A stretch of 64,000 nucleotides of DNA from a virus (IMGVR_UViG_3300021356_000797:39841-103840), one strand, 5' to 3'; shown: positions 1 to 64,000, counted from the first letter of the stretch. The notes: generated from the sequence alone by a model not told the origin. Numbers and translations are program-made.

Positions 1-2
1 GT

Positions 3-1196
3 TCATTACTGGACCGTGTAAGACAATCCCTCAAATGGAAAAAAACAGCTCAGCTTTGTGCTGACAGAATTGGCATTAGTGTAGAAGACTATCTTGCCTT
101 GAAATCCATAGTATCAGATGATGCTATCACTGACACAGGTGTACGCACTGGTGTTATGTCTGAGAATGTAAATCTTGAAGAAGGTTCTTCTAAGATTGAA
201 GCTATTTCAAGTACAGAACCTAAGACTCCCGAAGATATTATTGAGATCCTAGGAATTGATACTAATGAATGGAAACTATCACAGTATTGGAATAAACAAA
301 AGTCTGATCACTGGGTAGTATCTGCACTAGTTACAAAGCTGAAGCCTACAGAAGTAGATAACTTAGCTGAAGCGGTGAAGAACTATAGACCTACAAGCTA
401 TTCAGTAGTACATTGTCCCCGTATAGATATTAATAAAAATGATAGCTACTGCGGGGTTTTTAGTGTTCAAGATGTACACTTTGGTAAGGAGAATAACAAT
501 GACGTCATAGATAGATTTAGAGAAGCTATTACAGAAGTTGCATACAAGGCTTCTAAGGCTTACAATATGGACAAGCTATACTATGTGGTAGGTGGTGATT
601 TGTTAAACGCTGATACATTCTCTAAGACTACTACTAAGGGTACTCCCGTAGAGAATGATAAGGATCCTATTCAAGCTTATATTGAAGCCTTTGATGCAGT
701 AGTATGGTCTATTCATCAGCTTAAAGAAGTATGTACAGAACTAGTTGTTGTATATATTCCAGGTAACCATGATAGATTATCTTCTTGGCATCTGGCTCAT
801 GCACTAGAAAAGTCTGTTACTATTGAAGGTGTAACCTTTGATACAGAATACTCAGAGCGTAAGGTGCATTTATTTGGAGATAACTTTTTAGCATTTGAAC
901 ATGGTGATGTTAATACTTCTAACTCTGACAGAGTATATGCTGCAGAGTTCTCAGAAGAGTGGGGAGCTACTACTTATAGAACCTTATACACTGGTCACTA
1001 TCATCAGAAGAAGACTAGTGTATTTATTACTGAAAATGAAATCAATGGTTTCTCTGTAAAGATTATGCCTAGTCTTTCTAACTCAGACTATTGGCATTAT
1101 CACAACAAATTTGTAGGTAGTAAGAAGGCTGCAGTACTAGAAGTACATGAGCATATTAATGGGAAGGTTGCTGAGTTTTGTCATATAGCACGATAA
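3..1196 (+). CDS. Calcineurin-like metallophosphoesterase (5' end cut by window)
   Basis: The reading frame is open from base 3, so the true start lies left of the window; the TTG at 99 is only an in-frame codon. The sequence shows the ordered metal-binding motifs of the calcineurin-like phosphoesterase fold: DVH (471-479), GGDLLN (near 591-608), GNHDR (762-776) and GHYH (993-1004). The family hydrolyses phosphodiesters or phosphomonoesters with two metal ions, and SbcD/Mre11-type nucleases belong to it. The N-terminal part visible here is helical and basic, and could be a separate DNA-binding segment. The gene heads the visible late plus-strand block, just upstream of adaptor genes. The substrate is unknown; a role in DNA processing during packaging or ejection is a guess. 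Confidence 0.8.
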   Translation, partial: SLLDRVRQSLKWKKTAQLCADRIGISVEDYLALKSIVSDDAITDTGVRTGVMSENVNLEEGSSKIEAISSTEPKTPEDIIEILGIDTNEWKLSQYWNKQKSDHWVVSALVTKLKPTEVDNLAEAVKNYRPTSYSVVHCPRIDINKNDSYCGVFSVQDVHFGKENNNDVIDRFREAITEVAYKASKAYNMDKLYYVVGGDLLNADTFSKTTTKGTPVENDKDPIQAYIEAFDAVVWSIHQLKEVCTELVVVYIPGNHDRLSSWHLAHALEKSVTIEGVTFDTEYSERKVHLFGDNFLAFEHGDVNTSNSDRVYAAEFSEEWGATTYRTLYTGHYHQKKTSVFITENEINGFSVKIMPSLSNSDYWHYHNKFVGSKKAAVLEVHEHINGKVAEFCHIAR

Positions 1197-1222
1197 TCTC
1201 TTTGATTCTTGCTCTATTTTCA

Positions 1223-1238
1223 GTAAATTATAAGTAGG
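1223..1238 (+). promoter_or_regulatory. Candidate phage promoter element, copy 1
   Basis: GTAAATTATAAGTAGG, preceded by ATTTTCA, lies 21 bases before the ATG at 1244. It is the weakest of five plus-strand copies of a GTA-(T/A)-(A/T)-TT-(A/G)-TA element. It lies in the only gap between the first two genes. Confidence 0.35.
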
Positions 1239-1243
1239 TATCT

Positions 1244-1837
1244 ATGAGTAACAAACCGTATAAGGCACCTGATTTAAATGCCCCTAGATATAGGGAAAAA
1301 GTATTTAGTATATTAAACAGTAAACTGTTAGAAGAATTTAAAGAGAAGTATCCCCGCCACAAAGATCTAGACATAAAACAATTTAAAGATATGATCAATA
1401 CCTTTAATGAGAACGTCTGGAAAGAAGTAATAGAAAATAGAGACGGTGTAGAACTTCCTGATGGTATTGGATTTTTGTTTATAGCAAGCACGCCAGCTTC
1501 AAAACATAAAAACAATATAGATTTCAAGCAGTCAGCTGAGCTGGGTGTTACTGTACATAACAAGAACTGGGAGACAGATAACCGTCTAGCCAAGATTATG
1601 TATAGTAATTACCACGCCAAGTATAGGTTTGCCTTTAGAGAGATCTGGGGATTTCAAGCTGTAAGACAATTCAAGAGAACTGTTGCACAGACCTTTCCAG
1701 ATAACTATAACAGGTATGTTCATCTCACAGATACTAAAAGAGTCTCAGACATCTTTAACAAGACTATTGACCGTAACAAGGCCAAGAGAACGTTTGAGAA
1801 CTCTATAGATGAGTATAATGAGTTTGAACTAGATTAA
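1244..1837 (+). CDS. Putative IHF/HU-like structural-block protein
   Basis: 197 residues. A helix followed by GVELPDGIGFLFI (about residues 68-80) resembles the start of the beta arm of HU/IHF proteins, where a helix is followed by a G-V-x-L-x-G-x-G-x-F strand. IHF-like subunits are described in the structural block of crAss-like phages. The C-terminal half is basic (KYRF, VRQFKR, NKAKRTF), consistent with nucleic acid or capsid contact. The gene sits between the metallophosphoesterase and the adaptor genes and ends one base before the next ATG. A virion DNA-bending or head-tail role is inferred. The assignment rests on a short pattern and could be wrong; it may instead be a ring protein. Confidence 0.4.
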   Translation: MSNKPYKAPDLNAPRYREKVFSILNSKLLEEFKEKYPRHKDLDIKQFKDMINTFNENVWKEVIENRDGVELPDGIGFLFIASTPASKHKNNIDFKQSAELGVTVHNKNWETDNRLAKIMYSNYHAKYRFAFREIWGFQAVRQFKRTVAQTFPDNYNRYVHLTDTKRVSDIFNKTIDRNKAKRTFENSIDEYNEFELD

Positions 1838-1838
1838 T

Positions 1839-2510
1839 ATGGCAACCATTGGTGAAGTTGTTTCAAGAGTAAGAAACCAATTTAAAAGCTCAAGACAAGA
1901 TGCCTTCCTAACGGATAGATACATCTATAGTCTGATTATTAAATACACTACAGTTTATATGCGTAGACAAGATTCTACCAATAAGCTTATGAGATTCAAC
2001 AGTGTATTTAAAACCCTTCCTTTTGTAGAGCTCATTGAAGTAGATAAGGTTGAAGCACAGTGCTCAGGTATTAAGTCTGGGTGTACTATCAAACGTACTA
2101 AAGCTAAGCTTCCAAACTTTATGCAGGGTTACTGGGGACCTATTATTAGAACTGTGAGCTCTATTGATGGTGGTATTGAGCTACAACCTACCCAGCCTGG
2201 TACATATACTTCAATGACTAAGACAAGTAGTTTCAAGTATAACAGTACTAAATACTTTTGGTTTCTGAATGGTTACCTCTATCTACCTAATGTAGACTGG
2301 GATGCTATTAAGATTGAAGGAGTATTTGAAGATGATATTACTAAATGGAACTGTGACCCAGAGGATGATTGTCTTATTAGACAGGAACAAGAGTTTAATG
2401 TTCCTGACTTTTTGTTTGCAGAAATAGAAACCCAAGTTATGAATGCATTGCTAGGAGCTGCTAGAGTACCTAGTGATGGTAAGCATGATAATCAAAATAT
2501 CTCTAGATAA
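1839..2510 (+). CDS. Head-tail adaptor / ring protein (P22 gp4-like stabilisation type, tentative)
   Basis: 223 residues. The N-terminal helix pair (TIGEVVSRVRNQFKS, then a YIYSLIIKYTTVYMRRQD segment) followed by beta-rich sequence is typical of gp4/gp11-type connector proteins, whose N-terminal helices dock on the portal. Crassvirales genomes carry such a tail stabilisation protein directly before the tail tube gene, as here. The stop TAA overlaps the ATG of the next gene by one base (TAATG), implying translational coupling. No enzymatic motif is present. The exact ring position cannot be told from sequence alone. Confidence 0.5.
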   Translation: MATIGEVVSRVRNQFKSSRQDAFLTDRYIYSLIIKYTTVYMRRQDSTNKLMRFNSVFKTLPFVELIEVDKVEAQCSGIKSGCTIKRTKAKLPNFMQGYWGPIIRTVSSIDGGIELQPTQPGTYTSMTKTSSFKYNSTKYFWFLNGYLYLPNVDWDAIKIEGVFEDDITKWNCDPEDDCLIRQEQEFNVPDFLFAEIETQVMNALLGAARVPSDGKHDNQNISR

Positions 2511-3373
2511 TGGCAGATCTAATTAAATACAGAACGTTTGATCAACTCTTAGAAGATGTTAGCGTTGATTTCTCTGCGTATGCTTTAGAAGGTATGATAG
2601 AGCCTCAGCAGCTTATTAAGGTTGCTATGAAGGTAAACTTTGATTTGGGTTTACGTATTCAGAGAACTAAGCAGGTAATTCTAGAAGTAGAAAAAGGTAA
2701 AGTAAAACTACCTTCAGATTACTACTCTCTCAACTTTGCTTACATGACCGGCACATACAGAGTAGAAACTCAAATGCCATCAGGAACTGTTATTGAAGAT
2801 ACTATACTAGATGCTAGTAAAGTACAATTGGATGAGAACGGTTGTCCTGTAGATGGTAGTGTATGTGTAAATGATTGTGGAGACTATTACCAACTTATTC
2901 AAAAGAGTAAGACAGATGTTAAAATCTATGAGACTTTTGGTAAGATACGGGCAGTAGGTCAGGGAGTTATGGAAAGCTGCCCTAATGGACGGTGGACTAC
3001 AGAAGAAAACATTATGGAGATTCGTGATGGATTTATCTATACCAATTTTACATCTGGTAAGATTTATCTAAACTATCAATCTCAAATGGAAAATATTCAT
3101 GGTGAGCTTTTAGTAATGGATCATCCATTGGTTAATGAATACTATGAGTATGCTTTGAAGCAACGTATTCTAGAGAATATGATTTTTGCAGGTGAGCAAG
3201 TATCTCAACAACTTAATTTGATTGAGGTACGTTTACGTGCTGCAAGAAACAATGCTTTATCATTTGTCAATACTCCAAACTATGCAGAGCTGCAGAAGAT
3301 TTGGAAGATGAATAGAAAAGCACAGTATGACAAGTATGTCAACATGTTTAAGAGTACACCAACCATAAGGTAA
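2510..3373 (+). CDS. Tail tubular / ring protein (T7 gp11-like, tentative)
   Basis: 287 residues. The N-terminal half has helix-strand elements with KVKLPSDYYSLNFAYM (about residues 62-77), a common motif of tail tubular protein A-type adaptors. The C-terminal third is helical (EYYEYALKQRILENMIF, then QLNLIEVRLRAARNNAL). It follows the smaller adaptor with a one-base overlap and precedes the muzzle gene by one base, the conserved order adaptor-tube-nozzle in podoviruses. It would form a ring between portal and muzzle. It has several cysteines (GCPVDGSVCVNDCGDYY), which could bind metal or be structural. Family assignment is from order and pattern. Confidence 0.5.
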   Translation: MADLIKYRTFDQLLEDVSVDFSAYALEGMIEPQQLIKVAMKVNFDLGLRIQRTKQVILEVEKGKVKLPSDYYSLNFAYMTGTYRVETQMPSGTVIEDTILDASKVQLDENGCPVDGSVCVNDCGDYYQLIQKSKTDVKIYETFGKIRAVGQGVMESCPNGRWTTEENIMEIRDGFIYTNFTSGKIYLNYQSQMENIHGELLVMDHPLVNEYYEYALKQRILENMIFAGEQVSQQLNLIEVRLRAARNNALSFVNTPNYAELQKIWKMNRKAQYDKYVNMFKSTPTIR

Positions 3374-3374
3374 G

Positions 3375-6300
3375 ATGGCAAAGAAGAAGACTACTTCACA
3401 AGCAGCTAATGCTGCTATGCAGATACATACAGACTCTTTTGTAAAAGGGATGGTACAAGATGTCAATGAATCTTTTCAGACAGCTGGTACGTGGCCGCAT
3501 GCAAGAAACGCAGTAAATAATTCTACAGAAGGAGATGTTGGTACATTAGAAAATGAAGCATCTACTAAGCTCTGTGTTGAAGTCCCTTATGATGTAATTG
3601 GACAGATCCACCTATATGATGATAAGTGGGCAATCTTTACTACTGATGATATCAATAGTGAGATTGGTATGTTTGATGAAAGCCAGTGTTCTTATACTAA
3701 GATTGTCAATGATTCAGTACTAGCTTTTGATAGAAACCATTTAATTAAAGGTGCTGCTAAAGAAAACTATGATTGTACTTGGCAATTGTACTGGGATGAT
3801 GGTAAGAACCCATCAAGAACTTTAAATATTGACGACATCCCTTACAAAGTTACTAAGACTGTAGTGGATGATTGTGTAGTAGAAACTCCTACTGATAAGT
3901 TAGATGAAGACCAGATCCGTTTAGCAAGACTAATGGACACTCCTTGTATTACTATAGAGCAGGGAGAAGTGGGTACACTACTTAATGGTACTTACCAAGT
4001 ATATATTGCTTACTCTGTAAATGGTACAAGAGTTAGTGATTACATGGCAGCTTCTAATTTACAATCTATATTCTTTCATGAGAATAGTGTAGGATCTATT
4101 GAAGTTAATATTGAGGGTTTAGATACAGAACGTTTTGATGAGTTTGAGCTTGCTGTTGTAACCTATATTAATCAGCAGACAAGTGCTTCTACATTTGGTT
4201 ATTATTCTACACAAACAAAGCGTATAACTATTGACAGTATAGATCAGCGTTTAGTAGCTATTCCATTAAGCATGCTTCTTTTACGTAAGCCTGCTTATGA
4301 AAAGTCTGATGCTATGTACACTGTTACCAACTACTTGTTGAGAGTTGGTGTATCAGATAAGTTTGATTTTAACTACCAACCTTTAGCTAATAAGATTAAA
4401 GCTAACTGGGTTGCTGTAGAGTATGATGCAGACTATTACAGAGATGGTGGTAGCAATACTGGCTATATGCGTGATGAGCAGTATGCATTCTTTATTAGAT
4501 GGATTTACAATACTGGAGAGAAGTCTAGCTCATATCACATTCCTGGTAGACAAGCTTTCTCAGGAGATAGACAGCTTTTAGCTCCAGATGGTACAGAGAT
4601 TTGGGGAGATACCCTACAAGAGAAGTGGAGTGTATATAACACAGCTACAGTAACTAGCATTCAAACTGAAAACTTACCAGACGGTGGTAAAGTAGTTAAA
4701 AGAGGTAAGATGGGTTACTGGGAGTCTAGTGAAAGATATCCTGATAATAAGCCCGTGATATGGGAAGATCTTTGTGGTAAACCTATACGTCACCATAAGA
4801 TGCCAGATGATTGTATTATTCCTAGACATAATGAGGGTGGTACAAAAATTAACGTATTAGGTGTAGAGTTTACTAATATCAAACCCCCAGTAGATAATGA
4901 TGGTAATCTAATTCCTGGTATTGTAGGTTATGAGATTCTTAGAGGATCTAGAAAAGGTAATAAGTCTATTATTGCTAAGGGTCTTCTTAACAATATGTTT
5001 GAGTACAGTATTCCAGGTAAAGATGGAATTACAGGAATGTATCCTAACTATCCATTTAATGATCTTAGACCTGACCCATATCTGACAAAATACTTTCCTG
5101 AAGATGGTAGATTAAATCAAGTAAAACGTAATAAGAATAATGAATTTGCAATAGACACCTATAGCAAACGTCATTTTACATTTCATTCTCCTGATACACA
5201 GTTTAAGCATCCGTTCTTATCAGGATCAGAACTACGTATATATGGAGATGCTGTAGGTTCTTCTGAGGGTCAGTTTATAGATCCTTACAAACATCCTGAG
5301 CACAAGATGTTAGGAGATAGTGTAATGCTTATTGCAGTTCTATTAGGTTTAGGAAATGTTATTAGAGGTATGTCTGGAGAGACTACACGAAAAGTTACTT
5401 TTCCTAAAGTTGCAGGAGGAAACATTACAGGTGCTGCTGGAGCTGCTGCAGGGATAGCGGCAGCTATAACTGAAGGAGGTTTACAAGCAACTGGTGTAAA
5501 CTTTTTAACTAAAATAACAAGTAGTGATGCAGCTTCTAAATTATTAAAATATGGAGCTAGTGTTGCTTTTGGAGGCGAATATGAAGAAACAACTACAGGT
5601 TCTTCATATAGTGAGTTACCTCCATTTTTAAAATTATTTTCAATTGTACCAGCCTTCTTAACATTTACTCAGATAGGTACAGATCAAGCATTAGATCTTA
5701 TTTATAATATGCTTGGTTATAAACAATATGCTTTGCAACACATTGCACACGGTAAGTATGATAAGTTTGTATGTACTACATCTGGTAATAAAAGAAGAAA
5801 ACTTGATAAAGGTATTTACCTAAAGAATCAAAACTATTCATTTGATACAGATAGAAGTATTAATAACTTTATGCGTAGCAGAACTGTTGCGCTAGAGGTA
5901 GCTAAAAATATTGCAGATCCTATTACTCCAGATACTAGTAAGTATACATTGGGTAGTAGACAGTTTTGGGATTTAGATCTTAAGGATGTAAAGGATGAGG
6001 TTTTTAATTCAACTATTTCGTCTAAGTATGTTGGAATTAAGATTCAGAATGAAAATCAATACGGTCAGTTAGATAGTATTGCTCAATCTTTAACATCATG
6101 TGCCCAGATTTTACCAAGTGTATATGGTGTAAATAGTGAGTTTAAAACTCCTGTTCTATTTGGAGGAGATATTTACATTACTAGATACACTGAGAAGAAT
6201 ACAATGTTCTTTTTTAATGATTGGTTGGCAGGTAAAGAATTTCAAGATGGTGAGGAATATGATTACCGTCAACACATTAATGTACCGTATCCTAGATACT

Positions 6301-8162
6301 ATGCTAACACTCAGAGATATAGATTTGATAATTTTGTAGAAGGGTTAAGCCAAAGTTTATTTAGTCTTACAGGTATTAAAAATTTACTTACAGGATTTCA
6401 AAAAGAAGATGACGTACAAGATCAAATTGACACGTTACCTTCTGACTTTCATAACTTAGATAGAAAGACCTCCCCTAATGGTTTATTTAGAGCTAAGGGT
6501 TGGTTCTATCTTTTTAACTCAGGTGTTAAAGATTTCTTTGTAGAATCAGAAATTAACTGTGGCTACAGAGATCATGATGATAAGCCTACTACGCGTCACT
6601 ATGACGACAGAGAATACACAGACTTACAACGTATCTTCCGTGCAGATGAGATCACTGCGGGTAACCACTTTAAGTATGACTTCTCTCTATCAGCTGGATA
6701 TTACTTTACTACAAATGTTACTATGGGTAATATTCAGACTAGAGATTATGATCCTGAAATATCAGAGACATGTCATACATACTACCCTAACAGATTGATA
6801 TACTCTCTGCCACAAGAGCAAACTCTTAAAGTTGATAACTGGAGGACCTTCCTGGTAAACAATTATCAAGATTTTAAGAGCCCCCTTACAGCAGTTAAAC
6901 CTATTGGTGACGCTGGTGCATTAATCATGCTGCGTAGAGAATCTCCTATGTTCTTTGCTGGTAATGATACCATTCAATCTACAGATGGATTAGAGATTAC
7001 TATTGGAGACGGAGGACTATTTGATTCACGTCAAAAGATTAGAAACGTAGTTAACACTGATGCATCTTATGAGTATGGTAGCTGTCAAAACAGATTAGCT
7101 ATTAGTGCTACTCCTGCTGGTATCTTCTATGTATCACAGAACCAAGGTAAAATCTTTGCGTATTCTAATACGCTTAAAGACTTAACTGGTGCTGGAATGA
7201 AGTGGTGGTTTGCTAAGTATCTACCATATCAGATTAAAGAAGACTTCCCTGAGTTTGATCTTGTAGATAACTCTGTAAATGGTGTAGCGGTTTCTACTAT
7301 CTATGATAACAGAAATGCAATCTTATATATTACTAAAAAGGATTACAAGCTACGTTCTGAGTATAAGGGTAAAGTAGAATGGATTGAGAATAATATCTTC
7401 TCTGTAGGCAATGCAAGAGTAGAGCTTGGGGATAGTAGATTCTTTGAAGATGCTAGCTGGACTATTAGCTATGACGTTAAGTCTGGTGCATGGATCTCAT
7501 TCCATGACTGGCATCCTGATGTATTGCTACCAGGTAAGAATCTATTCATGAGTGTTAAGGATAAGAAGATCTGGAAGCACAATAATAGATGTGATAGCTT
7601 CTGTAACTTCTACGGTAAAGACTATCCATTTGAAGTAGAACAGATTATCAACACTGGTCAAATGGTTTCTACTATTAGAAGCTTTGAGTACCAGTTAGAA
7701 TGTTACCAATACAAGGAGAACTGTAAAGATGAGTTCCATATCCTAGATGCAAACTTTGACAGAGCTGTAGTATATAACTCTGAGCAAGTATCAGGTATGC
7801 TTAATCTAAATATTTCTCCTAAGAATGACCCTCAAGGAATTTTAGGCTATCCTAAAATAAATGTTGCAAGTATTGATATCTTGTATAGCAAAGAAGAAAA
7901 TAAATACAGATTCAACCAGTTCTGGGATATTACTAAAGATAGAGGTGAGTTTAGTAATGTGACTCGTAATGTATGGGATACACAACCTAACGGTTACATT
8001 AGAACTCTTAACAACTTCAATCTAGACTACACTAAAGATGCACATGAGCATAAAAAGTTCCGTCACTATAATAACAGATTGTTCTTGAAAAAGAATGTAT
8101 CAGGAAGAACTAAGATGAGACTGAGGTTAACCAACGCTAAGCTAAATATTTCCCATAGATAA
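3375..8162 (+). CDS. Muzzle / tail nozzle protein
   Basis: 1595 residues. The N-terminus has DSFVKGMVQDVNESFQ and TWPHARNAVNN, the opening of T7 gp12-like tail tubular protein B and crAss-like muzzle proteins, which build the distal beta-propeller nozzle of the short tail. Length and position after the ring genes agree. Near residues 640-710 is an unusual hydrophobic, Gly/Ala-rich stretch (GNITGAAGAAAGIAAA) that could form an internal plug or membrane-active loop. The rest is beta-rich with many Tyr, Asp and Asn and no enzymatic motif. The gene is coupled to the next by TAATG. The role in DNA ejection is inferred from the family. Confidence 0.7.
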   Translation: MAKKKTTSQAANAAMQIHTDSFVKGMVQDVNESFQTAGTWPHARNAVNNSTEGDVGTLENEASTKLCVEVPYDVIGQIHLYDDKWAIFTTDDINSEIGMFDESQCSYTKIVNDSVLAFDRNHLIKGAAKENYDCTWQLYWDDGKNPSRTLNIDDIPYKVTKTVVDDCVVETPTDKLDEDQIRLARLMDTPCITIEQGEVGTLLNGTYQVYIAYSVNGTRVSDYMAASNLQSIFFHENSVGSIEVNIEGLDTERFDEFELAVVTYINQQTSASTFGYYSTQTKRITIDSIDQRLVAIPLSMLLLRKPAYEKSDAMYTVTNYLLRVGVSDKFDFNYQPLANKIKANWVAVEYDADYYRDGGSNTGYMRDEQYAFFIRWIYNTGEKSSSYHIPGRQAFSGDRQLLAPDGTEIWGDTLQEKWSVYNTATVTSIQTENLPDGGKVVKRGKMGYWESSERYPDNKPVIWEDLCGKPIRHHKMPDDCIIPRHNEGGTKINVLGVEFTNIKPPVDNDGNLIPGIVGYEILRGSRKGNKSIIAKGLLNNMFEYSIPGKDGITGMYPNYPFNDLRPDPYLTKYFPEDGRLNQVKRNKNNEFAIDTYSKRHFTFHSPDTQFKHPFLSGSELRIYGDAVGSSEGQFIDPYKHPEHKMLGDSVMLIAVLLGLGNVIRGMSGETTRKVTFPKVAGGNITGAAGAAAGIAAAITEGGLQATGVNFLTKITSSDAASKLLKYGASVAFGGEYEETTTGSSYSELPPFLKLFSIVPAFLTFTQIGTDQALDLIYNMLGYKQYALQHIAHGKYDKFVCTTSGNKRRKLDKGIYLKNQNYSFDTDRSINNFMRSRTVALEVAKNIADPITPDTSKYTLGSRQFWDLDLKDVKDEVFNSTISSKYVGIKIQNENQYGQLDSIAQSLTSCAQILPSVYGVNSEFKTPVLFGGDIYITRYTEKNTMFFFNDWLAGKEFQDGEEYDYRQHINVPYPRYYANTQRYRFDNFVEGLSQSLFSLTGIKNLLTGFQKEDDVQDQIDTLPSDFHNLDRKTSPNGLFRAKGWFYLFNSGVKDFFVESEINCGYRDHDDKPTTRHYDDREYTDLQRIFRADEITAGNHFKYDFSLSAGYYFTTNVTMGNIQTRDYDPEISETCHTYYPNRLIYSLPQEQTLKVDNWRTFLVNNYQDFKSPLTAVKPIGDAGALIMLRRESPMFFAGNDTIQSTDGLEITIGDGGLFDSRQKIRNVVNTDASYEYGSCQNRLAISATPAGIFYVSQNQGKIFAYSNTLKDLTGAGMKWWFAKYLPYQIKEDFPEFDLVDNSVNGVAVSTIYDNRNAILYITKKDYKLRSEYKGKVEWIENNIFSVGNARVELGDSRFFEDASWTISYDVKSGAWISFHDWHPDVLLPGKNLFMSVKDKKIWKHNNRCDSFCNFYGKDYPFEVEQIINTGQMVSTIRSFEYQLECYQYKENCKDEFHILDANFDRAVVYNSEQVSGMLNLNISPKNDPQGILGYPKINVASIDILYSKEENKYRFNQFWDITKDRGEFSNVTRNVWDTQPNGYIRTLNNFNLDYTKDAHEHKKFRHYNNRLFLKKNVSGRTKMRLRLTNAKLNISHR

Positions 8163-11100
8163 TGAAAGGCCGGATTACTAAAACAGGGTATAGAAGAAAT
8201 TCACCAGACGTGAATAATGACTTTAATATTATTCCTAGTAATAGGATTAGTATGAAAGGCGTAGACTTTCCTGTGTTGGGTATTGATAACTTGGGCAATA
8301 CTCAATTAATGCATCCCGGAGGAGAGTATGAATATCAAGGAGATTATGTCACAGAGCTCCCTATGTATGGTTCTGGTGGCCTCACTCAGTGGTTTGCAGA
8401 GGAATGGGTGGACATTAAGACTGGTAAAAAATGTGGTAGATCTGGAAAAGACAAAAAGGGAAGACCTTACCCAGCGTGTAGACCAAGCAAAAGAGTAAAC
8501 AAGACAACACCTAAGACAGCTTCTGAGTTATCTGCAGCTGAGAAAGCTAAGTTTAAAAGAAAGAAGAAGTCAGGTAAACGTATTGATTATAATCATAAGC
8601 GTGCTCAAGAAGGTACTGAAGTCCCATTAAATCGTAGTGAAGTATTTAACATTCCTAGAACTCTTAGATATGAAAATGGTAATATGGTTCTTCAAGATAA
8701 ACCTGTCTGGGACGGAATGCTTGACGAAGTTACTATTACTCCTTATACTCAATCTGAAATTGCATTTCAGGAACTAATGAATAATAAAGCAACTGGAGGT
8801 TTAGAGCCTGTATATCCTGTATTTGAGGTGCTTAGTGCAGGTATAAAAACTCCTTTTACAGCAAGTGCTAAAGCTTTACAAACTGGCGTTAGAAAAGCTC
8901 CTTCTGTAATTAACCCTAGATATTTTAAACCTAACTCTAACATGTACTATAGAGGTATAGGTAAAAAAGGTATGGAAGATGCTTTACAGTCGGGGTTGTT
9001 TAGAGCTAAACCTGCTGATCAAATTCCTGCACGCATGGTAGATTTAGGATCTGTGGGTAAAGTAGACATGGCTAAACGTTTTAATAAGACTTACTATAGT
9101 CCTCGTTTTAATATTGCAGATCAATATGGTGCAGGATATATAGCAGAGGTACCTAAAGATGCAGCTAAGTTTAGCAAACGTTATAAAAACACTGACTGGA
9201 GCATGTCTACTAGAGAACAGATTCCAGTTAGTAAAGGCCGTATACTAGAAAAAAATTGGTGGTCTGGTTATAAACCAGTTAAAAAATACGGAGGTTCACT
9301 ACCTAAAGCTCAGGAAGGTAATAGTGAAGCACCATTAAACCGTGGTGAAATATTTAATATTCCTAGGACAATGGGATATGAAGATGGTAAAATGGTTGTT
9401 CAAGACAAACCTATCTGGGATGGTATGCTTGACGAGGTTACTATTACACCTTATACGCAAGGTAATATTTTATCTGAGTATATGATGAATAACAAAGCTA
9501 CAGGAGGATTAGAACCAGTATACCCTGTTTTTGATTTAATGACTTTAGGTTTAAAAGCTCCTGCAACAGCTGGGGTTAAAGCTATACAAGCGGGTATTAA
9601 AAAAGCACCTTCTAAATTAAACCCTAAGTATTATAATCCTAATATGTATGCAAAAGGGAATCCAAACGTTATGTATAGACAGGTTGGAAAAGATGCTTAT
9701 CAGGATTTTGCAAATAGTGGATTTGTGAGAACTAAAGCTGAAATTACAGATAATCCTATATTAGGGTTACTTGAGACACAAAAAGAAATAAAAGATGTTC
9801 TACGTTATAATAAAGAGTATAGACCATCTCAATATAGACACGCTACAGACTTTAGAGCTCCTTTTTTTAGCAGAGGTAAAACAACTACAATAAAAGATGG
9901 GGGTGCTGATTACTTGATTCAAACTCGTCCTGATAAAGTTGGACCTAATAATTTTTATAGTGCACAGTGGAATATTCTTCATGGAGATCAGCCGCCCGTT
10001 GTAGGTGGGTTTGGAATAATGGATCCTATGTACAGAGCTGCGGATAACTTTGATGTATTTAAGAAAAGTTGGTGGCATGGTTATAAACCGGTTAAACAAT
10101 TAGGAGGATCTTTAACCAAATATCAAGTACAAGGAGAAGTATTTCCTACAATGCTTGATGAAGTAACTGTTATTGATAAAGGAGCGCCTTCTGCATTTGG
10201 TAAAGGAAGTTCAGATAGAATGGGTACTACCTATACTATTCCAATGAATATAAAAAATGCTAGAGGGTATAGTCAAAATGGAATGCGTGTTTTATTTGAC
10301 AGCCCTGGTAAATTAGCAAAAGATGCTCAAAAGGAATTTAGATCTCAATTTGGTTTTAATGCTAATAAGTTAAAGAAGAATTTTAAAAACATATTTAGTC
10401 AAGACTTTATAACTCTTGGAGATGATCAGACTTTTCAAAATGCAGCTTATGCTGGCCCCATGAGTTTAAGTAATTCTTATTTTATTAATGAGTCAGATAA
10501 TATTATTGAGCCAAGAACTATTAGCAGGAGTAATACAAAAGTTACTACTAACCTTATTAATAATGATAGATCTGCTTTACTTGCAGATATGGCAAGACCT
10601 GGTACTAAAGCAGACTTTTTTAATTTATTTCAACAACGTGAAGGTTTTAGACCTTATTTAGAGGCTAAGGTTAGTAATGGTAAAGTGTATGATGCTAAAC
10701 TTGGTGAGGAAGATGTTACATCCAGAAGTCCTTTTGAATCTAATATGATTAACTATCTAGGTAGTGATGCATATTTTGAAAGACTTGCTGGCACTCAATA
10801 TAATAATGAGATAGATGTTAATAAATGGTCTACAGATAAAGACTATAGAAAATCTTATGCAGAACGTTTAAAAGCAGATAAACCAGAATTCCTTAAAAAT
10901 TATTATGAAGGTCTTTCAAAAACTCTTGCAAATCCTATAGTTGCTGAAATAGATCACAATCTTGGATCATATGCTAGTGCAGGAACACATAACCATGGAA
11001 CTTTAACAGGACAAAATGTTATAGATTACAACCCTTATAACTTTAATAATGCCTTTGGAGGAGCAGAGAAAAGAAAAGAAGCCTTGATAAAAGAGTTAGA

Positions 11101-12697
11101 ACGTAGAGGGGCTACTCCTGCGGAAATTGATGTAACAATGGAATATGGTATAGGGCCAGGAATGAATGATAATTTTTCCGATGTAATGTCTCATGAGCTT
11201 GCCCATGTTTATAGTCTGGGATCTAAAGATTATATTTTAAATAATGAGTCTGCAAACGTAGCTCCTGGTATAGATAAAGAATATGAGCTTTTATGGAATA
11301 TAAACAAAGACACAAAAGATCAACCTTTTTATTCATATCAAAACCATTTAAATACTGGGTCAAAACCTATTAGTTATAATACTGCTTTAAACAGTGAAAT
11401 ACAAAATGTTGCTGACCGTTTAAATACTAGGTACCATAACATTTCTCCTGAAGAAACTAAAGCTGATGTATATGGTATCAGAAACTATCTTCTTAGAACT
11501 CAAGGTCAAGATTATGATCAACCCTTTACTAAAGAAAATTATGATTCTTTAATGAATGATGACAAATTTAAAGAAGGTTTGTTTTATAAGCGCATGCAAG
11601 AAAGATATGGTGATGATCAATCTAAATGGATGAAAGCTATGAATCTTATTGCTTCAAAAGAAGATGGTAAAAATTATAGAATGTATGCAGAACGTGGTGG
11701 GCAGTTGCCTAAAGCTCAAAAGGGTAATGGTGAAAAACACACTGTAGCATCAGGTGAAACATTCTATGGTATTGCTAATAAAAATGGTATTGCTTGGGAA
11801 GATCTTGTTAGTGCTAACCCAGGTGTTGATATAGAAAAACTTTCAGTTGGTCAGATCATTAATATCCCATCTGTTTCAAAATCAGGGGGTGTAAAAATTA
11901 CATACTCAGATCCTGAACTTAACATTCTTCAGCAAGAAAGAGAGCTTGGAAATATAAAACAATCAGAGCCAGAACAAGTAGAACAGGTTAAAATTACAAA
12001 GCAACCTGTTGAAACTAAAACTACTCAGGTATATGATGGTCCTGGTTATTTTCCAGAAGCGTTGCTACTTAAGCAAGCATATAAAGAATCTACATTTAAT
12101 CCGGCTGCTCAATCTAAGATTAAAGATCCGGCTCAAGGATTTGCCCAGTTTAGACCTATTACTGTAAGAGAATTGCAGAGACTAGGTTTTGCTGATGATA
12201 CATTTGATCCTTTTGATTACACTCAGTCTATTGGTGCTCAAAGAGATTATATGAACTATTTGTATACTAGACCATGGATAGATAAGCCTAATCAATCTGA
12301 AGAGGTGAGATTAGCAAAAACATTAGCAGCATATAATTGGGGACCAGAAGTATTTAAGACATTCTTGACTAATAAGAAAGCAGCTGGAGTAGATATATAT
12401 AACTCCTTAGATTGGGTAGATCAATTACCTGGAGAAACTGGTGATTATATTAATAAGATTTTATTAGATAGTGATGAGCAATTCCAGGCAGATTATCAAA
12501 AAGCTCTTAAAGACAGTGCTAACTTAAAGTACATTAACCTTTATAATCTAAAAGCAGGAGGAGAATCTCTACCAGTATATAATACATATAAGACTAAGAA
12601 TAGAGCTTGGTTAGCAGCGCGTAAAAATTTAGGCGCTAATAAGAAGTTTATGTACGGTGGTAAAGTTTACTCTACAAGCACACCTAAAGGGCTGTAA
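8162..12697 (+). CDS. Multidomain virion protein: duplicated modules, zincin, LysM, lytic transglycosylase
   Basis: 1511 residues. Residues about 77-150 hold a Cys-containing domain (GKKCGRSG, YPACRPSKRV) resembling a viral domain I tentatively recall as DUF5872. Two homologous modules follow (about 149-384 and 385-660), each opening with a FNIPRT...WDGMLDEVTITPYTQ block and closing with a NWW/SWW-x-GYKPVK-x-x-GGSL linker. A third partial copy begins near 660 (MLDEVTVID). HELAH at 1011-1015, with a later EETKAD, is a zinc-peptidase motif. A LysM domain lies at about 1193-1236 and an SLT-type transglycosylase at about 1295-1420 (candidate catalytic Glu1309 in KEST; GFAQF; AAYNWG). It probably digests peptidoglycan during DNA entry. 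Confidence 0.75.
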   Translation: MKGRITKTGYRRNSPDVNNDFNIIPSNRISMKGVDFPVLGIDNLGNTQLMHPGGEYEYQGDYVTELPMYGSGGLTQWFAEEWVDIKTGKKCGRSGKDKKGRPYPACRPSKRVNKTTPKTASELSAAEKAKFKRKKKSGKRIDYNHKRAQEGTEVPLNRSEVFNIPRTLRYENGNMVLQDKPVWDGMLDEVTITPYTQSEIAFQELMNNKATGGLEPVYPVFEVLSAGIKTPFTASAKALQTGVRKAPSVINPRYFKPNSNMYYRGIGKKGMEDALQSGLFRAKPADQIPARMVDLGSVGKVDMAKRFNKTYYSPRFNIADQYGAGYIAEVPKDAAKFSKRYKNTDWSMSTREQIPVSKGRILEKNWWSGYKPVKKYGGSLPKAQEGNSEAPLNRGEIFNIPRTMGYEDGKMVVQDKPIWDGMLDEVTITPYTQGNILSEYMMNNKATGGLEPVYPVFDLMTLGLKAPATAGVKAIQAGIKKAPSKLNPKYYNPNMYAKGNPNVMYRQVGKDAYQDFANSGFVRTKAEITDNPILGLLETQKEIKDVLRYNKEYRPSQYRHATDFRAPFFSRGKTTTIKDGGADYLIQTRPDKVGPNNFYSAQWNILHGDQPPVVGGFGIMDPMYRAADNFDVFKKSWWHGYKPVKQLGGSLTKYQVQGEVFPTMLDEVTVIDKGAPSAFGKGSSDRMGTTYTIPMNIKNARGYSQNGMRVLFDSPGKLAKDAQKEFRSQFGFNANKLKKNFKNIFSQDFITLGDDQTFQNAAYAGPMSLSNSYFINESDNIIEPRTISRSNTKVTTNLINNDRSALLADMARPGTKADFFNLFQQREGFRPYLEAKVSNGKVYDAKLGEEDVTSRSPFESNMINYLGSDAYFERLAGTQYNNEIDVNKWSTDKDYRKSYAERLKADKPEFLKNYYEGLSKTLANPIVAEIDHNLGSYASAGTHNHGTLTGQNVIDYNPYNFNNAFGGAEKRKEALIKELERRGATPAEIDVTMEYGIGPGMNDNFSDVMSHELAHVYSLGSKDYILNNESANVAPGIDKEYELLWNINKDTKDQPFYSYQNHLNTGSKPISYNTALNSEIQNVADRLNTRYHNISPEETKADVYGIRNYLLRTQGQDYDQPFTKENYDSLMNDDKFKEGLFYKRMQERYGDDQSKWMKAMNLIASKEDGKNYRMYAERGGQLPKAQKGNGEKHTVASGETFYGIANKNGIAWEDLVSANPGVDIEKLSVGQIINIPSVSKSGGVKITYSDPELNILQQERELGNIKQSEPEQVEQVKITKQPVETKTTQVYDGPGYFPEALLLKQAYKESTFNPAAQSKIKDPAQGFAQFRPITVRELQRLGFADDTFDPFDYTQSIGAQRDYMNYLYTRPWIDKPNQSEEVRLAKTLAAYNWGPEVFKTFLTNKKAAGVDIYNSLDWVDQLPGETGDYINKILLDSDEQFQADYQKALKDSANLKYINLYNLKAGGESLPVYNTYKTKNRAWLAARKNLGANKKFMYGGKVYSTSTPKGL

Positions 12698-12721
12698 ATA
12701 TGGTAGTCTGCTATAATTTTT

Positions 12722-12738
12722 GTATATTATAAATGAGA
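12722..12738 (+). promoter_or_regulatory. Candidate phage promoter element, copy 2
   Basis: TTTTTGTATATTATAAATGAGA lies in the 55-base gap between two late genes; the core GTATATTATAAATGAGA starts 31 bases before the ATG at 12753. The T tract and GTATATT core recur at four other plus-strand gene starts. It lacks the Bacteroidota -7 box TAnnTTTG. Confidence 0.5.
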
Positions 12739-12752
12739 TATCGTAACTAGTT

Positions 12753-14114
12753 ATGTCAAAAAATATTCCCACAAATAAGAAGCTTTATGCTAGAGTAAAA
12801 GCAGAAGCTAAAAAGAAATTTGATAGATGGCCTTCTGCCTATGGATCTGCCTGGCTTGTAAAAGAATACAAGAAACGTGGCGGAGGTTATAGAAAGGCAG
12901 AAGAAGGAATGGAAGTTCCTGATTATGGTTACGGTGGCGGCATGAACTATGCAGACTATGCTTACATGTATGGTGGTGAAGATGCAGACATGATGGAATA
13001 TGCAAAGGGTGGTGGGATACCTGAGCGTTACAAGAACATGGGATTCACTAAAGTAGGTGTAAAGAAAAAGTCTACACGTCCTGGTAAAAAGTGGATGGTA
13101 CTTGCTAAGAAAGGAGACAAGTACAAAGTGGTACACGGTGGTTTTAAAGGAATGAAAGACTACACCCAACACGGTAGCTCTAAAAGACGTAAACGTTTTT
13201 GGGATAGAATGGGTGGTAAAGACTCTGCTAAAGCTAAAGATCCATTTAGCCCACTATACTGGCACAAGAGATTTGGTACCTGGGAAGAAGGTGGTGAAAT
13301 CTTTAATGAGGATTCTATGGATTTCTACGCACAAGGTGGTGGTACAGATAACCCAGGATTTAAAGCATTACCTCCAGAAGTACAGCAAAACATTCTAGAC
13401 AATATGGGTATTGGTGGTGAGTGCTATGCTTGTGGTGGTCAAAAGAAATATCAGCTTGGTGGTAAGCCTGGAAATCCATTTACTCAAGAAGAGTTGGATT
13501 ATATGGAGAGCATGTATCAACAACCTGATCTAGAATATTTACCTTATCCAGATGATACTGGTAACTTGGATGTAATGTACCCAAACCCAGCCATGGGGTT
13601 AGATGTAATGCCCCCAGACTCAACTATAGAGTTAGATGAAGTGGTAGTAACAGATACTAGACTTGGTGGTTTAAAGCCTAAGCCAATTCCAGATATGACT
13701 CCGGAAATGTTTGAGCCTGCTTTAATGCCGGTAACACTACCAGAAAGAGTGGAGTCTTATATAGAAGATCCAGAGAAAGAGGAAGAGCAAAAGAATAAGC
13801 CTAATAGAAGATTACAGTGGGCTATGGGTAGAATTGCTATGGCTAATGCTGCAAATCAGTTTATGGAAAACATGAATGACCGTAAACAAGAAGCTAAAAT
13901 GAGACAGAATCTTCTTACTGATAACTTTGTACCAATGATTACAGGTAATGACAGAGGAGACTATGATATAAATACAGGTATCTTTAGACCTGATGATTAT
14001 GTACCTACACAGTTTCAATCTTTTATGGCAAAGGGTGGACAGATTGGTATGGTAGATGAAGACATATTACAAGAACTTATTGCAGCAGGTGCTGACATTG
14101 AAATCTTAGACTGA
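12753..14114 (+). CDS. Basic virion/cargo protein with TonB-box-like motif
   Basis: 453 residues. Residues 1-50 (KLYARVKAEAKKKFD, WPSAYGSAWLVKEYKKRGG) form a basic domain I have seen in virus proteins. Residues about 95-172 form a second basic domain (RPGKKWMVLAKKGDKYKVV, DYTQHGSSKRRKRFWDR, SPLYWHKRFGTW). Between and after them are Gly-rich linkers (GGGMNYADYAYMYGG; CYACGGQKKYQLGG). At 294-301 is LDEVVVTD, close to the TonB box of outer-membrane receptors. The C-terminus is helical and acidic. It is preceded by a promoter-like element and overlaps the next gene (TGATGA). A structural or ejected role is inferred from position; no enzyme motif was seen. Confidence 0.6.
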   Translation: MSKNIPTNKKLYARVKAEAKKKFDRWPSAYGSAWLVKEYKKRGGGYRKAEEGMEVPDYGYGGGMNYADYAYMYGGEDADMMEYAKGGGIPERYKNMGFTKVGVKKKSTRPGKKWMVLAKKGDKYKVVHGGFKGMKDYTQHGSSKRRKRFWDRMGGKDSAKAKDPFSPLYWHKRFGTWEEGGEIFNEDSMDFYAQGGGTDNPGFKALPPEVQQNILDNMGIGGECYACGGQKKYQLGGKPGNPFTQEELDYMESMYQQPDLEYLPYPDDTGNLDVMYPNPAMGLDVMPPDSTIELDEVVVTDTRLGGLKPKPIPDMTPEMFEPALMPVTLPERVESYIEDPEKEEEQKNKPNRRLQWAMGRIAMANAANQFMENMNDRKQEAKMRQNLLTDNFVPMITGNDRGDYDINTGIFRPDDYVPTQFQSFMAKGGQIGMVDEDILQELIAAGADIEILD

Positions 14115-16066
14115 TGAAGAAGATAAAAATTAATAAACTTCCTAAAGGCTTTCACAGAATGCCAGACGGCACAATCATGAGAGACTCAGACCACCAGAAA
14201 ATGCAAGCTGGTGGTCAACCTGTTTTAGGGCCAACACCTAGAGCAGCAGCTAATCTTGAAGCAGAAAAGGGAGAAACAGTTGTTACAGATTTAGATAATA
14301 ACATGATTCCTGAGCACTATAAGATTGGTGGTAAGAAGCACAGTGAAGGTGGTACACCTCTTAATCTTCCTCCCAAGTCTTTTATCTTTTCAGATCATAA
14401 GTCTATGTCAATTAAAGGTGATGACTTAAAGAAGTTTACTAACACTAGTAAAAAGTCTATGACCCCAGCAGCTATTGCAGGGTTAAAGAAGTTTGACATT
14501 AGTGAAGAGAATAAAATTCTAAAAGATCAAGATGCAGATAAAATGGCTAAGGCTACTGCAGAGCGTAACATTCAAGCTAAGCTTGTCAAGTTAGGAGAGC
14601 TTGCTATGCTTCAAGAGTCTAAGAAAGATTTTGATAATGGTATTCCTGAAATTGCGTTGCCATATTTAAAACGTAATGGAGTAACTCCTGAACAAGTAGA
14701 GATGATTAATGCAGAGCTTGAGCAGAGAAATATGATGGAAGAAATGGCTGCTTATGGTAAAGAGATGTATGGATGGGGTGGTCAAAAGAAAATGCAGGGA
14801 GGTGGTCAGCCTAATGTATCTTATGCTCCTGATGCATTAAAAGTATTTAATCAATATGGTCTAACATTTAGTTTACCTGGTGCAACTGCATACGCAGATG
14901 TACAGGGTTATAAAGGAGATGGTCTATTCGGTGATGCTGAAACTAACCTTCCTGGGTTCTTTGAAGAGTTTACTGGAGTGTACTCTGATATTGATGCACT
15001 TAAAGAATCTTTAGATGATTATGGTGTTAATGATGTAAACCCTGAAGTTAAGAAATTCCAAGAGTGGTATACTAATACCCACATTCCTGAAGTAGCAAAT
15101 CAGATTCGTGCTGAAGTAAAAGAGAAGAGAGGTTATGAGATGACTGATGATGAGTTCAACGGTCTTGTAACTGGTCTTACTAGTGAGTTTGGTTTTCAGG
15201 ATGGTAAGAAAGGATTTGGATTTGATGGTAAGATGGGTACTGTAACTTCTGGTAGAAGAAGGTTAGGTTACTCTATAGATCCTATTGAAGATACCCCGGA
15301 AATTACACCACCAGAAACTATTCCTTATGAAGGAGAGGGTAGTGATACTAATTTTTATCAGCAAGATCTTGTAAAGATTGGTGCTAAGCTTGCAGATAGA
15401 GCAAACAGATACTATGGTTATACTCAAAGATTACAACCATACTTACCTGATCCGGTATTCTTAGATCCTGAAAGAGAGTTGCAAGCTAATCAAGAGGCTT
15501 ATGCTACAGCTGCAGCTACTCAAGGTCTTGTGGGCAGAGGTCAAAATTTAGCCGGCAATCTTTCTTTAATGCAAGGAAAGCTGGCGGAGCAACAAGCTAA
15601 TACATTAGCTAGATATACAAACGCTAATAATCAAATAGCTAACAGCTTTGAGCTTAAGCGTGGAGATGCTATTAATGCTTTCCAAGAGTACAACGCATTG
15701 CAGAATAGACAGCAAGCTATGGATACTGCCATTGTTAACCAGCAGTATGATAACTTTAGACGTCAGAAAAGAAATGATTTGGCTAATCTATATGCACAAG
15801 CTTTAACTAACAGAGCAGAAACAGATCTTCTTAATGATCTGTATCCTCAATATAGTATTGAACCTTTAACTGGGGGTATGGGATACTTTACCGGTAGAGG
15901 TTGGGATCCTAATTCTGATATGACTGCTTATGATAAGTTCCGTCAACAGTATTTACAAACTACTTTAGGAGGCCCTAGAACTAAAGAAGAAGGCTCAGTA
16001 CAAAAGAAATATGGTGGTTCTGCCTATAACAGAATGGGATTGAGTAAATTTATCAAGCGTAAATAA
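14114..16066 (+). CDS. Virion-associated (cargo) protein
   Basis: 650 residues. The N-terminal 130 residues contain AEKGETVVTDLDNNMIPEHY and KHSEGGTPLNLPPKSFIFSD, a Gly-rich domain with beta character that recurs in large virion proteins of Bacteroidota phages. Gly-rich linkers KMQAGGQP and WGGQKKMQGGGQP separate domains, as in the two proteins upstream. The C-terminal third (about 450-600) is a long Gln/Ala/Asn-rich helix (QANQEAYATAAATQG, LAEQQANTLARYTN), as expected of an elongated helical internal virion protein. It ends with KKYGGSAYNRMG and a basic tail. No catalytic motif is visible; the function is unknown beyond probable packaging in the particle. Confidence 0.55.
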   Translation: MKKIKINKLPKGFHRMPDGTIMRDSDHQKMQAGGQPVLGPTPRAAANLEAEKGETVVTDLDNNMIPEHYKIGGKKHSEGGTPLNLPPKSFIFSDHKSMSIKGDDLKKFTNTSKKSMTPAAIAGLKKFDISEENKILKDQDADKMAKATAERNIQAKLVKLGELAMLQESKKDFDNGIPEIALPYLKRNGVTPEQVEMINAELEQRNMMEEMAAYGKEMYGWGGQKKMQGGGQPNVSYAPDALKVFNQYGLTFSLPGATAYADVQGYKGDGLFGDAETNLPGFFEEFTGVYSDIDALKESLDDYGVNDVNPEVKKFQEWYTNTHIPEVANQIRAEVKEKRGYEMTDDEFNGLVTGLTSEFGFQDGKKGFGFDGKMGTVTSGRRRLGYSIDPIEDTPEITPPETIPYEGEGSDTNFYQQDLVKIGAKLADRANRYYGYTQRLQPYLPDPVFLDPERELQANQEAYATAAATQGLVGRGQNLAGNLSLMQGKLAEQQANTLARYTNANNQIANSFELKRGDAINAFQEYNALQNRQQAMDTAIVNQQYDNFRRQKRNDLANLYAQALTNRAETDLLNDLYPQYSIEPLTGGMGYFTGRGWDPNSDMTAYDKFRQQYLQTTLGGPRTKEEGSVQKKYGGSAYNRMGLSKFIKRK

Positions 16067-16101
16067 ACCTTGAAGGTTTACTAAACTTACCAGATTTTTT
16101 A

Positions 16102-16119
16102 GTATATTGTATATATAGA
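16102..16119 (+). promoter_or_regulatory. Candidate phage promoter element, copy 3
   Basis: TTTTTTAGTATATTGTATATATAGA lies in the 58-base gap before the gene at 16125, with the core GTA 23 bases before the ATG. It aligns with the copies at 12722, 37009 and 56506. Confidence 0.5.
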
Positions 16120-16124
16120 CTAGT

Positions 16125-18965
16125 ATGGCAACATTTATTCCAAATATAGGTGACGTAACTCCTGAAGTAGAGTACTTTAGACCTAATCTAGAACTTATGG
16201 CTGGCTACTTGGAAACAAGACAAGGCCAGTTTAATGCTGCTAGAGATGAGCTAAATACAATGTACAATACATTGATGTCTCTAGATCTTACATTAGATGA
16301 GAATAAGAAAAGACGAGAAGAGTACTTCAAGGCTGCAGACCAGCAGATTAAAAAGTTTGCTAATGTAGATATCAGCTTACCTGAAAACATTGCTGCTGCT
16401 AAACGTGTATTCAGTCCTTTGGTAGAAGATGAAGCAATGTCTGAAGATTTCTTGTTTACTAGCAAGATTAAAAATATCATAACTACTGCAGAAAAGTTTA
16501 GAAACAGTTCTGAGGAAGAGGATAGAGCTAGATATAATCCAGAATCAATTAAGTATGCTCAGTTAAAGCAACAGGAGTACATCAATGCTTCTCCGGAAGC
16601 AAGAAAAGGTGTATCTAATTCTACTGTTAGATACGTATCTAATGTCAATCTTATGGAGAAAGCTACGGCTTTAGCTAAAGAGATGGACTTAAATGTAACT
16701 ATAGATAGTATTACTGGAGGTTATAAAGTAACTAATAAGAATGGTCAGTTGATTACTCCTCAACTGCAACAGGCTTTTACTGATGCTTTTATGTCAGATC
16801 CTGAAGTTGTAGAATATTACGAGCAAAGAGCTTATGTGGATGTACAAAGTCAGATTCAAAGCTTGGCCCCTCAGCTTGGTTATCAGGGTGCTATAGATGC
16901 ACTATCTCAAACACTTCAGGCTTCTAGCCAATTACTATTTGCTAAAAATGCAGAAGAGGCAAAAAAAGCTAAAGAAGTTTTAGATGCTCAGCGTAGAATT
17001 ATTGAAAATAAAATTGAAACTGAAGGGATTGTTGAGGGCTCTGAAGCTCATAGAGACTACCTTAATGTTTTAAAGAATTTAGAAACAGCTTCTAATAACC
17101 AAGAAATTGCGGCTCAAGGTTTAGGCTTGTCTTTAAATCAATTAAACTCTACAGAAGAATTATATAGTCTGGCTTTCCGTTTATCACTTAGTGAAGATAT
17201 TCAACGTGCAGCCCAGATCTTATCTGATAGAGGTATGGAGCAAACTGTTAAAGAAGATGCGTTTGCACTAGAAGCTGTTAAACAGCAGAATAGATTAGAA
17301 CTTGCTTTATTTAAAGCAGAACTTGAGAATGCTGGAAGTTCTAGTTCAGGACAAAGTGGTGTTAGCTGGGATCCTGTACAAGCTGCAGTAGATGCCGGTG
17401 CTAGAAGCCGTGGTGCAGAAGGTACAGAATATGCTGGTAACTTAGATATCACTACTGCTAAATCTGCATTAAAAGGTTATGTAGATATAGAAGAAGATAT
17501 GTACCGTAAATTTATTACCAACTTCTTGAGTAAAGAAAATGGTGGATATCTCAGCAGCGTAGGTGGCGGTTCTGCAAATGGTAAGGCTGCTGTAGATGCG
17601 TATCTTGCAGAGTTAGATGCTTTAGGTCCTCTAGAAAGACAGGAAAGAATTGCAGATGATCTACTAGAGATTTCACAAAGTGGTCATAGCTATGATGCTA
17701 AAGCATTAGAAGATATGGAGGCTATGGTAAACAGCATTGCTGCAGCTAATAATGCAGTTAATGGAACTGTTTATCAATCTCACAGGCTATTACAACAGGA
17801 ATATGCAGGTCAACCAGATGAGCTAATGCTATCTGAGTTAATGTTTGATGATGCTGGTGTAATTTTATCTGAGAGCCAGTTTGTAAATCAAGCTACAGAT
17901 TTTGTAAATGCTAATATAGCACGTCAAGATGGGGGTAGAGGATTTGATCAAAATAGATATACTAGTTATAGACAAACTTTTGATAACTATGGTAGTGCAT
18001 ATCCTACTTATGCAGAAGCAGATCCAAATAAGTTAAAAGAACTTTATCAGGTATATAAAAATAATATTGATAATATCTATAAAAATAATAGTGTTAATGT
18101 TCATCAATACTTTGATCCAGATATAGTTGGGGGAGGTTCCAGCCGTGCATTTGAAGTTAATGCTTCATATGTTGCAGATCCTATGACTTACTACAATAAA
18201 AAGAAAGCAGGTCATCAGAATTCTAAAAAAGCATTTACAGTTATAGCTGGTACTGTTATGGCTGCTAAAAATTCAGATAGCTACATCTATCCTGGTTCAA
18301 TGATTGAAAATAATTATTTTGGACTAGATGCTTTTCCAGATGGGGAAGATAACAAGATGGTTATAGAAAACGCTGCAACAGAATTGCTTAATAGCTTTTT
18401 ACAAACCGCTCAAAAATCTAATGATGGTAGCTCTGTAGGTAGACCTACGGCTATAGTAGATGTTGCAAAAGGAATTACTATTGGAGATAAACGTTATGTA
18501 GCTACACAGATTACATTTGATGAAACCTATATGGCTGGATTAAAAGAAGATAATCCAGGTAAGTATAAAGATGCTCCAAGTAAATACACCATTTTTACAC
18601 CTCAAGAAGCTATGCCTGTTGGCTACTTCCCTAGTGATGGATCAGGAGCTTTAATGGCTTCTATTATAGCTAGTGGTGAACGCACTACACAATTCCCTCA
18701 AGGGCTAGGATCAGTTACTTATACTTATGATGATGAGTCTGGATTGATTCAAGTCTATGGTAAAATTAAAAGCCTTAATCCAGAAAATGGAGGCTATGAA
18801 ATGAGAGAGTATGTAGAGTCTGTAGATGAAGAAAACTTTGACATTGTAAGAAATTCTGTATGGAATGTAGTTCAGGCAACTCTTGAATCTAATGAACAAC
18901 GCTTAAAAGAATTAGAAGCGGCACAAGGTATTACAAGGGTTACTGATCCTAATAAATTAAAGTAA
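16125..18965 (+). CDS. Large helical virion/cargo protein, function unknown
   Basis: 946 residues. The N-terminal 130 residues (ATFIPNIGDVTPEVEYFRPN, then long helices with FNAARDELNTMYNTLMSLDL) look like a dimerisation or docking domain. Much of 150-500 is predicted helical with heptad-like spacing. Serine/glycine-rich breaks (GSSSSGQSGVS; SVGGGSANG) separate it from a mixed C-terminal half. There is no signal peptide or enzyme motif. It has its own promoter-like element and is followed two bases later by another giant gene, so it probably begins a transcription unit running through the RNA polymerase. In the related phage crAss001 the genes in this position encode ejected cargo. Confidence 0.5.
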   Translation: MATFIPNIGDVTPEVEYFRPNLELMAGYLETRQGQFNAARDELNTMYNTLMSLDLTLDENKKRREEYFKAADQQIKKFANVDISLPENIAAAKRVFSPLVEDEAMSEDFLFTSKIKNIITTAEKFRNSSEEEDRARYNPESIKYAQLKQQEYINASPEARKGVSNSTVRYVSNVNLMEKATALAKEMDLNVTIDSITGGYKVTNKNGQLITPQLQQAFTDAFMSDPEVVEYYEQRAYVDVQSQIQSLAPQLGYQGAIDALSQTLQASSQLLFAKNAEEAKKAKEVLDAQRRIIENKIETEGIVEGSEAHRDYLNVLKNLETASNNQEIAAQGLGLSLNQLNSTEELYSLAFRLSLSEDIQRAAQILSDRGMEQTVKEDAFALEAVKQQNRLELALFKAELENAGSSSSGQSGVSWDPVQAAVDAGARSRGAEGTEYAGNLDITTAKSALKGYVDIEEDMYRKFITNFLSKENGGYLSSVGGGSANGKAAVDAYLAELDALGPLERQERIADDLLEISQSGHSYDAKALEDMEAMVNSIAAANNAVNGTVYQSHRLLQQEYAGQPDELMLSELMFDDAGVILSESQFVNQATDFVNANIARQDGGRGFDQNRYTSYRQTFDNYGSAYPTYAEADPNKLKELYQVYKNNIDNIYKNNSVNVHQYFDPDIVGGGSSRAFEVNASYVADPMTYYNKKKAGHQNSKKAFTVIAGTVMAAKNSDSYIYPGSMIENNYFGLDAFPDGEDNKMVIENAATELLNSFLQTAQKSNDGSSVGRPTAIVDVAKGITIGDKRYVATQITFDETYMAGLKEDNPGKYKDAPSKYTIFTPQEAMPVGYFPSDGSGALMASIIASGERTTQFPQGLGSVTYTYDDESGLIQVYGKIKSLNPENGGYEMREYVESVDEENFDIVRNSVWNVVQATLESNEQRLKELEAAQGITRVTDPNKLK

Positions 18966-18967
18966 CT

Positions 18968-21900
18968 ATGGGTGTTCTGCCTACATGGTCATCAGCTGCT
19001 GCTGATAAAGCTAGAGAAACTTATAAAGCTCCTCAAGGTGGGGGCTTTTCTGCTAATTTAAATTCTCGTTTGTCTACTTATCAACAAGCAGAAATTCCTC
19101 AGCCTTTTAAATCTCCAGGTGCAGATTTATTTGATACGCAATCAGATATAGCATTTAGTGGAAAGCAGTTAAATGTAAAACGTTTTTATGAACATCCTGC
19201 ATATAGCCGTTTAGGATTTTCAGCTTTTAGAGATAATGATTCTTACTATAATAGTAAGGCTAGCTGGGTAGGAGATTTTAAAAGAGCCTTTAAACATTTT
19301 GGGCCAGGGTTTAGAGACGGATTTGTTTCTAATTATGCTGGCTTTGAAAGTTTAGTTGGAGGTCAGGCATTAACCCCTAGTCTATTAGATTATTCTAAGG
19401 GTAGAGAAGCTGAAGAAGCGGCATCTATTGCTATGTCTACAAGAGGTGGATGGAAACAGTCAGCCGTTAATATTCCTTACAACCTTAATTATACTGCAGG
19501 TATTATAAGCAGCATTGCCTTAGAGGATTTAGCACTTGTTGCAGCAGCACCTGGTACAGGCGGTACATCTTTAACTGGATTGCTTTTTAAAACAGGTAGA
19601 GATGTTGCTAGAGTAGGTAGTGCAATTGGTCAAGTAGCTAGAGGTGCAAGAGCTTTAGATAAAGTAGCCGATGCTAAGAAAGTGTACAATATGGTAAAAG
19701 GTACTGCTGTGCAAACTAGTAGACTTTTAATACCTGAAACAGCTACACAATTTGGTAAGTTCTATACCACTGCTAATGCTGTAGGAAGAGCCGGTAAGAT
19801 TGGAGAATCAACTCTTAATATGATAAGTACTGCTAAAGGTTTTGGTAGTATGTATCGTGATTTAAGAATGATTAACATGGCTATTGATGAGTCAAGTGTA
19901 GAAGCAGTTGGTGTACGCAATGGTCTAATGGATAGATATGTATCTGAGTTTAGTCAAAAGAATGGTAGATTGCCAAATGCTTCTGAGTATGCAGATATGA
20001 AAAAGAATGCAGATGAGGCATTAACTGCAGACTATTGGGCTAACCTTCCTGTAATTTATCTAACTAATAAACTAACTTTTGGTAATGCATCATTAGCTCC
20101 AAGGTTTATTAGAAACTATGCAGCTCCCATTAAAAACCAAGCGGGTAGATTAATTAGAACTGCTACTAAAGGTAAAGTTACTAGTGAGATTGTTGAAAGA
20201 ACAATGAACCCTATTAAGTATATTAAAAGGGCTGTTACTAATAGACAACTTGCTAAGGCTAATTTGTACGCAACTGCTAGATACTTTAAAGCAAACTTAG
20301 GTGAAGGTGTTCAAGAACTTTACCAAACTGGTGCGGCTACTACCTTTGAAGATTACTACTATAATCTATATAATAATCCAGCAATGAATGGATTTAAGTA
20401 CTATAAAGAATCTGCTAAAAGAGGAATTGGTACTTTATATAGTCAAGAAGGTTTAGAGGCATTTGCTGGAGGTTTACTTGGTGGTGGTTTATCTAATGTT
20501 GTAGGTGCAGGTACCAGGTTAGGTAGTGAGTTCTTTATGATGACTACTAACCCTGAGCAGTATGAAAAAGTTAAAAAGAATCAGAAGGAGCAATTAAAGT
20601 TTTTGAATGACTTTATTAATGAAGAGGGTAAGGATCCTCTAAAGTTTTTAGCTCCTGACTTAACAACTCTTGTAGATCTTATAAATCAGAATGGTACAGC
20701 ATATCAGTTTGCAGATGCTATGAATTTTAAAGGGGTGGAAGATATTAGAACTACCTCTTTATATCAAAAGATCCAGCAGCTACAAGCAAGTGGTTCTACA
20801 GAAACCTTTATAGATGCTATAGAGCAAATGAAATCTATGGAGGCTGAAGAAAAGATGGAGGCCTTGGGTGTAGATACTGTAGAGAAAGCTGATAAACTAT
20901 TAGATGTTATTAGTGAGCGTTCTAGAAACATGAAGTCTAATATTGAATATGTCAATAAGACTTATGAGAATCCTTACAATCCTAATCAGTTTAAAGTTGG
21001 TACTCCAGAAAGAAATGAAGAGATCTTAAAGCAGTTTGCATGGGAGCAGGCTAAGAAAGATTTGGCATTCAACTTTAGTCAGTTTAAAATTACAGCAGAT
21101 AGACTGGGTGAAATCTATAACTCAGCTGTAGAAGATGAAGCTGTTGCGGGCATGCTTAACAAGGATTTTTCTGTGCTGTTTAATACTACATTAGCTCAAT
21201 CTAAGAAAAGTGGTGTGCAGTTTGAAACCAGTTTAGAAAATGAAATTGGTTTTTTAGATACAGAGAAGTCTAATGCCCAAGCGGAGATTGCTAACATAGA
21301 TGAACAACTTACTACAGCAGATGAAGCGGGTAAGGAGCAATTAAAAACTCGTAAGAAACAGCTTCAAGAAAAGCTTAAGAGTATAGAAGGCAGATCTAAA
21401 ATACTTACTAAGTATGCTGGAGCAATAGAAAGAGTTAAGGCTGCAAGAGCTACTGTAGAAGAAGGAAAAGAACGTCCTTCAGAAGAAGCTGCTCTTAAAG
21501 ATATGTATGATGCTTTTAGAGAGTACATGCTATTTGTAGGTGAAGAAAATAACTCTCCTGTAGATGCTGTTAAATTGCAAGACACTTTTGGAAAGCTGTT
21601 AGATTTTATAGATGTAGCTGAAGACAATAGATTAGCAACTAATGCTATCACCATACTCTCAGATCCAAATGCAATACAAAGACTTAGTGATGCTCATTTT
21701 AATGGTATCAAGAAGCGTTTTGAATTACATGGTTCTTTGTCTAAACTGTTAGCTTTAGGCGTAGTAGAAAACAAGAGAACTAATGAGTTTATTGAAGCAT
21801 TAGAAGAGCTTGGGGTTGTTATTCCTTATGATCAAATGCAAGCATTGGTTCTTGAAGGAAAGACCCCCACTCAATATATTTCTGTTAACGAAGAAGATAC

Positions 21901-22747
21901 AGATGCTAATGGTTTTGTTATTGAGGGTAGCCCGTTATGGGAAAGAATCCAAGAAATAGCTGACCAATATGAAATGGGTAAAGCTGAAGCAGTAGAAGAT
22001 GTTGAAGAAGTTTCTCCTGCAGAGTCTGAAGAAGCTATGAAAGCTGAAGGAGAAGCTGAGGCTGAGGCTGCTGAAGAGGTTAAAGAGAAGAAGCCTTCTA
22101 TGACTGAGCAAGCTGCTAAGTCACAAAAAGCTACCAAGGAAGCTCAAGAGAAGCAAACTAAACGTAAGAAGACTACACGTACTCCTGCTAAGTATCAAGA
22201 GGTAAGCCTAAGAAAAGAATTAGGCGGGACTAAAGTTCTTGAGAAACTTGATGAAGACTTTGCTAAAGAGAATGAGAGAAGAAAAGAAGCTGGTGAAAGA
22301 CAGCAGACCTTTACTCAATTCATAAATGGTTTATCTAATATTGATAGTCTTGTAAAACAGGGTAGAAACCAAGCAAGTAAGATTAAAGAAAAACAAGCTT
22401 CAGAAAAGACTGTAGAAAGATATCAGAAACGTTTGGATAACGCTAAGACTATTGAGGATGTAGACCTTATAGAAATAGATATTCAGACTCTACCTATTAT
22501 GCCAGAGGATCTTCTTAAATTAGATTTCCAGAAAAGAAGAAATGAGATTATGGCTGAAGAAGCTAAGAAGAGAGGTGTTGAAAATGTACCAGAACCTACA
22601 CCTAAAGTAGAAGCACCTCAAGGAGAAAACCTAGAGCAAGCAACAGAAACTGTAGAAAGTATTGACTTCAACAAGATTAATACTGCAGAAGCTAGTGAGA
22701 AAGGTGGGGAAGTTACTGACGATGATATAAACAATATACTTTGTTAA
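18968..22747 (+). CDS. Large virion/cargo protein with charged C-terminal half
   Basis: 1259 residues. Residues about 165-225 hold a small-residue-rich hydrophobic stretch (YTAGIISSIALEDLALVAAA), and GGLLGGGLSNVVGAGTRLG at about 495-515 is a second possible membrane-active segment. From about 535 to the end it is long charged helices, with an Ala/Glu/Lys-rich zone (EGEAEAEAAEEVKEKK, about residues 1026-1041) resembling coiled coil or an unfolded linker. Together this suits a protein that threads through the tail and inserts into the cell envelope. No catalytic motif was found. It ends one base before the RNA polymerase gene. Assignment to cargo is from position and composition. Confidence 0.5.
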   Translation: MGVLPTWSSAAADKARETYKAPQGGGFSANLNSRLSTYQQAEIPQPFKSPGADLFDTQSDIAFSGKQLNVKRFYEHPAYSRLGFSAFRDNDSYYNSKASWVGDFKRAFKHFGPGFRDGFVSNYAGFESLVGGQALTPSLLDYSKGREAEEAASIAMSTRGGWKQSAVNIPYNLNYTAGIISSIALEDLALVAAAPGTGGTSLTGLLFKTGRDVARVGSAIGQVARGARALDKVADAKKVYNMVKGTAVQTSRLLIPETATQFGKFYTTANAVGRAGKIGESTLNMISTAKGFGSMYRDLRMINMAIDESSVEAVGVRNGLMDRYVSEFSQKNGRLPNASEYADMKKNADEALTADYWANLPVIYLTNKLTFGNASLAPRFIRNYAAPIKNQAGRLIRTATKGKVTSEIVERTMNPIKYIKRAVTNRQLAKANLYATARYFKANLGEGVQELYQTGAATTFEDYYYNLYNNPAMNGFKYYKESAKRGIGTLYSQEGLEAFAGGLLGGGLSNVVGAGTRLGSEFFMMTTNPEQYEKVKKNQKEQLKFLNDFINEEGKDPLKFLAPDLTTLVDLINQNGTAYQFADAMNFKGVEDIRTTSLYQKIQQLQASGSTETFIDAIEQMKSMEAEEKMEALGVDTVEKADKLLDVISERSRNMKSNIEYVNKTYENPYNPNQFKVGTPERNEEILKQFAWEQAKKDLAFNFSQFKITADRLGEIYNSAVEDEAVAGMLNKDFSVLFNTTLAQSKKSGVQFETSLENEIGFLDTEKSNAQAEIANIDEQLTTADEAGKEQLKTRKKQLQEKLKSIEGRSKILTKYAGAIERVKAARATVEEGKERPSEEAALKDMYDAFREYMLFVGEENNSPVDAVKLQDTFGKLLDFIDVAEDNRLATNAITILSDPNAIQRLSDAHFNGIKKRFELHGSLSKLLALGVVENKRTNEFIEALEELGVVIPYDQMQALVLEGKTPTQYISVNEEDTDANGFVIEGSPLWERIQEIADQYEMGKAEAVEDVEEVSPAESEEAMKAEGEAEAEAAEEVKEKKPSMTEQAAKSQKATKEAQEKQTKRKKTTRTPAKYQEVSLRKELGGTKVLEKLDEDFAKENERRKEAGERQQTFTQFINGLSNIDSLVKQGRNQASKIKEKQASEKTVERYQKRLDNAKTIEDVDLIEIDIQTLPIMPEDLLKLDFQKRRNEIMAEEAKKRGVENVPEPTPKVEAPQGENLEQATETVESIDFNKINTAEASEKGGEVTDDDINNILC

Positions 22748-22748
22748 T

Positions 22749-25700
22749 ATGGCTTTTTGTAATATAAAGACTAAACAGGCTCAAGGACTTGCAAACATTA
22801 TTGCAAAAGATGTAGCAAACAAAAGAAACGCAGGCACTCCTTACAATGTAGAGGAGGCTATGCGTAATGTCTACAATCTAATGATTGAGAATGGCCAAGA
22901 CAAAGATAGAGCTGTAACCATGGCAGCCTTAGTACCCAAAGCTGTAATTGCACAAGTTGGTCAGTATGCTCCTAACGGTGCCTACTTAGCTCCTATTCTA
23001 GGTAAAGTGGGTGAGCTGGTAAGTAAAGCCACAGACTTTAATTCTGTCATAGAAGTAATGGGTCTACAAGAAGAGTTTGCTGAAAAGTTAAATGATGTAG
23101 AACAAGCTCAAAATAATGAGATAGATGTAGAGTCTCAACCTCAGTCAGTTGAATTACCTAAAGTAGAATTAGTAGGTGGTATTCCACTTGTAGATTCAGG
23201 ATTAAGTACTACGGTATTAGAAATAGGTGACGCTGAAGGAGATCCAGCAGTAAAAGCTAATGGAGAATTTATTAGAAAGTTTATTCGCCTTGGTCAATTG
23301 CAGAGTAAAAACTTTTCTGAAGCTTATGTCTTAGATAAGATTTCTACTTACAAACTAGCATTGGTATCTTCAACTAAGATTCCTCAAGAGTCTAGAGTAA
23401 AAGCAGACGTTTATGGTCCTGTAGTATATGCATTTATTGATAGTCAGGGTAGAATTGTAACTGATGAAAACGGTCACACTCCTCACGCATTTGTAAGACC
23501 TGTTGAAAAAACTGAAGATGGTTATGTATTTAGAAAAGAGAAAAGTACCAGCAGACTTCAGATTAATAAGACAAACGCTAATAATTTAGGCCTTACTTTA
23601 GAACAGTTTGAAAAGAAAATTAAAGCTGAGGCTAGTTTCTTAAATAATGCTGCTAGAAGAATATCATCTTCTCCAGATACTATTATTCCACTAGAAGCTG
23701 TAAGAGGTACGCTTGGTGTAATAGCTAATGCTAAATCAGTTCCACTTAAAAGTATTCCTGATTTCCAACAGGAGTTTTTATTACCTGAAGGTATTGGATC
23801 TGGTACTGGTAGAATTGCTAACGTTAGCACTTTAAATAAAGATGGTAAGGTTAACGTTTATCAGGCGTTTGTATTTCAGTATCCTGGATATGATTATACA
23901 CTTCAAGCAAACGGTTTGTTACTCCGTGACACGGAATATGCCCCAGCAATCAAAGAGATTTTATTATCAAATGATTACACCCCTCTTCAGAAGAAGAACT
24001 TACTTTTTAATATTCTACAAAAGAACGTCCTTGATTTTGCAGATACTGGTGTAAAGATCCCATACTATGGTCCTAATAGTAAGGGTATCATGGTTGTTAA
24101 GGGTAAGAAAGCTATAGACTTGTCTAAGCCAGAAGAAGCTGCAAAACTTGTTGATGACTATATTAATAGAGCATATGTTAATGTGCCTATTGATTCTAAT
24201 CAACAGTATGAGTTTGATGGTCCTGTATTAGTAAGTACAAGTTCTAAAAATAAAACCTTTTTGGAGGGTGAAGATGGTACAAGATATGAATTTGAAAACG
24301 TAGTTAGTAAGTATGAGGTTGGCAAAATTCAAATGGTTAACCATATATACAATAATTTTAGAGTGTATGCTCCTACGGATTCTAAGGGTAACCTTATTAC
24401 CCCTAGTCCAGTAATTACATACAAGGCCCCTATAGAAGAAGCTCTTGCTACACCAGAAGTTTTTCAAGAAGAAAGTGTAGAGCAGATCCAAGAAGAATTA
24501 AAACTCTTAAAATCAGAACAAGCAGAAGGTAGTGCAAGTCTAGAAGATATCCTTAATCAGATTCCAGAGGACATGCCTTCTGATATGAATAAGGTATTTG
24601 GTAGAAAAAGAACCAGCCTGGATAAAGTAGATACTTTGTCTAGTGAAGCAACAGCAAAACAAATTGCTGAAGCTAAAGCTTGGTTTGAAAGTTCTCCACT
24701 ATCTAAAGTTATTCCTGTAGAGAAATGGTTTGAGATTGTAAACAGTGGTAAGGTTGCAGAATTTACTGCTAATGCTATTAAGTTGTTTGCTGGCTCTAAC
24801 TATACAGATCTTTACCATGAGGGATGGCATGGGTTCTCTCAGTTGTTCTTAACTAAAGCTGAGAAGGTTGCCCTATACAAAGAAGTAAGAAAGTTACATG
24901 GTAACATTACATTCTTAGAGGCAGAAGAATTACTAGCTGAGGATTTCCGTAAGTATCGTTTAAGTAATGGTACAATGGTGATGGATAAATCACCAGCTAA
25001 GCGTAGCATCTTTAAAAAGATTTTAGACTTCCTAAGAGCTTTGTTTGGTAACACTGAGACTAAGGTTCAGTACCGTGAGATGGTGGCTCAGGAGAAGGCT
25101 CTGCAAGTTATTAAGGAGTCTTATGACATGTTATATAGAGGAGAGTTTGAAGAACGTAAACCTAATATAGACAACTCATTCTTTCTTACTCTTAATAAAG
25201 GTGTAGAAGGAGCAGACGGTAAAGCGCTATCAGCTAAAGATTCTAAAGATATCTCTGATGCAATGGATTCTATTGTAGCTGGTATTATTAGAGACTACTC
25301 ATCTAGCCCTAAAGAAGTACTTAATAAGGAAGGAGCACTTCAGTCTCTTTATAATACTGTTAAGTTTAGACTTAGAGTGCAATTAAAACTTGCAAGCTCT
25401 GCTTCTAAAGTTGAAGACTATACTAAACTATCAAAGGAAGCTAAGTCTGATTTTATAGAGCAAGAGTTTAAATCAATTCTAGATAAGTTTGAAGATGTAG
25501 GCTTAAGAGATGAAAATAAATCTTATATTCTATCACAAGCTGAAATTGTATTATCTAAGCCTGTTGATAAGAACGCATATTACTCATTAGGTTTAGCCTT
25601 AACAAATTTTGGTGATACTGCTACCCTAAAAGATAATGCAGAAAGCACAATGCTTGGGTATCACTTTAAAACTTCAAGATACCTAGAGTCATTAGCTAAG

Positions 25701-28700
25701 TCAGAAGATATTACAGATCTTTTGGAGCTTGATATTGTAGATAGTGCTGATGATTACATGTCTTTCTATGATAAAGGTGGTAATGAAGTATCTGTTAAAG
25801 ACCTAGCAGATAATTCTGTATTGTATGCAGTACGTTCTATGAGACAGTACGATAAGTCTGGTAAAGTTATAAAGGACCGTTTTGGTTATGATAAGCTTGC
25901 TGACTTTGGTAAATCCTGGAATAGACTAAGTACAATTCTTAGAGAGTCTTACAGCATTGAAGATATGCTGGATAGAGTTAATTCAGAATCATTTAAAAAT
26001 AAAGCTTTCCAAGATCTTCAAACTGTATTGGGTAAAAATGCTGAGGCTAAAGATGATTACAAGTTTAGAATGCAAACATCTTTCTGGCAGGCATTTAATA
26101 AAGCATTTGTTCCTATATACGTAGCTTATACTACTACAGTTCTTTCTGATAAAGGTGAACTACAGCAACCTCTAAGTATTAGAGTAAAACGTGCTGAAGG
26201 AGAGGTAAGTTCTGTAGAAAAAGATCTTACCCGTAAATTTCAAGCTAATAAATCTCTACCCAATACATCTCAAGTTAATGGTACTAGAGTCCTTAATGTT
26301 ACAAAGGTCTTAGAAAAGTACAAAGGTATTACTGCAGAAAATGTTGTAGAGTTCTACAAAGACATGGGGGTTTTACCAAATGAGTTAGAGTCTTCTACAG
26401 TAAACTTCTTGTTAAGTGGAAATATACTAGTTAACACAAACTCTATGGTTGTTAACTTAAATAAGTTGGCAGCATCTAAAGAGGCAGATCTAACTACTGC
26501 AAATCCTATAAACTTTTTATCTACAGATCAAGGACTGTTCAGAGGGATGAGAAGCACCATAAAAAATATTGTAGAACAATACGGTGCTAGTGTAGGTGAT
26601 ACTGGATCATCAAGAAAACTTACTGCAGAAAGAACTACTCAGTTTGAAAGTTCTCTTAATAGTAGAGCTACAAAGATTGTCCAGTTATTAAATGGTGTAG
26701 AGAAGAATCTTGATGAGCTTCTTAACAGTCCTGCTACTGCTAATTTACATCCAGACAATAATCCTGCAATGGCTACCAATCCTATTATGAGATCTTTATT
26801 CATTATGGATAAGGAAGCACCAGGTTACAAGTCTCGTAAGACATCTAAAAACTTGTACTTGTTTAATGTAAGTGGGATGACTACAGATGTATCTGTTGTT
26901 AAATATGATAAAAACACTGGTGCAGATGTTCCAATTAGTAATACTATTAGAGGTACTAAGAATATTTCTCTTGATGAGTATACTAAATTAAATCAAGACA
27001 TTCATACTCTGTTTGTTCAAGGATATGTAGAAAACGTAAGAGCTTCTGATAAGAGTACATCATTAGCATGGAAGGTTTCTGGAGAGTCCGCTTACATTAC
27101 TCCAGCAGATGTAATAAACAAAACTTACCTAAGCAAGGCTACTAGAGCTGTGGTTAATATGCTGGCCGGAGAAATGGCTACTATTGCTAAGTATGCTGAC
27201 GCAGAGCTAAATGTGTTTGATGCTAAGGGTAATCCTATTAAAATGGATTCTTGGCAAATATTTGCTGATGTTACTGATAATGAAGGAAATGTAATTAAAG
27301 AAAACTTATTAGTTAATCCAGCAACTAAGGCTAAACTTAATAAGATAATTAAGTCTGGTAAAACAGATGCTAATGAAATAGCTAAGGAAATTCTAAAAGA
27401 AGATAGTGGACTACGTGAGGAAATTGAAAAAGGACTGCGCAGAAAAATTAAGGAAGAGTTACAAAATTTAACTGCTGTATTTGAAAAGAATGTAGAGCTT
27501 GTAGGTAAAGGAATGGCAGTTAGTAAAGAATTGAGATCTAAGATTTCTCAAAGAGCTGCTTTACCAAAAGATAGAAAGACTTTAGAAACTGCAATACTTA
27601 CAGCATTTATTACTGAAACTTTTATTCGTAATGAAGCATTCTTTAGTATTGCTAACGGTTCTTTAGCTAGTTACAGATCTGCAGATGATACTATCAAACG
27701 TAATACTACTACCTCAACAGGTAATCTATTCCGTTCTGATCAAGCTGCACAAGCTTATATTACTGCTCAAGGTAGATTACTAGAAGCTTCTTATAGTAGA
27801 AGAACTGGTAAGCCAGTAATGCCAAGAGATTACACTGGAGTTTTAAGAACTGCCATCTTAAAGGAAATGACTATTGATGGTAAAGAGCTTAACTCTGAAT
27901 GGTATGCACTTGCAGAAGAAGCTTTTAAAGCTGATGGGTTTAGTCAACAAGAGGTGGACAGTATACTTGAAGCTTACCGTAGCATGGATGAGGCAGATGC
28001 TCAGGCTTACATCACTATGGATACTTACAGACAATTAAGTATTGCAAGTGATGAATGGACTCAAGAGCAAGAGTATATGTATAACAAGCTGGTAGCTGGT
28101 GAAAACATTAATAACCCTCAGCAATACTTCCCTGTTAGAAAATATCAATACACTGGACCACTTCTTAATGCTGGTGCCCCAGTACAAGGTTTACACAAGT
28201 ATTCATTATTCCCATTAGTTCCTTCTGTTATTCAGGGTACTAACCTTGAAAAGCTTAATGAAGCTATGATGGAAGCGGGAATTGATTACGTTACTTATGA
28301 GACTGGTAGTAAAGCTGCAAGAGTTGGGCAACCAGTAGAAGCATTTGTAATTAATAAGGAAACTGGGGAACGTACTGTCCCAGAACAAACAGTTGAAAGC
28401 TTTAAGGAGAATGTTAACCTTATTCATACAGATTTCTTAAGAGATCAGTTGAGAATCAATTCTCAGTTTAAGGGTTCAGCTACTTTCTCTACTCAGTTTA
28501 GAAAGCTTCTTGCTGATGGTATATATGAAAACGGGGTTGCTAAGAATAAAGAGTTGGCCAAAGCTAATGAAGCATTCCTTAAAAACATTGATGACCTTAT
28601 TGCATATGAGACAGCTCTTCTAGAAAAAGAAATAGATACTAAGGATAAACTAGTTGCTCTAATTAAAAGAGAGCTTGAAAGAAGAGATGTAGAAGACTAT

Positions 28701-31538
28701 AAGATTGAGGCCATTGATATTGATAAAGATGGTAATCTTAAATACAATTTGGATGCCCTTCCTGCAGCAGCAGAGATGGAAAAGATTCTGAATGGTGTTG
28801 TAAACAGAAGACTTATTAGAGCTAAGCTTAAAGGTGAGTCTTTGGTTCAGGTTGCATCTACAGGATTTGAGAAAGTAGAGTCTTCAAATGATCTAAGATT
28901 TTACAGACCTGGACAAGCTGCTCAAGTAAAGATTGCCCTACAAGGAGACTTTACTAAGCTGTTGCTAATGAATCATCCAGATGGTGATAAAATTGGTAGT
29001 CTAGAGCGTCTCAATGCTTTGCTTAAAGATGAGACTTGGGTAAAGAAAAACCAAAAGCTTATTACTATTACCGGTGTACGTATTCCTGTACAGGGTCTTA
29101 ACTCTATGGAGCTATTTGAAGTAGCAGAGTTTTTACCGCCTGCAGCTGGTAATGTTATTGTAGTACCAACTGAAATGGTAGCTAAGGCTGGATCTGATTT
29201 TGACATTGATAAGCTTACAATGTACTACCCTACAATATTTGCAGCTAAAAAATCTAAGGGTAAAAAAGCAGAGATTCTTGATGACAAGCTTATTAATAAT
29301 CTGCTTGAGCAAATAGGAGAAGCTCCACTAACACAACTGGAAGCTTCTGAGTACACAGTAGGTTTAGATAATAACGGATCTAGTAAGTTTAAGAATAACA
29401 TTATATCACTAGCTAGAGATATCTTGTTGCATCCTGATAACTTTACTAAACTGATTAGACCTATTGCAACAGATTTGGTTAAGGAAAATTCAGAAGCTTA
29501 TAAAGAACTAGAAGTTAGTGAAGAAGATTTAGCTAAGTCTGCAGTATTAGACTACAGTTACAACCTTAAGAAGCAGCAAGAAAATTCTGTTGGTAAAAGA
29601 GCGTTGGGTATTAGTGCTAAGGGTAATACCTATAACACAATGTTCCAAAAATTATCAGATGGTTTGGCAAATGAGTTTGCATACCATTCAGACTTTAAGG
29701 CCTTTTATGGTGTTCCTTTTGTAACTTTAGATATGGCTGACAGAGCCTATGATGAAAAAGGAGTATCTGTTAAGTATACTGTATTTAGACAATCTGATAT
29801 AGCATTCCCTTTTGGTAAGATTGGTGACTTAAAAGATTCAGAAGGCAAACATTACAAGTCAGATATTATATCTCAAATTATCAACGGTCACGTAGACGTT
29901 GCTAGTGATTCATGGATCTTTAATATTTCTGCAGATGATGTAACTACACCATACTTACTTAACCTTATTGACTTAGGTGTAAACTATGATTATGCAGTAA
30001 GATTATTAAATCATCCTTTGATTAGAGAATACCTAGATACTTACAAAGCATTTAAGAAGAGTGAGTTGACAAGAGCTGTTTCTCCAAAGATGATGGAGGA
30101 CTATACGGTAATTAAAATTCTTCTTGAAAAGCATCTTAATGAAGATTACGTGGCAGTTGCTGCACTGCGGGATAAGAAAACTGGTATGATTAGACTAGGA
30201 CCAGATGGTAAACCAATGCTAAAAACTCCTAGTACTAGCGAATTATTTAGCATAGTTGATGCTAATAAAGCTACTAAAACTTTAACGGTAGATGAGCTAA
30301 AAGATCCTTCAAGTGTAAAACCTCTTATGGAGTTTATGAAGTTTGTGTATTACTCTAAACCTCTTAAAGCTGTAAGGTTAAGTACAGATGTAGATACAGG
30401 AAGAAAAGCGGCTAGCTTTATACAAGCTGCATCTGAATCAGAGAATATATTTAAGTTAGAATCAAGCCCTATTACAGGACCATTAGTTACAGAGTTATTG
30501 TCTAAGAATGTTTTAGGAACTTTTGTGGATGTTAAAAATTTCCAAATGACTGCTTTCCAAAAGCTGTTTGGATTTAGAGCGGATCCTCTCTTTATGAAGG
30601 CCTTAAATACAGTTGTAAACGATACAGACCTAGCTTATGATAAAGAGGCAAGAGAAGTATTTGTTAAGGCTAAAACTAATGGGTTTGTATCTCATTTAAT
30701 TGATAAGATTAACTTCCCATATACTGCAGATAATTTTAGTAAAGTAAAGTCTTACAAAGGTATTCCTGTAAACTTTGTAAAATTTGAGGGGGATCTTAAA
30801 AAGAATTATGCACTATCAAAAGACGGTGTTATTAATATAGATCTAGCTGTTTTCCAGAGCTATGTTAGAGGTACTATGAGTAAGTATTCTCTTACTCAAA
30901 ATCAAGTTTATTCTTTCTTATTAGAATCAGAATATATAAAGGCTACATCTAACCTTACAGGACAAGAAGCTCTTGATCAAGCTTTGTATAATATTGTAGC
31001 GCCTACACATCTTACTGACTTTACTAATCCTAATAGTGTAGCTCAGAAGTTCCAAGAGATGATGGCTGATCAATCTGCCATAGAAGCATTAGAGGGCTAC
31101 AGTATTACTGATGATCTTATTATTTATGACTACCAAGGAGGTAAGATGGTAGGTATTAAAACAGATAGGGCTAATGTAGAAGACATGGAACGTTACCATG
31201 CGGAGATAAAGCTTCTTCAAGAATCTACTAATTCTTTGGTGCGTGAGTTCTTTACAAGATTACCTGAAGTAGTAATGTCTGTAGAAGGATTTAAGAATGG
31301 TCCGTTCTCACTAATTAATGTTGTACCGTTTGATCAAATCTCTAGGAAAGCTGACCTAGCTATCAGAGAGTATCAAGCTTTAAGTGAGGAAGAAAAGCAA
31401 TTCTTAATTAATGATTATCTTAGTAATGAGCCTGTTGCTGTTGAAGATACCATAGTAACTGAAGAAATGTCAGAAAAAACTATTGAGTTAATGACTGACA
31501 AAGAAGTAGAAGAATTTATTAAAAAGTGTAAAGCATAA
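22749..31538 (+). CDS. Virion RNA polymerase, single chain, with N-terminal zincin-like segment
   Basis: 2929 residues. GSDFDIDKL places the triad DFDID at residues 2150-2154 (bases 29196-29210). This is the Mg-binding motif of the double-psi beta-barrel in the crAss-like virion RNA polymerase (Cellulophaga phage phi14:2 gp66 type). One chain would carry both catalytic barrels. The enzyme would be packaged, ejected and used for early transcription. Residues 690-694 read HEGWH with glutamates at 726, 727 and 731, a gluzincin-like metallopeptidase signature N-terminal to the polymerase part. The chain is longer than the phi14:2 enzyme (about 2180 residues, from memory), which leaves room for that extra domain. 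The stop is coupled to the next gene (TAATG). Confidence 0.85.
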   Translation: MAFCNIKTKQAQGLANIIAKDVANKRNAGTPYNVEEAMRNVYNLMIENGQDKDRAVTMAALVPKAVIAQVGQYAPNGAYLAPILGKVGELVSKATDFNSVIEVMGLQEEFAEKLNDVEQAQNNEIDVESQPQSVELPKVELVGGIPLVDSGLSTTVLEIGDAEGDPAVKANGEFIRKFIRLGQLQSKNFSEAYVLDKISTYKLALVSSTKIPQESRVKADVYGPVVYAFIDSQGRIVTDENGHTPHAFVRPVEKTEDGYVFRKEKSTSRLQINKTNANNLGLTLEQFEKKIKAEASFLNNAARRISSSPDTIIPLEAVRGTLGVIANAKSVPLKSIPDFQQEFLLPEGIGSGTGRIANVSTLNKDGKVNVYQAFVFQYPGYDYTLQANGLLLRDTEYAPAIKEILLSNDYTPLQKKNLLFNILQKNVLDFADTGVKIPYYGPNSKGIMVVKGKKAIDLSKPEEAAKLVDDYINRAYVNVPIDSNQQYEFDGPVLVSTSSKNKTFLEGEDGTRYEFENVVSKYEVGKIQMVNHIYNNFRVYAPTDSKGNLITPSPVITYKAPIEEALATPEVFQEESVEQIQEELKLLKSEQAEGSASLEDILNQIPEDMPSDMNKVFGRKRTSLDKVDTLSSEATAKQIAEAKAWFESSPLSKVIPVEKWFEIVNSGKVAEFTANAIKLFAGSNYTDLYHEGWHGFSQLFLTKAEKVALYKEVRKLHGNITFLEAEELLAEDFRKYRLSNGTMVMDKSPAKRSIFKKILDFLRALFGNTETKVQYREMVAQEKALQVIKESYDMLYRGEFEERKPNIDNSFFLTLNKGVEGADGKALSAKDSKDISDAMDSIVAGIIRDYSSSPKEVLNKEGALQSLYNTVKFRLRVQLKLASSASKVEDYTKLSKEAKSDFIEQEFKSILDKFEDVGLRDENKSYILSQAEIVLSKPVDKNAYYSLGLALTNFGDTATLKDNAESTMLGYHFKTSRYLESLAKSEDITDLLELDIVDSADDYMSFYDKGGNEVSVKDLADNSVLYAVRSMRQYDKSGKVIKDRFGYDKLADFGKSWNRLSTILRESYSIEDMLDRVNSESFKNKAFQDLQTVLGKNAEAKDDYKFRMQTSFWQAFNKAFVPIYVAYTTTVLSDKGELQQPLSIRVKRAEGEVSSVEKDLTRKFQANKSLPNTSQVNGTRVLNVTKVLEKYKGITAENVVEFYKDMGVLPNELESSTVNFLLSGNILVNTNSMVVNLNKLAASKEADLTTANPINFLSTDQGLFRGMRSTIKNIVEQYGASVGDTGSSRKLTAERTTQFESSLNSRATKIVQLLNGVEKNLDELLNSPATANLHPDNNPAMATNPIMRSLFIMDKEAPGYKSRKTSKNLYLFNVSGMTTDVSVVKYDKNTGADVPISNTIRGTKNISLDEYTKLNQDIHTLFVQGYVENVRASDKSTSLAWKVSGESAYITPADVINKTYLSKATRAVVNMLAGEMATIAKYADAELNVFDAKGNPIKMDSWQIFADVTDNEGNVIKENLLVNPATKAKLNKIIKSGKTDANEIAKEILKEDSGLREEIEKGLRRKIKEELQNLTAVFEKNVELVGKGMAVSKELRSKISQRAALPKDRKTLETAILTAFITETFIRNEAFFSIANGSLASYRSADDTIKRNTTTSTGNLFRSDQAAQAYITAQGRLLEASYSRRTGKPVMPRDYTGVLRTAILKEMTIDGKELNSEWYALAEEAFKADGFSQQEVDSILEAYRSMDEADAQAYITMDTYRQLSIASDEWTQEQEYMYNKLVAGENINNPQQYFPVRKYQYTGPLLNAGAPVQGLHKYSLFPLVPSVIQGTNLEKLNEAMMEAGIDYVTYETGSKAARVGQPVEAFVINKETGERTVPEQTVESFKENVNLIHTDFLRDQLRINSQFKGSATFSTQFRKLLADGIYENGVAKNKELAKANEAFLKNIDDLIAYETALLEKEIDTKDKLVALIKRELERRDVEDYKIEAIDIDKDGNLKYNLDALPAAAEMEKILNGVVNRRLIRAKLKGESLVQVASTGFEKVESSNDLRFYRPGQAAQVKIALQGDFTKLLLMNHPDGDKIGSLERLNALLKDETWVKKNQKLITITGVRIPVQGLNSMELFEVAEFLPPAAGNVIVVPTEMVAKAGSDFDIDKLTMYYPTIFAAKKSKGKKAEILDDKLINNLLEQIGEAPLTQLEASEYTVGLDNNGSSKFKNNIISLARDILLHPDNFTKLIRPIATDLVKENSEAYKELEVSEEDLAKSAVLDYSYNLKKQQENSVGKRALGISAKGNTYNTMFQKLSDGLANEFAYHSDFKAFYGVPFVTLDMADRAYDEKGVSVKYTVFRQSDIAFPFGKIGDLKDSEGKHYKSDIISQIINGHVDVASDSWIFNISADDVTTPYLLNLIDLGVNYDYAVRLLNHPLIREYLDTYKAFKKSELTRAVSPKMMEDYTVIKILLEKHLNEDYVAVAALRDKKTGMIRLGPDGKPMLKTPSTSELFSIVDANKATKTLTVDELKDPSSVKPLMEFMKFVYYSKPLKAVRLSTDVDTGRKAASFIQAASESENIFKLESSPITGPLVTELLSKNVLGTFVDVKNFQMTAFQKLFGFRADPLFMKALNTVVNDTDLAYDKEAREVFVKAKTNGFVSHLIDKINFPYTADNFSKVKSYKGIPVNFVKFEGDLKKNYALSKDGVINIDLAVFQSYVRGTMSKYSLTQNQVYSFLLESEYIKATSNLTGQEALDQALYNIVAPTHLTDFTNPNSVAQKFQEMMADQSAIEALEGYSITDDLIIYDYQGGKMVGIKTDRANVEDMERYHAEIKLLQESTNSLVREFFTRLPEVVMSVEGFKNGPFSLINVVPFDQISRKADLAIREYQALSEEEKQFLINDYLSNEPVAVEDTIVTEEMSEKTIELMTDKEVEEFIKKCKA

Positions 31539-34500
31539 TGCAAGCGTGTCCTAATGTATCATCTCCTCAGTGGAGACAGCTAGTAAGTGTTGTAGGTGAA
31601 ATGGAAGCTTATAGAGACTTTATGACTCATGGTACTATCCGTGATGTTGCCTCTGTACTAATGTCTGTTAAATCTAGAACTCCAGAACAGAATGCTAAAA
31701 TCCAAAGAGCCAGTAGTATTATTGAGAATTCTATTGTAGAATTAAATAACACAATGGCGGCGGCAGGTTTACATAAGTTAGCTGGAGAGATCTCTAATAA
31801 TCTTGGGGTAGCCTATGAGACTGTTAGTGTACAGGATGCATATGAAATTCTTCAAGAAGCAGATACTAAGTACAATGGAGAGCCTTCATTCTTCTATCAG
31901 GGTAAAGTCTACTTTGTAAATGCAATCCTTAATAAGGACATGGTTCTGCATGAGTTTTCTCATCCATTGGTAAGAGCTATTAAGAATGATAATCCAGCTT
32001 TATTTGATAAGCTTTATCAAGAAGCTATGACTACTCCAGGAGTAGCAGATATTATTAGTGAGAAATATTCTGATCAATCTGTAGAAGCTCAGCAGGAAGA
32101 AGCTATTGTAAGAGCAATGGCTTTAGCTAAACCAGAGGGGGGCTTTTGGAAAAGAATTGCATACGCTTTAAAGCAGCTACTAAGAAAGGTATTTGGAAGA
32201 CAGGTTAAGGTTAGTAATCTATCAAAGGATACTACACTTGCTGATCTATTTCAAATGATGCAGACTGAAGAGTTTAACATTGACTTTATAGATAGCAGCA
32301 ATGATAATGTAGTAGGCTTTATTAGAGAGCAAAAGACCCTTAATGATTTTCTAGCTAATGAGGCTAGTTCACCTAAAATAGAAATCTTACTTCAAGATCT
32401 GCAGACATTAAATAATCATGCTGCAAGATTGGTAGAAGATCCTCAAGTTGAAAAAGCTATTGGTGAGTTTTTAGAAACAGAAGGAGGACGTTATATTTTT
32501 GATGAGATAGCAAGAGAACTGGGTAAGTCTAAACAGTTTAATAAAGAAGCTGAAAAGTATATTAAAAATGAAAGACCAATGCCTGCTGATTTAGCATCAT
32601 TGGTATTAACTAGAAACCTAAATGTACTCTCTAATAGTATTGCTCAGCTTGATGTACTATTAAAAAATCTTGGTGAAGCTAGTGTGAAGCTTAGTAGTGA
32701 TCCAAGTCAAGCAGAACTTATAGAGACTCAAGCTATTTATAAAATAGTACAGGGTATTCAAGTATGGGCTGGTAGTCTAGAATCATTGATGAGAGAAAAT
32801 AAAGTTCCTCCGGGTAATGAAGTTAGACAAGAGGTTGGACGTATTGGTCTAACAGCTCAAGAAATTGAAGCAGAGGTTAGAGATATATTCAAAGAGTTTG
32901 CTATTGACTTCTTGTATGAAGAAAATTCAGATATAAGAGAACAGTTAGAAGCTTACTATGATGAGAAGTTAGCTCAGCTCAAAAAGGAAAAAGCCGCAGG
33001 TAATAATGTAGATTCTAGAATTAAAAGACTTCAAAAGCAGAGATCAGAAAAGCTTTTGACTAGAGAGAATCTAAGAAAGATTTTATCAGGGGAACTTGGT
33101 GATATTAATATTGCTGGAGCAATGCTTGAGAACTTCTTGCAAAGTCCAGATCCAGTAATTGGTGGTTTTGCATCTTGGTATAGAAGACAAGCTTACAAGG
33201 CTCAAACAAAAATGCAAGCTCAAACTAATGAGTTTATACAAAAGGTTTTACCTGTATTAAAGGAGGCTGGTTATAATCCAAACAATCCTCAATCATTCTT
33301 CAGACAGATTTTGTTCCTTGATAAAACTGTGAGGATGAAAGCTACTGAGGATGAAATTATTGGAGAAGAAACTTATCAATTAGAAGAGTATGAGGTATAC
33401 ACTCTTTTAAATCCTTACAAGAATTACTTAGCTGACAGAAAGATTCTTCAGGAGAAAATTGAAAGAGCTCAGATTATTGATGATGTAAAAGCTCTGCAGG
33501 ATCTCTATCAACAAAGAGAGGAGATGGATAAGAACTTCCATAGAAGATACACTAAAACTTATTACGATGCCTTTGAAGAGTACAATACTCCTGTAGGTAA
33601 AATTGCCCGTCAAAAACTGGATGACCTTTATAATGAGTTAACTCAGATAGATGATGAGATTAATGGATATGATGATATAGACATTACGGATGAAGACTTT
33701 ACAAGAAAGAAGTTGGTGCTTAGAGAAATCCGTCAGCTTTATTCTGAAGTAGATATCTATGGTAATAAGAAGAAAGGGGAAGATCTTGAGATTGCTCAGC
33801 TACTTAAAAGAGTTAGAGAAAAGAGTCAAGACTTTTATGAGTATAATGAGATTCCGGGTTTATTTGATGTTGCATATAATAACTTTTTAGAAAGTATTCA
33901 GGATGTAGAGTTTGGCTCTGAAGAGTATGATACTCTTATTAATGACTGGTTGGAAAGTAACACAGAGGTTGCAGTAACAGATGATTACTTTGCGTTGGTA
34001 GATCAAATCCTTACAGAAATAGAAGACCTACAAAAACAACTAGGTATGGAAAGTGAGTCTGTTAAAAAGACTTACGATACCATTAGGGACATCAGTAAAG
34101 GTTTCCGTGATTCTAGTAATGAGGTAGAGGCTACAGCTATTACTCCAGAAGCACAGAAGAAAGTAAAAGATCTTCAGCAGAAGTTGCTAAACTTTAGAGC
34201 TGAGATGGTTAAACTTAATGGACTTACTCAGGCAGAGAGTGATAGGTTAACGGAACTTTTAGAAAAGAAAAACAAAGAAGGAAGAATAGATAGAGATGAA
34301 ATGCTAGAGATCCGTTCTTTGTTTGACAAGAAAAAAGCACAGGGTAAAGATCCTGCGTTACTTAAAAGATTGTTTGCACTATATGCTACACTATCAGAGT
34401 TAAGACAAACAGAACCTACTCAATACTACGCAGATGCTATTAGTGCACACCTTTCTAGAATTAAATCAGAAGGTACAGTGCCTGGATTATTTGGTGGAGC

Positions 34501-36955
34501 TTTTGCATTAGCAGACAAACTAGTGCTTACCAAGTCAGATGTTACAGAGCTAATGGAGGATTCTATCTTTGTTAATACTATCATGCAAGATAGAGAGTTT
34601 GCTAAGTGGTATAACCGCAATCATATTGTTAACAAGAAGAAAGGTACTGTTGAACGTACAGCTCTGTGGAATGTAAAACGTCCTGCAGATAGTCAATTCT
34701 ATAAGACAATGGTTCTTCCTACTGGAGAAGAAATCATGAGGGTTCCTAATAGAACTTTCCAAGAGAGAGTTATAAAGGAGGAATATATTAATGATAGAGT
34801 AATAGGTGAAACTGTTGATGTATGGGGTAACTATTTACCTGATCTTTCTGTTAAGAATAATCCTTATAGAAACGATGAATACTTTAAGTTGAAGAAAGAA
34901 AATCCTTCAATGTTTAAAGCACTGAAAGCACTTTCTGATTGGCATTTATCTAAACAAGAAGGCCTTAATGTAACAGCTAGATTAGGATACCAGATTCCTA
35001 GATTTAGACCGGATAGATTAGAAAGACTTCAAGAGCTTAGTAAAGCGGGAGCTCTAGGTAAAGCTATTGATGATGCTAAAGAAAAAGTTTTAGAGAGTGT
35101 AGATGATATACAAGAAGGTTACAACTTTGACCAAAGACAGTTAGCAACATTTGGTATTATTGATGATAGCTTATCTGAAATTCCTATTTATGGTGTAGCT
35201 AAGTTAGATAGCCCTAACGTTTCTCTTAATGTTATGGATAGCATTCTTAGATATAATAGTTCTGCTATTATGCAAGAGATGCATATTGAAACAAGCCCTA
35301 TTGCTCAAATGCTAATGAGTGTTGTAGAAGGTGTAGATGAGAGTACTAGCTTAAAAGATCTTACTAAGATAGATAGACAAATGCTTAAGAGAACTGGTCA
35401 GGTTGTAAACAGATCTTATAAAAAGATTTCTAAGTATGACTCAATCAGATCTATGGCTCTTACAGCATTCTACGAGAGAGAATATTTGGGTAAGCGTCAT
35501 GCTGAAACACCAATAGATAGAGCTGCTCCAGGTTTTAGAAAAGGTTATAGGTCTGCCCAAAAGCTTACAGGTATGGCAATGAGGTTAGCTTCTACATCTT
35601 TCTTTGCTGTAAACATTCCGTCCGCATTAAAGAACCGTTTTGCAGCTGTATTACAGAATAATGTTGAAGCGGTAGCTGGTGAAGTAATGACACCAGAAGG
35701 ATTCTTGAAAGGTAAAGTAATGGCTAAAAAAGCTATTGCTCAAATTAGTTCTACAATTACTTCAGATAAAGTAAGAGGTAAGCACGTTCAGATTGCGCAG
35801 ATCTTTGATATTGATGGGCAGTTGGATAAGCAGAGAGGCGCTGTATCAAGAACGTTTGCAAGAGATGCAGTATCACTAAGCTGGTTGTTCTCTCCACGTA
35901 AGTTATTACAGATGGATGGTACTCTAGAGCTATTGTATGGAATGCTACATAGTAAAACTATAGAGCTTAAAGATGGATCTAGAGTTACATTGGGGGATGC
36001 ACTAGAACTTAAAGATGGTCAACTACAAGTAAGACCTGATACTAAAGAAGACTGGTCACTAACTAGTGATAACTTTATTAAGTTCCGTATTCTATACCAA
36101 GGTAAAATGAATAGGCTTCAGGGTACTTACGATGCTATTGATCAACCTTTATTTGCTAGATATCTTGTAGGTAGAATGATGTTGTTCCTTAGAAAGTATT
36201 TTATTTCTATGTTCATGCACAGATTTGCAAGTGCAAGAATTCAGTATGATACTAGACAGATGGAAGAAGGATACTACAGATCTGGTCTAAGATTTGTAAG
36301 CAATCTTGTAAAAGCTTTTATTAATCAGTCTAGACATGGAGGTCCCTTTGCAGAGTTTGATAGAAACACTGCTTTAGAAAGACAAGGTGCTAAAAGAATG
36401 GGAGCAGATATGTTACAACAGATAGTTCTTTTAACTGCTTATAAAGCATTGATGAAAGTTCTATTTGGATATGATCCTGAATCAGATGATGATGATGAAA
36501 GAAAAACGGCATTGTTACGTAGAGGATCAGGGGCCCTGCCGTTACCTTTAACGAGTTCTAAATATGATTACAATCCTGTTGGCTGGTTCCAGCTGCATGC
36601 TATTAATCAAATGATGCAGGTACATCAAGAAGCTGCTACATTTACACCCCTAGCTTTAGATGGAAGCTCTCCATTAGCAGGATCTATATTAGAAATGTTT
36701 ACGTCTCCATATAGCGCTATTGCAGCACCAACAGTTAGTAGAGGTATGGATATATATAGTTTAGGAAGAAAGACTATGAGAGGTGATAGAGGAGCTTATT
36801 ATACTCGTGATGTAGGTCCATGGATGTGGCAAAAGCAGGGGTCAAGTAAGATGGCTGCAGAAACTTTAAAATTTATTGGATTAAATGGTAAGACTGTAGA
36901 TCCCGCAAATGCTATTGTTCAGTGGCAACAAGGTCAAAAGCTACGCAAGAGATAA
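31538..36955 (+). CDS. Giant virion protein with HEFSH zincin motif and long coiled coils
   Basis: 1805 residues. HEFSH at 138-142, followed by QQEEAIVRAMA with glutamates at 187-188, fits a metallopeptidase of the zincin type such as those found in phage polyvalent proteins. Residues about 300-900 are Glu/Lys-rich long helices (RIKRLQKQRSEKLLTRENLR). A Gly/Ala-bearing helical region at about 1340-1400 (AMRLASTSFFAVNIPSALKN) could interact with membrane. It is the last gene of the large-protein block, overlaps the RNA polymerase stop by one base, and is followed by a terminator. Possible roles are self-processing of cargo, cleavage of a host protein, or a second polymerase-associated subunit; none is shown. 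Confidence 0.55.
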   Translation: MQACPNVSSPQWRQLVSVVGEMEAYRDFMTHGTIRDVASVLMSVKSRTPEQNAKIQRASSIIENSIVELNNTMAAAGLHKLAGEISNNLGVAYETVSVQDAYEILQEADTKYNGEPSFFYQGKVYFVNAILNKDMVLHEFSHPLVRAIKNDNPALFDKLYQEAMTTPGVADIISEKYSDQSVEAQQEEAIVRAMALAKPEGGFWKRIAYALKQLLRKVFGRQVKVSNLSKDTTLADLFQMMQTEEFNIDFIDSSNDNVVGFIREQKTLNDFLANEASSPKIEILLQDLQTLNNHAARLVEDPQVEKAIGEFLETEGGRYIFDEIARELGKSKQFNKEAEKYIKNERPMPADLASLVLTRNLNVLSNSIAQLDVLLKNLGEASVKLSSDPSQAELIETQAIYKIVQGIQVWAGSLESLMRENKVPPGNEVRQEVGRIGLTAQEIEAEVRDIFKEFAIDFLYEENSDIREQLEAYYDEKLAQLKKEKAAGNNVDSRIKRLQKQRSEKLLTRENLRKILSGELGDINIAGAMLENFLQSPDPVIGGFASWYRRQAYKAQTKMQAQTNEFIQKVLPVLKEAGYNPNNPQSFFRQILFLDKTVRMKATEDEIIGEETYQLEEYEVYTLLNPYKNYLADRKILQEKIERAQIIDDVKALQDLYQQREEMDKNFHRRYTKTYYDAFEEYNTPVGKIARQKLDDLYNELTQIDDEINGYDDIDITDEDFTRKKLVLREIRQLYSEVDIYGNKKKGEDLEIAQLLKRVREKSQDFYEYNEIPGLFDVAYNNFLESIQDVEFGSEEYDTLINDWLESNTEVAVTDDYFALVDQILTEIEDLQKQLGMESESVKKTYDTIRDISKGFRDSSNEVEATAITPEAQKKVKDLQQKLLNFRAEMVKLNGLTQAESDRLTELLEKKNKEGRIDRDEMLEIRSLFDKKKAQGKDPALLKRLFALYATLSELRQTEPTQYYADAISAHLSRIKSEGTVPGLFGGAFALADKLVLTKSDVTELMEDSIFVNTIMQDREFAKWYNRNHIVNKKKGTVERTALWNVKRPADSQFYKTMVLPTGEEIMRVPNRTFQERVIKEEYINDRVIGETVDVWGNYLPDLSVKNNPYRNDEYFKLKKENPSMFKALKALSDWHLSKQEGLNVTARLGYQIPRFRPDRLERLQELSKAGALGKAIDDAKEKVLESVDDIQEGYNFDQRQLATFGIIDDSLSEIPIYGVAKLDSPNVSLNVMDSILRYNSSAIMQEMHIETSPIAQMLMSVVEGVDESTSLKDLTKIDRQMLKRTGQVVNRSYKKISKYDSIRSMALTAFYEREYLGKRHAETPIDRAAPGFRKGYRSAQKLTGMAMRLASTSFFAVNIPSALKNRFAAVLQNNVEAVAGEVMTPEGFLKGKVMAKKAIAQISSTITSDKVRGKHVQIAQIFDIDGQLDKQRGAVSRTFARDAVSLSWLFSPRKLLQMDGTLELLYGMLHSKTIELKDGSRVTLGDALELKDGQLQVRPDTKEDWSLTSDNFIKFRILYQGKMNRLQGTYDAIDQPLFARYLVGRMMLFLRKYFISMFMHRFASARIQYDTRQMEEGYYRSGLRFVSNLVKAFINQSRHGGPFAEFDRNTALERQGAKRMGADMLQQIVLLTAYKALMKVLFGYDPESDDDDERKTALLRRGSGALPLPLTSSKYDYNPVGWFQLHAINQMMQVHQEAATFTPLALDGSSPLAGSILEMFTSPYSAIAAPTVSRGMDIYSLGRKTMRGDRGAYYTRDVGPWMWQKQGSSKMAAETLKFIGLNGKTVDPANAIVQWQQGQKLRKR

Positions 36956-36978
36956 GATTAATATCTTACATTTTAACA

Positions 36979-37008
36979 AGAGGGGTTTTTATAAGCCCCT
37001 CTTTTTTT
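36979..37008 (+). terminator. Rho-independent terminator closing the late structural block
   Basis: AGAGGGG, a 10-base loop and CCCCTCT form a 7-bp stem directly followed by seven T. It lies 23 bases after the stop of the 1805-aa gene. The T tract runs straight into the promoter-like element at 37009. Confidence 0.9.
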
Positions 37009-37026
37009 GTATTTTATATATATAGA
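37009..37026 (+). promoter_or_regulatory. Candidate phage promoter element, copy 4
   Basis: TTTTTTTGTATTTTATATATATAGA begins in the terminator T tract. Its GTA is 31 bases before the ATG at 37040. It would restart transcription for the lysis and signalling operon. Confidence 0.5.
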
Positions 37027-37039
37027 ACCAACAATTCAT

Positions 37040-37291
37040 ATGATGTTTAATAAATTAAAAACCAAGATCATGGCGTTTGCTGATATCTTTAAAGATGAGA
37101 ATGATTACAATGAGAAAACAATCATTGGGTTTATGTCATTTGCTGTTATGGTAATCTTTGCCGTAGCAGATTTGGTTACCGGATATGTTGGTAAGGATTT
37201 AGTTATTAACGAAGGGATCTACAACTCTTTTGTATTTATCACTTTAGGTAGTTTTGGAATTGCAGGTCTTGAAAAATTTGCAAAGAAATGA
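37040..37291 (+). CDS. Holin-like small membrane protein
   Basis: 83 residues from the ATG at 37040. In-frame ATGs at 37043 and 37070 are also possible, and the TTG at 37007 would lie in the terminator T tract, so it was rejected. Two hydrophobic segments are visible (GFMSFAVMVIFAVADLVTGY and IYNSFVFITLGSFGIAGLEKF) with a charged N-terminus (DIFKDENDYNEK). This fits a class II holin or phage-holin-family protein that permeabilises the inner membrane. Its stop overlaps the start of the endolysin gene (ATGA), the usual holin-endolysin pairing. Confidence 0.65.
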   Translation: MMFNKLKTKIMAFADIFKDENDYNEKTIIGFMSFAVMVIFAVADLVTGYVGKDLVINEGIYNSFVFITLGSFGIAGLEKFAKK

Positions 37292-37758
37292 AATTAGAAG
37301 TATTAAGATTCAGCAGTCAGGACGACAGCACAAACGGAATTTTATTTGATGTCACAGAAGGAAGAAAGTTTTTATGCTACACTCTTGAAGATGAGTATAG
37401 GGAGACAAAAGTTATGTCTGAAACACGAATTCCTGCTGGCACATATAAGATCACTCTTAGAACGGTAGGCGGTCACCATGAAAGATACACTAAGAAATAT
37501 GGTGAAATGCACAAAGGCATGCTATGGGTACGTGATGTGCCTAATTTTAAGTGGATCCTTATTCATACTGGTAATACTGATGAACACACTGCTGGGTGCC
37601 TCCTTGTTGGTGATAGTCAACAAAGCAATCTTATCAAGAGTGATGGTTTCACAGGTTCAAGCACTCAAGCGTATAAAAGAATCTACCCTCCAATTGCTGC
37701 AGCGTTGGAAGCAGGGGAAGAAGTAACAATCACTTACATAGATTACGATACTGTATAA
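37288..37758 (+). CDS. DUF5675-family endolysin candidate
   Basis: 156 residues. The core reads CYTLEDEYRETKVMSETRIP, AGTYKITLRT and then LIHTGNTDEHTAGCLLVG. The H-x-GN-x-x-x-x-T-x-GC signature matches DUF5675 proteins found beside holins in Bacteroidota phages and predicted to act on peptidoglycan. The candidate catalytic residues are the His and Cys of this signature, as in L,D-transpeptidase-like folds. There is no signal peptide, so export would depend on the holin encoded immediately upstream with a 4-base overlap. The chemistry is not established by the sequence. Confidence 0.65.
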   Translation: MKLEVLRFSSQDDSTNGILFDVTEGRKFLCYTLEDEYRETKVMSETRIPAGTYKITLRTVGGHHERYTKKYGEMHKGMLWVRDVPNFKWILIHTGNTDEHTAGCLLVGDSQQSNLIKSDGFTGSSTQAYKRIYPPIAAALEAGEEVTITYIDYDTV

Positions 37759-37775
37759 CAATCAATTAAATCAAC

Positions 37776-37910
37776 ATGGCAAAACACATCAACAGTTCAT
37801 ACCGGGCAAACACAAAGAAGAGTAGACCGGGGGTTCATTCAAAGAATGGAACGAGCAAGAACAAGTCATCAGTAAACTACAAGAAAAAGTACAGAGGGCA
37901 AGGAAGATGA
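37776..37910 (+). CDS. Small basic phage protein (44 aa)
   Basis: The ATG at 37776 opens a 44-residue frame containing SRPGVHSKNGTSKNKSS and ending KKYRGQGR. It is rich in Lys, Arg, Ser and Asn and lacks acidic residues, so it is probably unstructured alone and binds nucleic acid or the ribosome. The pattern PGVHSKN-x-x-SKN...YRGQG is familiar from other podovirus lysis regions, though I cannot name a function. The stop TGA overlaps the next ATG (ATGACA), supporting it as a real translated gene. Confidence 0.7.
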   Translation: MAKHINSSYRANTKKSRPGVHSKNGTSKNKSSVNYKKKYRGQGR

Positions 37911-38122
37911 CAAAGAAAAGTTTACTTGATAGGGACAACATTGAGTTGTGGATCTTAACTCCAGAAGAGGAAGCTGAGATTGCAGAAGTACTGGCTTGGG
38001 ATGAGACAATCACCGAGGCAGAAGACTTGTTTAGAACTGAACAATTTAAAAAGCTTTCACTATGGAAAAGATTTTATCTAAGATTAAGAGTAGCGTTGCT
38101 ATCCTTCTTACAAATGTTGTAA
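37907..38122 (+). CDS. Small hypothetical protein, acidic then basic-amphipathic
   Basis: 71 residues. The N-terminal half is acidic (LTPEEEAEIAEVLAWDE) and the C-terminus is basic-hydrophobic (LSLWKRFYLRLRVALLSFLQ), able to lie on a membrane. It overlaps the upstream basic gene by 4 bases and its 3' end overlaps the following frame by 61 bases if that one starts at 38062. I do not recognise the family. Location between the endolysin and the sensor kinase suggests a lysis-accessory or membrane role, which is inference only. Confidence 0.5.
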   Translation: MTKKSLLDRDNIELWILTPEEEAEIAEVLAWDETITEAEDLFRTEQFKKLSLWKRFYLRLRVALLSFLQML

Positions 38123-38304
38123 CCTGGACGAGTGTACGTATGGTATACTTGCTGATGTCCTTGGTGTTATTCACTGGATGGGTGACACGTACTTGGGACA
38201 TTGTAGGTTTTGTTATTGTAATGTTACAGGTTGGTGTATGGACGAAGTTCTGTCCAAGCAAGTGGGTGTTTGAAAAGTTAGGTTGGAAAAAGACTGAGCT
38301 ATAA
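38062..38304 (+). CDS. Small membrane protein upstream of the histidine kinase
   Basis: 80 residues from the ATG at 38062; an internal ATG at 38140 (54 residues) would avoid the overlap with the preceding gene and is an equally good start. One long or two short hydrophobic stretches are visible (VRMVYLLMSLVLFTGWVT and IVGFVIVMLQVGVW), followed by a basic tail (FEKLGWKKTEL). The stop is fused to the kinase start (TAATG), so the two are probably translated together. It could be a holin or antiholin variant, or a partner of the kinase. No family is recognised. Confidence 0.5.
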   Translation: MEKILSKIKSSVAILLTNVVTWTSVRMVYLLMSLVLFTGWVTRTWDIVGFVIVMLQVGVWTKFCPSKWVFEKLGWKKTEL

Positions 38305-39203
38305 TGTCTGTACTTGATGGAATATCAATAAGGAGTAGGATCTGCCTACTGTGCTCCACTATAATCATGTTGACATTCTTTGTCTTCAAGACTATGGTGG
38401 TGTTCCGTTTTATACATCATAGTACGTTTACCCATTACTTTGAGTGGCTGAGTGTAATAGCGTTTATGCCTCCGTTCTTTGTAGTTGTTAGAGAATTCCT
38501 TCAGAACAAAGAGAGAATCAAAGGTGATCTGAACCAAAAGAATATATATCTAGAGCATGCTGCTAAGATTATTAGACATGACATGCACAGTGGAATCAAC
38601 ACTTATTTACCCAGGGGTATCAAATCATTAAAGCGCAGGTTAACTGATGAGGATATTGCTGAGCTAAAGATTGGAAGTCCTTTGAAATTGATACAGGATG
38701 GACTACATCACGCACAGAAGGTATACAGTGGGGTATATGAGTTCACTAATCTTGTTAAAGAGGGTGCACAGCTAAACAAAGAAGTTAAAAATGTAAAGGA
38801 GATCTTGGGTGATTATCTCAAGCTTACTGCATATAAGAATCAGGTTGTACTAGATGATAGTCTAGATACACCGTTAGAAGTAAATGAGGCGCTGTTCTGT
38901 ACAGCGGTAGATAACTTTATAAGAAACGGCCTAAAGTATAATGATTCTGGTACCAAGTATGTAAAGATATACTTCCAGAATAACTACAATAAGGCATTAC
39001 TATTGATCATAGAAGATAACGGGCGTGGTATAACTGCTGAGGAATTTGTTGAGCTCAGTAAACCATATGTCCGTAAAGAAGGACAGAAAGAAACTGGTAC
39101 GGGATTGGGACTGAACATCTCAATTTCTATTTTAAAAGAACATGGATATATGGTACGGGCTGAGAAAACAGAAACCGGTACTAAAATAATTATTGAGATA
39201 TGA
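38304..39203 (+). CDS. Membrane-bound sensor histidine kinase
   Basis: 299 residues. Two N-terminal membrane segments (about 12-34 and 48-65) are joined by a very short loop, so there is no classical periplasmic sensor. The H-box is KIIRHDMHSGINTYLPRG with His92. The HATPase domain has the N-box (DNFIRNGLKY, Asn204 and Asn208), G1 box (EDNGRG, 237-242) and G2 box (GTGLGL, 265-270). All residues needed for ATP binding and autophosphorylation are visible. The stop overlaps the receiver gene by 4 bases. Sensor kinases are rare in phages. It may sense membrane state, which would fit its place behind holin and endolysin, but that is inference. Confidence 0.88.
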   Translation: MSVLDGISIRSRICLLCSTIIMLTFFVFKTMVVFRFIHHSTFTHYFEWLSVIAFMPPFFVVVREFLQNKERIKGDLNQKNIYLEHAAKIIRHDMHSGINTYLPRGIKSLKRRLTDEDIAELKIGSPLKLIQDGLHHAQKVYSGVYEFTNLVKEGAQLNKEVKNVKEILGDYLKLTAYKNQVVLDDSLDTPLEVNEALFCTAVDNFIRNGLKYNDSGTKYVKIYFQNNYNKALLLIIEDNGRGITAEEFVELSKPYVRKEGQKETGTGLGLNISISILKEHGYMVRAEKTETGTKIIIEI

Positions 39204-39634
39204 TTGATACGTTGATGCTTATAGATGATGAGAATCTATTCCACTTGGTATTTGAGGATGCATGCAGCATGTTAGATATAGCACTTTCTATAGAGGCACT
39301 GGATAGCAGCGATGAAGCTGATAGAAAATTTAAAGGTTGGTTTCCTGACAATGGGGAAGAAAGACCACAATGTGTATTTGTAGACTTGAATATAATTGGA
39401 TCTTCATATGACGGTATTGAGATGATCCGTAAAATAAATGAAGATTATGGTAATGGATGTGTTATTGGTATTATTTCTAGTAGCAGTGATCAGGCAGAGA
39501 TTGAGAAAGCCAAAAAAGTAGGTGCACAGTTTTGGATCATTAAGTCAGATGACATTGAGCCAAGACTAGAAGAGTTTAAAAAAGATTATAACGGGTATGT
39601 TGATAAGACTGCTCCGTTTAAAGTATATAGATGA
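39200..39634 (+). CDS. Stand-alone CheY-like receiver domain
   Basis: 144 residues. The acidic pocket is Asp9, Asp10 and Glu11 (LIDDEN), the phosphoacceptor is Asp62 (CVFVDLNI), the switch Ser lies in IISSSS (92-96) and the conserved Lys is Lys115 (WIIKSDD). The protein consists of the receiver only, with no DNA-binding or enzymatic output domain, so it must act by binding a partner. The gene overlaps the kinase upstream and the coiled-coil membrane gene downstream by 4 bases each, making a kinase-receiver-membrane cassette. Function by protein contact is inferred, as for CheY or Spo0F. Confidence 0.85.
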   Translation: MIDTLMLIDDENLFHLVFEDACSMLDIALSIEALDSSDEADRKFKGWFPDNGEERPQCVFVDLNIIGSSYDGIEMIRKINEDYGNGCVIGIISSSSDQAEIEKAKKVGAQFWIIKSDDIEPRLEEFKKDYNGYVDKTAPFKVYR

Positions 39635-40197
39635 TAAGTTCTAAGGATACAGTAAAGGACGCACTATTAAAAGCCAAGTCTAAAAAGGTTTATATAGAAG
39701 GTAACTTTGTCAAACTATTGTCTGACACAACCGATGATGACGTCAGGTTATACCTTGATGAATGTAAACGTAAAGATCAGGAGAATAGAAAGAAACGTCT
39801 TGCTGTAACCAAACAGATTCAAAAACAAAACAAAGAACTTGAGGAGGCTGCTGTAATAAACAAAGATCTACTTAGCGATCTTGAAAATAAGATGGAAGAG
39901 CTTGAAGCTTCTAAAAAAGAAGCTGAAGGTTTACGGGATGAAGCCTTGAATGATCTAGAAGTAATGCAAAAAAAGACTCAGTTTGAGTTGATTAGTATTA
40001 TAGTTAAACTTGCTTTGGGCGTTATTGCGGGTGTTGGTATACTCACTACGGTGTTGTACTTATATATTTTAAGTAGTGGTTTAGATTCTAAGATAATTGA
40101 AACCACCTGGTCCAATTTATTTGGTATATTGTTAACTAACTCATTTAGTATAGTTGGTACCATCATGGGTGTCAAGTATGCTACAGAAAAAGATTAA
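39631..40197 (+). CDS. Coiled-coil protein with two C-terminal membrane segments
   Basis: 188 residues. A basic N-terminal part (AKSKKVYIEGNFVKLL) is followed by a long coiled coil (about 45-118; KQIQKQNKELEEAAVINKDL) and two hydrophobic segments (about 120-148 and 163-183) with a short loop. The topology places both termini in the cytoplasm. It overlaps the receiver gene by 4 bases and is a natural candidate for its output or for a membrane scaffold of the two-component pair. No family is recognised. The C-terminal half also resembles small phage holin-like proteins. Confidence 0.65.
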   Translation: MISSKDTVKDALLKAKSKKVYIEGNFVKLLSDTTDDDVRLYLDECKRKDQENRKKRLAVTKQIQKQNKELEEAAVINKDLLSDLENKMEELEASKKEAEGLRDEALNDLEVMQKKTQFELISIIVKLALGVIAGVGILTTVLYLYILSSGLDSKIIETTWSNLFGILLTNSFSIVGTIMGVKYATEKD

Positions 40198-40199
40198 TT

Positions 40200-40886
40200 A
40201 TGGCAGTAGCTAGATCTCACGATGATGAGGTCTTCAAAGCAAAGAGAAGACCTAAGAGGCCTATTAAGTTTAACGTTACCCTAAATGAAGAACAAAAGCA
40301 TGCAAAAGCAGAAATCCTTGATAACCCCGTCACTGTACTACAAGGTATGGCAGGAAGTGGAAAAACTTTGGTGGCAGTTCAAACTGGGTTGGATCTCTTA
40401 TTTACAAAGCAGATTGAAAAGATTATTATTACCAGGCCAACCGTTGCCAAAGAAGACATTGGTTTCCTTCCTGGAGATATCAAAGAGAAGATGGATCCTT
40501 GGCTTGCTCCTATATACCACAACTTGTACTTACTATATGACAAAGTTAAGATTGACAAGTGTGTTGAAGAAGGACTGATAGAGATTGTACCGTTTGCATT
40601 TATGCGGGGTAGAACCTTTACTGATGCTGTAATCATTTTAGATGAAGCTCAGAATGTTACAATGAACCAAATGGAGATGATGCTTGGACGTCTTGGTAAA
40701 GGAAGTACCATGATCATCTGTGGTGATAAAGCTCAGATTGATTTACGTAATAAGAAAGATTCTGGTTTTGGTTTCTTGTACACACTAGAAGCACAGGTTA
40801 AAGGGTTTAAAGTGATTACCCTTAAAACAAATCACAGACATGAAATTGTAGAACCTATACTTAAGGTATACGAAGATTATAGATAA
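40200..40886 (+). CDS. phoH: PhoH-like ATPase
   Basis: 228 residues. Walker A is GMAGSGKT (49-56), Walker B is IILDEAQN (145-152), and the PhoH signature ITRP...GFLPGDIKEKMDPW and a later GDKAQID are present. PhoH proteins are RNA-linked P-loop ATPases common in phages; their role in infection is debated. The length is usual for the family. The stop TAA overlaps the ATG of the next small gene. The N-terminal extension is basic (KAKRRPKRPIKF). Confidence 0.93.
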   Translation: MAVARSHDDEVFKAKRRPKRPIKFNVTLNEEQKHAKAEILDNPVTVLQGMAGSGKTLVAVQTGLDLLFTKQIEKIIITRPTVAKEDIGFLPGDIKEKMDPWLAPIYHNLYLLYDKVKIDKCVEEGLIEIVPFAFMRGRTFTDAVIILDEAQNVTMNQMEMMLGRLGKGSTMIICGDKAQIDLRNKKDSGFGFLYTLEAQVKGFKVITLKTNHRHEIVEPILKVYEDYR

Positions 40887-41047
40887 TGAACTGGACCCTC
40901 ACCTTAGTTGCCCATTGGCCTCATGATAGATTTGCATTAGGCTTTGAGTCTTTACCTTCTACTGAAGAAGTACCCTTTCATACTATTCAGTTGTTTTTGC
41001 TGATATTTACTATCAGGCTGGACATGTGGCATGAGGATGAGTATTAA
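40886..41047 (+). CDS. Small conserved-looking phage protein (53 aa)
   Basis: The ATG at 40886 overlaps the PhoH stop (TAATG). The product reads LTLVAHWPHDRFALGFESLP and then a hydrophobic stretch (TIQLFLLIFTIRLDMW) with an acidic end. The pattern PHDRFALG followed by a LFLL strand recurs in small phage proteins whose function is unknown. It is the last plus-strand gene before the terminator stem at 41056. Confidence 0.65.
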   Translation: MNWTLTLVAHWPHDRFALGFESLPSTEEVPFHTIQLFLLIFTIRLDMWHEDEY

Positions 41048-41055
41048 CGGTAAGT

Positions 41056-41077
41056 GAGGGAGAACTTAATCTCCCTC
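41056..41077 (+). terminator. Terminator-like stem at the convergent junction
   Basis: GAGGGAGA, a 6-base loop and TCTCCCTC make a perfect 8-bp stem right after the plus-strand block. An outer pair CGGTAAG (41048-41054) with CTTACCG (41088-41094) extends it. The following T content is moderate, so termination may be partial or work through the larger fold. Confidence 0.6.
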
Positions 41078-41094
41078 TCTCTTATCCCTTACCG

Positions 41095-41319
41095 GCTTGT
41101 TGCTAACCATAGTGGTATGAATATTACGTGTGGCCAGTTTGACCAAGTATAAGAAGACAAATCAAGCGGGATACTTCTTACGTTGGCTGGTTAACCTTCA
41201 CTCCCTGTAAGCAGCAGAGAGGTTATTATCACACACAACCCGTTGTTAATCTGTGATTTTGAGTAAAATAAGGAAGAGGATGAAGTAAAGCATATCTATG
41301 AGGTTTACTTCAAATATAA
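41095..41319. other. Convergent intergenic region with further stem-loops
   Basis: No ORF with support is visible. It holds a bulged hairpin at 41134-41190 (CCAG, CCAA and TAAGAAG pairing with CTTCTTA, TTGG and CTGG) and a nested hairpin at 41228-41257 (ATCACA/TGTGAT around ACAAC/GTTGT). It looks more structured and less AT-rich than its surroundings. It may be an untranslated RNA, a transcription barrier or part of a replication site. Confidence 0.4.
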
Positions 41320-41338
41320 ATAAACTTTTGAAGTTTAT
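41320..41338 (-). terminator. Short stem at the 3' end of the minus-strand block
   Basis: ATAAACTT-TTG-AAGTTTAT, an 8-bp AT-rich stem, overlaps the stop of the 61-residue minus gene and is followed on the minus strand by a T-rich stretch. It is a weak terminator candidate. Confidence 0.4.
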
Positions 41339-41520
41339 CCAATCACCTCTAAAATTTTTGTTTCCGTAACAGCAGTTACTTGGAAATCAGAAGGCATCAA
41401 GTGAGCCGTAATCTTTTGCTCAGCATCTGTTACAGATACAGCCATTACTAGATACAGTTCACTGGTTGCCTTTTCATCTTGGTGTTGAACCTTCACACGC
41501 ACTTGATAGTACTTCTCCAT
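41335..41520 (-). CDS. DUF4494-like small protein
   Basis: 61 residues. The pattern YYQVRVKVQ ... ELYLVMAVSVTDAEQKI ... FQVTAVTETKILEVI matches the short beta-alpha-beta layout of DUF4494 proteins of Bacteroidota and their phages (Y-x-V-x-A-x-S-x-T-[DE]-AE). The family function is unknown. It is the most downstream gene of the minus-strand block and is separated from the next by about 90 bases, so it may have its own transcript. No membrane or catalytic feature is visible. Confidence 0.55.
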   Translation of the reverse strand: MEKYYQVRVKVQHQDEKATSELYLVMAVSVTDAEQKITAHLMPSDFQVTAVTETKILEVIG

Positions 41521-41610
41521 GTTTAAGAATATTTAATTGTTAATAGGGTACAATCATATGCATAACTATCTGAAAATCAAATATTGAAGGTTAAATAAGT
41601 TTGTCGTAAC

Positions 41611-41940
41611 TTATGGTTCCATAGAGCATTCCTTAAACAATGCTTCTATTAAAATGAGATAGTTGATTGCGTCTCCAAACTTCTCATCAATCATGGCCTG
41701 GTCTGGCTTCTTACCCTCTAGCTCATACTCACGTATAATTCTACGGACACTGTAGAGATGCTTTACCATAAGCTCCCATCCTACACTCATTGGTGTATTA
41801 TGCATGCTTAGTTCTGCTTGTTCTTTAAAGCTTTCAAGTGTGTCATGGTCTGTGCCATACTCCTTACCTTTTGAGATTAGGGTATTCTTACACTTGTAAT
41901 ATCTGGTGGTTAGTAGTTGGTTAAGTTCTTCAGTATTCAT
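41611..41940 (-). CDS. Phage nucleotide-modification/MazG-like domain protein (tentative)
   Basis: 109 residues from the ATG at 41940; a TTG at 41949 is in frame but less likely. SKGKEYGTDHDTLESFKEQA, then MVKHLYSVRRI and EKFGDAINYLILIEALF match an all-helical phage family (DUF1599-type, nucleotide-modification associated) related to MazG pyrophosphohydrolases. Such proteins have conserved K-G-x-x-YG, KH-x-x-S and D-x-x-NY-x-x-L positions. It is likely to act in nucleotide metabolism, but the substrate is unknown. The start overlaps the 3' end of the small gene upstream. Confidence 0.55.
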   Translation of the reverse strand: MNTEELNQLLTTRYYKCKNTLISKGKEYGTDHDTLESFKEQAELSMHNTPMSVGWELMVKHLYSVRRIIREYELEGKKPDQAMIDEKFGDAINYLILIEALFKECSMEP

Positions 41941-42088
41941 AATTATCAATTTCTTTTATTACTGCTTCCCAATAAGGAAAGTTATTAGACATATACAGGA
42001 TCTGTTTTGCCTGAATTAGTGCTTGGCTTTTACCTTCATATTTAGCAATCATAGACTTAGCCTTGCTTGCAGGATTTGGATTTCTCAT
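41930..42088 (-). CDS. Small helical protein (52 aa)
   Basis: The ATG at 42088 opens MRNPNPASKAKSMIAKYEGK, followed by SQALIQAKQILYMSNNFPYW and a charged end (KEIDNYEY). It is mostly helical and has no motif I can name. The 3' end overlaps the next gene by 11 bases, and the frame's clean codon usage and start support a real gene. Function unknown. Confidence 0.65.
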   Translation of the reverse strand: MRNPNPASKAKSMIAKYEGKSQALIQAKQILYMSNNFPYWEAVIKEIDNYEY

Positions 42089-42131
42089 GAATTAACATTA
42101 ACTTAACATTGAACCCATAAAACTTATAGGC

Positions 42132-42305
42132 ATGAGAAAGATAGCAATAATATTTGTATTAGGAGTATTGGCTAGCTGCTCAACTAGTCAGTCTACAGTT
42201 GCAGAAGCAACTGATCCTGACGTAGTTTCACGAGCTAGCTACAATTGTAATGATAAGAACTGTGACTATTATGCAACAGTTCATCATCACGCAATTATTA
42301 GATAA
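42132..42305 (+). CDS. Small lipoprotein, moron-like cassette
   Basis: 57 residues. A basic N-terminus (MRKI), a hydrophobic core and the lipobox LASC with Cys16 mark a signal peptidase II substrate. The mature part (about 42 residues) is Ser/Thr-rich, then has two more Cys (Cys39, Cys44; YNCNDKNCDYY) and HHH. Residue +2 is Ser, compatible with outer-membrane sorting. It lies alone on the plus strand inside the minus-strand replication block and is followed by a strong stem. Small phage lipoproteins of this kind often block receptors or superinfection; here that is inference. Confidence 0.7.
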   Translation: MRKIAIIFVLGVLASCSTSQSTVAEATDPDVVSRASYNCNDKNCDYYATVHHHAIIR

Positions 42306-42341
42306 AAAAAGAGGGAGTAGACTGGCAGCCTAACTCCCCCT
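42304..42341 (-). terminator. Rho-independent terminator after the DNA polymerase operon (bidirectional stem)
   Basis: On the minus strand AGGGGGAGTTAG pairs with CTACTCCCTCT across a 9-base loop (one mismatch and one bulge), followed by seven T. On the plus strand the same stem follows the lipoprotein stop directly, with a poorer T tract. Confidence 0.85.
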
Positions 42342-42383
42342 TTACTTTGGGCACGAATTATAGTAACTCTATAGCAAACATAA

Positions 42384-44390
42384 TCAAAAAAGATTTAGCT
42401 GCCTAGCTTTTTGTATGATTGAATTGATTTCTTTATCTATAAGGGTCTTATAGTATTGAGTATCAACATCATAGTCTTCCCAAGTTTTATCATCATTGAG
42501 AACATTATGCATAGTCTGCAGATATTTACCTGCTACTAGCTGTTGTTCTCTTCCATCTGGGTTAGTCTTAAAGATCTTACCTCCCTTTTTACTTACATAA
42601 TATCTTATAGTCTTTTGCAAAGGGTCTGTAACTAACTCCCCGTCCTGTACAGAACGTATCTCAAGTTTCCAGTTGCCCTTAGCTTTAGTGCCTATGCAGT
42701 AATCAAGAATGTTTCTGTTCTCAGCAAGATATTCTTCTGGCAATTTTCCATGTATGAAGTACTGGTATATGGCTTTTGGTACTATGAGTTTGGACTTATT
42801 CTTATGTAAGGCCAAACCACTATACTCAAATCTACCTTTACACTTAGCACTTGCATGTAGAAATTTACCATTGAGAACCTTGTAAAGATCATCCGGTCTT
42901 TTCTTCTTTAATGACATCCAGTCTGCAGGATCCATCTCTTTCCAATCATATACTGCTATGTAGTTATTTACATCAGCAAATACAATCTTCTGATACTTAT
43001 CATGCTCTAGGTTTAACTGAGTCATATCCTCCCAGCGTTTACATATCTCCATGTACTTGTCTTCATACTTTCTAGGGATCATAGTTTCAAGACCATCTGT
43101 GTTCTGCATAATAGGAATACAGTCAGGTATCTCTTCACATATCATCTCATAAAGCATGGTTAGACTAAGCTGTCCGTTGATAGTAATACGCATGGTAAAC
43201 TCTGGGTCATACAAGAAACTATTAGCATCATTACTCAAACCATAAGTTGAATTAAGGATAATCTTATAAACATAATTCATAGGATTACTCTTTGGGATTT
43301 TCTTTCTCTCATCAAAGAACCATTCATATAGTGTACAGAATTTGTCTTTGTCAAGATGAGCTGGTGCCCACTTATTTCTAATTGCTAGGTTTGGGTAATA
43401 AGACGTAACATCAGAAGACATAATTACCATATCTTCGTCACTCTTGTATATACCTCTAGTGTTTGCACCATGTACACCACCAAGTCCATAGTCTGTTTTT
43501 ACATCCTTGTACTTGACAGAATAACTAAGTGCACCCTTTGTACCAGACTTAGGATCATTAGAATCTGTAATTAATATTTTACCCTGAAAGAATTCAAGCA
43601 GGTCTTGAAACTCTTTAGTTTGAAACTTGATATAGGGTAAGATTAAGTTCTTGATTTTAATAAAGGGTCTGGGAGTTCTCAGTTGTTTTAGTTCCTTCTT
43701 ATCAATGCCCAGTTCTTTACTTAAGTAGTAAGCAAATAACTCTTTACTAATGCGTGGTTCACTAGCACTATATAGATCTATACCATACTGTTCTGTTAGT
43801 GTACCTCTTAGACGGATTTGTTCCGTGCTTAGATGCATTATCTTCTTGGTACTGGATACATCATTAATACAGTACTCAATAACCATGTCTAAGTCCTTAG
43901 TATTAGTTATGGGTTCTGTGTGGTGTATTGGCATATCCAACACATTCCACCAGTCCATACTATACTGTATCCACTTTAGAGAGGAAGATTTAGCAGGGTT
44001 ATCCCAGTGATTCAGTTTGAATACGTCTATCTGTTTAATACGCATTCTATAAGGGCTGTACTTAGGGAACAGTTTGTTTCTCATGAGGTCAATTGTCTCT
44101 TGAGCAAACTGATATATAGCAGCAGCTATCTGATCACCATCTAGAAGTTTAAGTTGATCTTGCTTATCAAGAATAAATTCTGTGACCTGGGCATCAAAGG
44201 CTAAACCATTATATGAAATATGCCATTCTTGTTTAGCAGCATTAGTTTGAAGGAATTTAAGAAGAGCAGAGAAATCATTTCTTAAACTGCAGACAGCAAA
44301 TACTTTGATTTCACTCTCCTTATAATGTTCAAATACAGCTACAAAACAGTTGGACAATGTTTCATAATCCATTACCCAGTGTCTATCCAT
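42384..44390 (-). CDS. Family B DNA polymerase
   Basis: 668 residues. The exonuclease domain shows DYE (Asp8, Glu10), NGLAFD (61-66) and EYCIND (172-177). The polymerase domain shows motif A SDVTSYYPNL (326-335), motif B KIILNSTYG (376-384) and motif C NTDG (430-433), where the usual DTD is reduced to TD. The length is short for family B, as in protein-primed or other compact phage polymerases, but no terminal protein gene was recognised. It is the last gene of the replication operon, overlapped by the upstream gene, and is followed by a terminator. It would replicate the phage genome with proofreading. Confidence 0.92.
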   Translation of the reverse strand: MDRHWVMDYETLSNCFVAVFEHYKESEIKVFAVCSLRNDFSALLKFLQTNAAKQEWHISYNGLAFDAQVTEFILDKQDQLKLLDGDQIAAAIYQFAQETIDLMRNKLFPKYSPYRMRIKQIDVFKLNHWDNPAKSSSLKWIQYSMDWWNVLDMPIHHTEPITNTKDLDMVIEYCINDVSSTKKIMHLSTEQIRLRGTLTEQYGIDLYSASEPRISKELFAYYLSKELGIDKKELKQLRTPRPFIKIKNLILPYIKFQTKEFQDLLEFFQGKILITDSNDPKSGTKGALSYSVKYKDVKTDYGLGGVHGANTRGIYKSDEDMVIMSSDVTSYYPNLAIRNKWAPAHLDKDKFCTLYEWFFDERKKIPKSNPMNYVYKIILNSTYGLSNDANSFLYDPEFTMRITINGQLSLTMLYEMICEEIPDCIPIMQNTDGLETMIPRKYEDKYMEICKRWEDMTQLNLEHDKYQKIVFADVNNYIAVYDWKEMDPADWMSLKKKRPDDLYKVLNGKFLHASAKCKGRFEYSGLALHKNKSKLIVPKAIYQYFIHGKLPEEYLAENRNILDYCIGTKAKGNWKLEIRSVQDGELVTDPLQKTIRYYVSKKGGKIFKTNPDGREQQLVAGKYLQTMHNVLNDDKTWEDYDVDTQYYKTLIDKEINSIIQKARQLNLF

Positions 44391-44869
44391 TATTCTACGA
44401 TTAGACTACTACCAGGTAAAGAAGTTAAACCACCTGTCTTCTGATTAATATTATCTTCTGCAGGCTTCATGTACTTTTCAAAGTCGTAAGTGTTTGCATT
44501 AACAGCAAACTGTTTAACAAACTCACGTGTTGAATCAAGACCAGTAATAACAATCTCATGGAATGTTTCTACTAGACGTCTCTCTTCTTTGTAAGCTTGA
44601 CCATTGTTACGCTTTTGAAGTTTCAATTCTTGAGGATCTCCGTTATCATCAAGCTTAGGTAGCATTTTGTAGGTTTGCTTCTTCTCTTTAGAGATAGCAA
44701 TCAAGGTACCACCTGTTGGTTCAAAGATTACTTCTACCCATGGACACTCACTATATAGTGGTACAAGAGCAAAAGTTTTGTAAGGACCCATATATGAGTC
44801 TACTAACATCATGTTTTGTGGAGCTGTCCAGTTTTCTGGTAGCTCGTACTTTGGTGTTTCTTCTGACAT
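44390..44869 (-). CDS. Hypothetical protein upstream of DNA polymerase
   Basis: 159 residues. The N-terminal 60 residues are beta-rich (APQNMMLVDSYMGPYKTFAL), the middle is basic (KKQTYKMLPKLDDNG; LQKRNNGQAYKEERR) and the tail is flexible. No motif is recognised. Its stop and the polymerase start overlap by one base, suggesting co-translation and perhaps a polymerase accessory role such as a processivity or fidelity factor. That role is inferred from position alone. Confidence 0.6.
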   Translation of the reverse strand: MSEETPKYELPENWTAPQNMMLVDSYMGPYKTFALVPLYSECPWVEVIFEPTGGTLIAISKEKKQTYKMLPKLDDNGDPQELKLQKRNNGQAYKEERRLVETFHEIVITGLDSTREFVKQFAVNANTYDFEKYMKPAEDNINQKTGGLTSLPGSSLIVE

Positions 44870-44874
44870 TGATT

Positions 44875-45414
44875 TTAATTTTTAGAGTTAAGTTGTAAAG
44901 TTAGCGTTTCTTTTTTAAGATCTGGTTTATCACAGAGTTCTATTGCTTGTTCTAAAGCTTTCTCACTGACACCCAGTATCTTAGAGTACTCATCATAGTA
45001 TATTTCAGGATATAAGTAGCTCTCTATGTACTCTGTTACAGCATCTCCTTGAGAAAAGAAATCAAGGATTTTCTGTTTAAAGTCTTCTGAGAACCTAGAA
45101 TACCTACCATCTAGAAAGTGTAGGAAGTTTCTTTCCATGCTTGCAAATGAAAATACTATGTAGATATAGTCATCAGTCTCTAACTCATCAAAGTATAGAT
45201 CATGATCTCTAAGCCTCATAATATGTTTTTCAAATGCACTACTATCAAACTTAGCATACTCACACACAAGTGCACAGGTAGCCGGATGAATATAGTTTTT
45301 AATAGATATATAGGTTTCTGAAGGCCTATACCTGATACCTCTTTTAAATCCTAACTGAGGATATAGAAAGAAGTTACTCTTCTGTACATACTTAGGGAAT
45401 ATTTTATCTATCAT
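44875..45414 (-). CDS. Hypothetical protein (179 aa)
   Basis: It is rich in Tyr, Phe and acidic residues, with helices in the C-terminal half (SEDFKQKILDFFSQGD; SEKALEQAIELCDKP). No signal peptide, membrane segment or catalytic motif is seen. The start overlaps the stop of the PD-(D/E)XK nuclease gene by 4 bases, so it belongs to the same operon. I do not recognise a family. Confidence 0.6.
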   Translation of the reverse strand: MIDKIFPKYVQKSNFFLYPQLGFKRGIRYRPSETYISIKNYIHPATCALVCEYAKFDSSAFEKHIMRLRDHDLYFDELETDDYIYIVFSFASMERNFLHFLDGRYSRFSEDFKQKILDFFSQGDAVTEYIESYLYPEIYYDEYSKILGVSEKALEQAIELCDKPDLKKETLTLQLNSKN

Positions 45415-46349
45415 AGCATTATACGATCAGGTTTACAAAAATCATAAGGCACATCATACCTCACATTCTCTATGTGATATGTGGCTTTATTGTAAGCTTC
45501 ATCAAATCTATTTAACCATTCAGCTATAGTATCTTTTGAAACTCCAAAGTTGTAAACCTGTTCATACTTGTCTATGACCCAGAAGCTGTAAGATATTTTA
45601 TCTATAGGTATGTTATAGATTCTGTTTACTAAGGTAATATAAATAGCGGCTTGCAACCAGTAGTTGTAAAATTCTATTGTATCTGGAAAGTCACTGATAG
45701 TTTTACCAGTTGTCTTTACATCAATTACCTCAGCATTACCAAACTCATCTATAACAAGTCTATCTATAATACCTTTTAACCCAAACATTCCTGAGTATTC
45801 TTTGAGTTCCAAAGGGATCTCATTCATTACCTTATATCCATTAGAAGTTGTTAGCTCAAGATGTGCTGCTATACTTGGTTCATCTCTCATAACCTGAGCA
45901 TATGCTTTACATCTTTCTACCATGTCTTCATCTACAAGATCTTTACCTTGTCTATTAAACAGGAATGTAAAATAGTTTTGGTTATCTTCTGTGCAGATTT
46001 TTTCAAGACGCTTTTCATCTTCTTTAAATGATTGATATAAGTTCTGAGATTGTAACTCACTGAGTATCAAGTCATGATGGTCTTCTAAATTAGAAGAACC
46101 ACCATTAACTTGAGCGTGTAGCGAGTGTAAAATCTTCAGTACATTACTTGTTGGAACTTTGCCTGGTGCTACAGTAAAGAGATTATCAAACTCTTCTGGT
46201 TGTAGTATAAAGCAGTGTACCAACTTACCTTCTACAAGATATGATTCAATCTTCTCTTCTCTCTCATTTAGTATGTAATGAGAGTAGAATAGTTTGGGAC
46301 TGAATAGCATCTTGTTTATAGAGCTATAGCTGAGATCTAATTTCATCAT
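45411..46349 (-). CDS. PD-(D/E)XK nuclease (Cas4/RecB/lambda-exonuclease type)
   Basis: 312 residues from the ATG at 46349. A TTG 27 bases upstream is in frame, but it deepens the overlap with the previous gene. Motifs are EGKLVHCFI (the GxxH helix, near residue 40), GIIDRLV (motif II Asp), VIDVKTT (motif III D-x-K) and YWLQAAIY (the QxxxY helix). This is the RecB-nuclease layout used for DNA end resection. With the Sak4-like ATPase and probable ssDNA-binding protein in the same block, it would form a single-strand annealing recombination system. The assignment to DNA rather than RNA is from family. Confidence 0.82.
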   Translation of the reverse strand: MMKLDLSYSSINKMLFSPKLFYSHYILNEREEKIESYLVEGKLVHCFILQPEEFDNLFTVAPGKVPTSNVLKILHSLHAQVNGGSSNLEDHHDLILSELQSQNLYQSFKEDEKRLEKICTEDNQNYFTFLFNRQGKDLVDEDMVERCKAYAQVMRDEPSIAAHLELTTSNGYKVMNEIPLELKEYSGMFGLKGIIDRLVIDEFGNAEVIDVKTTGKTISDFPDTIEFYNYWLQAAIYITLVNRIYNIPIDKISYSFWVIDKYEQVYNFGVSKDTIAEWLNRFDEAYNKATYHIENVRYDVPYDFCKPDRIML

Positions 46350-47415
46350 ATTCTTTTGGTAAGTTAATGGAGTCAATTGTAAAACTAAAGAACTGGTTGC
46401 TTACATAGTAAGTATTATTCAAGTCTTTAGCTTTATCTTCTAAGAATTCTTTAAGACCTACAGACGTAAGCTTACCACTTTCAAACAACTTTTTAATCAA
46501 CGTTGCATGAGAAGATGTGCTATGTCTGTAGTCCTTATAAAGAGCCTTGATAGCTTTAAATGATGCTCCATTATAAGCCTTGGAATATCTTAGCCAGTCT
46601 ATATGCTTGAATAACAAGAACATAAGCAGATCTTCATTATCACTCCAGCTGAAGTTTGATAACAGAGTTGCACCCATTTCTTTATCTGGATCACTAGTAG
46701 ATGTAAGCATCTGTTGGATACGGGTAAAGTCTTCATAGGTTGCTTTGTTATCATCATTAACTAGACTAATAAAAGCATCTTCAGTAAATACTTTGTTACG
46801 GGTTTTCCATAGAGACTGCAGCTCAGTATTATTTTCTTCAGTGATATAAGAAAGAATATTCTTATCTGGTGAATCTAAAAACTGTCTGTACTGATGCTCT
46901 ACAGGGTTGCTTGTATCTAAGAAATAATCTAGATTACTTCCATGGTTTAAAGCAATAACTGTATCCTTTTCATCACTGAATGTTTCAATTGCATTTCTCC
47001 AATCTATGATAGTTGCTTTTGCTGGCCTCCACATAAAAGATAAATTTTTTGCAAGTATGTCCCAGTTGTTAAGTACATAGTCATAGATTTCAAGAAGCTT
47101 AGCTCTATCATATTTAGATACTCTAGGATAATGATCAAATACAAATAGATTTTCTATGTGTTTAGTACTTAAGACAAGCTTGTCAGCTGAATCTTTCTTT
47201 CTGGTTTGAGTAATACTAAACCGGTCCTTAGCTTTATTTATTTGATCTCTGGTTACCAAAGACTTAGGATATACATATACGCTATCTAAATAGTTGAGTT
47301 TTGTTTTAGCTTTATCCATACCTGAGTATAGATTTTCTAAAACTTCTTCTCTTCTTTTATTGCTACCGTATATGTATTCTCCTGCATCTAAGTACACCAT
47401 TCTAATTTTTTGCAT
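46324..47415 (-). CDS. Unknown protein linked to MoxR/VWA cluster (363 aa)
   Basis: Mostly helical, Asp/Asn/Lys-rich, with no recognised motif. ATGs at 47415 and 47400 are both possible; the first overlaps the upstream stop by 14 bases. The 3' end runs 26 bases into the nuclease gene. It sits immediately downstream of the BRCT-like protein and the MoxR-type ATPase, with continuous overlaps, so it is probably part of that functional set, perhaps a client or adaptor. This is inference. Confidence 0.55.
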   Translation of the reverse strand: MQKIRMVYLDAGEYIYGSNKRREEVLENLYSGMDKAKTKLNYLDSVYVYPKSLVTRDQINKAKDRFSITQTRKKDSADKLVLSTKHIENLFVFDHYPRVSKYDRAKLLEIYDYVLNNWDILAKNLSFMWRPAKATIIDWRNAIETFSDEKDTVIALNHGSNLDYFLDTSNPVEHQYRQFLDSPDKNILSYITEENNTELQSLWKTRNKVFTEDAFISLVNDDNKATYEDFTRIQQMLTSTSDPDKEMGATLLSNFSWSDNEDLLMFLLFKHIDWLRYSKAYNGASFKAIKALYKDYRHSTSSHATLIKKLFESGKLTSVGLKEFLEDKAKDLNNTYYVSNQFFSFTIDSINLPKEYDEIRSQL

Positions 47416-48412
47416 AGTGGTGTTCTTTTAAAAGTTGTTTGTACTTATCTTTCATTTCAAACTTAACAGACCAGACGCCTGGATTCTGCGATACATAAAC
47501 TCTTCTTTGCAAATCTTTATAGATGTAAGCAAAGATCTCTGGAGTAAGAGCATTCTTCTTTTCACAGTACTGAAAGAACTCAGTCTCATTAAGATGACCG
47601 TATACTTCATACACATCTGTAATGAATTCTCTTACAGCTTTCATTCTTCTGTTCAAGTACCAGACTCTACCTCCAGAATATAGTTCTCTACAAAACTTCC
47701 AAGTAAGTAACTCTGAAGCTTTGTAATCAAATGTTCCAAGCATGTGATTAGCAAGCTTAGTATCTTCATCATTACTTGAGCTAATCATTCTACATACAGA
47801 CTTAATATTTTCTTCAGTTAATTCTGTAATAGAGCCTGTTGCTATACCCAAGTCATAAGGAGTAACCAGCTTGTTAGGATAAGCCGTAGCTGCTGCTATT
47901 GCAACTAATACGTTATCATCAAATACAATTTTAGAACCATAGTTCCACCAAGAACTTTCACTGACATGATCTTCTTTCATTAAAAGTTCATGTGTCTCAT
48001 TCCAATTACTATTCGGAGAGTCTGAAGTTACAAGAACATCACAGTTAGCATCTTTAATTATAATAGCATTTTCAAAGTATACTGTAGAATCGTATACACT
48101 ATTGTCTACTACAATATGATCAGCTTTATCTGCATCTTTAGTAATCTTACCACCTGCCATTTGAATATAGGCTTTGATATTAGAGTAAGGCGTCTTAGTA
48201 TTACCAATAATAAAATATCTGTCTTTTGCTTTGTAAGTAAAAGTTTTAGACGGGACATTTACTTTGCTTTTAATAATTTCTGCAACACCATATCTAGTTC
48301 TTTTTAGTGATATTTCAGGAGCATAATAGCTTCCATTAGTAGTAAAATGTTTGAAAACTTTGGGGTCAGCTATTGCCAACCCCTCAGTTACTAAATCTTG
48401 AAACGTTTTCAT
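47402..48412 (-). CDS. Protein with BRCT-like segment (336 aa)
   Basis: Residues about 64-104 read DRYFIIGNTKTPYSNIKAYI, then QMAGGKIT and DKADHIVVD. This follows the BRCT layout of strand, helix, GGK-[VI]-T and a T/D-H-[LI]-V-V strand, as in DNA ligases and repair proteins. A second alpha/beta part follows (residues 110-185), then helices with conserved-looking Trp and Arg (ELYSGGRVWYLNRRMKAVRE). The start overlaps the MoxR stop by one base. BRCT domains bind DNA ends or phosphopeptides; a scaffold role is possible. The call rests on about 40 residues. Confidence 0.5.
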   Translation of the reverse strand: MKTFQDLVTEGLAIADPKVFKHFTTNGSYYAPEISLKRTRYGVAEIIKSKVNVPSKTFTYKAKDRYFIIGNTKTPYSNIKAYIQMAGGKITKDADKADHIVVDNSVYDSTVYFENAIIIKDANCDVLVTSDSPNSNWNETHELLMKEDHVSESSWWNYGSKIVFDDNVLVAIAAATAYPNKLVTPYDLGIATGSITELTEENIKSVCRMISSSNDEDTKLANHMLGTFDYKASELLTWKFCRELYSGGRVWYLNRRMKAVREFITDVYEVYGHLNETEFFQYCEKKNALTPEIFAYIYKDLQRRVYVSQNPGVWSVKFEMKDKYKQLLKEHHYAKN

Positions 48413-49668
48413 TATTCAGTTATCATTTTAGAAATTTCTGGATTCATCACAAGCTTCTGGAACTTAGCACGGTTACCGTTGATAATAGTACGTGCAATCA
48501 TGTACTTGTTATCCATAGTAAAGTACTCAGAAGTCAAAAGCATAGTCAATCTATCAATCAAGTTCTTGTCTACAGTGTTAGACTTAGAGTATAACAATGC
48601 ATAGTTTGCAAGACGCGTTGATAGAATAGATGTAATTGCTGCAGATAGTTCACCATCACTGTCTTTAACAGAGCTAGATAGTTTAGACTTCATAGTCTTT
48701 TCTTCAGCGGTTAGCATCTCTTTTGGGTGGATGAGTTTATCCAGGTTATTATGTATAAACGTAGTGAATGTAGTAGAGAATGCCTCTCCTACAGAACCTT
48801 CACCAATCATCTGTACCATAGGTAGATTCTTAGCAAAGTCATCAAAGCTTGAGATAGCATTGAAGAATGTAGTAATAGATCTTGCATTACATTCTGGTGT
48901 TACCATTTCTGGATAACGCAGCATGAAGTTAATACAACGGGAATCTACTCCTGCTTCTTCTGCCCACTCAGCCCATGTATCTACATTAAACTCTAGATTA
49001 GCAGAAATGAAACGTGTCTTCTGTGCTGCATCAATAGAGTTAACCATGTAGTTACCATCATCTGGGTTAGCTGTTAGAACAATGTGCCAGTCTTGTGGTA
49101 GTGACCAAGAGATATAAGTCTGACGGTCAACCAATTCCATAACTGCCTGAATAAATCTAGGATCTGCACGGTTCCAGTCATCTAGCAAAAGTATACCACC
49201 TTTAGTCTTACCTGCAATCCATTCTGGTGGTAAGTAAGCAGTACGCTTTTTCTTAGTCATTTGCCAACCGTTGTTAAGGAAAATCTTAACTGCTTCAGCA
49301 TCTACCCATTGTCCTACTTTTTTAGAAGAACCGGTAGAAGCACTACTGATGGCATCTGCAGCATTAACTGAAGAGAAATTAAGTGTCTCACCTTGCTTTA
49401 CTGCAACTTCTTTGATCATGTAGTACTCCTTAGTAGAGAAACCTACAAGGTCACCTAGCTCCTCAATCTGTGCAAGATTAAGTTTTACTAGATCTAAGTT
49501 GTGCTGTTCTGCAATTTGATAGATACTGGTGGTTTTACCAATACCTGATTCACCAATAACTTCAACAGCTACAGGATTCTTGCCCTCAGCCTGCAGTTGT
49601 CTGTTAGAGGTAATAATGTGGTCCATGAAGGACTTTAGTTCATTTGTGTTTAGAGTTACTTGTGCCAT
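48412..49668 (-). CDS. MoxR-type AAA+ ATPase
   Basis: 418 residues. Walker A is GESGIGKT (39-46), Walker B ILLLDDWNRAD (159-169), and sensor 1 LTANPDDGNY is followed by a VNSIDAAQKTRF arginine-finger region. This order is that of the MoxR/CbbQ clade, which works with VWA proteins to load metals or remodel protein complexes. The VWA-metallopeptidase gene lies directly upstream with an 8-base gap, the classical pairing. In phages such pairs are uncommon. The target is unknown. Confidence 0.85.
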   Translation of the reverse strand: MAQVTLNTNELKSFMDHIITSNRQLQAEGKNPVAVEVIGESGIGKTTSIYQIAEQHNLDLVKLNLAQIEELGDLVGFSTKEYYMIKEVAVKQGETLNFSSVNAADAISSASTGSSKKVGQWVDAEAVKIFLNNGWQMTKKKRTAYLPPEWIAGKTKGGILLLDDWNRADPRFIQAVMELVDRQTYISWSLPQDWHIVLTANPDDGNYMVNSIDAAQKTRFISANLEFNVDTWAEWAEEAGVDSRCINFMLRYPEMVTPECNARSITTFFNAISSFDDFAKNLPMVQMIGEGSVGEAFSTTFTTFIHNNLDKLIHPKEMLTAEEKTMKSKLSSSVKDSDGELSAAITSILSTRLANYALLYSKSNTVDKNLIDRLTMLLTSEYFTMDNKYMIARTIINGNRAKFQKLVMNPEISKMITE

Positions 49669-49676
49669 GTTTTCTT

Positions 49677-50831
49677 TTAATTTAATTTGATTTTATAACC
49701 TGGTAAGAGGTCATTAATTGTTGATACTGATGAGTGACACCACAGAGTTCTTTTAGGACAGTTCTTTGGGGGTCCTGCTTCACCATCTGTTAGATAAATG
49801 AGTGTTGTATATTTTCTTCTGTTCTCATTATAATAATCAATCACAGGTTGGAAGGATGTACCTCCTCTCCCATGTACTTTAAAATCCTTTTTAGGATCAA
49901 AGGGTTCAACACTTTGGATTCTTGTATCACACTGGATGATATCTACATAACTACCAGTCTTATTGATATGATGAATTTCATTAAGGAACTCCTTAACTTC
50001 AGCATCACTTACAGATCCTGATGTGTCAATAGCAACTAACACACTATTTCTGTATTTAATTTTAAGACCTGGGTTATCAGGATATCTTTTGTTAGGCTTG
50101 CGTCTAAGAATTCTTGTATAAGATTTAATAGATGCTCCAACAAATCTTCTGAGATAACCTTTCCAATCAAACTTTGCAGGCTCAACATATCTTAGTCTTT
50201 CAATAAGACCAGATAGCTCTCCCGGTATTTTACCAGAAGATTTTTCCATTTCCTCTGCAATAGATACTAGCTGATGTTCTACTTGTTTTTCAATAAGTTT
50301 CTTTTCAGCTTCACTGAGATTCTCAAATTCTCCCCACTGGTGATCAGTACCACCACCATTATCAAGCATATCTTGTAATGATTGGGATCCATCTTCTCCT
50401 TTTTCTTTCTCCTCCTGTAGCAAATTATAGTACACTTTAGTACCAGCTTTTGCAGGAAGTTTTAGATCAGGAAAAGAGGCCATGGTTATACCACCTTCTG
50501 GTAACCATGCGGGTGCAATGTGTTGATTAATTTCAAGATCTGCAGCTATATTAAATAGTTGTTTGTCTTGATAAGAATCACGCATTGTAAGGTGTCCAAA
50601 AGCAATATGAAGTAGCTCATGTTTAATCAAACCTTTTCTATGTAAGTCACTAAGACTCTCAAAGAAATCTGGATTAACCATTAGCTTAACTCCAATACCA
50701 TCTTTAGCAACACCTGCTGTAGGTAAGTCACTGCTGAAGGATCTGTTCAGACTTGACATAAAATGCCCATAGTAGGGCTCATCAAATAACAAATCCTTAC
50801 TTACGCGTGACAGCATTTTCATGTCTGCCAT
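49677..50831 (-). CDS. VWA protein with DUF2201-type metallopeptidase-like domain
   Basis: 384 residues. The N-terminal half has HELLHIAFGH (71-80) and NIAADLEIN (94-102), matching the putative metallopeptidase domain of DUF2201 proteins. The C-terminal half is a VWA domain with a complete MIDAS: AIDTSGSVS (Asp269, Ser271, Ser273), GGTSF (Thr325) and LTDGE (Asp349). A Glu/Gln-rich linker lies between them. This is the partner expected for the MoxR ATPase encoded next. It could be a metal-dependent remodelling or proteolytic machine used in replication or against a host factor. Confidence 0.85.
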   Translation of the reverse strand: MADMKMLSRVSKDLLFDEPYYGHFMSSLNRSFSSDLPTAGVAKDGIGVKLMVNPDFFESLSDLHRKGLIKHELLHIAFGHLTMRDSYQDKQLFNIAADLEINQHIAPAWLPEGGITMASFPDLKLPAKAGTKVYYNLLQEEKEKGEDGSQSLQDMLDNGGGTDHQWGEFENLSEAEKKLIEKQVEHQLVSIAEEMEKSSGKIPGELSGLIERLRYVEPAKFDWKGYLRRFVGASIKSYTRILRRKPNKRYPDNPGLKIKYRNSVLVAIDTSGSVSDAEVKEFLNEIHHINKTGSYVDIIQCDTRIQSVEPFDPKKDFKVHGRGGTSFQPVIDYYNENRRKYTTLIYLTDGEAGPPKNCPKRTLWCHSSVSTINDLLPGYKIKLN

Positions 50832-50849
50832 AGTATGTAATTAAAGTAA

Positions 50850-51218
50850 TTAGTCTAGTATACGAATGTATACGCCTGGGTTTTCCTTATCATAACTGTA
50901 GGGTTTGAAATAAGGAATCATAATGGTACAGTTATCATCTTCTAGCCAACCATGATGTACCATTTCATCTTGGATTGTTTGTGCTGGATTGATATAATCA
51001 AATTTATGTCTGCTGCCCCGGATAAACTCCATCTCTATTTTTAGAGGTAGTTCTTTATCCTTTATAGCATCTACAAAGTCATTTTTATATTTCTTCCACA
51101 AAGGTTTAGTAAGAGCCTTCCATTTCTGTACCGTTTTACTTACAACAAAGTACTTGCCTGTCCATTGACGGCTGTTCTTTGAAGAAGGTACATTATATGG
51201 AATGAAGAACTCTTTCAT
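50850..51218 (-). CDS. RusA-like Holliday junction resolvase
   Basis: 122 residues, the usual RusA size. The pattern HKFDYINPAQTIQDEMVHHG followed by WLEDDNC carries the metal-binding Asp74, Asp84 and Asp94/95 of RusA enzymes (D-x-x-N-x-x-[KQ]-x-x-x-D-x-[LM] and a later DD). It would resolve four-way junctions formed during replication and recombination. The start overlaps the primase stop by one base. Confidence 0.85.
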   Translation of the reverse strand: MKEFFIPYNVPSSKNSRQWTGKYFVVSKTVQKWKALTKPLWKKYKNDFVDAIKDKELPLKIEMEFIRGSRHKFDYINPAQTIQDEMVHHGWLEDDNCTIMIPYFKPYSYDKENPGVYIRILD

Positions 51219-52210
51219 TATGTCAAAGATAAGGCTTTCCTCAGAATGGGTGTAAGCTTATTTCTAACTTCTTCTAAACCATTGATAGCAACACTATCAG
51301 ATATGTCTTTAAACATAGGTAGAAACGCTGCAGGAATGCCATACTCATCAGTATACTTCTGTGCAGAATTTTTACCAGCATTATCATTATCAAATAAAGT
51401 AACTACACCTTGGTATCTACTTAAGAATGTTTCTATGTACATAGGCTTAATCATAGTGTTCTCACTATCTGGTGCAACAACTTCTATGTTATTGTACTTA
51501 AGCTCTGTTATACACATGGCATCCTTTAGAGATGAGCATATTACTAAATAAGGTTTCTGATATGTCAATTGATCAAGACCTTGTAAGTGATCAGCAAGCT
51601 TCATGAACTTGTACTTTTTATTTAAAGGTTGGTAAATCTTATAGAGCTTACCATCTTTATTAAAGTACCCGTACATGTTTGAGTTACTGATTGTAGAATA
51701 ACGTTTATTATCCCCCATCTTTGTGACAATAGTGACAGAATTTAGGGGTCTAACATTAAACTTGTTCAGAGTATAGCTGCTAATATGATATAAGTCTGAC
51801 CAGTATTCTTCATCAAGTTTATTCCAGGGCCTGGTTTCATACTTATCAATGTCTACAGAAGAACTCTCCGTGTATTCTTTATTAATCCCTGCGCTACCAT
51901 TCTTGGTAACATAGGTATTATAATCACGCATTATAATTCTTACTGCTTCACTAACAGATATACCTCTTTCTTTTGCTAATAGATCTATACCACTACCTTG
52001 GTTATTAGTTGAGAAACATTTAAATCTGTAATCATTTATGTCTTCCTTGTAATAGAAATACATAGACGGAGTTCTTTCCGTAGGATTAAAGAAGGATGTA
52101 ACGCAAACTCTTTGACCATTTAAAGGTTCTGGTAAGTTCCAATAGTACTGAAAGATCCAGGCTGAAGGAATCTTTTTGATGTCATCTACTATGTTCTTGG
52201 TACTTATCAT
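51218..52210 (-). CDS. DnaG-type primase with divergent active site
   Basis: 330 residues. The N-terminal part keeps the layout of a CHC2 zinc-binding domain (FFNPTERTPSMYFY, then CFSTNNQGSGIDLLAKE), but the Cys/His ligands are missing. The TOPRIM domain has ICSSLKDAM (224-232) where the catalytic Glu of EGxxD is replaced by Ser, and FDNDNAG (273-279) with the DxD pair. The length fits a compact phage primase without the helicase-binding domain. It would synthesise primers with the DnaB-like helicase encoded upstream. Missing residues could mean a variant mechanism or a non-catalytic subunit. Confidence 0.8.
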   Translation of the reverse strand: MISTKNIVDDIKKIPSAWIFQYYWNLPEPLNGQRVCVTSFFNPTERTPSMYFYYKEDINDYRFKCFSTNNQGSGIDLLAKERGISVSEAVRIIMRDYNTYVTKNGSAGINKEYTESSSVDIDKYETRPWNKLDEEYWSDLYHISSYTLNKFNVRPLNSVTIVTKMGDNKRYSTISNSNMYGYFNKDGKLYKIYQPLNKKYKFMKLADHLQGLDQLTYQKPYLVICSSLKDAMCITELKYNNIEVVAPDSENTMIKPMYIETFLSRYQGVVTLFDNDNAGKNSAQKYTDEYGIPAAFLPMFKDISDSVAINGLEEVRNKLTPILRKALSLT

Positions 52211-52243
52211 CTTGCATGAGTAAACTTATAAAAAATTATTACA

Positions 52244-52273
52244 TAAAAAAAGGGGACCACTTGGATCCCCTTT
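52244..52273 (-). terminator. Rho-independent terminator between ssDNA-binding and primase genes
   Basis: On the minus strand AAAGGGGA pairs with TCCCCTTT, with an inner CC/GG pair, and is followed by TTTTT. It lies after the 233-aa gene and before the primase, so it would reduce expression of everything downstream. Confidence 0.88.
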
Positions 52274-52289
52274 AATTACATAACTCTAA

Positions 52290-52991
52290 TTACAAATTAA
52301 ACCCACTGTCAGCAGATTTATCACCACCAAAGTTAGAAACACTTTGAGATTCTTGTGCTTTCTCTGCAGCAAGATCTTTAGCTTTCTGAGTTACATAGAT
52401 GTCTTTACTTTCATCATATGCAAACAACTCATCTGGGTTAGTACTGAATGACTTACCCTTTCTACCTTTAGGTGAAGCTAGGTCTAGATAATAGTTATAG
52501 TATCCATTCTTAGCAGACTTCTTGCCACCAACAACCATATGAATGTATTCATCATTACAAATAATTGGTTTAGCAGAGGCAACAAATTGTTCAATTGTCT
52601 CAGCTTCAATAAGATCAATCTCATTCTCTACACCTTTTGCTTTAGCCAAAGCTTTAAGCACGCGCAAGATAGATGTATCTCTATGAATAACTGTACCATC
52701 TGGTAATGTACGAGTAGAGAAACCATAAGGGTTCAAAGAAACAATACCAATTTGACCTTGTGCCAATGGGCTGTTAGGGTCATCATTGTAAAGTCTCCAT
52801 GCTTGTAGTCCTTCAATAGGTTCTGTTTCTACACGGATATTAACTGATAGTTTATCAGGAGCATTTTGATCATGGTATCCTGGTGTTTCAGAATACAAAT
52901 CATAAATTTTCACTTTGTGTACACCAGGTCTAACTAGTGGTCCTACATTGCTACTTCCTTCTCCTACTGTAATGTCTTTTGTACTTAACAT
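52290..52991 (-). CDS. Probable ssDNA-binding protein
   Basis: 233 residues. It has a beta-rich core (GVHKVKIYDLYSE; LSVNIRVETEP), a helical part and a basic patch (PKGRKGKSFS), and ends in a flexible tail FGGDKSADSGFNL with a terminal hydrophobic residue, in the style of ssDNA-binding protein tails. It lies directly downstream of the Sak4-like ATPase; Sak4-type annealing ATPases are commonly encoded beside ssDNA-binding proteins. The leader AATTAAAACCAGA is shared with the DnaA-like gene. A terminator follows. The family is not recognised by sequence. Confidence 0.45.
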   Translation of the reverse strand: MLSTKDITVGEGSSNVGPLVRPGVHKVKIYDLYSETPGYHDQNAPDKLSVNIRVETEPIEGLQAWRLYNDDPNSPLAQGQIGIVSLNPYGFSTRTLPDGTVIHRDTSILRVLKALAKAKGVENEIDLIEAETIEQFVASAKPIICNDEYIHMVVGGKKSAKNGYYNYYLDLASPKGRKGKSFSTNPDELFAYDESKDIYVTQKAKDLAAEKAQESQSVSNFGGDKSADSGFNL

Positions 52992-53008
52992 TTTCTTTCT
53001 GGTTTTAA

Positions 53009-53689
53009 TTATTCTTCTTCATTTTCGTATCTGATGATACATTCTTTAACATAGGCTAGATCATTTGGGATCTCATCATCAAACATACCTTCTGGGGATT
53101 TACATGTATTCTCACCGTTGTTCTTGGTTTCAAATATATGCTCTACACCTTCTTTAGTACGTTTAACTTTAGAGAATAAGACCATTGAGAACAAACCTTC
53201 TAGTGTTAGGGCGTTGTCAATCATCTTACCAATAGTCTTAGCTTTAATTTTTCTACGGCCATCCATGTCTACAGATTCCTCAGCATGAGATAGGAATACT
53301 ACAAAGATATCATCTGGTAGCTCCGTTACTGTAAACTTAATAATATCATAGATTTGCTTAGCAAGCTTTACAAACTTGTCATAACCTTTTACATCAGCGT
53401 TATTCATATACTCAAATGCCATGAGATATTGAAAGTCATCAATGATGATGTTCTTGATGTTAGGTTTTGCTTCAAGTAATTGTGTAATACTTCTTGCTAA
53501 ACCAAGAGGAGTGTTCTGCTTACTCATGTTCATACTCTCACCTTCATACTGGTATTTCTTTTTCCAGCCTCTAAAAGGTAAGGGCTTGTTTGCAACATTG
53601 TAAATAAATGTTTCCTCTGCAGGTAGAGTTCTGATTGCAGTAGACTTACCACTACCAGACTCACCAATTACTAAAACTGCTTGTGCCAT
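53009..53689 (-). CDS. Sak4-like RecA-fold ATPase (AAA_24 type)
   Basis: 226 residues. Walker A is GESGSGKST (9-17), followed by PLPFRGWKKKYQ, an element typical of phage Sak4 proteins. Walker B is NIIIDDFQYL and a later FLSHAEES corresponds to motif 3. These RecA-core ATPases assist single-strand annealing recombination. The gene overlaps the upstream one (TAATG) and precedes the probable ssDNA-binding protein, which supports the role. Confidence 0.82.
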   Translation of the reverse strand: MAQAVLVIGESGSGKSTAIRTLPAEETFIYNVANKPLPFRGWKKKYQYEGESMNMSKQNTPLGLARSITQLLEAKPNIKNIIIDDFQYLMAFEYMNNADVKGYDKFVKLAKQIYDIIKFTVTELPDDIFVVFLSHAEESVDMDGRRKIKAKTIGKMIDNALTLEGLFSMVLFSKVKRTKEGVEHIFETKNNGENTCKSPEGMFDDEIPNDLAYVKECIIRYENEEE

Positions 53690-54351
53690 TAGCCATTGTT
53701 TTCTTTATTAATAAACTCATTGATACCTGGAATACTACTTACCGGTTTTCTATGTGTAATAGCATAGAGATCTCTAGCAGTTAGTTTTAACAGGCTTGTA
53801 TCAATACCATCTTCCTCAATAGCAGATAAGTCTAAACCTGCTTGAGGTTTCTCAAATGCTGTTGCTTGGTCAATAGGTTCATGCTTAGGTTTAACTCCTG
53901 AGATAGGGCTCATATCAAACAAAGGAAGTTCTTCTTGTTTGTTAAAGCTTTCCCAAAATTCTAAGCCTTCACCTACTACAGTAAATTCTTCAAAAGGTAC
54001 AGCGTACTTATAGAAAGTACCTGATTGTGAGTTAACTACAATCTTTTCATAACCTTCTGAAAGATCATCCCAATATGGGTTAAAGGTCCACTTGTATAGT
54101 TTATAGTTTTCTTTAGAGAGTCTATCATAGTTTCTCCAGTCAATGTTCTCTACATAAACATGTCCTATCTTTCCAATGGTGGTTAACTCATTTTCAAAGA
54201 AGCTACATGCTAGATAAGTGTTACCTTCCGTGCCTTCATGCCTAATAGATTTAGGAATGTAATAGGGGTTATCTTCTCCAATACTATCAAAGTATGGATG
54301 GAATAACTTCCTAAGCTCTTTTCTTTTCTCTGCTCTTTCTTCTTTCGTCAT
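53689..54351 (-). CDS. Hypothetical protein between helicase and Sak4 genes
   Basis: 220 residues. It has a charged N-terminal helix (EERAEKRKELRKLFHPYFD), a Trp/Tyr-rich central region (VENIDWRNYDRLSKENYKLY) and a Pro/Glu-rich, probably disordered C-terminal third. No motif is recognised. It is in the replication operon with close spacing on both sides. It may be a replication accessory protein; nothing in the sequence shows this directly. Confidence 0.6.
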   Translation of the reverse strand: MTKEERAEKRKELRKLFHPYFDSIGEDNPYYIPKSIRHEGTEGNTYLACSFFENELTTIGKIGHVYVENIDWRNYDRLSKENYKLYKWTFNPYWDDLSEGYEKIVVNSQSGTFYKYAVPFEEFTVVGEGLEFWESFNKQEELPLFDMSPISGVKPKHEPIDQATAFEKPQAGLDLSAIEEDGIDTSLLKLTARDLYAITHRKPVSSIPGINEFINKENNG

Positions 54352-54357
54352 AGCTTA

Positions 54358-55323
54358 TCAATTATCATTACTTAATGGGGGATTTTGAATTATGGGTTTA
54401 TCAATTTCTATAAACTCAAAGTTTTCATAGTTAGCTTCCATATGTATAATACCTTGCTGACCTTCTCTACTTTTTACCAGATGTGCACCAATATAGTTAG
54501 CATGTGGTACGGGTATTTTATGTACGCCATACTCTGTTATACCATATTCTGCAGGTCTGTTTAGAAGTAATACACTATCAGCATGTTGTAGCAAAGCATC
54601 TGCACCAAAGAGATCTGATGTCTTTGGAAAGTTATCTGCTCTACCATTTACCATACGGTGACTCTCTAAAATATTTCTGTTTAACTGTGATAGGGTAAAG
54701 AATATTACCTCATTATTTTTTCTAATGTCTGTAACCATTGCACCATATTCTTCCAGCATAGACTTTTGATCTTGTCCTTTAGCTCTTTTAATAATGATAC
54801 TGTGGTCAACAGCAATAATGAATTTTGTTTTACCAGATTTGTTAAACTGTTTGATATAATAATTAATGACTTTATACATTTGAGTTACCGTAGGTTGTTG
54901 ATCTATGATATCCCATGGTGTATTCTTTGCAGAATCAGTAATGATACTAATCTTCTTTAGAGTTGCCTTATCAATACTACTACCCTCTGCACTAAGCAGA
55001 TGGTCCTTTGTACATTTAAGAATTGATTTAAAGTTCCTAATACCTGTTGCTCTGAGTGGCATCTCTAAGTTAAAGTCAAGTACCCTAATATCTTGACCGG
55101 GGTTTAATTCCCAAGCAGACTTAAGTATCTGATCTTTTATTAGAGTTTTACCTACACCAGATCTGGCTCCAATAACAAAGTTATGTTGCCAAGGTATACC
55201 ATCTACACCTGCCTTGTTCAATTTAGAGAAAGGTGTTTTAAGTGAAGGAGCTCTTCCGTCTTTTCTTCTTACAATGTAGTCTTCAGCTTCTTGTAACGCT
55301 TCATATAAACTTTTAAATTGCAT
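54358..55323 (-). CDS. DnaB-type replicative helicase (RecA core)
   Basis: 321 residues. Walker A is GARSGVGKT (52-60). Walker B and the following residues are FIIAVDHS, and FTLSQLNR is the motif 3 Gln with its loop. LEMPLRATGIRNFKS matches the DnaB segment after motif 1a. The primase-binding N-terminal domain of cellular DnaB is absent, so only the motor remains, as in several phage helicases. It would unwind the fork ahead of the family B polymerase. The gene lies immediately after a possible loader gene. Confidence 0.88.
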   Translation of the reverse strand: MQFKSLYEALQEAEDYIVRRKDGRAPSLKTPFSKLNKAGVDGIPWQHNFVIGARSGVGKTLIKDQILKSAWELNPGQDIRVLDFNLEMPLRATGIRNFKSILKCTKDHLLSAEGSSIDKATLKKISIITDSAKNTPWDIIDQQPTVTQMYKVINYYIKQFNKSGKTKFIIAVDHSIIIKRAKGQDQKSMLEEYGAMVTDIRKNNEVIFFTLSQLNRNILESHRMVNGRADNFPKTSDLFGADALLQHADSVLLLNRPAEYGITEYGVHKIPVPHANYIGAHLVKSREGQQGIIHMEANYENFEFIEIDKPIIQNPPLSNDN

Positions 55324-55324
55324 A

Positions 55325-55912
55325 TTAGAGTTCTTTAAATCTGTGATCTACTACATTGTTAGTTTGAATAACAGGGTTATCCAAAACATCTTGACAGTAA
55401 TCTGCAAGCTTACTTTCAGTACCTTTTAATATTAGATATCTCAGTTCTCTGAGGTATTTACCATTATCTGTACTGTTGATTTGCTCATCTAGATACCGGG
55501 TTACAGCTTCTATTACAGTTGTGTGACTATAACTATAAACCATAAAGAATCTTATAAGTCTATCCTTTACATCCTTTTTGTTAGATCTAATAGATCTTCC
55601 TTGTGGTGTTTTCTTAGGATATACTTGTTGTAACTTGTCTACTAGTGTGCTTAACGTGTTCTCATCATACTCTTTTTCTTTTATATCATTATTAAATAGT
55701 GAAGATGTAAACTTCAACATGTTCTTTGTCTTGTTAGTAGGGATCCACTTGCCATCTTTACGGCTGAGAAAGCCCTGGTTATAAAGATGATCACAGTCTA
55801 CATTATACCCTTCACCAATACTAACGTTTTGCGTTAGTACATATAGTGCAGCATATTCTGTGGGTGTAATTCCTTTTTGGTTGAGGTAACTAAGGAATTT
55901 AATTTGACTCAT
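55325..55912 (-). CDS. Hypothetical replication protein, possible helicase loader
   Basis: 195 residues. The N-terminus (GITPTEYAALYVLTQNVSIG) resembles a winged-helix opening, and the basic middle (PQGRSIRSNKKDVKDRLIRF) is followed by helices. It starts 4 bases inside the end of the DnaA-like gene and ends one base before the helicase start. Position between an initiator-like protein and the helicase suggests a loader or origin-binding partner. This is inference; no AAA+ motif is present. Confidence 0.55.
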   Translation of the reverse strand: MSQIKFLSYLNQKGITPTEYAALYVLTQNVSIGEGYNVDCDHLYNQGFLSRKDGKWIPTNKTKNMLKFTSSLFNNDIKEKEYDENTLSTLVDKLQQVYPKKTPQGRSIRSNKKDVKDRLIRFFMVYSYSHTTVIEAVTRYLDEQINSTDNGKYLRELRYLILKGTESKLADYCQDVLDNPVIQTNNVVDHRFKEL

Positions 55913-56466
55913 ATCATACCGGTTTTGATTAGTAGTTGTTTATTTACATTCTGATATCTTTCATTAACAATATTGAACTGCTCTACATGGAACTTAACTC
56001 TCTTTCTTAGAGCTGCATTGTCATCTCTAAGTTGGTTAACTTCATGCTCTAGTTTAGCAATGTGTTTACGATACACTCTTACTACAGCATGATAGTTCAT
56101 TTCATCTGGATCAATATCAATATCATTGAAATTACGCAGGTCATAGTCATCTAACGCATCCTTTACAAGTTTTTCTATATTGTTATACACAACCTTATAA
56201 AGTCTGTCATACTGTATATCTTGCTTATGTCTTTTCATAGCGTTCAATACAGTGGCGTGGTCCTTACCAAATATCTTACCCACTGCAGCTAAAGAAAGAT
56301 TTCCATAGGTTCTCATAGCAGTCATTGCTGCCTGTCTGTATCTGACATTAGATCTTTCCCTAGTATCTGTAAGATTATTATCCATATAGATGTTTAACCA
56401 TAAGTCTTTCAATACCTTAATTTCAGTGGGAATCTGCAGGTTTAACTTGTGATTTCTTTTTTGCAT
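55909..56466 (-). CDS. DnaA domain IV-like DNA-binding protein with C-terminal coiled coil
   Basis: 185 residues from the ATG at 56466; the longer frame to 56619 would run through the promoter region and was rejected. Residues 41-80 read VRYRQAAMTAMRTYGNLSLA then AVGKIFGKDHATVLNAM, the helix-turn-helix of DnaA domain IV (AR-x-x-AM, S-x-x-x-[IV]G-x-x-FG-x-DH-x-TV). The AAA+ part of DnaA is absent. Residues about 135-185 form a coiled coil. It heads the replication operon and is a good candidate for an origin-binding initiator or for a competitor at host DnaA boxes. Confidence 0.78.
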   Translation of the reverse strand: MQKRNHKLNLQIPTEIKVLKDLWLNIYMDNNLTDTRERSNVRYRQAAMTAMRTYGNLSLAAVGKIFGKDHATVLNAMKRHKQDIQYDRLYKVVYNNIEKLVKDALDDYDLRNFNDIDIDPDEMNYHAVVRVYRKHIAKLEHEVNQLRDDNAALRKRVKFHVEQFNIVNERYQNVNKQLLIKTGMI

Positions 56467-56505
56467 TTTAAATCTGGTTTTAATTGGAATAAACTTTGAT
56501 AGGTT

Positions 56506-56522
56506 GTATATTATATATGAGA
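56506..56522 (+). promoter_or_regulatory. Candidate phage promoter element, copy 5
   Basis: GTATATTATATATGAGA in the divergent region matches the late-block elements best of all, but lies 81 bases before the plus-strand ATG at 56587, giving a longer leader. It also overlaps the 5' region of the minus-strand DnaA-like gene. Confidence 0.45.
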
Positions 56523-56567
56523 GAGTTACTCTCCACCTATGTTGTTTTGTGTACAGGATAGCCTGTA
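56519..56567. promoter_or_regulatory. Two inverted repeats in the divergent region
   Basis: GAGAG-TTA-CTCTC (56521-56533) and TACAGG-ATAG-CCTGTA (56552-56567) are perfect short palindromic hairpins between the DnaA-like gene and the plus-strand gene. They may be operators, RNA leaders or part of an origin. Confidence 0.4.
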
Positions 56568-56586
56568 AATATAATATTTTAAGAGA

Positions 56587-56913
56587 ATGAGTGCAAATGA
56601 TTCTCCTGTTATTGACCAAGTAAAGGCCTGGCTTTTACCTGGTGTAGTAGGTCTAGGGTTTATGATGTTTCAGTCAAATCTTACAGAGATGAAAGCTGAC
56701 ATCAAGCAACTCTTGGCTCAATCAGAAAGAGATCAAGTTAAAATTGAGTATCTTGAGCAGGAAGTACAACTACTCCGTGAGAAATTAGAAGATATAACTC
56801 ATAATTCTCCAGCAAAAGACCAACACGATGAGATTCCTCCAACATACGCCATACTCCCTAGCAAAGAAGATCTTAACATTTTTGCTTCTGTTGATCATCC
56901 TACCGGCGTGTAA
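56587..56913 (+). CDS. Membrane-anchored coiled-coil protein beside u-spanin
   Basis: 108 residues. One hydrophobic segment lies near the N-terminus (WLLPGVVGLGFMMFQS, about 15-30), followed by a coiled coil (about 33-75; YLEQEVQLLREKLEDI) and a flexible end. The layout resembles an inner-membrane spanin or an XhlA-like protein. Its last 86 bases overlap the next gene in another frame, as Rz and Rz1 genes do. It may cooperate with the lipoprotein in lysis, or regulate it. It is plus-strand, against the surrounding minus-strand genes. Confidence 0.6.
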   Translation: MSANDSPVIDQVKAWLLPGVVGLGFMMFQSNLTEMKADIKQLLAQSERDQVKIEYLEQEVQLLREKLEDITHNSPAKDQHDEIPPTYAILPSKEDLNIFASVDHPTGV

Positions 56914-57412
56914 TCCAGTAAAACAAGTTCTTAAAGACAAAAAGAAGTTAGACATTGTAGCTATTGAAGTTATACGTCAAGGCTATTGTGTTAATGATAC
57001 TGTAGTAGAAACAAGAGTAGATACTCTTTATCAGTCTGATTCTTCTGCTGTTAACTCCATTACTTTATATAAAGAAATTGATACAATCTTTACAGATGGT
57101 ACTACTTTACGTATAGATTCTGCAGGAATCTTATCAATAGGTTGTCCGGTTAAGGTTCAGTATAAAACTGTCACAAAAACAGAAACAATTCGTGACAAAT
57201 CTTTAGAGAATATTCTTAAGAAGGATATTGCTAAGCTTGATAGCATTAAGCAAGACTTAGAGTTTACTGTAAGAGAGCGTAATCTTTTAATAGAAGAGAC
57301 TCAGCAAAAACTTAAGCAGTCTGAACGTAAGTTTAAACTATTCTTGTTTGCTTTGTTTGCGGTGGTTGCAGCAGGAGCCTATCTTAAAGTAAGAAAGATC
57401 CTACCGTTTTAA
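56828..57412 (+). CDS. Candidate unimolecular spanin (u-spanin)
   Basis: 194 residues. The N-terminus has a basic region and the core LTFLLLLIILPAC, a lipobox with Cys28. The periplasmic part is beta-rich then helical (NILKKDIAKLDSIKQDLEF; LLIEETQQKLKQSERKFK). The C-terminus is a membrane segment LFLFALFAVVAAGAYLKV with a basic end. A lipid anchor at one end and a membrane helix at the other is the topology of T1 gp11-type u-spanins, which fuse inner and outer membranes in the last step of lysis. Terminator-like stem follows. Confidence 0.65.
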   Translation: MRFLQHTPYSLAKKILTFLLLLIILPACNPVKQVLKDKKKLDIVAIEVIRQGYCVNDTVVETRVDTLYQSDSSAVNSITLYKEIDTIFTDGTTLRIDSAGILSIGCPVKVQYKTVTKTETIRDKSLENILKKDIAKLDSIKQDLEFTVRERNLLIEETQQKLKQSERKFKLFLFALFAVVAAGAYLKVRKILPF

Positions 57413-57419
57413 AAGATAA

Positions 57420-57437
57420 GAGAGGGTTTCCCCTCTC
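57420..57437. terminator. Bidirectional terminator-like stem between convergent genes
   Basis: GAGAGGG-TTTC-CCCTCTC is a 7-bp stem in the 25-base gap between the u-spanin stop and the uracil-DNA glycosylase stop. T tracts on both sides are weak. Confidence 0.6.
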
Positions 57438-58154
57438 CTACCAATTAATACTTGGCAACTCCTGTGAAGCCAAGATTTCATTCACTCTGTTAAAGCAATC
57501 ATTACAATCCCACTCATGCTTAGCTGCATAAGCAGCACTTGCAGGGTGACTTGCCTTTACTACATTGCCGTTATCTATTAGATCTTCCCACTGTTCAGCC
57601 TTTTTACCTAGTAATAAGTAGGTTAGATCAGGCTTATTTAAAGATAATTCATTAAATAAGTGGGCCATAAAGTACTTCCAGTAGTCCTGGTGTGTACCAG
57701 GTTTACCTATTCTGGTAGTAAGAGCGGTGTTAAGTAATAGTACACCTTGATCTGCTAAGTATTGTAGATCTTGTACACTGGGTTGTGCATTTTCTACAGT
57801 GTTTTGTATAGCAGAGTGTATATACTGCAATGATTTTTCTGTTCTACCCATTCTACTGCAAGAGAATGCTAGTCCATCTGCAACATGCATTTGTGGGTAA
57901 GGATCTTGACCTACTATAACAACTCTTACATTATCATAGTGGCATTCTTCAAAGGCTTTAAACACATACTTAAATGTAGGTGTAAACCTGTGACCGTTAC
58001 GGACCTCTTCTTGAAGTTTATCAAGCAGATCTGTAAAGTCATTAGATTTAATAAACATTCTAAGTACTGTGTTCCAACCAGTTGGTTCTAACTTTTTGTA
58101 AATTTTATCAGCAAACTCCCGTGAGTTTACTATATTAGCTGTAACATTACTCAT
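57438..58154 (-). CDS. ung: Uracil-DNA glycosylase, family 1
   Basis: 238 residues. GQDPYP (82-87) contains the water-activating Asp84. GLAFSCS (94-100), LLLNTALT (139-146) and SHPASAAY (202-209) are the other family motifs; the usual HPSPLS is HPASA here. The enzyme removes uracil from DNA. It may keep the phage genome clean or be used with a polymerase that meets deaminated cytosine. The start is only 5 bases from the opposing ATG at 58160. Confidence 0.93.
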   Translation of the reverse strand: MSNVTANIVNSREFADKIYKKLEPTGWNTVLRMFIKSNDFTDLLDKLQEEVRNGHRFTPTFKYVFKAFEECHYDNVRVVIVGQDPYPQMHVADGLAFSCSRMGRTEKSLQYIHSAIQNTVENAQPSVQDLQYLADQGVLLLNTALTTRIGKPGTHQDYWKYFMAHLFNELSLNKPDLTYLLLGKKAEQWEDLIDNGNVVKASHPASAAYAAKHEWDCNDCFNRVNEILASQELPSINW

Positions 58155-58159
58155 ACGCT

Positions 58160-58435
58160 ATGATTGTTAGTACTATTAAAGAAGAAGATATCATTGATAT
58201 CAAAGTTAACGGTAGCTTTTATGCCCGCATTCAAGCTCTTATGTTTTATCTACTTGAAGATAAAGAACCTCAGTACATTACTGAAGTCTTTGAGAAGATT
58301 AAAAACAATAACATTGATGACGTTTATGTAGCTCATCTACAGACTATTGTAGTCTTAATGCGTGAGATTGAAGAGCAGGCTAAGAAACAAGATAAGATTA
58401 CTGAGAAGGATATTGAGGAATCTAACGAAGATTAA
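58160..58435 (+). CDS. Small acidic hypothetical protein (91 aa), plus strand
   Basis: It is helical and acidic (IKEEDIIDIKVNGSFYARI; EQAKKQDKITEKDIEESNED). The start is back to back with the uracil-DNA glycosylase start, and the 3' end overlaps the end of the next minus-strand gene by 14 bases. I do not recognise a family. Its isolation on the plus strand suggests separate regulation from its neighbours; its promoter would have to lie inside the glycosylase gene. Confidence 0.55.
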   Translation: MIVSTIKEEDIIDIKVNGSFYARIQALMFYLLEDKEPQYITEVFEKIKNNNIDDVYVAHLQTIVVLMREIEEQAKKQDKITEKDIEESNED

Positions 58436-58796
58436 TTCCTGTAAAGTCTCCTATCTCTATACATGCTTGTATAGCTAGATTCAACTCATCCTTACTGCAG
58501 TCTGCAAAAGATTTAAGAGAGCCAGGTCCTGAATAGAGCCCGGCTTTCTTTTTTACTTCTGATTTCATTTCTTCAAAGGTGTTACCTGTGAAGTTACATA
58601 TGTCTCTAATAGACTTATGAACCTTAGCAAGTTGGGTATTAGTACCCTTACCAGTTGCATCTGTGCTCATAAATATATCAGCTTGGCTACCTTCAGGAAG
58701 GTTTGCTATGAAATCATTATAGCTCTTTTGTTCTATCTCACTTCTAAATAATAGCTTACCATTCTTTTTAATTAGAGTTACTTGAATATTATTCAT
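58422..58796 (-). CDS. Hypothetical protein, possibly recombination-related
   Basis: 124 residues from the ATG at 58796; a TTG at 58811 is in frame but weaker. A beta-rich N-terminus (NIQVTLIKKNGKLLFRSEI) is followed by a helical part (LAKVHKSIRDICNFTGNTFE) and a conserved-looking Ser/Asp/Glu-rich end. The layout recalls small phage proteins with a T-x-x-Q...IR-x-I segment found near recombination genes, but I cannot name it safely. The start overlaps the SF2 helicase stop by 8 bases, so the two are co-translated. Confidence 0.5.
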   Translation of the reverse strand: MNNIQVTLIKKNGKLLFRSEIEQKSYNDFIANLPEGSQADIFMSTDATGKGTNTQLAKVHKSIRDICNFTGNTFEEMKSEVKKKAGLYSGPGSLKSFADCSKDELNLAIQACIEIGDFTGINLR

Positions 58797-59913
58797 AGTC
58801 CCGGTATTCAAATTTTAGATGATCATAATATTTAATCTTAGCTGAGTCAAAAGACTTGAGTGCACTACGCACCCACTGCTCATCTACAGTATTCTCATAC
58901 ATTAAGATATGGCAGGTGGCTTTATCATCAGGATTAAGACGTAATAATCTACCAATACGCTGAGCACTTTTAGTTTCATTACCGTATGCATGCATAATAA
59001 TACCGGACTTTAGATGAGGTACACTAACGCCTTCATTAAGTTGTAGTACACAACTCAACTTATCTATTGTTCCGTTCTTAAACATCTGCAAATTGTCTTC
59101 ACTATCTGGGTTACCAGAATGGTAACTATGCTGACATAATCTATCAGCTTGTGCTTGTGTGTTGGCAAAGATGATACACTTATTATTGATCTGTTGAGAT
59201 AATACTTTAGCATATCTTTCTTTAGTAGGAAAGTCCATCATGGCTTTCATTCTCTGTACAGAGGTTATGGCTTTTGCTTTACCAGGCTGAGCATCAGTAA
59301 CTCTACGAGTCCAGAACTCATACTGTTGTAACTCACTGGTTTTAAACTTTCTACCATCTTTAGTCTCCTTCCAATAGTTTCTTTCCTTACTAAGAGACAT
59401 GGTGTGAATGATAATCTGGTAATCATTTAGAATATTATTCTCAGTAGCATCATCAACTCCAAACCTGTACATTACTGGACAGTACTTATTTACAAGTTCA
59501 TACTTTTCACTACCTCTTCTTACTGGTGGTGTACCGGTTAGACCAAGTATTCCACCCTGATGAGACATTAAAAAGAAATCATGATTGTATTTAAGGCTAT
59601 GGCATTCATCTAAATAGATGTACGTATAAGCCTCTTCATCATGCTTTGTAAGGGATAAGTAGGTTGTAAAGGTGATCTGCTCTAAGAGGTGCTCTAAATT
59701 GAATTTAACAGCATCATCTTTCCATGACTGGTGTATAGATAGCTTTGGTGCCACTACTAAGAACTTATCTTCTGTAGAGGTGGCGGCGGCAGCCATATGT
59801 TTTAATCCTATAAGAGTCTTACCAACTCCCATAGATATTGCAAGAGTACAACGGGAATTATTAAGAGCTATTTCTAGGGCTTCTTTTTGTATTTGATCCC
59901 GTGTCTTTTTCAT
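58789..59913 (-). CDS. SF2 DNA/RNA helicase (UvsW/SSL2-like)
   Basis: 374 residues. Motif I SMGVGKT (27-33), motif Ia VVAPKLSIHQSW, motif II DECH (102-105), motif III LTGTPP (125-130), and C-terminal motifs IIFANTQAQAD, VLQLNEGVSVPHL and SAQRIGRLLRL are all present. This is a complete two-domain motor of the compact phage type. Such helicases remodel branched DNA and help recombination-dependent replication. A small gene overlaps its start by 53 bases. Confidence 0.9.
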   Translation of the reverse strand: MKKTRDQIQKEALEIALNNSRCTLAISMGVGKTLIGLKHMAAAATSTEDKFLVVAPKLSIHQSWKDDAVKFNLEHLLEQITFTTYLSLTKHDEEAYTYIYLDECHSLKYNHDFFLMSHQGGILGLTGTPPVRRGSEKYELVNKYCPVMYRFGVDDATENNILNDYQIIIHTMSLSKERNYWKETKDGRKFKTSELQQYEFWTRRVTDAQPGKAKAITSVQRMKAMMDFPTKERYAKVLSQQINNKCIIFANTQAQADRLCQHSYHSGNPDSEDNLQMFKNGTIDKLSCVLQLNEGVSVPHLKSGIIMHAYGNETKSAQRIGRLLRLNPDDKATCHILMYENTVDEQWVRSALKSFDSAKIKYYDHLKFEYRDYE

Positions 59914-60094
59914 TTAGCTTTTTCTTTAAAGTAAGATTACCGTGTGCATTTAAAGTCACACTTGGGTTAGTATTTAAAAATTTATTCAGGGTAATAGGTT
60001 TCAAATTGATCCAGGTGATTACTGATTTAGTTTCACCATCAATTGTTAGCTTATCATTTAAAGCATACTTAATTCTATCATCCGTTCTAAACAT
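59861..60094 (-). CDS. Small basic hypothetical protein (77 aa)
   Basis: It has a beta-rich N-terminus (DDRIKYALNDKLTIDGETKS) and a basic Ser/Asn-rich end (KKKLNEKDTGSNTKRSPRNS) lying in the overlap with the helicase gene. It starts two bases after the HNH gene stop, so it fills the operon without a gap, which is the main support for it. No motif is recognised. Confidence 0.5.
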   Translation of the reverse strand: MFRTDDRIKYALNDKLTIDGETKSVITWINLKPITLNKFLNTNPSVTLNAHGNLTLKKKLNEKDTGSNTKRSPRNSS

Positions 60095-60096
60095 TA

Positions 60097-60498
60097 TTAT
60101 TTGCGTTTTAGGCCACGTTCAAGTAGTTCTTCACTAGATAACTTGTCGTGGATAAGGTTGTGGCAATTTCTACATACTGTTTTCCAGGTAGAAGTGATGA
60201 GATAATATTTCTCTCTATCATTTCCAAAGTATGTATGATGGATATCTGTGCCTATCTTAGTACACCCTGGTAGTGTGGCTTCACAAAACGGTTTCTGTAA
60301 TAGGAAGTCTTTACGCAACTTACTATATACTCTATCCTGTGAAGCTTTCTTAACTGATACTGGATTTAGTTTAGGAGCATCAGGGTCTTTAGCTTTCACT
60401 TTACCCCAGCATGATCTACAGAATAGGTCACGCCCCTCTCTTTTCCAGATGAATTGTTCTGTATCACAACCAGAACAAAGCTTCTTTCTTTTTTGCAT
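60097..60498 (-). CDS. HNH-type endonuclease-like protein
   Basis: 133 residues. An N-terminal zinc ribbon (CSGCDTEQFIWK ... CRSCW) precedes a basic linker and an HNH-like core: CEATLPGCTK, DIHHTYFGND, then VCRNCHNLIH. The IHH and the CRNCH-x-x-IH pair give the beta-beta-alpha metal site with structural cysteines. It could be a structure-specific nuclease in recombination (NinG-like) or a homing-type enzyme. Placement within a replication operon, without an intron, favours the former. Confidence 0.75.
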   Translation of the reverse strand: MQKRKKLCSGCDTEQFIWKREGRDLFCRSCWGKVKAKDPDAPKLNPVSVKKASQDRVYSKLRKDFLLQKPFCEATLPGCTKIGTDIHHTYFGNDREKYYLITSTWKTVCRNCHNLIHDKLSSEELLERGLKRK

Positions 60499-60824
60499 TA
60501 GAATAACGGTTCATCATCTTCCTGTTCTTCAATAGGTGAGTCTGGAAGATTCATTGGGTTTTCTACTATCTTCTTGATTTCATCCAACATATCTGGATAA
60601 GTGTCTGTAATAATATCAACTACTGGACTAAGTACCTCATTGATTTCTTTAAGCATTTCAACATGCTTATTATTTTTTAGGTCTTGTAGAGTTGGCTTAG
60701 TTTCAACACCTTCCTTGTTGAGTTCCTTAATAGACTCATATACTTCATCATGCACTTCCATGTATTTGATGTGTCTTAGATATAAGAATACAAGTTGTTC
60801 TGGAGATAAGTTATTAAGATTCAT
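60498..60824 (-). CDS. Small helical protein with SSB-like acidic tail
   Basis: 108 residues, almost all helical (SPEQLVFLYLRHIKYMEVHD; HVEMLKEINEVLSPVV), ending IEEQEDDEPLF. That acidic tip ending Pro-Leu-Phe resembles the C-terminal peptide of bacterial SSB (DDDIPF), which recruits repair and replication proteins. The body is not an OB fold. The start lies just after a terminator. Tail mimicry is inference from about ten residues. Confidence 0.6.
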   Translation of the reverse strand: MNLNNLSPEQLVFLYLRHIKYMEVHDEVYESIKELNKEGVETKPTLQDLKNNKHVEMLKEINEVLSPVVDIITDTYPDMLDEIKKIVENPMNLPDSPIEEQEDDEPLF

Positions 60825-60851
60825 ATGCTTAGATTAAGAGACTAAGATAAG

Positions 60852-60886
60852 AAAAATATGGGGAGGTGTTACCCTCCCCTATATTC
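60852..60886 (-). terminator. Rho-independent terminator after the acidic-tail protein gene
   Basis: On the minus strand GGGGAGG pairs with CCTCCCC around a 6-base loop, flanked by ATAT and followed by ATTTTTC. It is next to the stop of the 199-aa gene. Confidence 0.85.
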
Positions 60887-61486
60887 TTAAAGTTCAAAGT
60901 CAGTATCTAAGTCTAGATCTTCTTCAACTTCATTGATAACTTCTTCTACTTCAACTTCTTCAGTTAAAGTGTTATCTACTTTTGATTCTACTTCTTCTTC
61001 TACTTCATTAGTAGTTTCTGTTTCTGTTTCAAAAGCTTCAGATAAATCTGCAGGTCCTACCATAGGACGTACATTATTACCTGCTAGTGCAGCTACAATT
61101 TCTTCTTTATTGTCATGTGCAATAAGAGTATCTTCCATTGTACCAGAAGCATCATATACTACACGAGAGTAAATAGGTTGACCATTTACTGTACATACAA
61201 CACCACTGTCACCAGCTACTTTAGGTTGGCTATAAGAATCAAATGGTTCAAGAGATTCTTGGCGTACCAACTTACCAGGTAGCGTGTGACCTGCAGTCAT
61301 ACCAGAGTTTTGTAACTCATCTAGTTTACCTTTCAAAAGGAAATAACGGTTTTCAGATTGCAACCAACCATCTTGGTTAAATTTGCTTAGTGTTTGTCCC
61401 ACACGGATGTATCCGTATTCAGGGTTGTTAGGATTTACATTAATTGCAGATCCATTGTTGCTTTCAATTACAGTTACCTTGTTCAT
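60887..61486 (-). CDS. Protein with long acidic C-terminal tail (possible ssDNA-binding protein)
   Basis: 199 residues. The N-terminal 130 residues are beta-rich with Gly and Pro (GYIRVGQTLSKF; SENRYFLLKGKLDELQN; DSGVVCTVNGQPIYSRVVYD). The last 55 are extremely acidic (EVEEEVESK; DLDLDTDFEL). A beta-rich body with an acidic tail is the plan of phage ssDNA-binding proteins such as T7 gp2.5, but no OB-fold motif is certain. It is bounded by terminators on both sides, so it forms its own transcription unit, which suggests high or separately set expression. Confidence 0.55.
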   Translation of the reverse strand: MNKVTVIESNNGSAINVNPNNPEYGYIRVGQTLSKFNQDGWLQSENRYFLLKGKLDELQNSGMTAGHTLPGKLVRQESLEPFDSYSQPKVAGDSGVVCTVNGQPIYSRVVYDASGTMEDTLIAHDNKEEIVAALAGNNVRPMVGPADLSEAFETETETTNEVEEEVESKVDNTLTEEVEVEEVINEVEEDLDLDTDFEL

Positions 61487-61507
61487 AATAATTAAATTGA
61501 TTGTTGT

Positions 61508-61539
61508 TAAAAAAAGAAACCCCGGCTATTGCCAGGGTT
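61508..61539 (-). terminator. Rho-independent terminator
   Basis: On the minus strand AACCC, GG, a short loop, CC and GGGTT pair across single-base bulges and are followed by C and TTTTTTT. It is directly downstream of the 86-aa gene. Confidence 0.85.
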
Positions 61540-61544
61540 ATAAG

Positions 61545-61805
61545 TTAAATGTCATCACGTATAAAATCCTCATCAGATAATTTATCATCAAGATTAATAT
61601 CTGGTAGCTCTGCTTCTATATCAGGATCATCATCCATGTCATCATATGCCATGTACTTACCATCTAATGCAGAACCATGAAAAGGATTTTCTAAAGTATT
61701 ACCTAAGTCTAAGCGTACAATCTCTCCCAGTTCCTCATCAGTTAATGAGAGGTACTGTTCTACAGAAAGTTCTATTACTTTACCACTAGGTAATTGGTAT
61801 AACAT
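61545..61805 (-). CDS. Small acidic hypothetical protein (86 aa)
   Basis: LYQLPSGKVIELSVEQYLSL is followed by DEELGEIVRLDLG and a long acidic tail (DDMDDDPDIEAELPDINLDD). This type of protein occurs in Bacteroidota phages, but I know no function. It has its own promoter with an inverted repeat and its own terminator, a monocistronic unit. An early regulatory or host-interaction role is possible; DNA mimicry by the acidic tail is a guess. Confidence 0.65.
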   Translation of the reverse strand: MLYQLPSGKVIELSVEQYLSLTDEELGEIVRLDLGNTLENPFHGSALDGKYMAYDDMDDDPDIEAELPDINLDDKLSDEDFIRDDI

Positions 61806-61822
61806 TATTACAGGAGTTTAAA

Positions 61823-61853
61823 CAAAAATAAACCGATTGTTTATTCTTGCAAC
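61823..61853 (-). promoter_or_regulatory. Bacteroidota-type promoter with overlapping inverted repeat
   Basis: Read on the minus strand: GTTG (-33-like), 19 bases, then TATTTTTG (-7 box, TAnnTTTG). AATAAAC-CGATT-GTTTATT (61827-61845) lies over the spacer and the -7 box, so a repressor bound there would block the promoter. The gene at 61805 starts 17 bases downstream of the -7 box. Confidence 0.6.
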
Positions 61854-61883
61854 CCCTGTTAAATATTACACATCAGAGTATAG

Positions 61884-62246
61884 CTAAGCCTCTAAAATTT
61901 TTCTAAGATCTGGCTTAAAATAAAGAGGGCCTTTCATAACCTTACCATCTTCACGGTATATAGGTTTACCATCAGCCCCAAGTTTACTCATATTACTAGA
62001 ATGTACTTCATCAAAGAGTGCTTCAATCTTATCATCCAGGTTGTGTTTAGTTACAAAACCAAACGCAATATATAAGATATCAGTAATAGCATCAGCAATT
62101 TCAACAGTGTCATTGTCTTTTGCTGCAGCTACATACTCTTCTAGTTCTTCCAGTAGAAGATTAAACTTTGTAATTTCTGATTGGCTTTCAGGATTAATCC
62201 CAAAAGCATTTTCAAATTCTCTTATCTGCTCTACTTGTTTTTTCAT
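61884..62246 (-). CDS. MazG-like nucleotide pyrophosphohydrolase
   Basis: 120 residues from the ATG at 62246, whose ATGA overlaps the upstream stop. KFNLLLEELEEYVAAA and EIADAITDILYIAFG hold the E-x-x-E and E-x-x-D metal-binding helices of the MazG/PRA-PH superfamily. The end (VHSSNMSKLGADGKPIYRED) is typical of the phosphoribosyl-ATP pyrophosphohydrolase-like phage branch. It would hydrolyse (d)NTPs or a signalling nucleotide; phage MazG proteins have been linked to lowering ppGpp or balancing dNTP pools. Confidence 0.85.
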   Translation of the reverse strand: MKKQVEQIREFENAFGINPESQSEITKFNLLLEELEEYVAAAKDNDTVEIADAITDILYIAFGFVTKHNLDDKIEALFDEVHSSNMSKLGADGKPIYREDGKVMKGPLYFKPDLRKILEA

Positions 62247-62686
62247 GCGTCCCAATAAATAAAGATTTGATCATCACGGGTTTGTTCTGGACTAGTCTCT
62301 ACAATACTAAATGCAATCTTAGGTTGCCAGCTGCGTTCACCATCATAGTCATAGTCAAAGATAGTACATAGTTCAAACTTCATGTTACCAATATGAAATG
62401 GAAACTTAGATTCTATAGCCTCTCTTTGTCTATCACCTAAGAATGCTTGCTGTCTAATAGGTATTGTAAAACAATCTTGTTGTATACCGGTAATGTCACT
62501 GCTTACAGTAGCAACATCAAAAACGTGATCATGTTCATCTTCCTTGTTTCTGGATACAATTTCTACAGTATCCTCTAAGGTATCTTTAAGGTGATCATGG
62601 AACTTAGCAAATACATTACGGTTAAGCACAATCATTCTTTCTGCACTACCGTATCTAGCCCATGGGGTCATTCTCATATATTTCAT
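62243..62686 (-). CDS. Hypothetical protein (147 aa)
   Basis: Mixed alpha/beta with many aromatic and acidic residues (FDYDYDGERSWQPKIAFSIV). ATGs at 62686 and 62677 are both possible. The gene overlaps the next one upstream by 32 bases and the MazG-like gene by 4. No motif is recognised; position suggests nucleotide metabolism or replication support, which is only context. Confidence 0.6.
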   Translation of the reverse strand: MKYMRMTPWARYGSAERMIVLNRNVFAKFHDHLKDTLEDTVEIVSRNKEDEHDHVFDVATVSSDITGIQQDCFTIPIRQQAFLGDRQREAIESKFPFHIGNMKFELCTIFDYDYDGERSWQPKIAFSIVETSPEQTRDDQIFIYWDA

Positions 62687-62942
62687 CTAATGTAAGGTTG
62701 GTTAGTTTTTCAAATCCTCTACCCAGTTTCATCATTACCTGCTCTGCCTCACCATCTATCATATACTGGTTAGGCATAGAGAGAAACCTTTCTAACTTCT
62801 TTTCTAGGTTGTTAGTTAGGTTCCTCACATCTTGCTTGTAATACTGAGTTGTCTTAATATCATCTAATGATTCCAAAAACAATTGGGCCATTAGTACACA
62901 GCGGGTTACTTTTAAATGGTGTTCTTTAGATCTATTTTCCAT
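62655..62942 (-). CDS. Hypothetical helical protein (95 aa)
   Basis: All-helical, with a central segment DVRNLTNNLEKKLERFLSMP and a further helix EAEQVMMKLGRGFEKLTN. It overlaps the gene before and the gene after it. No family is recognised. Overlap with a small membrane ORF upstream (11 bases) supports continuous translation. Confidence 0.6.
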   Translation of the reverse strand: MENRSKEHHLKVTRCVLMAQLFLESLDDIKTTQYYKQDVRNLTNNLEKKLERFLSMPNQYMIDGEAEQVMMKLGRGFEKLTNLTLDEIYENDPMG

Positions 62943-63057
62943 GGTTGTCTGGATTTTTGCCCATCTGCCATATTAAGTATGCAAACCAACCTGCTGTTAT
63001 AATTGCTACGATACCAATTTCAAGTACCAATGTCCAGTCAATCTTGCTCAATTCCAT
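62932..63057 (-). CDS. Small membrane protein (41 aa)
   Basis: The ATG at 63057 gives MELSKIDWTLVLEIGIVAII, continuing TAGWFAYLIWQMG with a short polar end. It has a single membrane helix with an acidic/basic N-terminus. It overlaps the start of the 95-aa gene by 11 bases. It belongs to a train of tiny ORFs; function unknown. Confidence 0.6.
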   Translation of the reverse strand: MELSKIDWTLVLEIGIVAIITAGWFAYLIWQMGKNPDNHGK

Positions 63058-63112
63058 AATCTTTTAAATCTTGTAAGCACAAATCTACTATGCTTTGGTT
63101 ACTTGTCTTCAT
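63038..63112 (-). CDS. Possible mini-ORF (24 aa)
   Basis: The ATG at 63112 reads MKTSNQSIVDLCLQDLKDYG and ends a few codons later, overlapping both neighbours. It could be translated as a coupling leader between two membrane ORFs. The evidence is only a start and a stop in the right place. Confidence 0.25.
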   Translation of the reverse strand: MKTSNQSIVDLCLQDLKDYGIEQD

Positions 63113-63212
63113 AACGTTTTAACTTTTCTCTTACTACTTTAGTACTCTTATACTCTCTTCTGATTATATAAAAGCATAGAACACTAATTAATACAATGTA
63201 AATGTATTCCAT
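63099..63212 (-). CDS. Small membrane-anchored basic protein (37 aa)
   Basis: MEYIYIVLISVLCFYIIRRE is an N-terminal membrane helix followed by a strongly basic cytoplasmic tail (EYKSTKVVREKLKRYEDK). The start is fused to the stop of the preceding mini-ORF (TAATG). Function unknown. Confidence 0.55.
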   Translation of the reverse strand: MEYIYIVLISVLCFYIIRREYKSTKVVREKLKRYEDK

Positions 63213-63298
63213 TAGTCATCTGCTTTACCGGTTAGATAAATGAATAGTGCACTCACCAGTATAGTAAGTATCACTACCATCCATTTGAATTCTATCAT
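63212..63298 (-). CDS. Very small membrane protein (28 aa)
   Basis: MIEFKWMVVILTILVSALFI followed by YLTGKADD: a single membrane helix with short polar ends. Its stop overlaps the next ATG by one base. It lies 11 bases after the secreted protein gene. Confidence 0.5.
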   Translation of the reverse strand: MIEFKWMVVILTILVSALFIYLTGKADD

Positions 63299-63309
63299 AA
63301 CATTAAACT

Positions 63310-63543
63310 TTATTGAGCAGCTCTCATACCTGCTTTAAATCCTCTGTTGTATCCTCCTTTATAAGTATCTTGACCTACTGCAGGTATAGGACACACTGGT
63401 GTTACTGGACAAATAGCAAATTGTCCTTTTACATCTTTCCAACCTTCACAATAACCATCTTCCCAACCTTTACAGTAGTTAGAATCATTAGATATTGTAA
63501 AAGATAAACTGATAATAGCTAATAGAATTATTAGTGCTTTCAT
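63310..63543 (-). CDS. Small secreted Cys/Gly-rich protein
   Basis: 77 residues. A signal peptide is clear (MKALIILLAIISLSFTIS). The mature part has the repeat YCKGWEDGYCEGWKDVKGQ, a CPVTPVCPIP segment and the closing YKGGYNRGFKAGMRAA. Four Cys could form two disulphides in the periplasm. Proteins of this pattern occur in Bacteroidota and their phages; I know no function. Candidate roles are envelope modification or superinfection exclusion. The leader CAAAGAGAA precedes its ATG. Confidence 0.7.
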   Translation of the reverse strand: MKALIILLAIISLSFTISNDSNYCKGWEDGYCEGWKDVKGQFAICPVTPVCPIPAVGQDTYKGGYNRGFKAGMRAAQ

Positions 63544-63555
63544 TTCTCTTTGATA

Positions 63556-63651
63556 TTAAATAGATGTTGGTCTACCGCAATGAATCATTGCCTTTACTCT
63601 TTCTTGCTCTAACCAAGCAAGGTGTTTAAAGAATTGTTTTATTCTTTTCAT
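63556..63651 (-). CDS. Small basic protein (31 aa)
   Basis: MKRIKQFFKHLAWLEQERVK, then AMIHCGRPTSI. The amphipathic basic helix followed by an ER-x-x-AMI-x-x-GR end is a pattern seen in small phage proteins. Start and upstream stop overlap (ATGA). Function unknown. Confidence 0.55.
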   Translation of the reverse strand: MKRIKQFFKHLAWLEQERVKAMIHCGRPTSI

Positions 63652-63779
63652 CTCTCGGTTGTGTTAAAGAATTCAGATAAGTTATCATATAAAGATATAA
63701 TTTCATTATCAGTTAGTTCACTAACTTGCTTTATTAAAGAAGCTCTTAACAACTCTGTTTCTTTATTTTTATCACTCAT
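63648..63779 (-). CDS. Small acidic helical protein (43 aa)
   Basis: MSDKNKETELLRASLIKQVS, then ELTDNEIISLYDNLSEFF. The leader CAAAGAGAG before the ATG is nearly the same as that of the secreted protein gene at 63543. The stop overlaps the next start. No family is recognised. Confidence 0.55.
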   Translation of the reverse strand: MSDKNKETELLRASLIKQVSELTDNEIISLYDNLSEFFNTTER

Positions 63780-63800
63780 CTCTCTTTGGTGTTAAAGGTT

Positions 63801-63885
63801 AAAAAAAGACCCCATTAACTGCGTGTACTTTGCAGAGCCTACTTCGCCTTGTTCTTATGGGTAAGGGGTGGGGTCAGTTTTTTTT
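63801..63885 (-). terminator. Long stem flanked by T tracts, terminator or structured RNA
   Basis: GACCCCA (63808-63814) pairs with TGGGGTC (63869-63875). Inside are smaller stems CTGC/GCAG and CTTA/TAAG. Seven A precede it and eight T follow within a few bases, so it can terminate on either strand. The closing stem holds a 54-base interior, unusually large for a plain terminator. Confidence 0.55.
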
Positions 63886-63888
63886 GTT

Positions 63889-64000
63889 TTAAAGGTTTTC
63901 TTCTTCTACTAATGGTGTGCAGTAACGCTCCACGCTATCTAAGTTTGGAAATCCGCTTCTTGTAACTGCATTACCCACCATACTTCCGTGAACCATGAGT
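63889..64000 (-). CDS. C-terminal end of a minus-strand gene cut by the window
   Basis: The frame is open from the right edge to TAA at 63889-63891 and reads ...LMVHGSMVGNAVTRSGFPNL followed by DSVERYCTPLVEEENL. Too little is visible to name a family. It ends just before the long stem at 63808-63875. Confidence 0.5.
   Translation of the reverse strand, partial: LMVHGSMVGNAVTRSGFPNLDSVERYCTPLVEEENL

Follow-up and report, generated by a model that had tools for sequence, protein, structure and literature searches.

A histidine kinase, a stand-alone receiver and a coiled-coil membrane protein form a recurrent gene cassette, often near lysis genes, in crAss-like and T4-like phages

A cassette of three genes, encoding a membrane histidine kinase (HK), a stand-alone receiver (RR) and a coiled-coil membrane protein (CC), recurs in the same order in viral DNA far more often than expected by chance. 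The cassette was analyzed in a 64,000-nucleotide stretch of DNA (the window), which comes from a virus record of 103,840 bases. HK and RR are ordinary members of known families; CC belongs to a family without an assigned function in the databases, and the combination of the three is new relative to the literature searched. We judge the chances about even that the cassette works as a phage relay complete in itself, with a membrane protein and not a transcription factor as its output. That the process it controls is the timing of lysis or the triggering of holin is a more tentative reading.

Open reading frame (ORF) calling in the window confirmed HK, RR and CC where a sequence-only reading of this DNA had placed them, with intact motifs and an overlap of 4 bases at both the HK/RR and the RR/CC junctions (Table 1). 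That reading had also put the cassette directly behind holin and endolysin genes. Lysis genes are indeed near, but two small overlapping ORFs (S71 and S80) separate the presumed endolysin gene from HK. The window's S71 extends about 60 bases beyond the annotated S80 start; since several relatives show an overlap of 4 bases here, it is uncertain where S80 begins in the window. Most S80 homologues are 62 to 66 residues long. The holin-like gene of the window had no Pfam or PHROG match, and its putative role as a holin is therefore assigned from the gene pair and its two transmembrane (TM) segments. Of 61 representative loci, only 3 have PhoH directly 3' of CC; it was rejected as a cassette member because its presence is local to close relatives.

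Table 1. Cassette genes and neighboring features in the window
Feature	Coordinates	Strand	Description
HK, histidine kinase	38304..39203	+	299 aa; ORF; 2 TM; H92 in H-box RHDMHSG; N/G1/G2 boxes; PAS absent
RR, stand-alone receiver	39200..39634	+	144 aa; D9/D10, phospho-acceptor D62, S93, K115; short C-terminal strand
CC, coiled-coil membrane protein	39631..40197	+	188 aa; N-terminal mini-domain, long helix, two-TM hairpin, highly conserved second TM
CC N-terminal domain and coiled-coil start, candidate RR-binding part	39631..39882	+	
S80, small two-TM membrane protein	38062..38304	+	CPSK motif; YgaP-like_TM-related; fourth cassette gene, directly upstream of HK
S71, short conserved ORF	37907..38122	+	Amphipathic C-terminus; just 5' of S80; 34 homologous ORFs (fetched loci)
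Holin-like small two-TM protein	37007..37291	+	Adjacent lysis module; probable start, internal ATG near 37043
DUF5675/phrog_1501 protein, presumed endolysin	37288..37758	+	4-base overlap with holin-like gene
PhoH ATPase	40200..40886	+	1.7e-63; cassette neighbor in close relatives only

The window HK matched HATPase_c (E = 2.1e-13) and gave no match to Pfam HisKA. Its hydrophobic segments lie at about residues 15 to 33 and 48 to 66, are joined by a loop of about 14 residues, and are followed closely by H92. Among 196 distinct HK sequences, H92, D93 and H95 were invariant. The ATP-binding residues N208, D238, G240, G242, G267 and G269 were likewise invariant, and the N, G1 and G2 boxes are all present. 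The HK genes of four loci (L049, L052, L062 and L063) carry a C-terminal extension of about 70 residues past the ATPase domain. RR matched Response_reg (E = 6.7e-8), and its AlphaFold model (pLDDT 89.5) had a complete (beta-alpha)5 receiver fold, with CheY, Rcp1 and SLN1-type receivers as Foldseek neighbors. Residues D9, D10, D62, S93 and K115 were invariant in 178 distinct RR sequences. Response_reg was the only domain found in the 144 residues, with no DNA-binding or enzymatic output domain, and the model ends with one extra strand. The earlier description of RR as a complete receiver (D62 and K115) without an output domain thus agrees with both the domain search and the model.

CC had been described as a coiled-coil, two-helix membrane protein, and the predictions bear this out. 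Its model, with a pTM of only 0.33, comprises two short helices, a continuous helix (residues 36 to 149) and a second helix (residues 154 to 184); two TM segments were predicted in essentially all divergent copies. At this level of model confidence, CC is predicted to consist of a rod in the cytoplasm that continues into a hairpin in the membrane. Among 191 sequences the second TM segment was the best-conserved part, along with a run of residues in the N-terminal domain (E23, G24, K28, Y41, D49, R53, R56 and Q64), a pattern suggesting that RR has one site on CC and that a second, specific site lies in the membrane. CC gave nothing significant in Pfam, PHROGs, NCBIfam, PDB sequence or PDB structure searches, and known holin and antiholin families in Pfam and PHROGs gave no match. 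The best BFVD structure match (44% identity) was UniProt A0A6J5PRT3 from an uncultured Caudovirales phage, a CC-like entry deposited without an assigned function or family; a member of the CC family is therefore already in the databases. A subgroup of cassettes (L115:7502-7996, L230:3003-3494 and similar loci) has a multi-TM protein of 163 to 167 residues with a C-terminal coiled coil encoded between RR and CC.

The distribution of the cassette was examined in deposited and environmental phage sequences. RR and CC had no match in 50,697 deposited phage records, and HK matches in the deposited collection were discarded as generic kinases, several of them in doubtful or bacterial records. In IMG/VR, RR matched 530 confirmed stretches in one scan and at least 521 in another, HK matched 121, and CC matched 165 and 414 in two scans; the loci inspected were the best 80 per scan. 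The earlier statement that kinase-receiver pairs are rare in phages therefore stands for the deposited records but not for environmental sequences, with their more than 500 RR relatives. Synteny of the three genes in other phages, named earlier as a supporting check, was found in about 220 distinct RR loci, with HK just upstream of RR in all but a handful and CC downstream in every one. In a first set of 123 distinct RR loci, HK was upstream in 122 (the exception lies at a contig edge) and CC was downstream in 123. A divergent set, in which relatives were ranked by similarity to cellular versions and so were not chosen for closeness to the window, gave both HK and CC in 92 of 96 distinct RR loci; two others leave the contig before HK, and CC was downstream in all 96. 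The commonest gaps were −4 for HK-RR (66 loci) and −4 or −1 for RR-CC (76 loci).

Sequence comparisons within the cassette showed that RR was the most conserved gene (mean identity, 81%), followed by HK (63%), S80 (63%) and CC (60%). The genes are under purifying selection, with a median omega of 0.07 to 0.085, and the likely contact surfaces of RR with HK or CC appear nearly invariant. Distances for HK and RR were correlated (r = 0.61 in 70 loci); in 33 loci the correlation was 0.76, whereas that between HK and the holin-like gene was 0.00. HK and CC distances correlated less (r = 0.34). These values indicate that HK and RR move together, usually accompanied by CC, and independently of the adjoining holin-like gene, and that CC may be exchanged between cassettes.

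In 78 of 123 distinct loci an S80 homologue immediately precedes HK; the homologues share an invariant R, Y and W and an invariant C64-P65-S66-K67. Similarity to the YgaP-like transmembrane domain (PF11127) was weak: 18 of 40 members matched at E ≤ 10 (best, 1.9e-4), and the window copy did not match. The invariant CPSK of S80 follows the second TM segment. Unlike YgaP-like proteins, S80 has no rhodanese domain, and it was seen here only as a neighbor of phage HK.

The carriers of the cassette belong to more than one phage lineage. In the window phage, head and packaging genes fall in phrog_6681, phrog_6547 and phrog_11589 (terminase, portal and capsid), and tblastn matched the portal to cr108, crAss002, csAssE-Sib and Cellulophaga phi17:2; these matches identify the phage as crAss-like, as had been proposed from the sequence. 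The best deposited match of its portal (L221:6211-8973) is the cyanobacterial Leptolyngbya phage Lbo-JY46 (33% identity). Aquatic Bacteroidota are tentatively proposed as hosts of the carrier phages. The window also has an ORF of 2929 residues adjoining one of 1805 residues (22749-31538), and giant proteins of such size are known from crAss-like phages. The crAss-like portal family phrog_6547 was present in 12 of 42 records tested, and the T4-like portal PF07230 was present in 5 of 29 records without phrog_6547, on contigs up to 252 kb; cassettes also occur on contigs up to 430 kb. That crAss-like and T4-like phages share the cassette is a new observation. On the kinase tree, in which few rows are labeled, T4-like members nest among crAss-like ones with at least two changes of carrier type, which suggests that the cassette probably moved between unrelated phage lineages.

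To what does RR pass its signal? Part of the evidence comes from cellular relatives. A genome scan yielded three relatives, L214, L215 and L216. L215 is a 967-kb Bacteroidota chromosome contig that encodes a PAS-containing HK and RR and has no CC, and L216, phage-derived by appearance, encodes PhoH and a CC with two TM segments. The third, a Bacteroidota operon (L214:4756-8137), encodes a three-PAS HK, RR and then a second kinase of 349 residues (L214:7088-8137), in which HisKA just under the cutoff is followed by HATPase_c. The CC N-terminal domain and the N-terminus of this second kinase are 49% identical over 53 residues (E = 7e-13), a homology that we report here as new. The homologous HK core, RR and CC N-domain thus occur in the same order in the cellular operon and the phage cassette; the cellular HK differs in its three PAS domains, and in the third cellular protein HisKA and HATPase domains take the place of the hairpin. 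From this comparison, CC looks like a receiver-responsive kinase front end with a membrane hairpin where the kinase has its catalytic part.

Two phage loci, L246:3037-4154 and L359:1014-2020, encode RR and CC but lack an adjacent HK. BLAST found no HK across the 242-kb record of L246, which may be incomplete, and another kinase may therefore serve there. In L359, the position directly upstream is occupied not by HK but by a peptidoglycan-binding endolysin-like gene. Together, the homology of the CC N-domain to the L214 kinase and the loci with RR and CC but without HK lend indirect support to an action of the receiver on the coiled-coil protein, and we consider it fairly likely that CC is the direct target of RR. 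A precedent is Caulobacter DivJ-DivK-DivL, in which the free receiver DivK, downstream of a kinase, signals through the kinase-derived pseudokinase DivL (PMC5361649); the order of kinase, single-domain receiver and partner of kinase ancestry is that proposed for the cassette. DivL, however, keeps a kinase fold, acts on CckA and binds DivK via its kinase and PAS regions (PMC5361649), whereas CC shares only its N-terminal domain with a kinase before the two-TM hairpin, and its binding site is a candidate one.

The same relatives bear on the proposal, also made in the sequence-only reading, that the cassette rewires host signaling. In this reading a host two-component pathway would be intercepted either by RR, after phosphorylation by the phage's kinase or one from the host, or by CC, which would mimic the N-terminus of a host kinase as a decoy. 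The same RR family occurs in two Bacteroidota metagenome-assembled genomes, G001 and G002, the latter also with a kinase that has a CC-type N-terminus, and L246 keeps RR and CC without HK. Against this, the cellular system is very rare: the CC N-domain was found clearly in 1 of 396 sampled Bacteroidota genomes (plus one marginal match) and RR in 1 of 396, and the CC N-domain was almost absent from 195 genomes of the order of G002. Most hosts would thus offer no such target, and a wide cellular origin was rejected on the same counts. Moreover, host-facing proteins usually diversify, and RR is the gene that varies least. Host rewiring is accordingly disfavored, and we regard it as unlikely. Phage action on two-component signaling is itself known, in that PIT4 of phage LSL4 acts on host two-component systems (PMC10714779); in the cassette, by contrast, the kinase, receiver and candidate output are all phage encoded.

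The genes around the cassette were then considered. Recurrent neighbors were a PF05105 holin, the HOL family of holin-like genes (32 of 61 representative loci), Amidase_2 with PG_binding, GH19, Peptidase_M15_3, the phrog_3000/33083 type and DUF5675. A strictly recognized lysis gene was present in 12 of 23 loci with adequate flanks, at a mean distance of 1.92 genes versus 6.29 expected (P < 5e-5), and 6 of the 23 had no recognized lysis gene. Of the 96 divergent loci, 42 had a lysis gene within about 3.5 kb; among 40 control windows, placed at set positions in twelve carrier records, 3 did so (Fisher P = 2e-5). In this comparison related loci are not independent, the controls sample a small number of records, and the lysis profiles were built from genes near cassettes, which favors finding such genes there. 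In L417 and L419 the lysis genes are located away from the cassette. Ribonucleotide reductase genes also lie near the cassette in a subset (control, P = 0.014). Spanin-like genes, so called by inspection since they had no family match, occur just 3' of CC in L100:8847-9263 and L018:9506-10090, with a lipoprotein-type signal, or a membrane anchor and helical tail. Enrichment of the cassette next to lysis genes that represent several unrelated endolysin families is a new observation.

An alternative with a place for both membrane proteins is that CC and S80 modify the inner membrane under two-component control, for example to block a second phage. The conservation of the second TM of CC suggests a specific membrane partner, and expression alongside late genes is plausible from the gene order. 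Linkage to lysis genes of unrelated families, however, is better explained by lysis, and CC does not vary between phages, as exclusion proteins normally do. Envelope remodeling or superinfection exclusion therefore seems to us doubtful, and less probable than host rewiring.

The input side of the kinase varied widely. The window HK has no PAS domain, and hence no flavin-contacting PAS residues, whereas in about half of the first locus set a PAS domain lies between the TM pair and the H-box. Among 58 divergent kinases, about 41 matched PAS, 11 matched GAF and 1 matched TPR, with HATPase_c in all; by hydropathy, a TM segment is apparently absent from some. On a kinase tree rooted on PAS-bearing cellular relatives, the bare form of the window falls in a derived clade mostly without PAS, and PAS presence changed at least five times. 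That kinase input domains (none, PAS, GAF or TPR) are swapped while RR and CC stay constant is also new. If CC is the output, one would expect just such an arrangement, in which sensors are exchanged in front of an RR-CC pair that stays constant. The suggestion that the kinase, having almost no periplasmic loop, senses membrane tension was rejected as a family trait because the input domains vary: the same core carries PAS, GAF or TPR, and some copies apparently have no TM segment.

The best PDB matches of the relatives' PAS domains were MmoS and Aer, and they align with these flavin PAS sensors (Aer/MmoS/NifL; 8dik, 3ewk). Residues aligned to Aer H53, N85 and R115, the roles of which are described in PMC9668731, are all retained in the L068 type; the commoner phage type keeps only the His, without the N85 and R115 equivalents. 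These flavin-contacting residues, together with the resemblance of S80 to the YgaP membrane domain, would fit a system that reports redox or respiratory state and, through CC, tunes a membrane process of the host so that the infected cell stays energized, without acting directly on lysis. Most phage PAS copies nonetheless lack two of the three residues, the window HK has no PAS at all, and no metabolic gene recurs beside the cassette except ribonucleotide reductase in a subset; metabolic or energy-state control is thus quite improbable. That the genes are captured bacterial DNA carried as neutral cargo, with no dedicated viral function, is scarcely credible, since the relatives in Bacteroidota chromosomes are a handful against more than 500 viral ones, and selection (omega about 0.08, catalytic residues invariant) contradicts it.

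A working mechanism for the phage relay can be proposed from these observations. Given the intact motifs, HK would autophosphorylate at H92 and pass the phosphate to D62 of RR; that RR is phosphorylated by HK is highly probable. Phosphorylated RR would then dock on the CC N-domain, as on the N-terminus of the second L214 kinase, a step suggested by homology and linkage. Docking may alter the long cytoplasmic helix of CC and, judging from the anatomy and the model, pass the change into the hairpin; the helix is predicted to run straight into the hairpin, and so the signal would pass from cytoplasm to membrane. The position of the genes suggests that the hairpin could act on the lysis machinery (holin-like neighbors and S80) or on the envelope. 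Such a relay would form a checkpoint at which late infection waits for, or reacts to, the state of the cell, with an input interchangeable between phages: a bare TM pair as in the window, PAS (in some with Aer/MmoS-type flavin residues), GAF or TPR. We propose, as a possibility still more tentative than lysis control in general, that a mobile system with swappable sensors in crAss-like and T4-like phages gates lysis at the membrane, with phosphorylated RR binding CC and the hairpin releasing or blocking holin.

In the usual description, holin accumulation sets the time of phage lysis. If the hairpin releases or blocks holin under the control of phosphorylated RR, then the time of lysis would be a response to the state of the cell and not a fixed clock. 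Searches of the open-licence PMC literature found neither lysis regulation by a dedicated phage sensor kinase nor a description of the HK-RR-CC cassette, in agreement with the earlier remark that no crAss-like system of this kind was known. If the proposal is true, the late stage of infection includes state-dependent decisions in many uncultured phages, and CC supplies an uncharacterized membrane protein family with a candidate receiver-binding domain that is open to direct testing.
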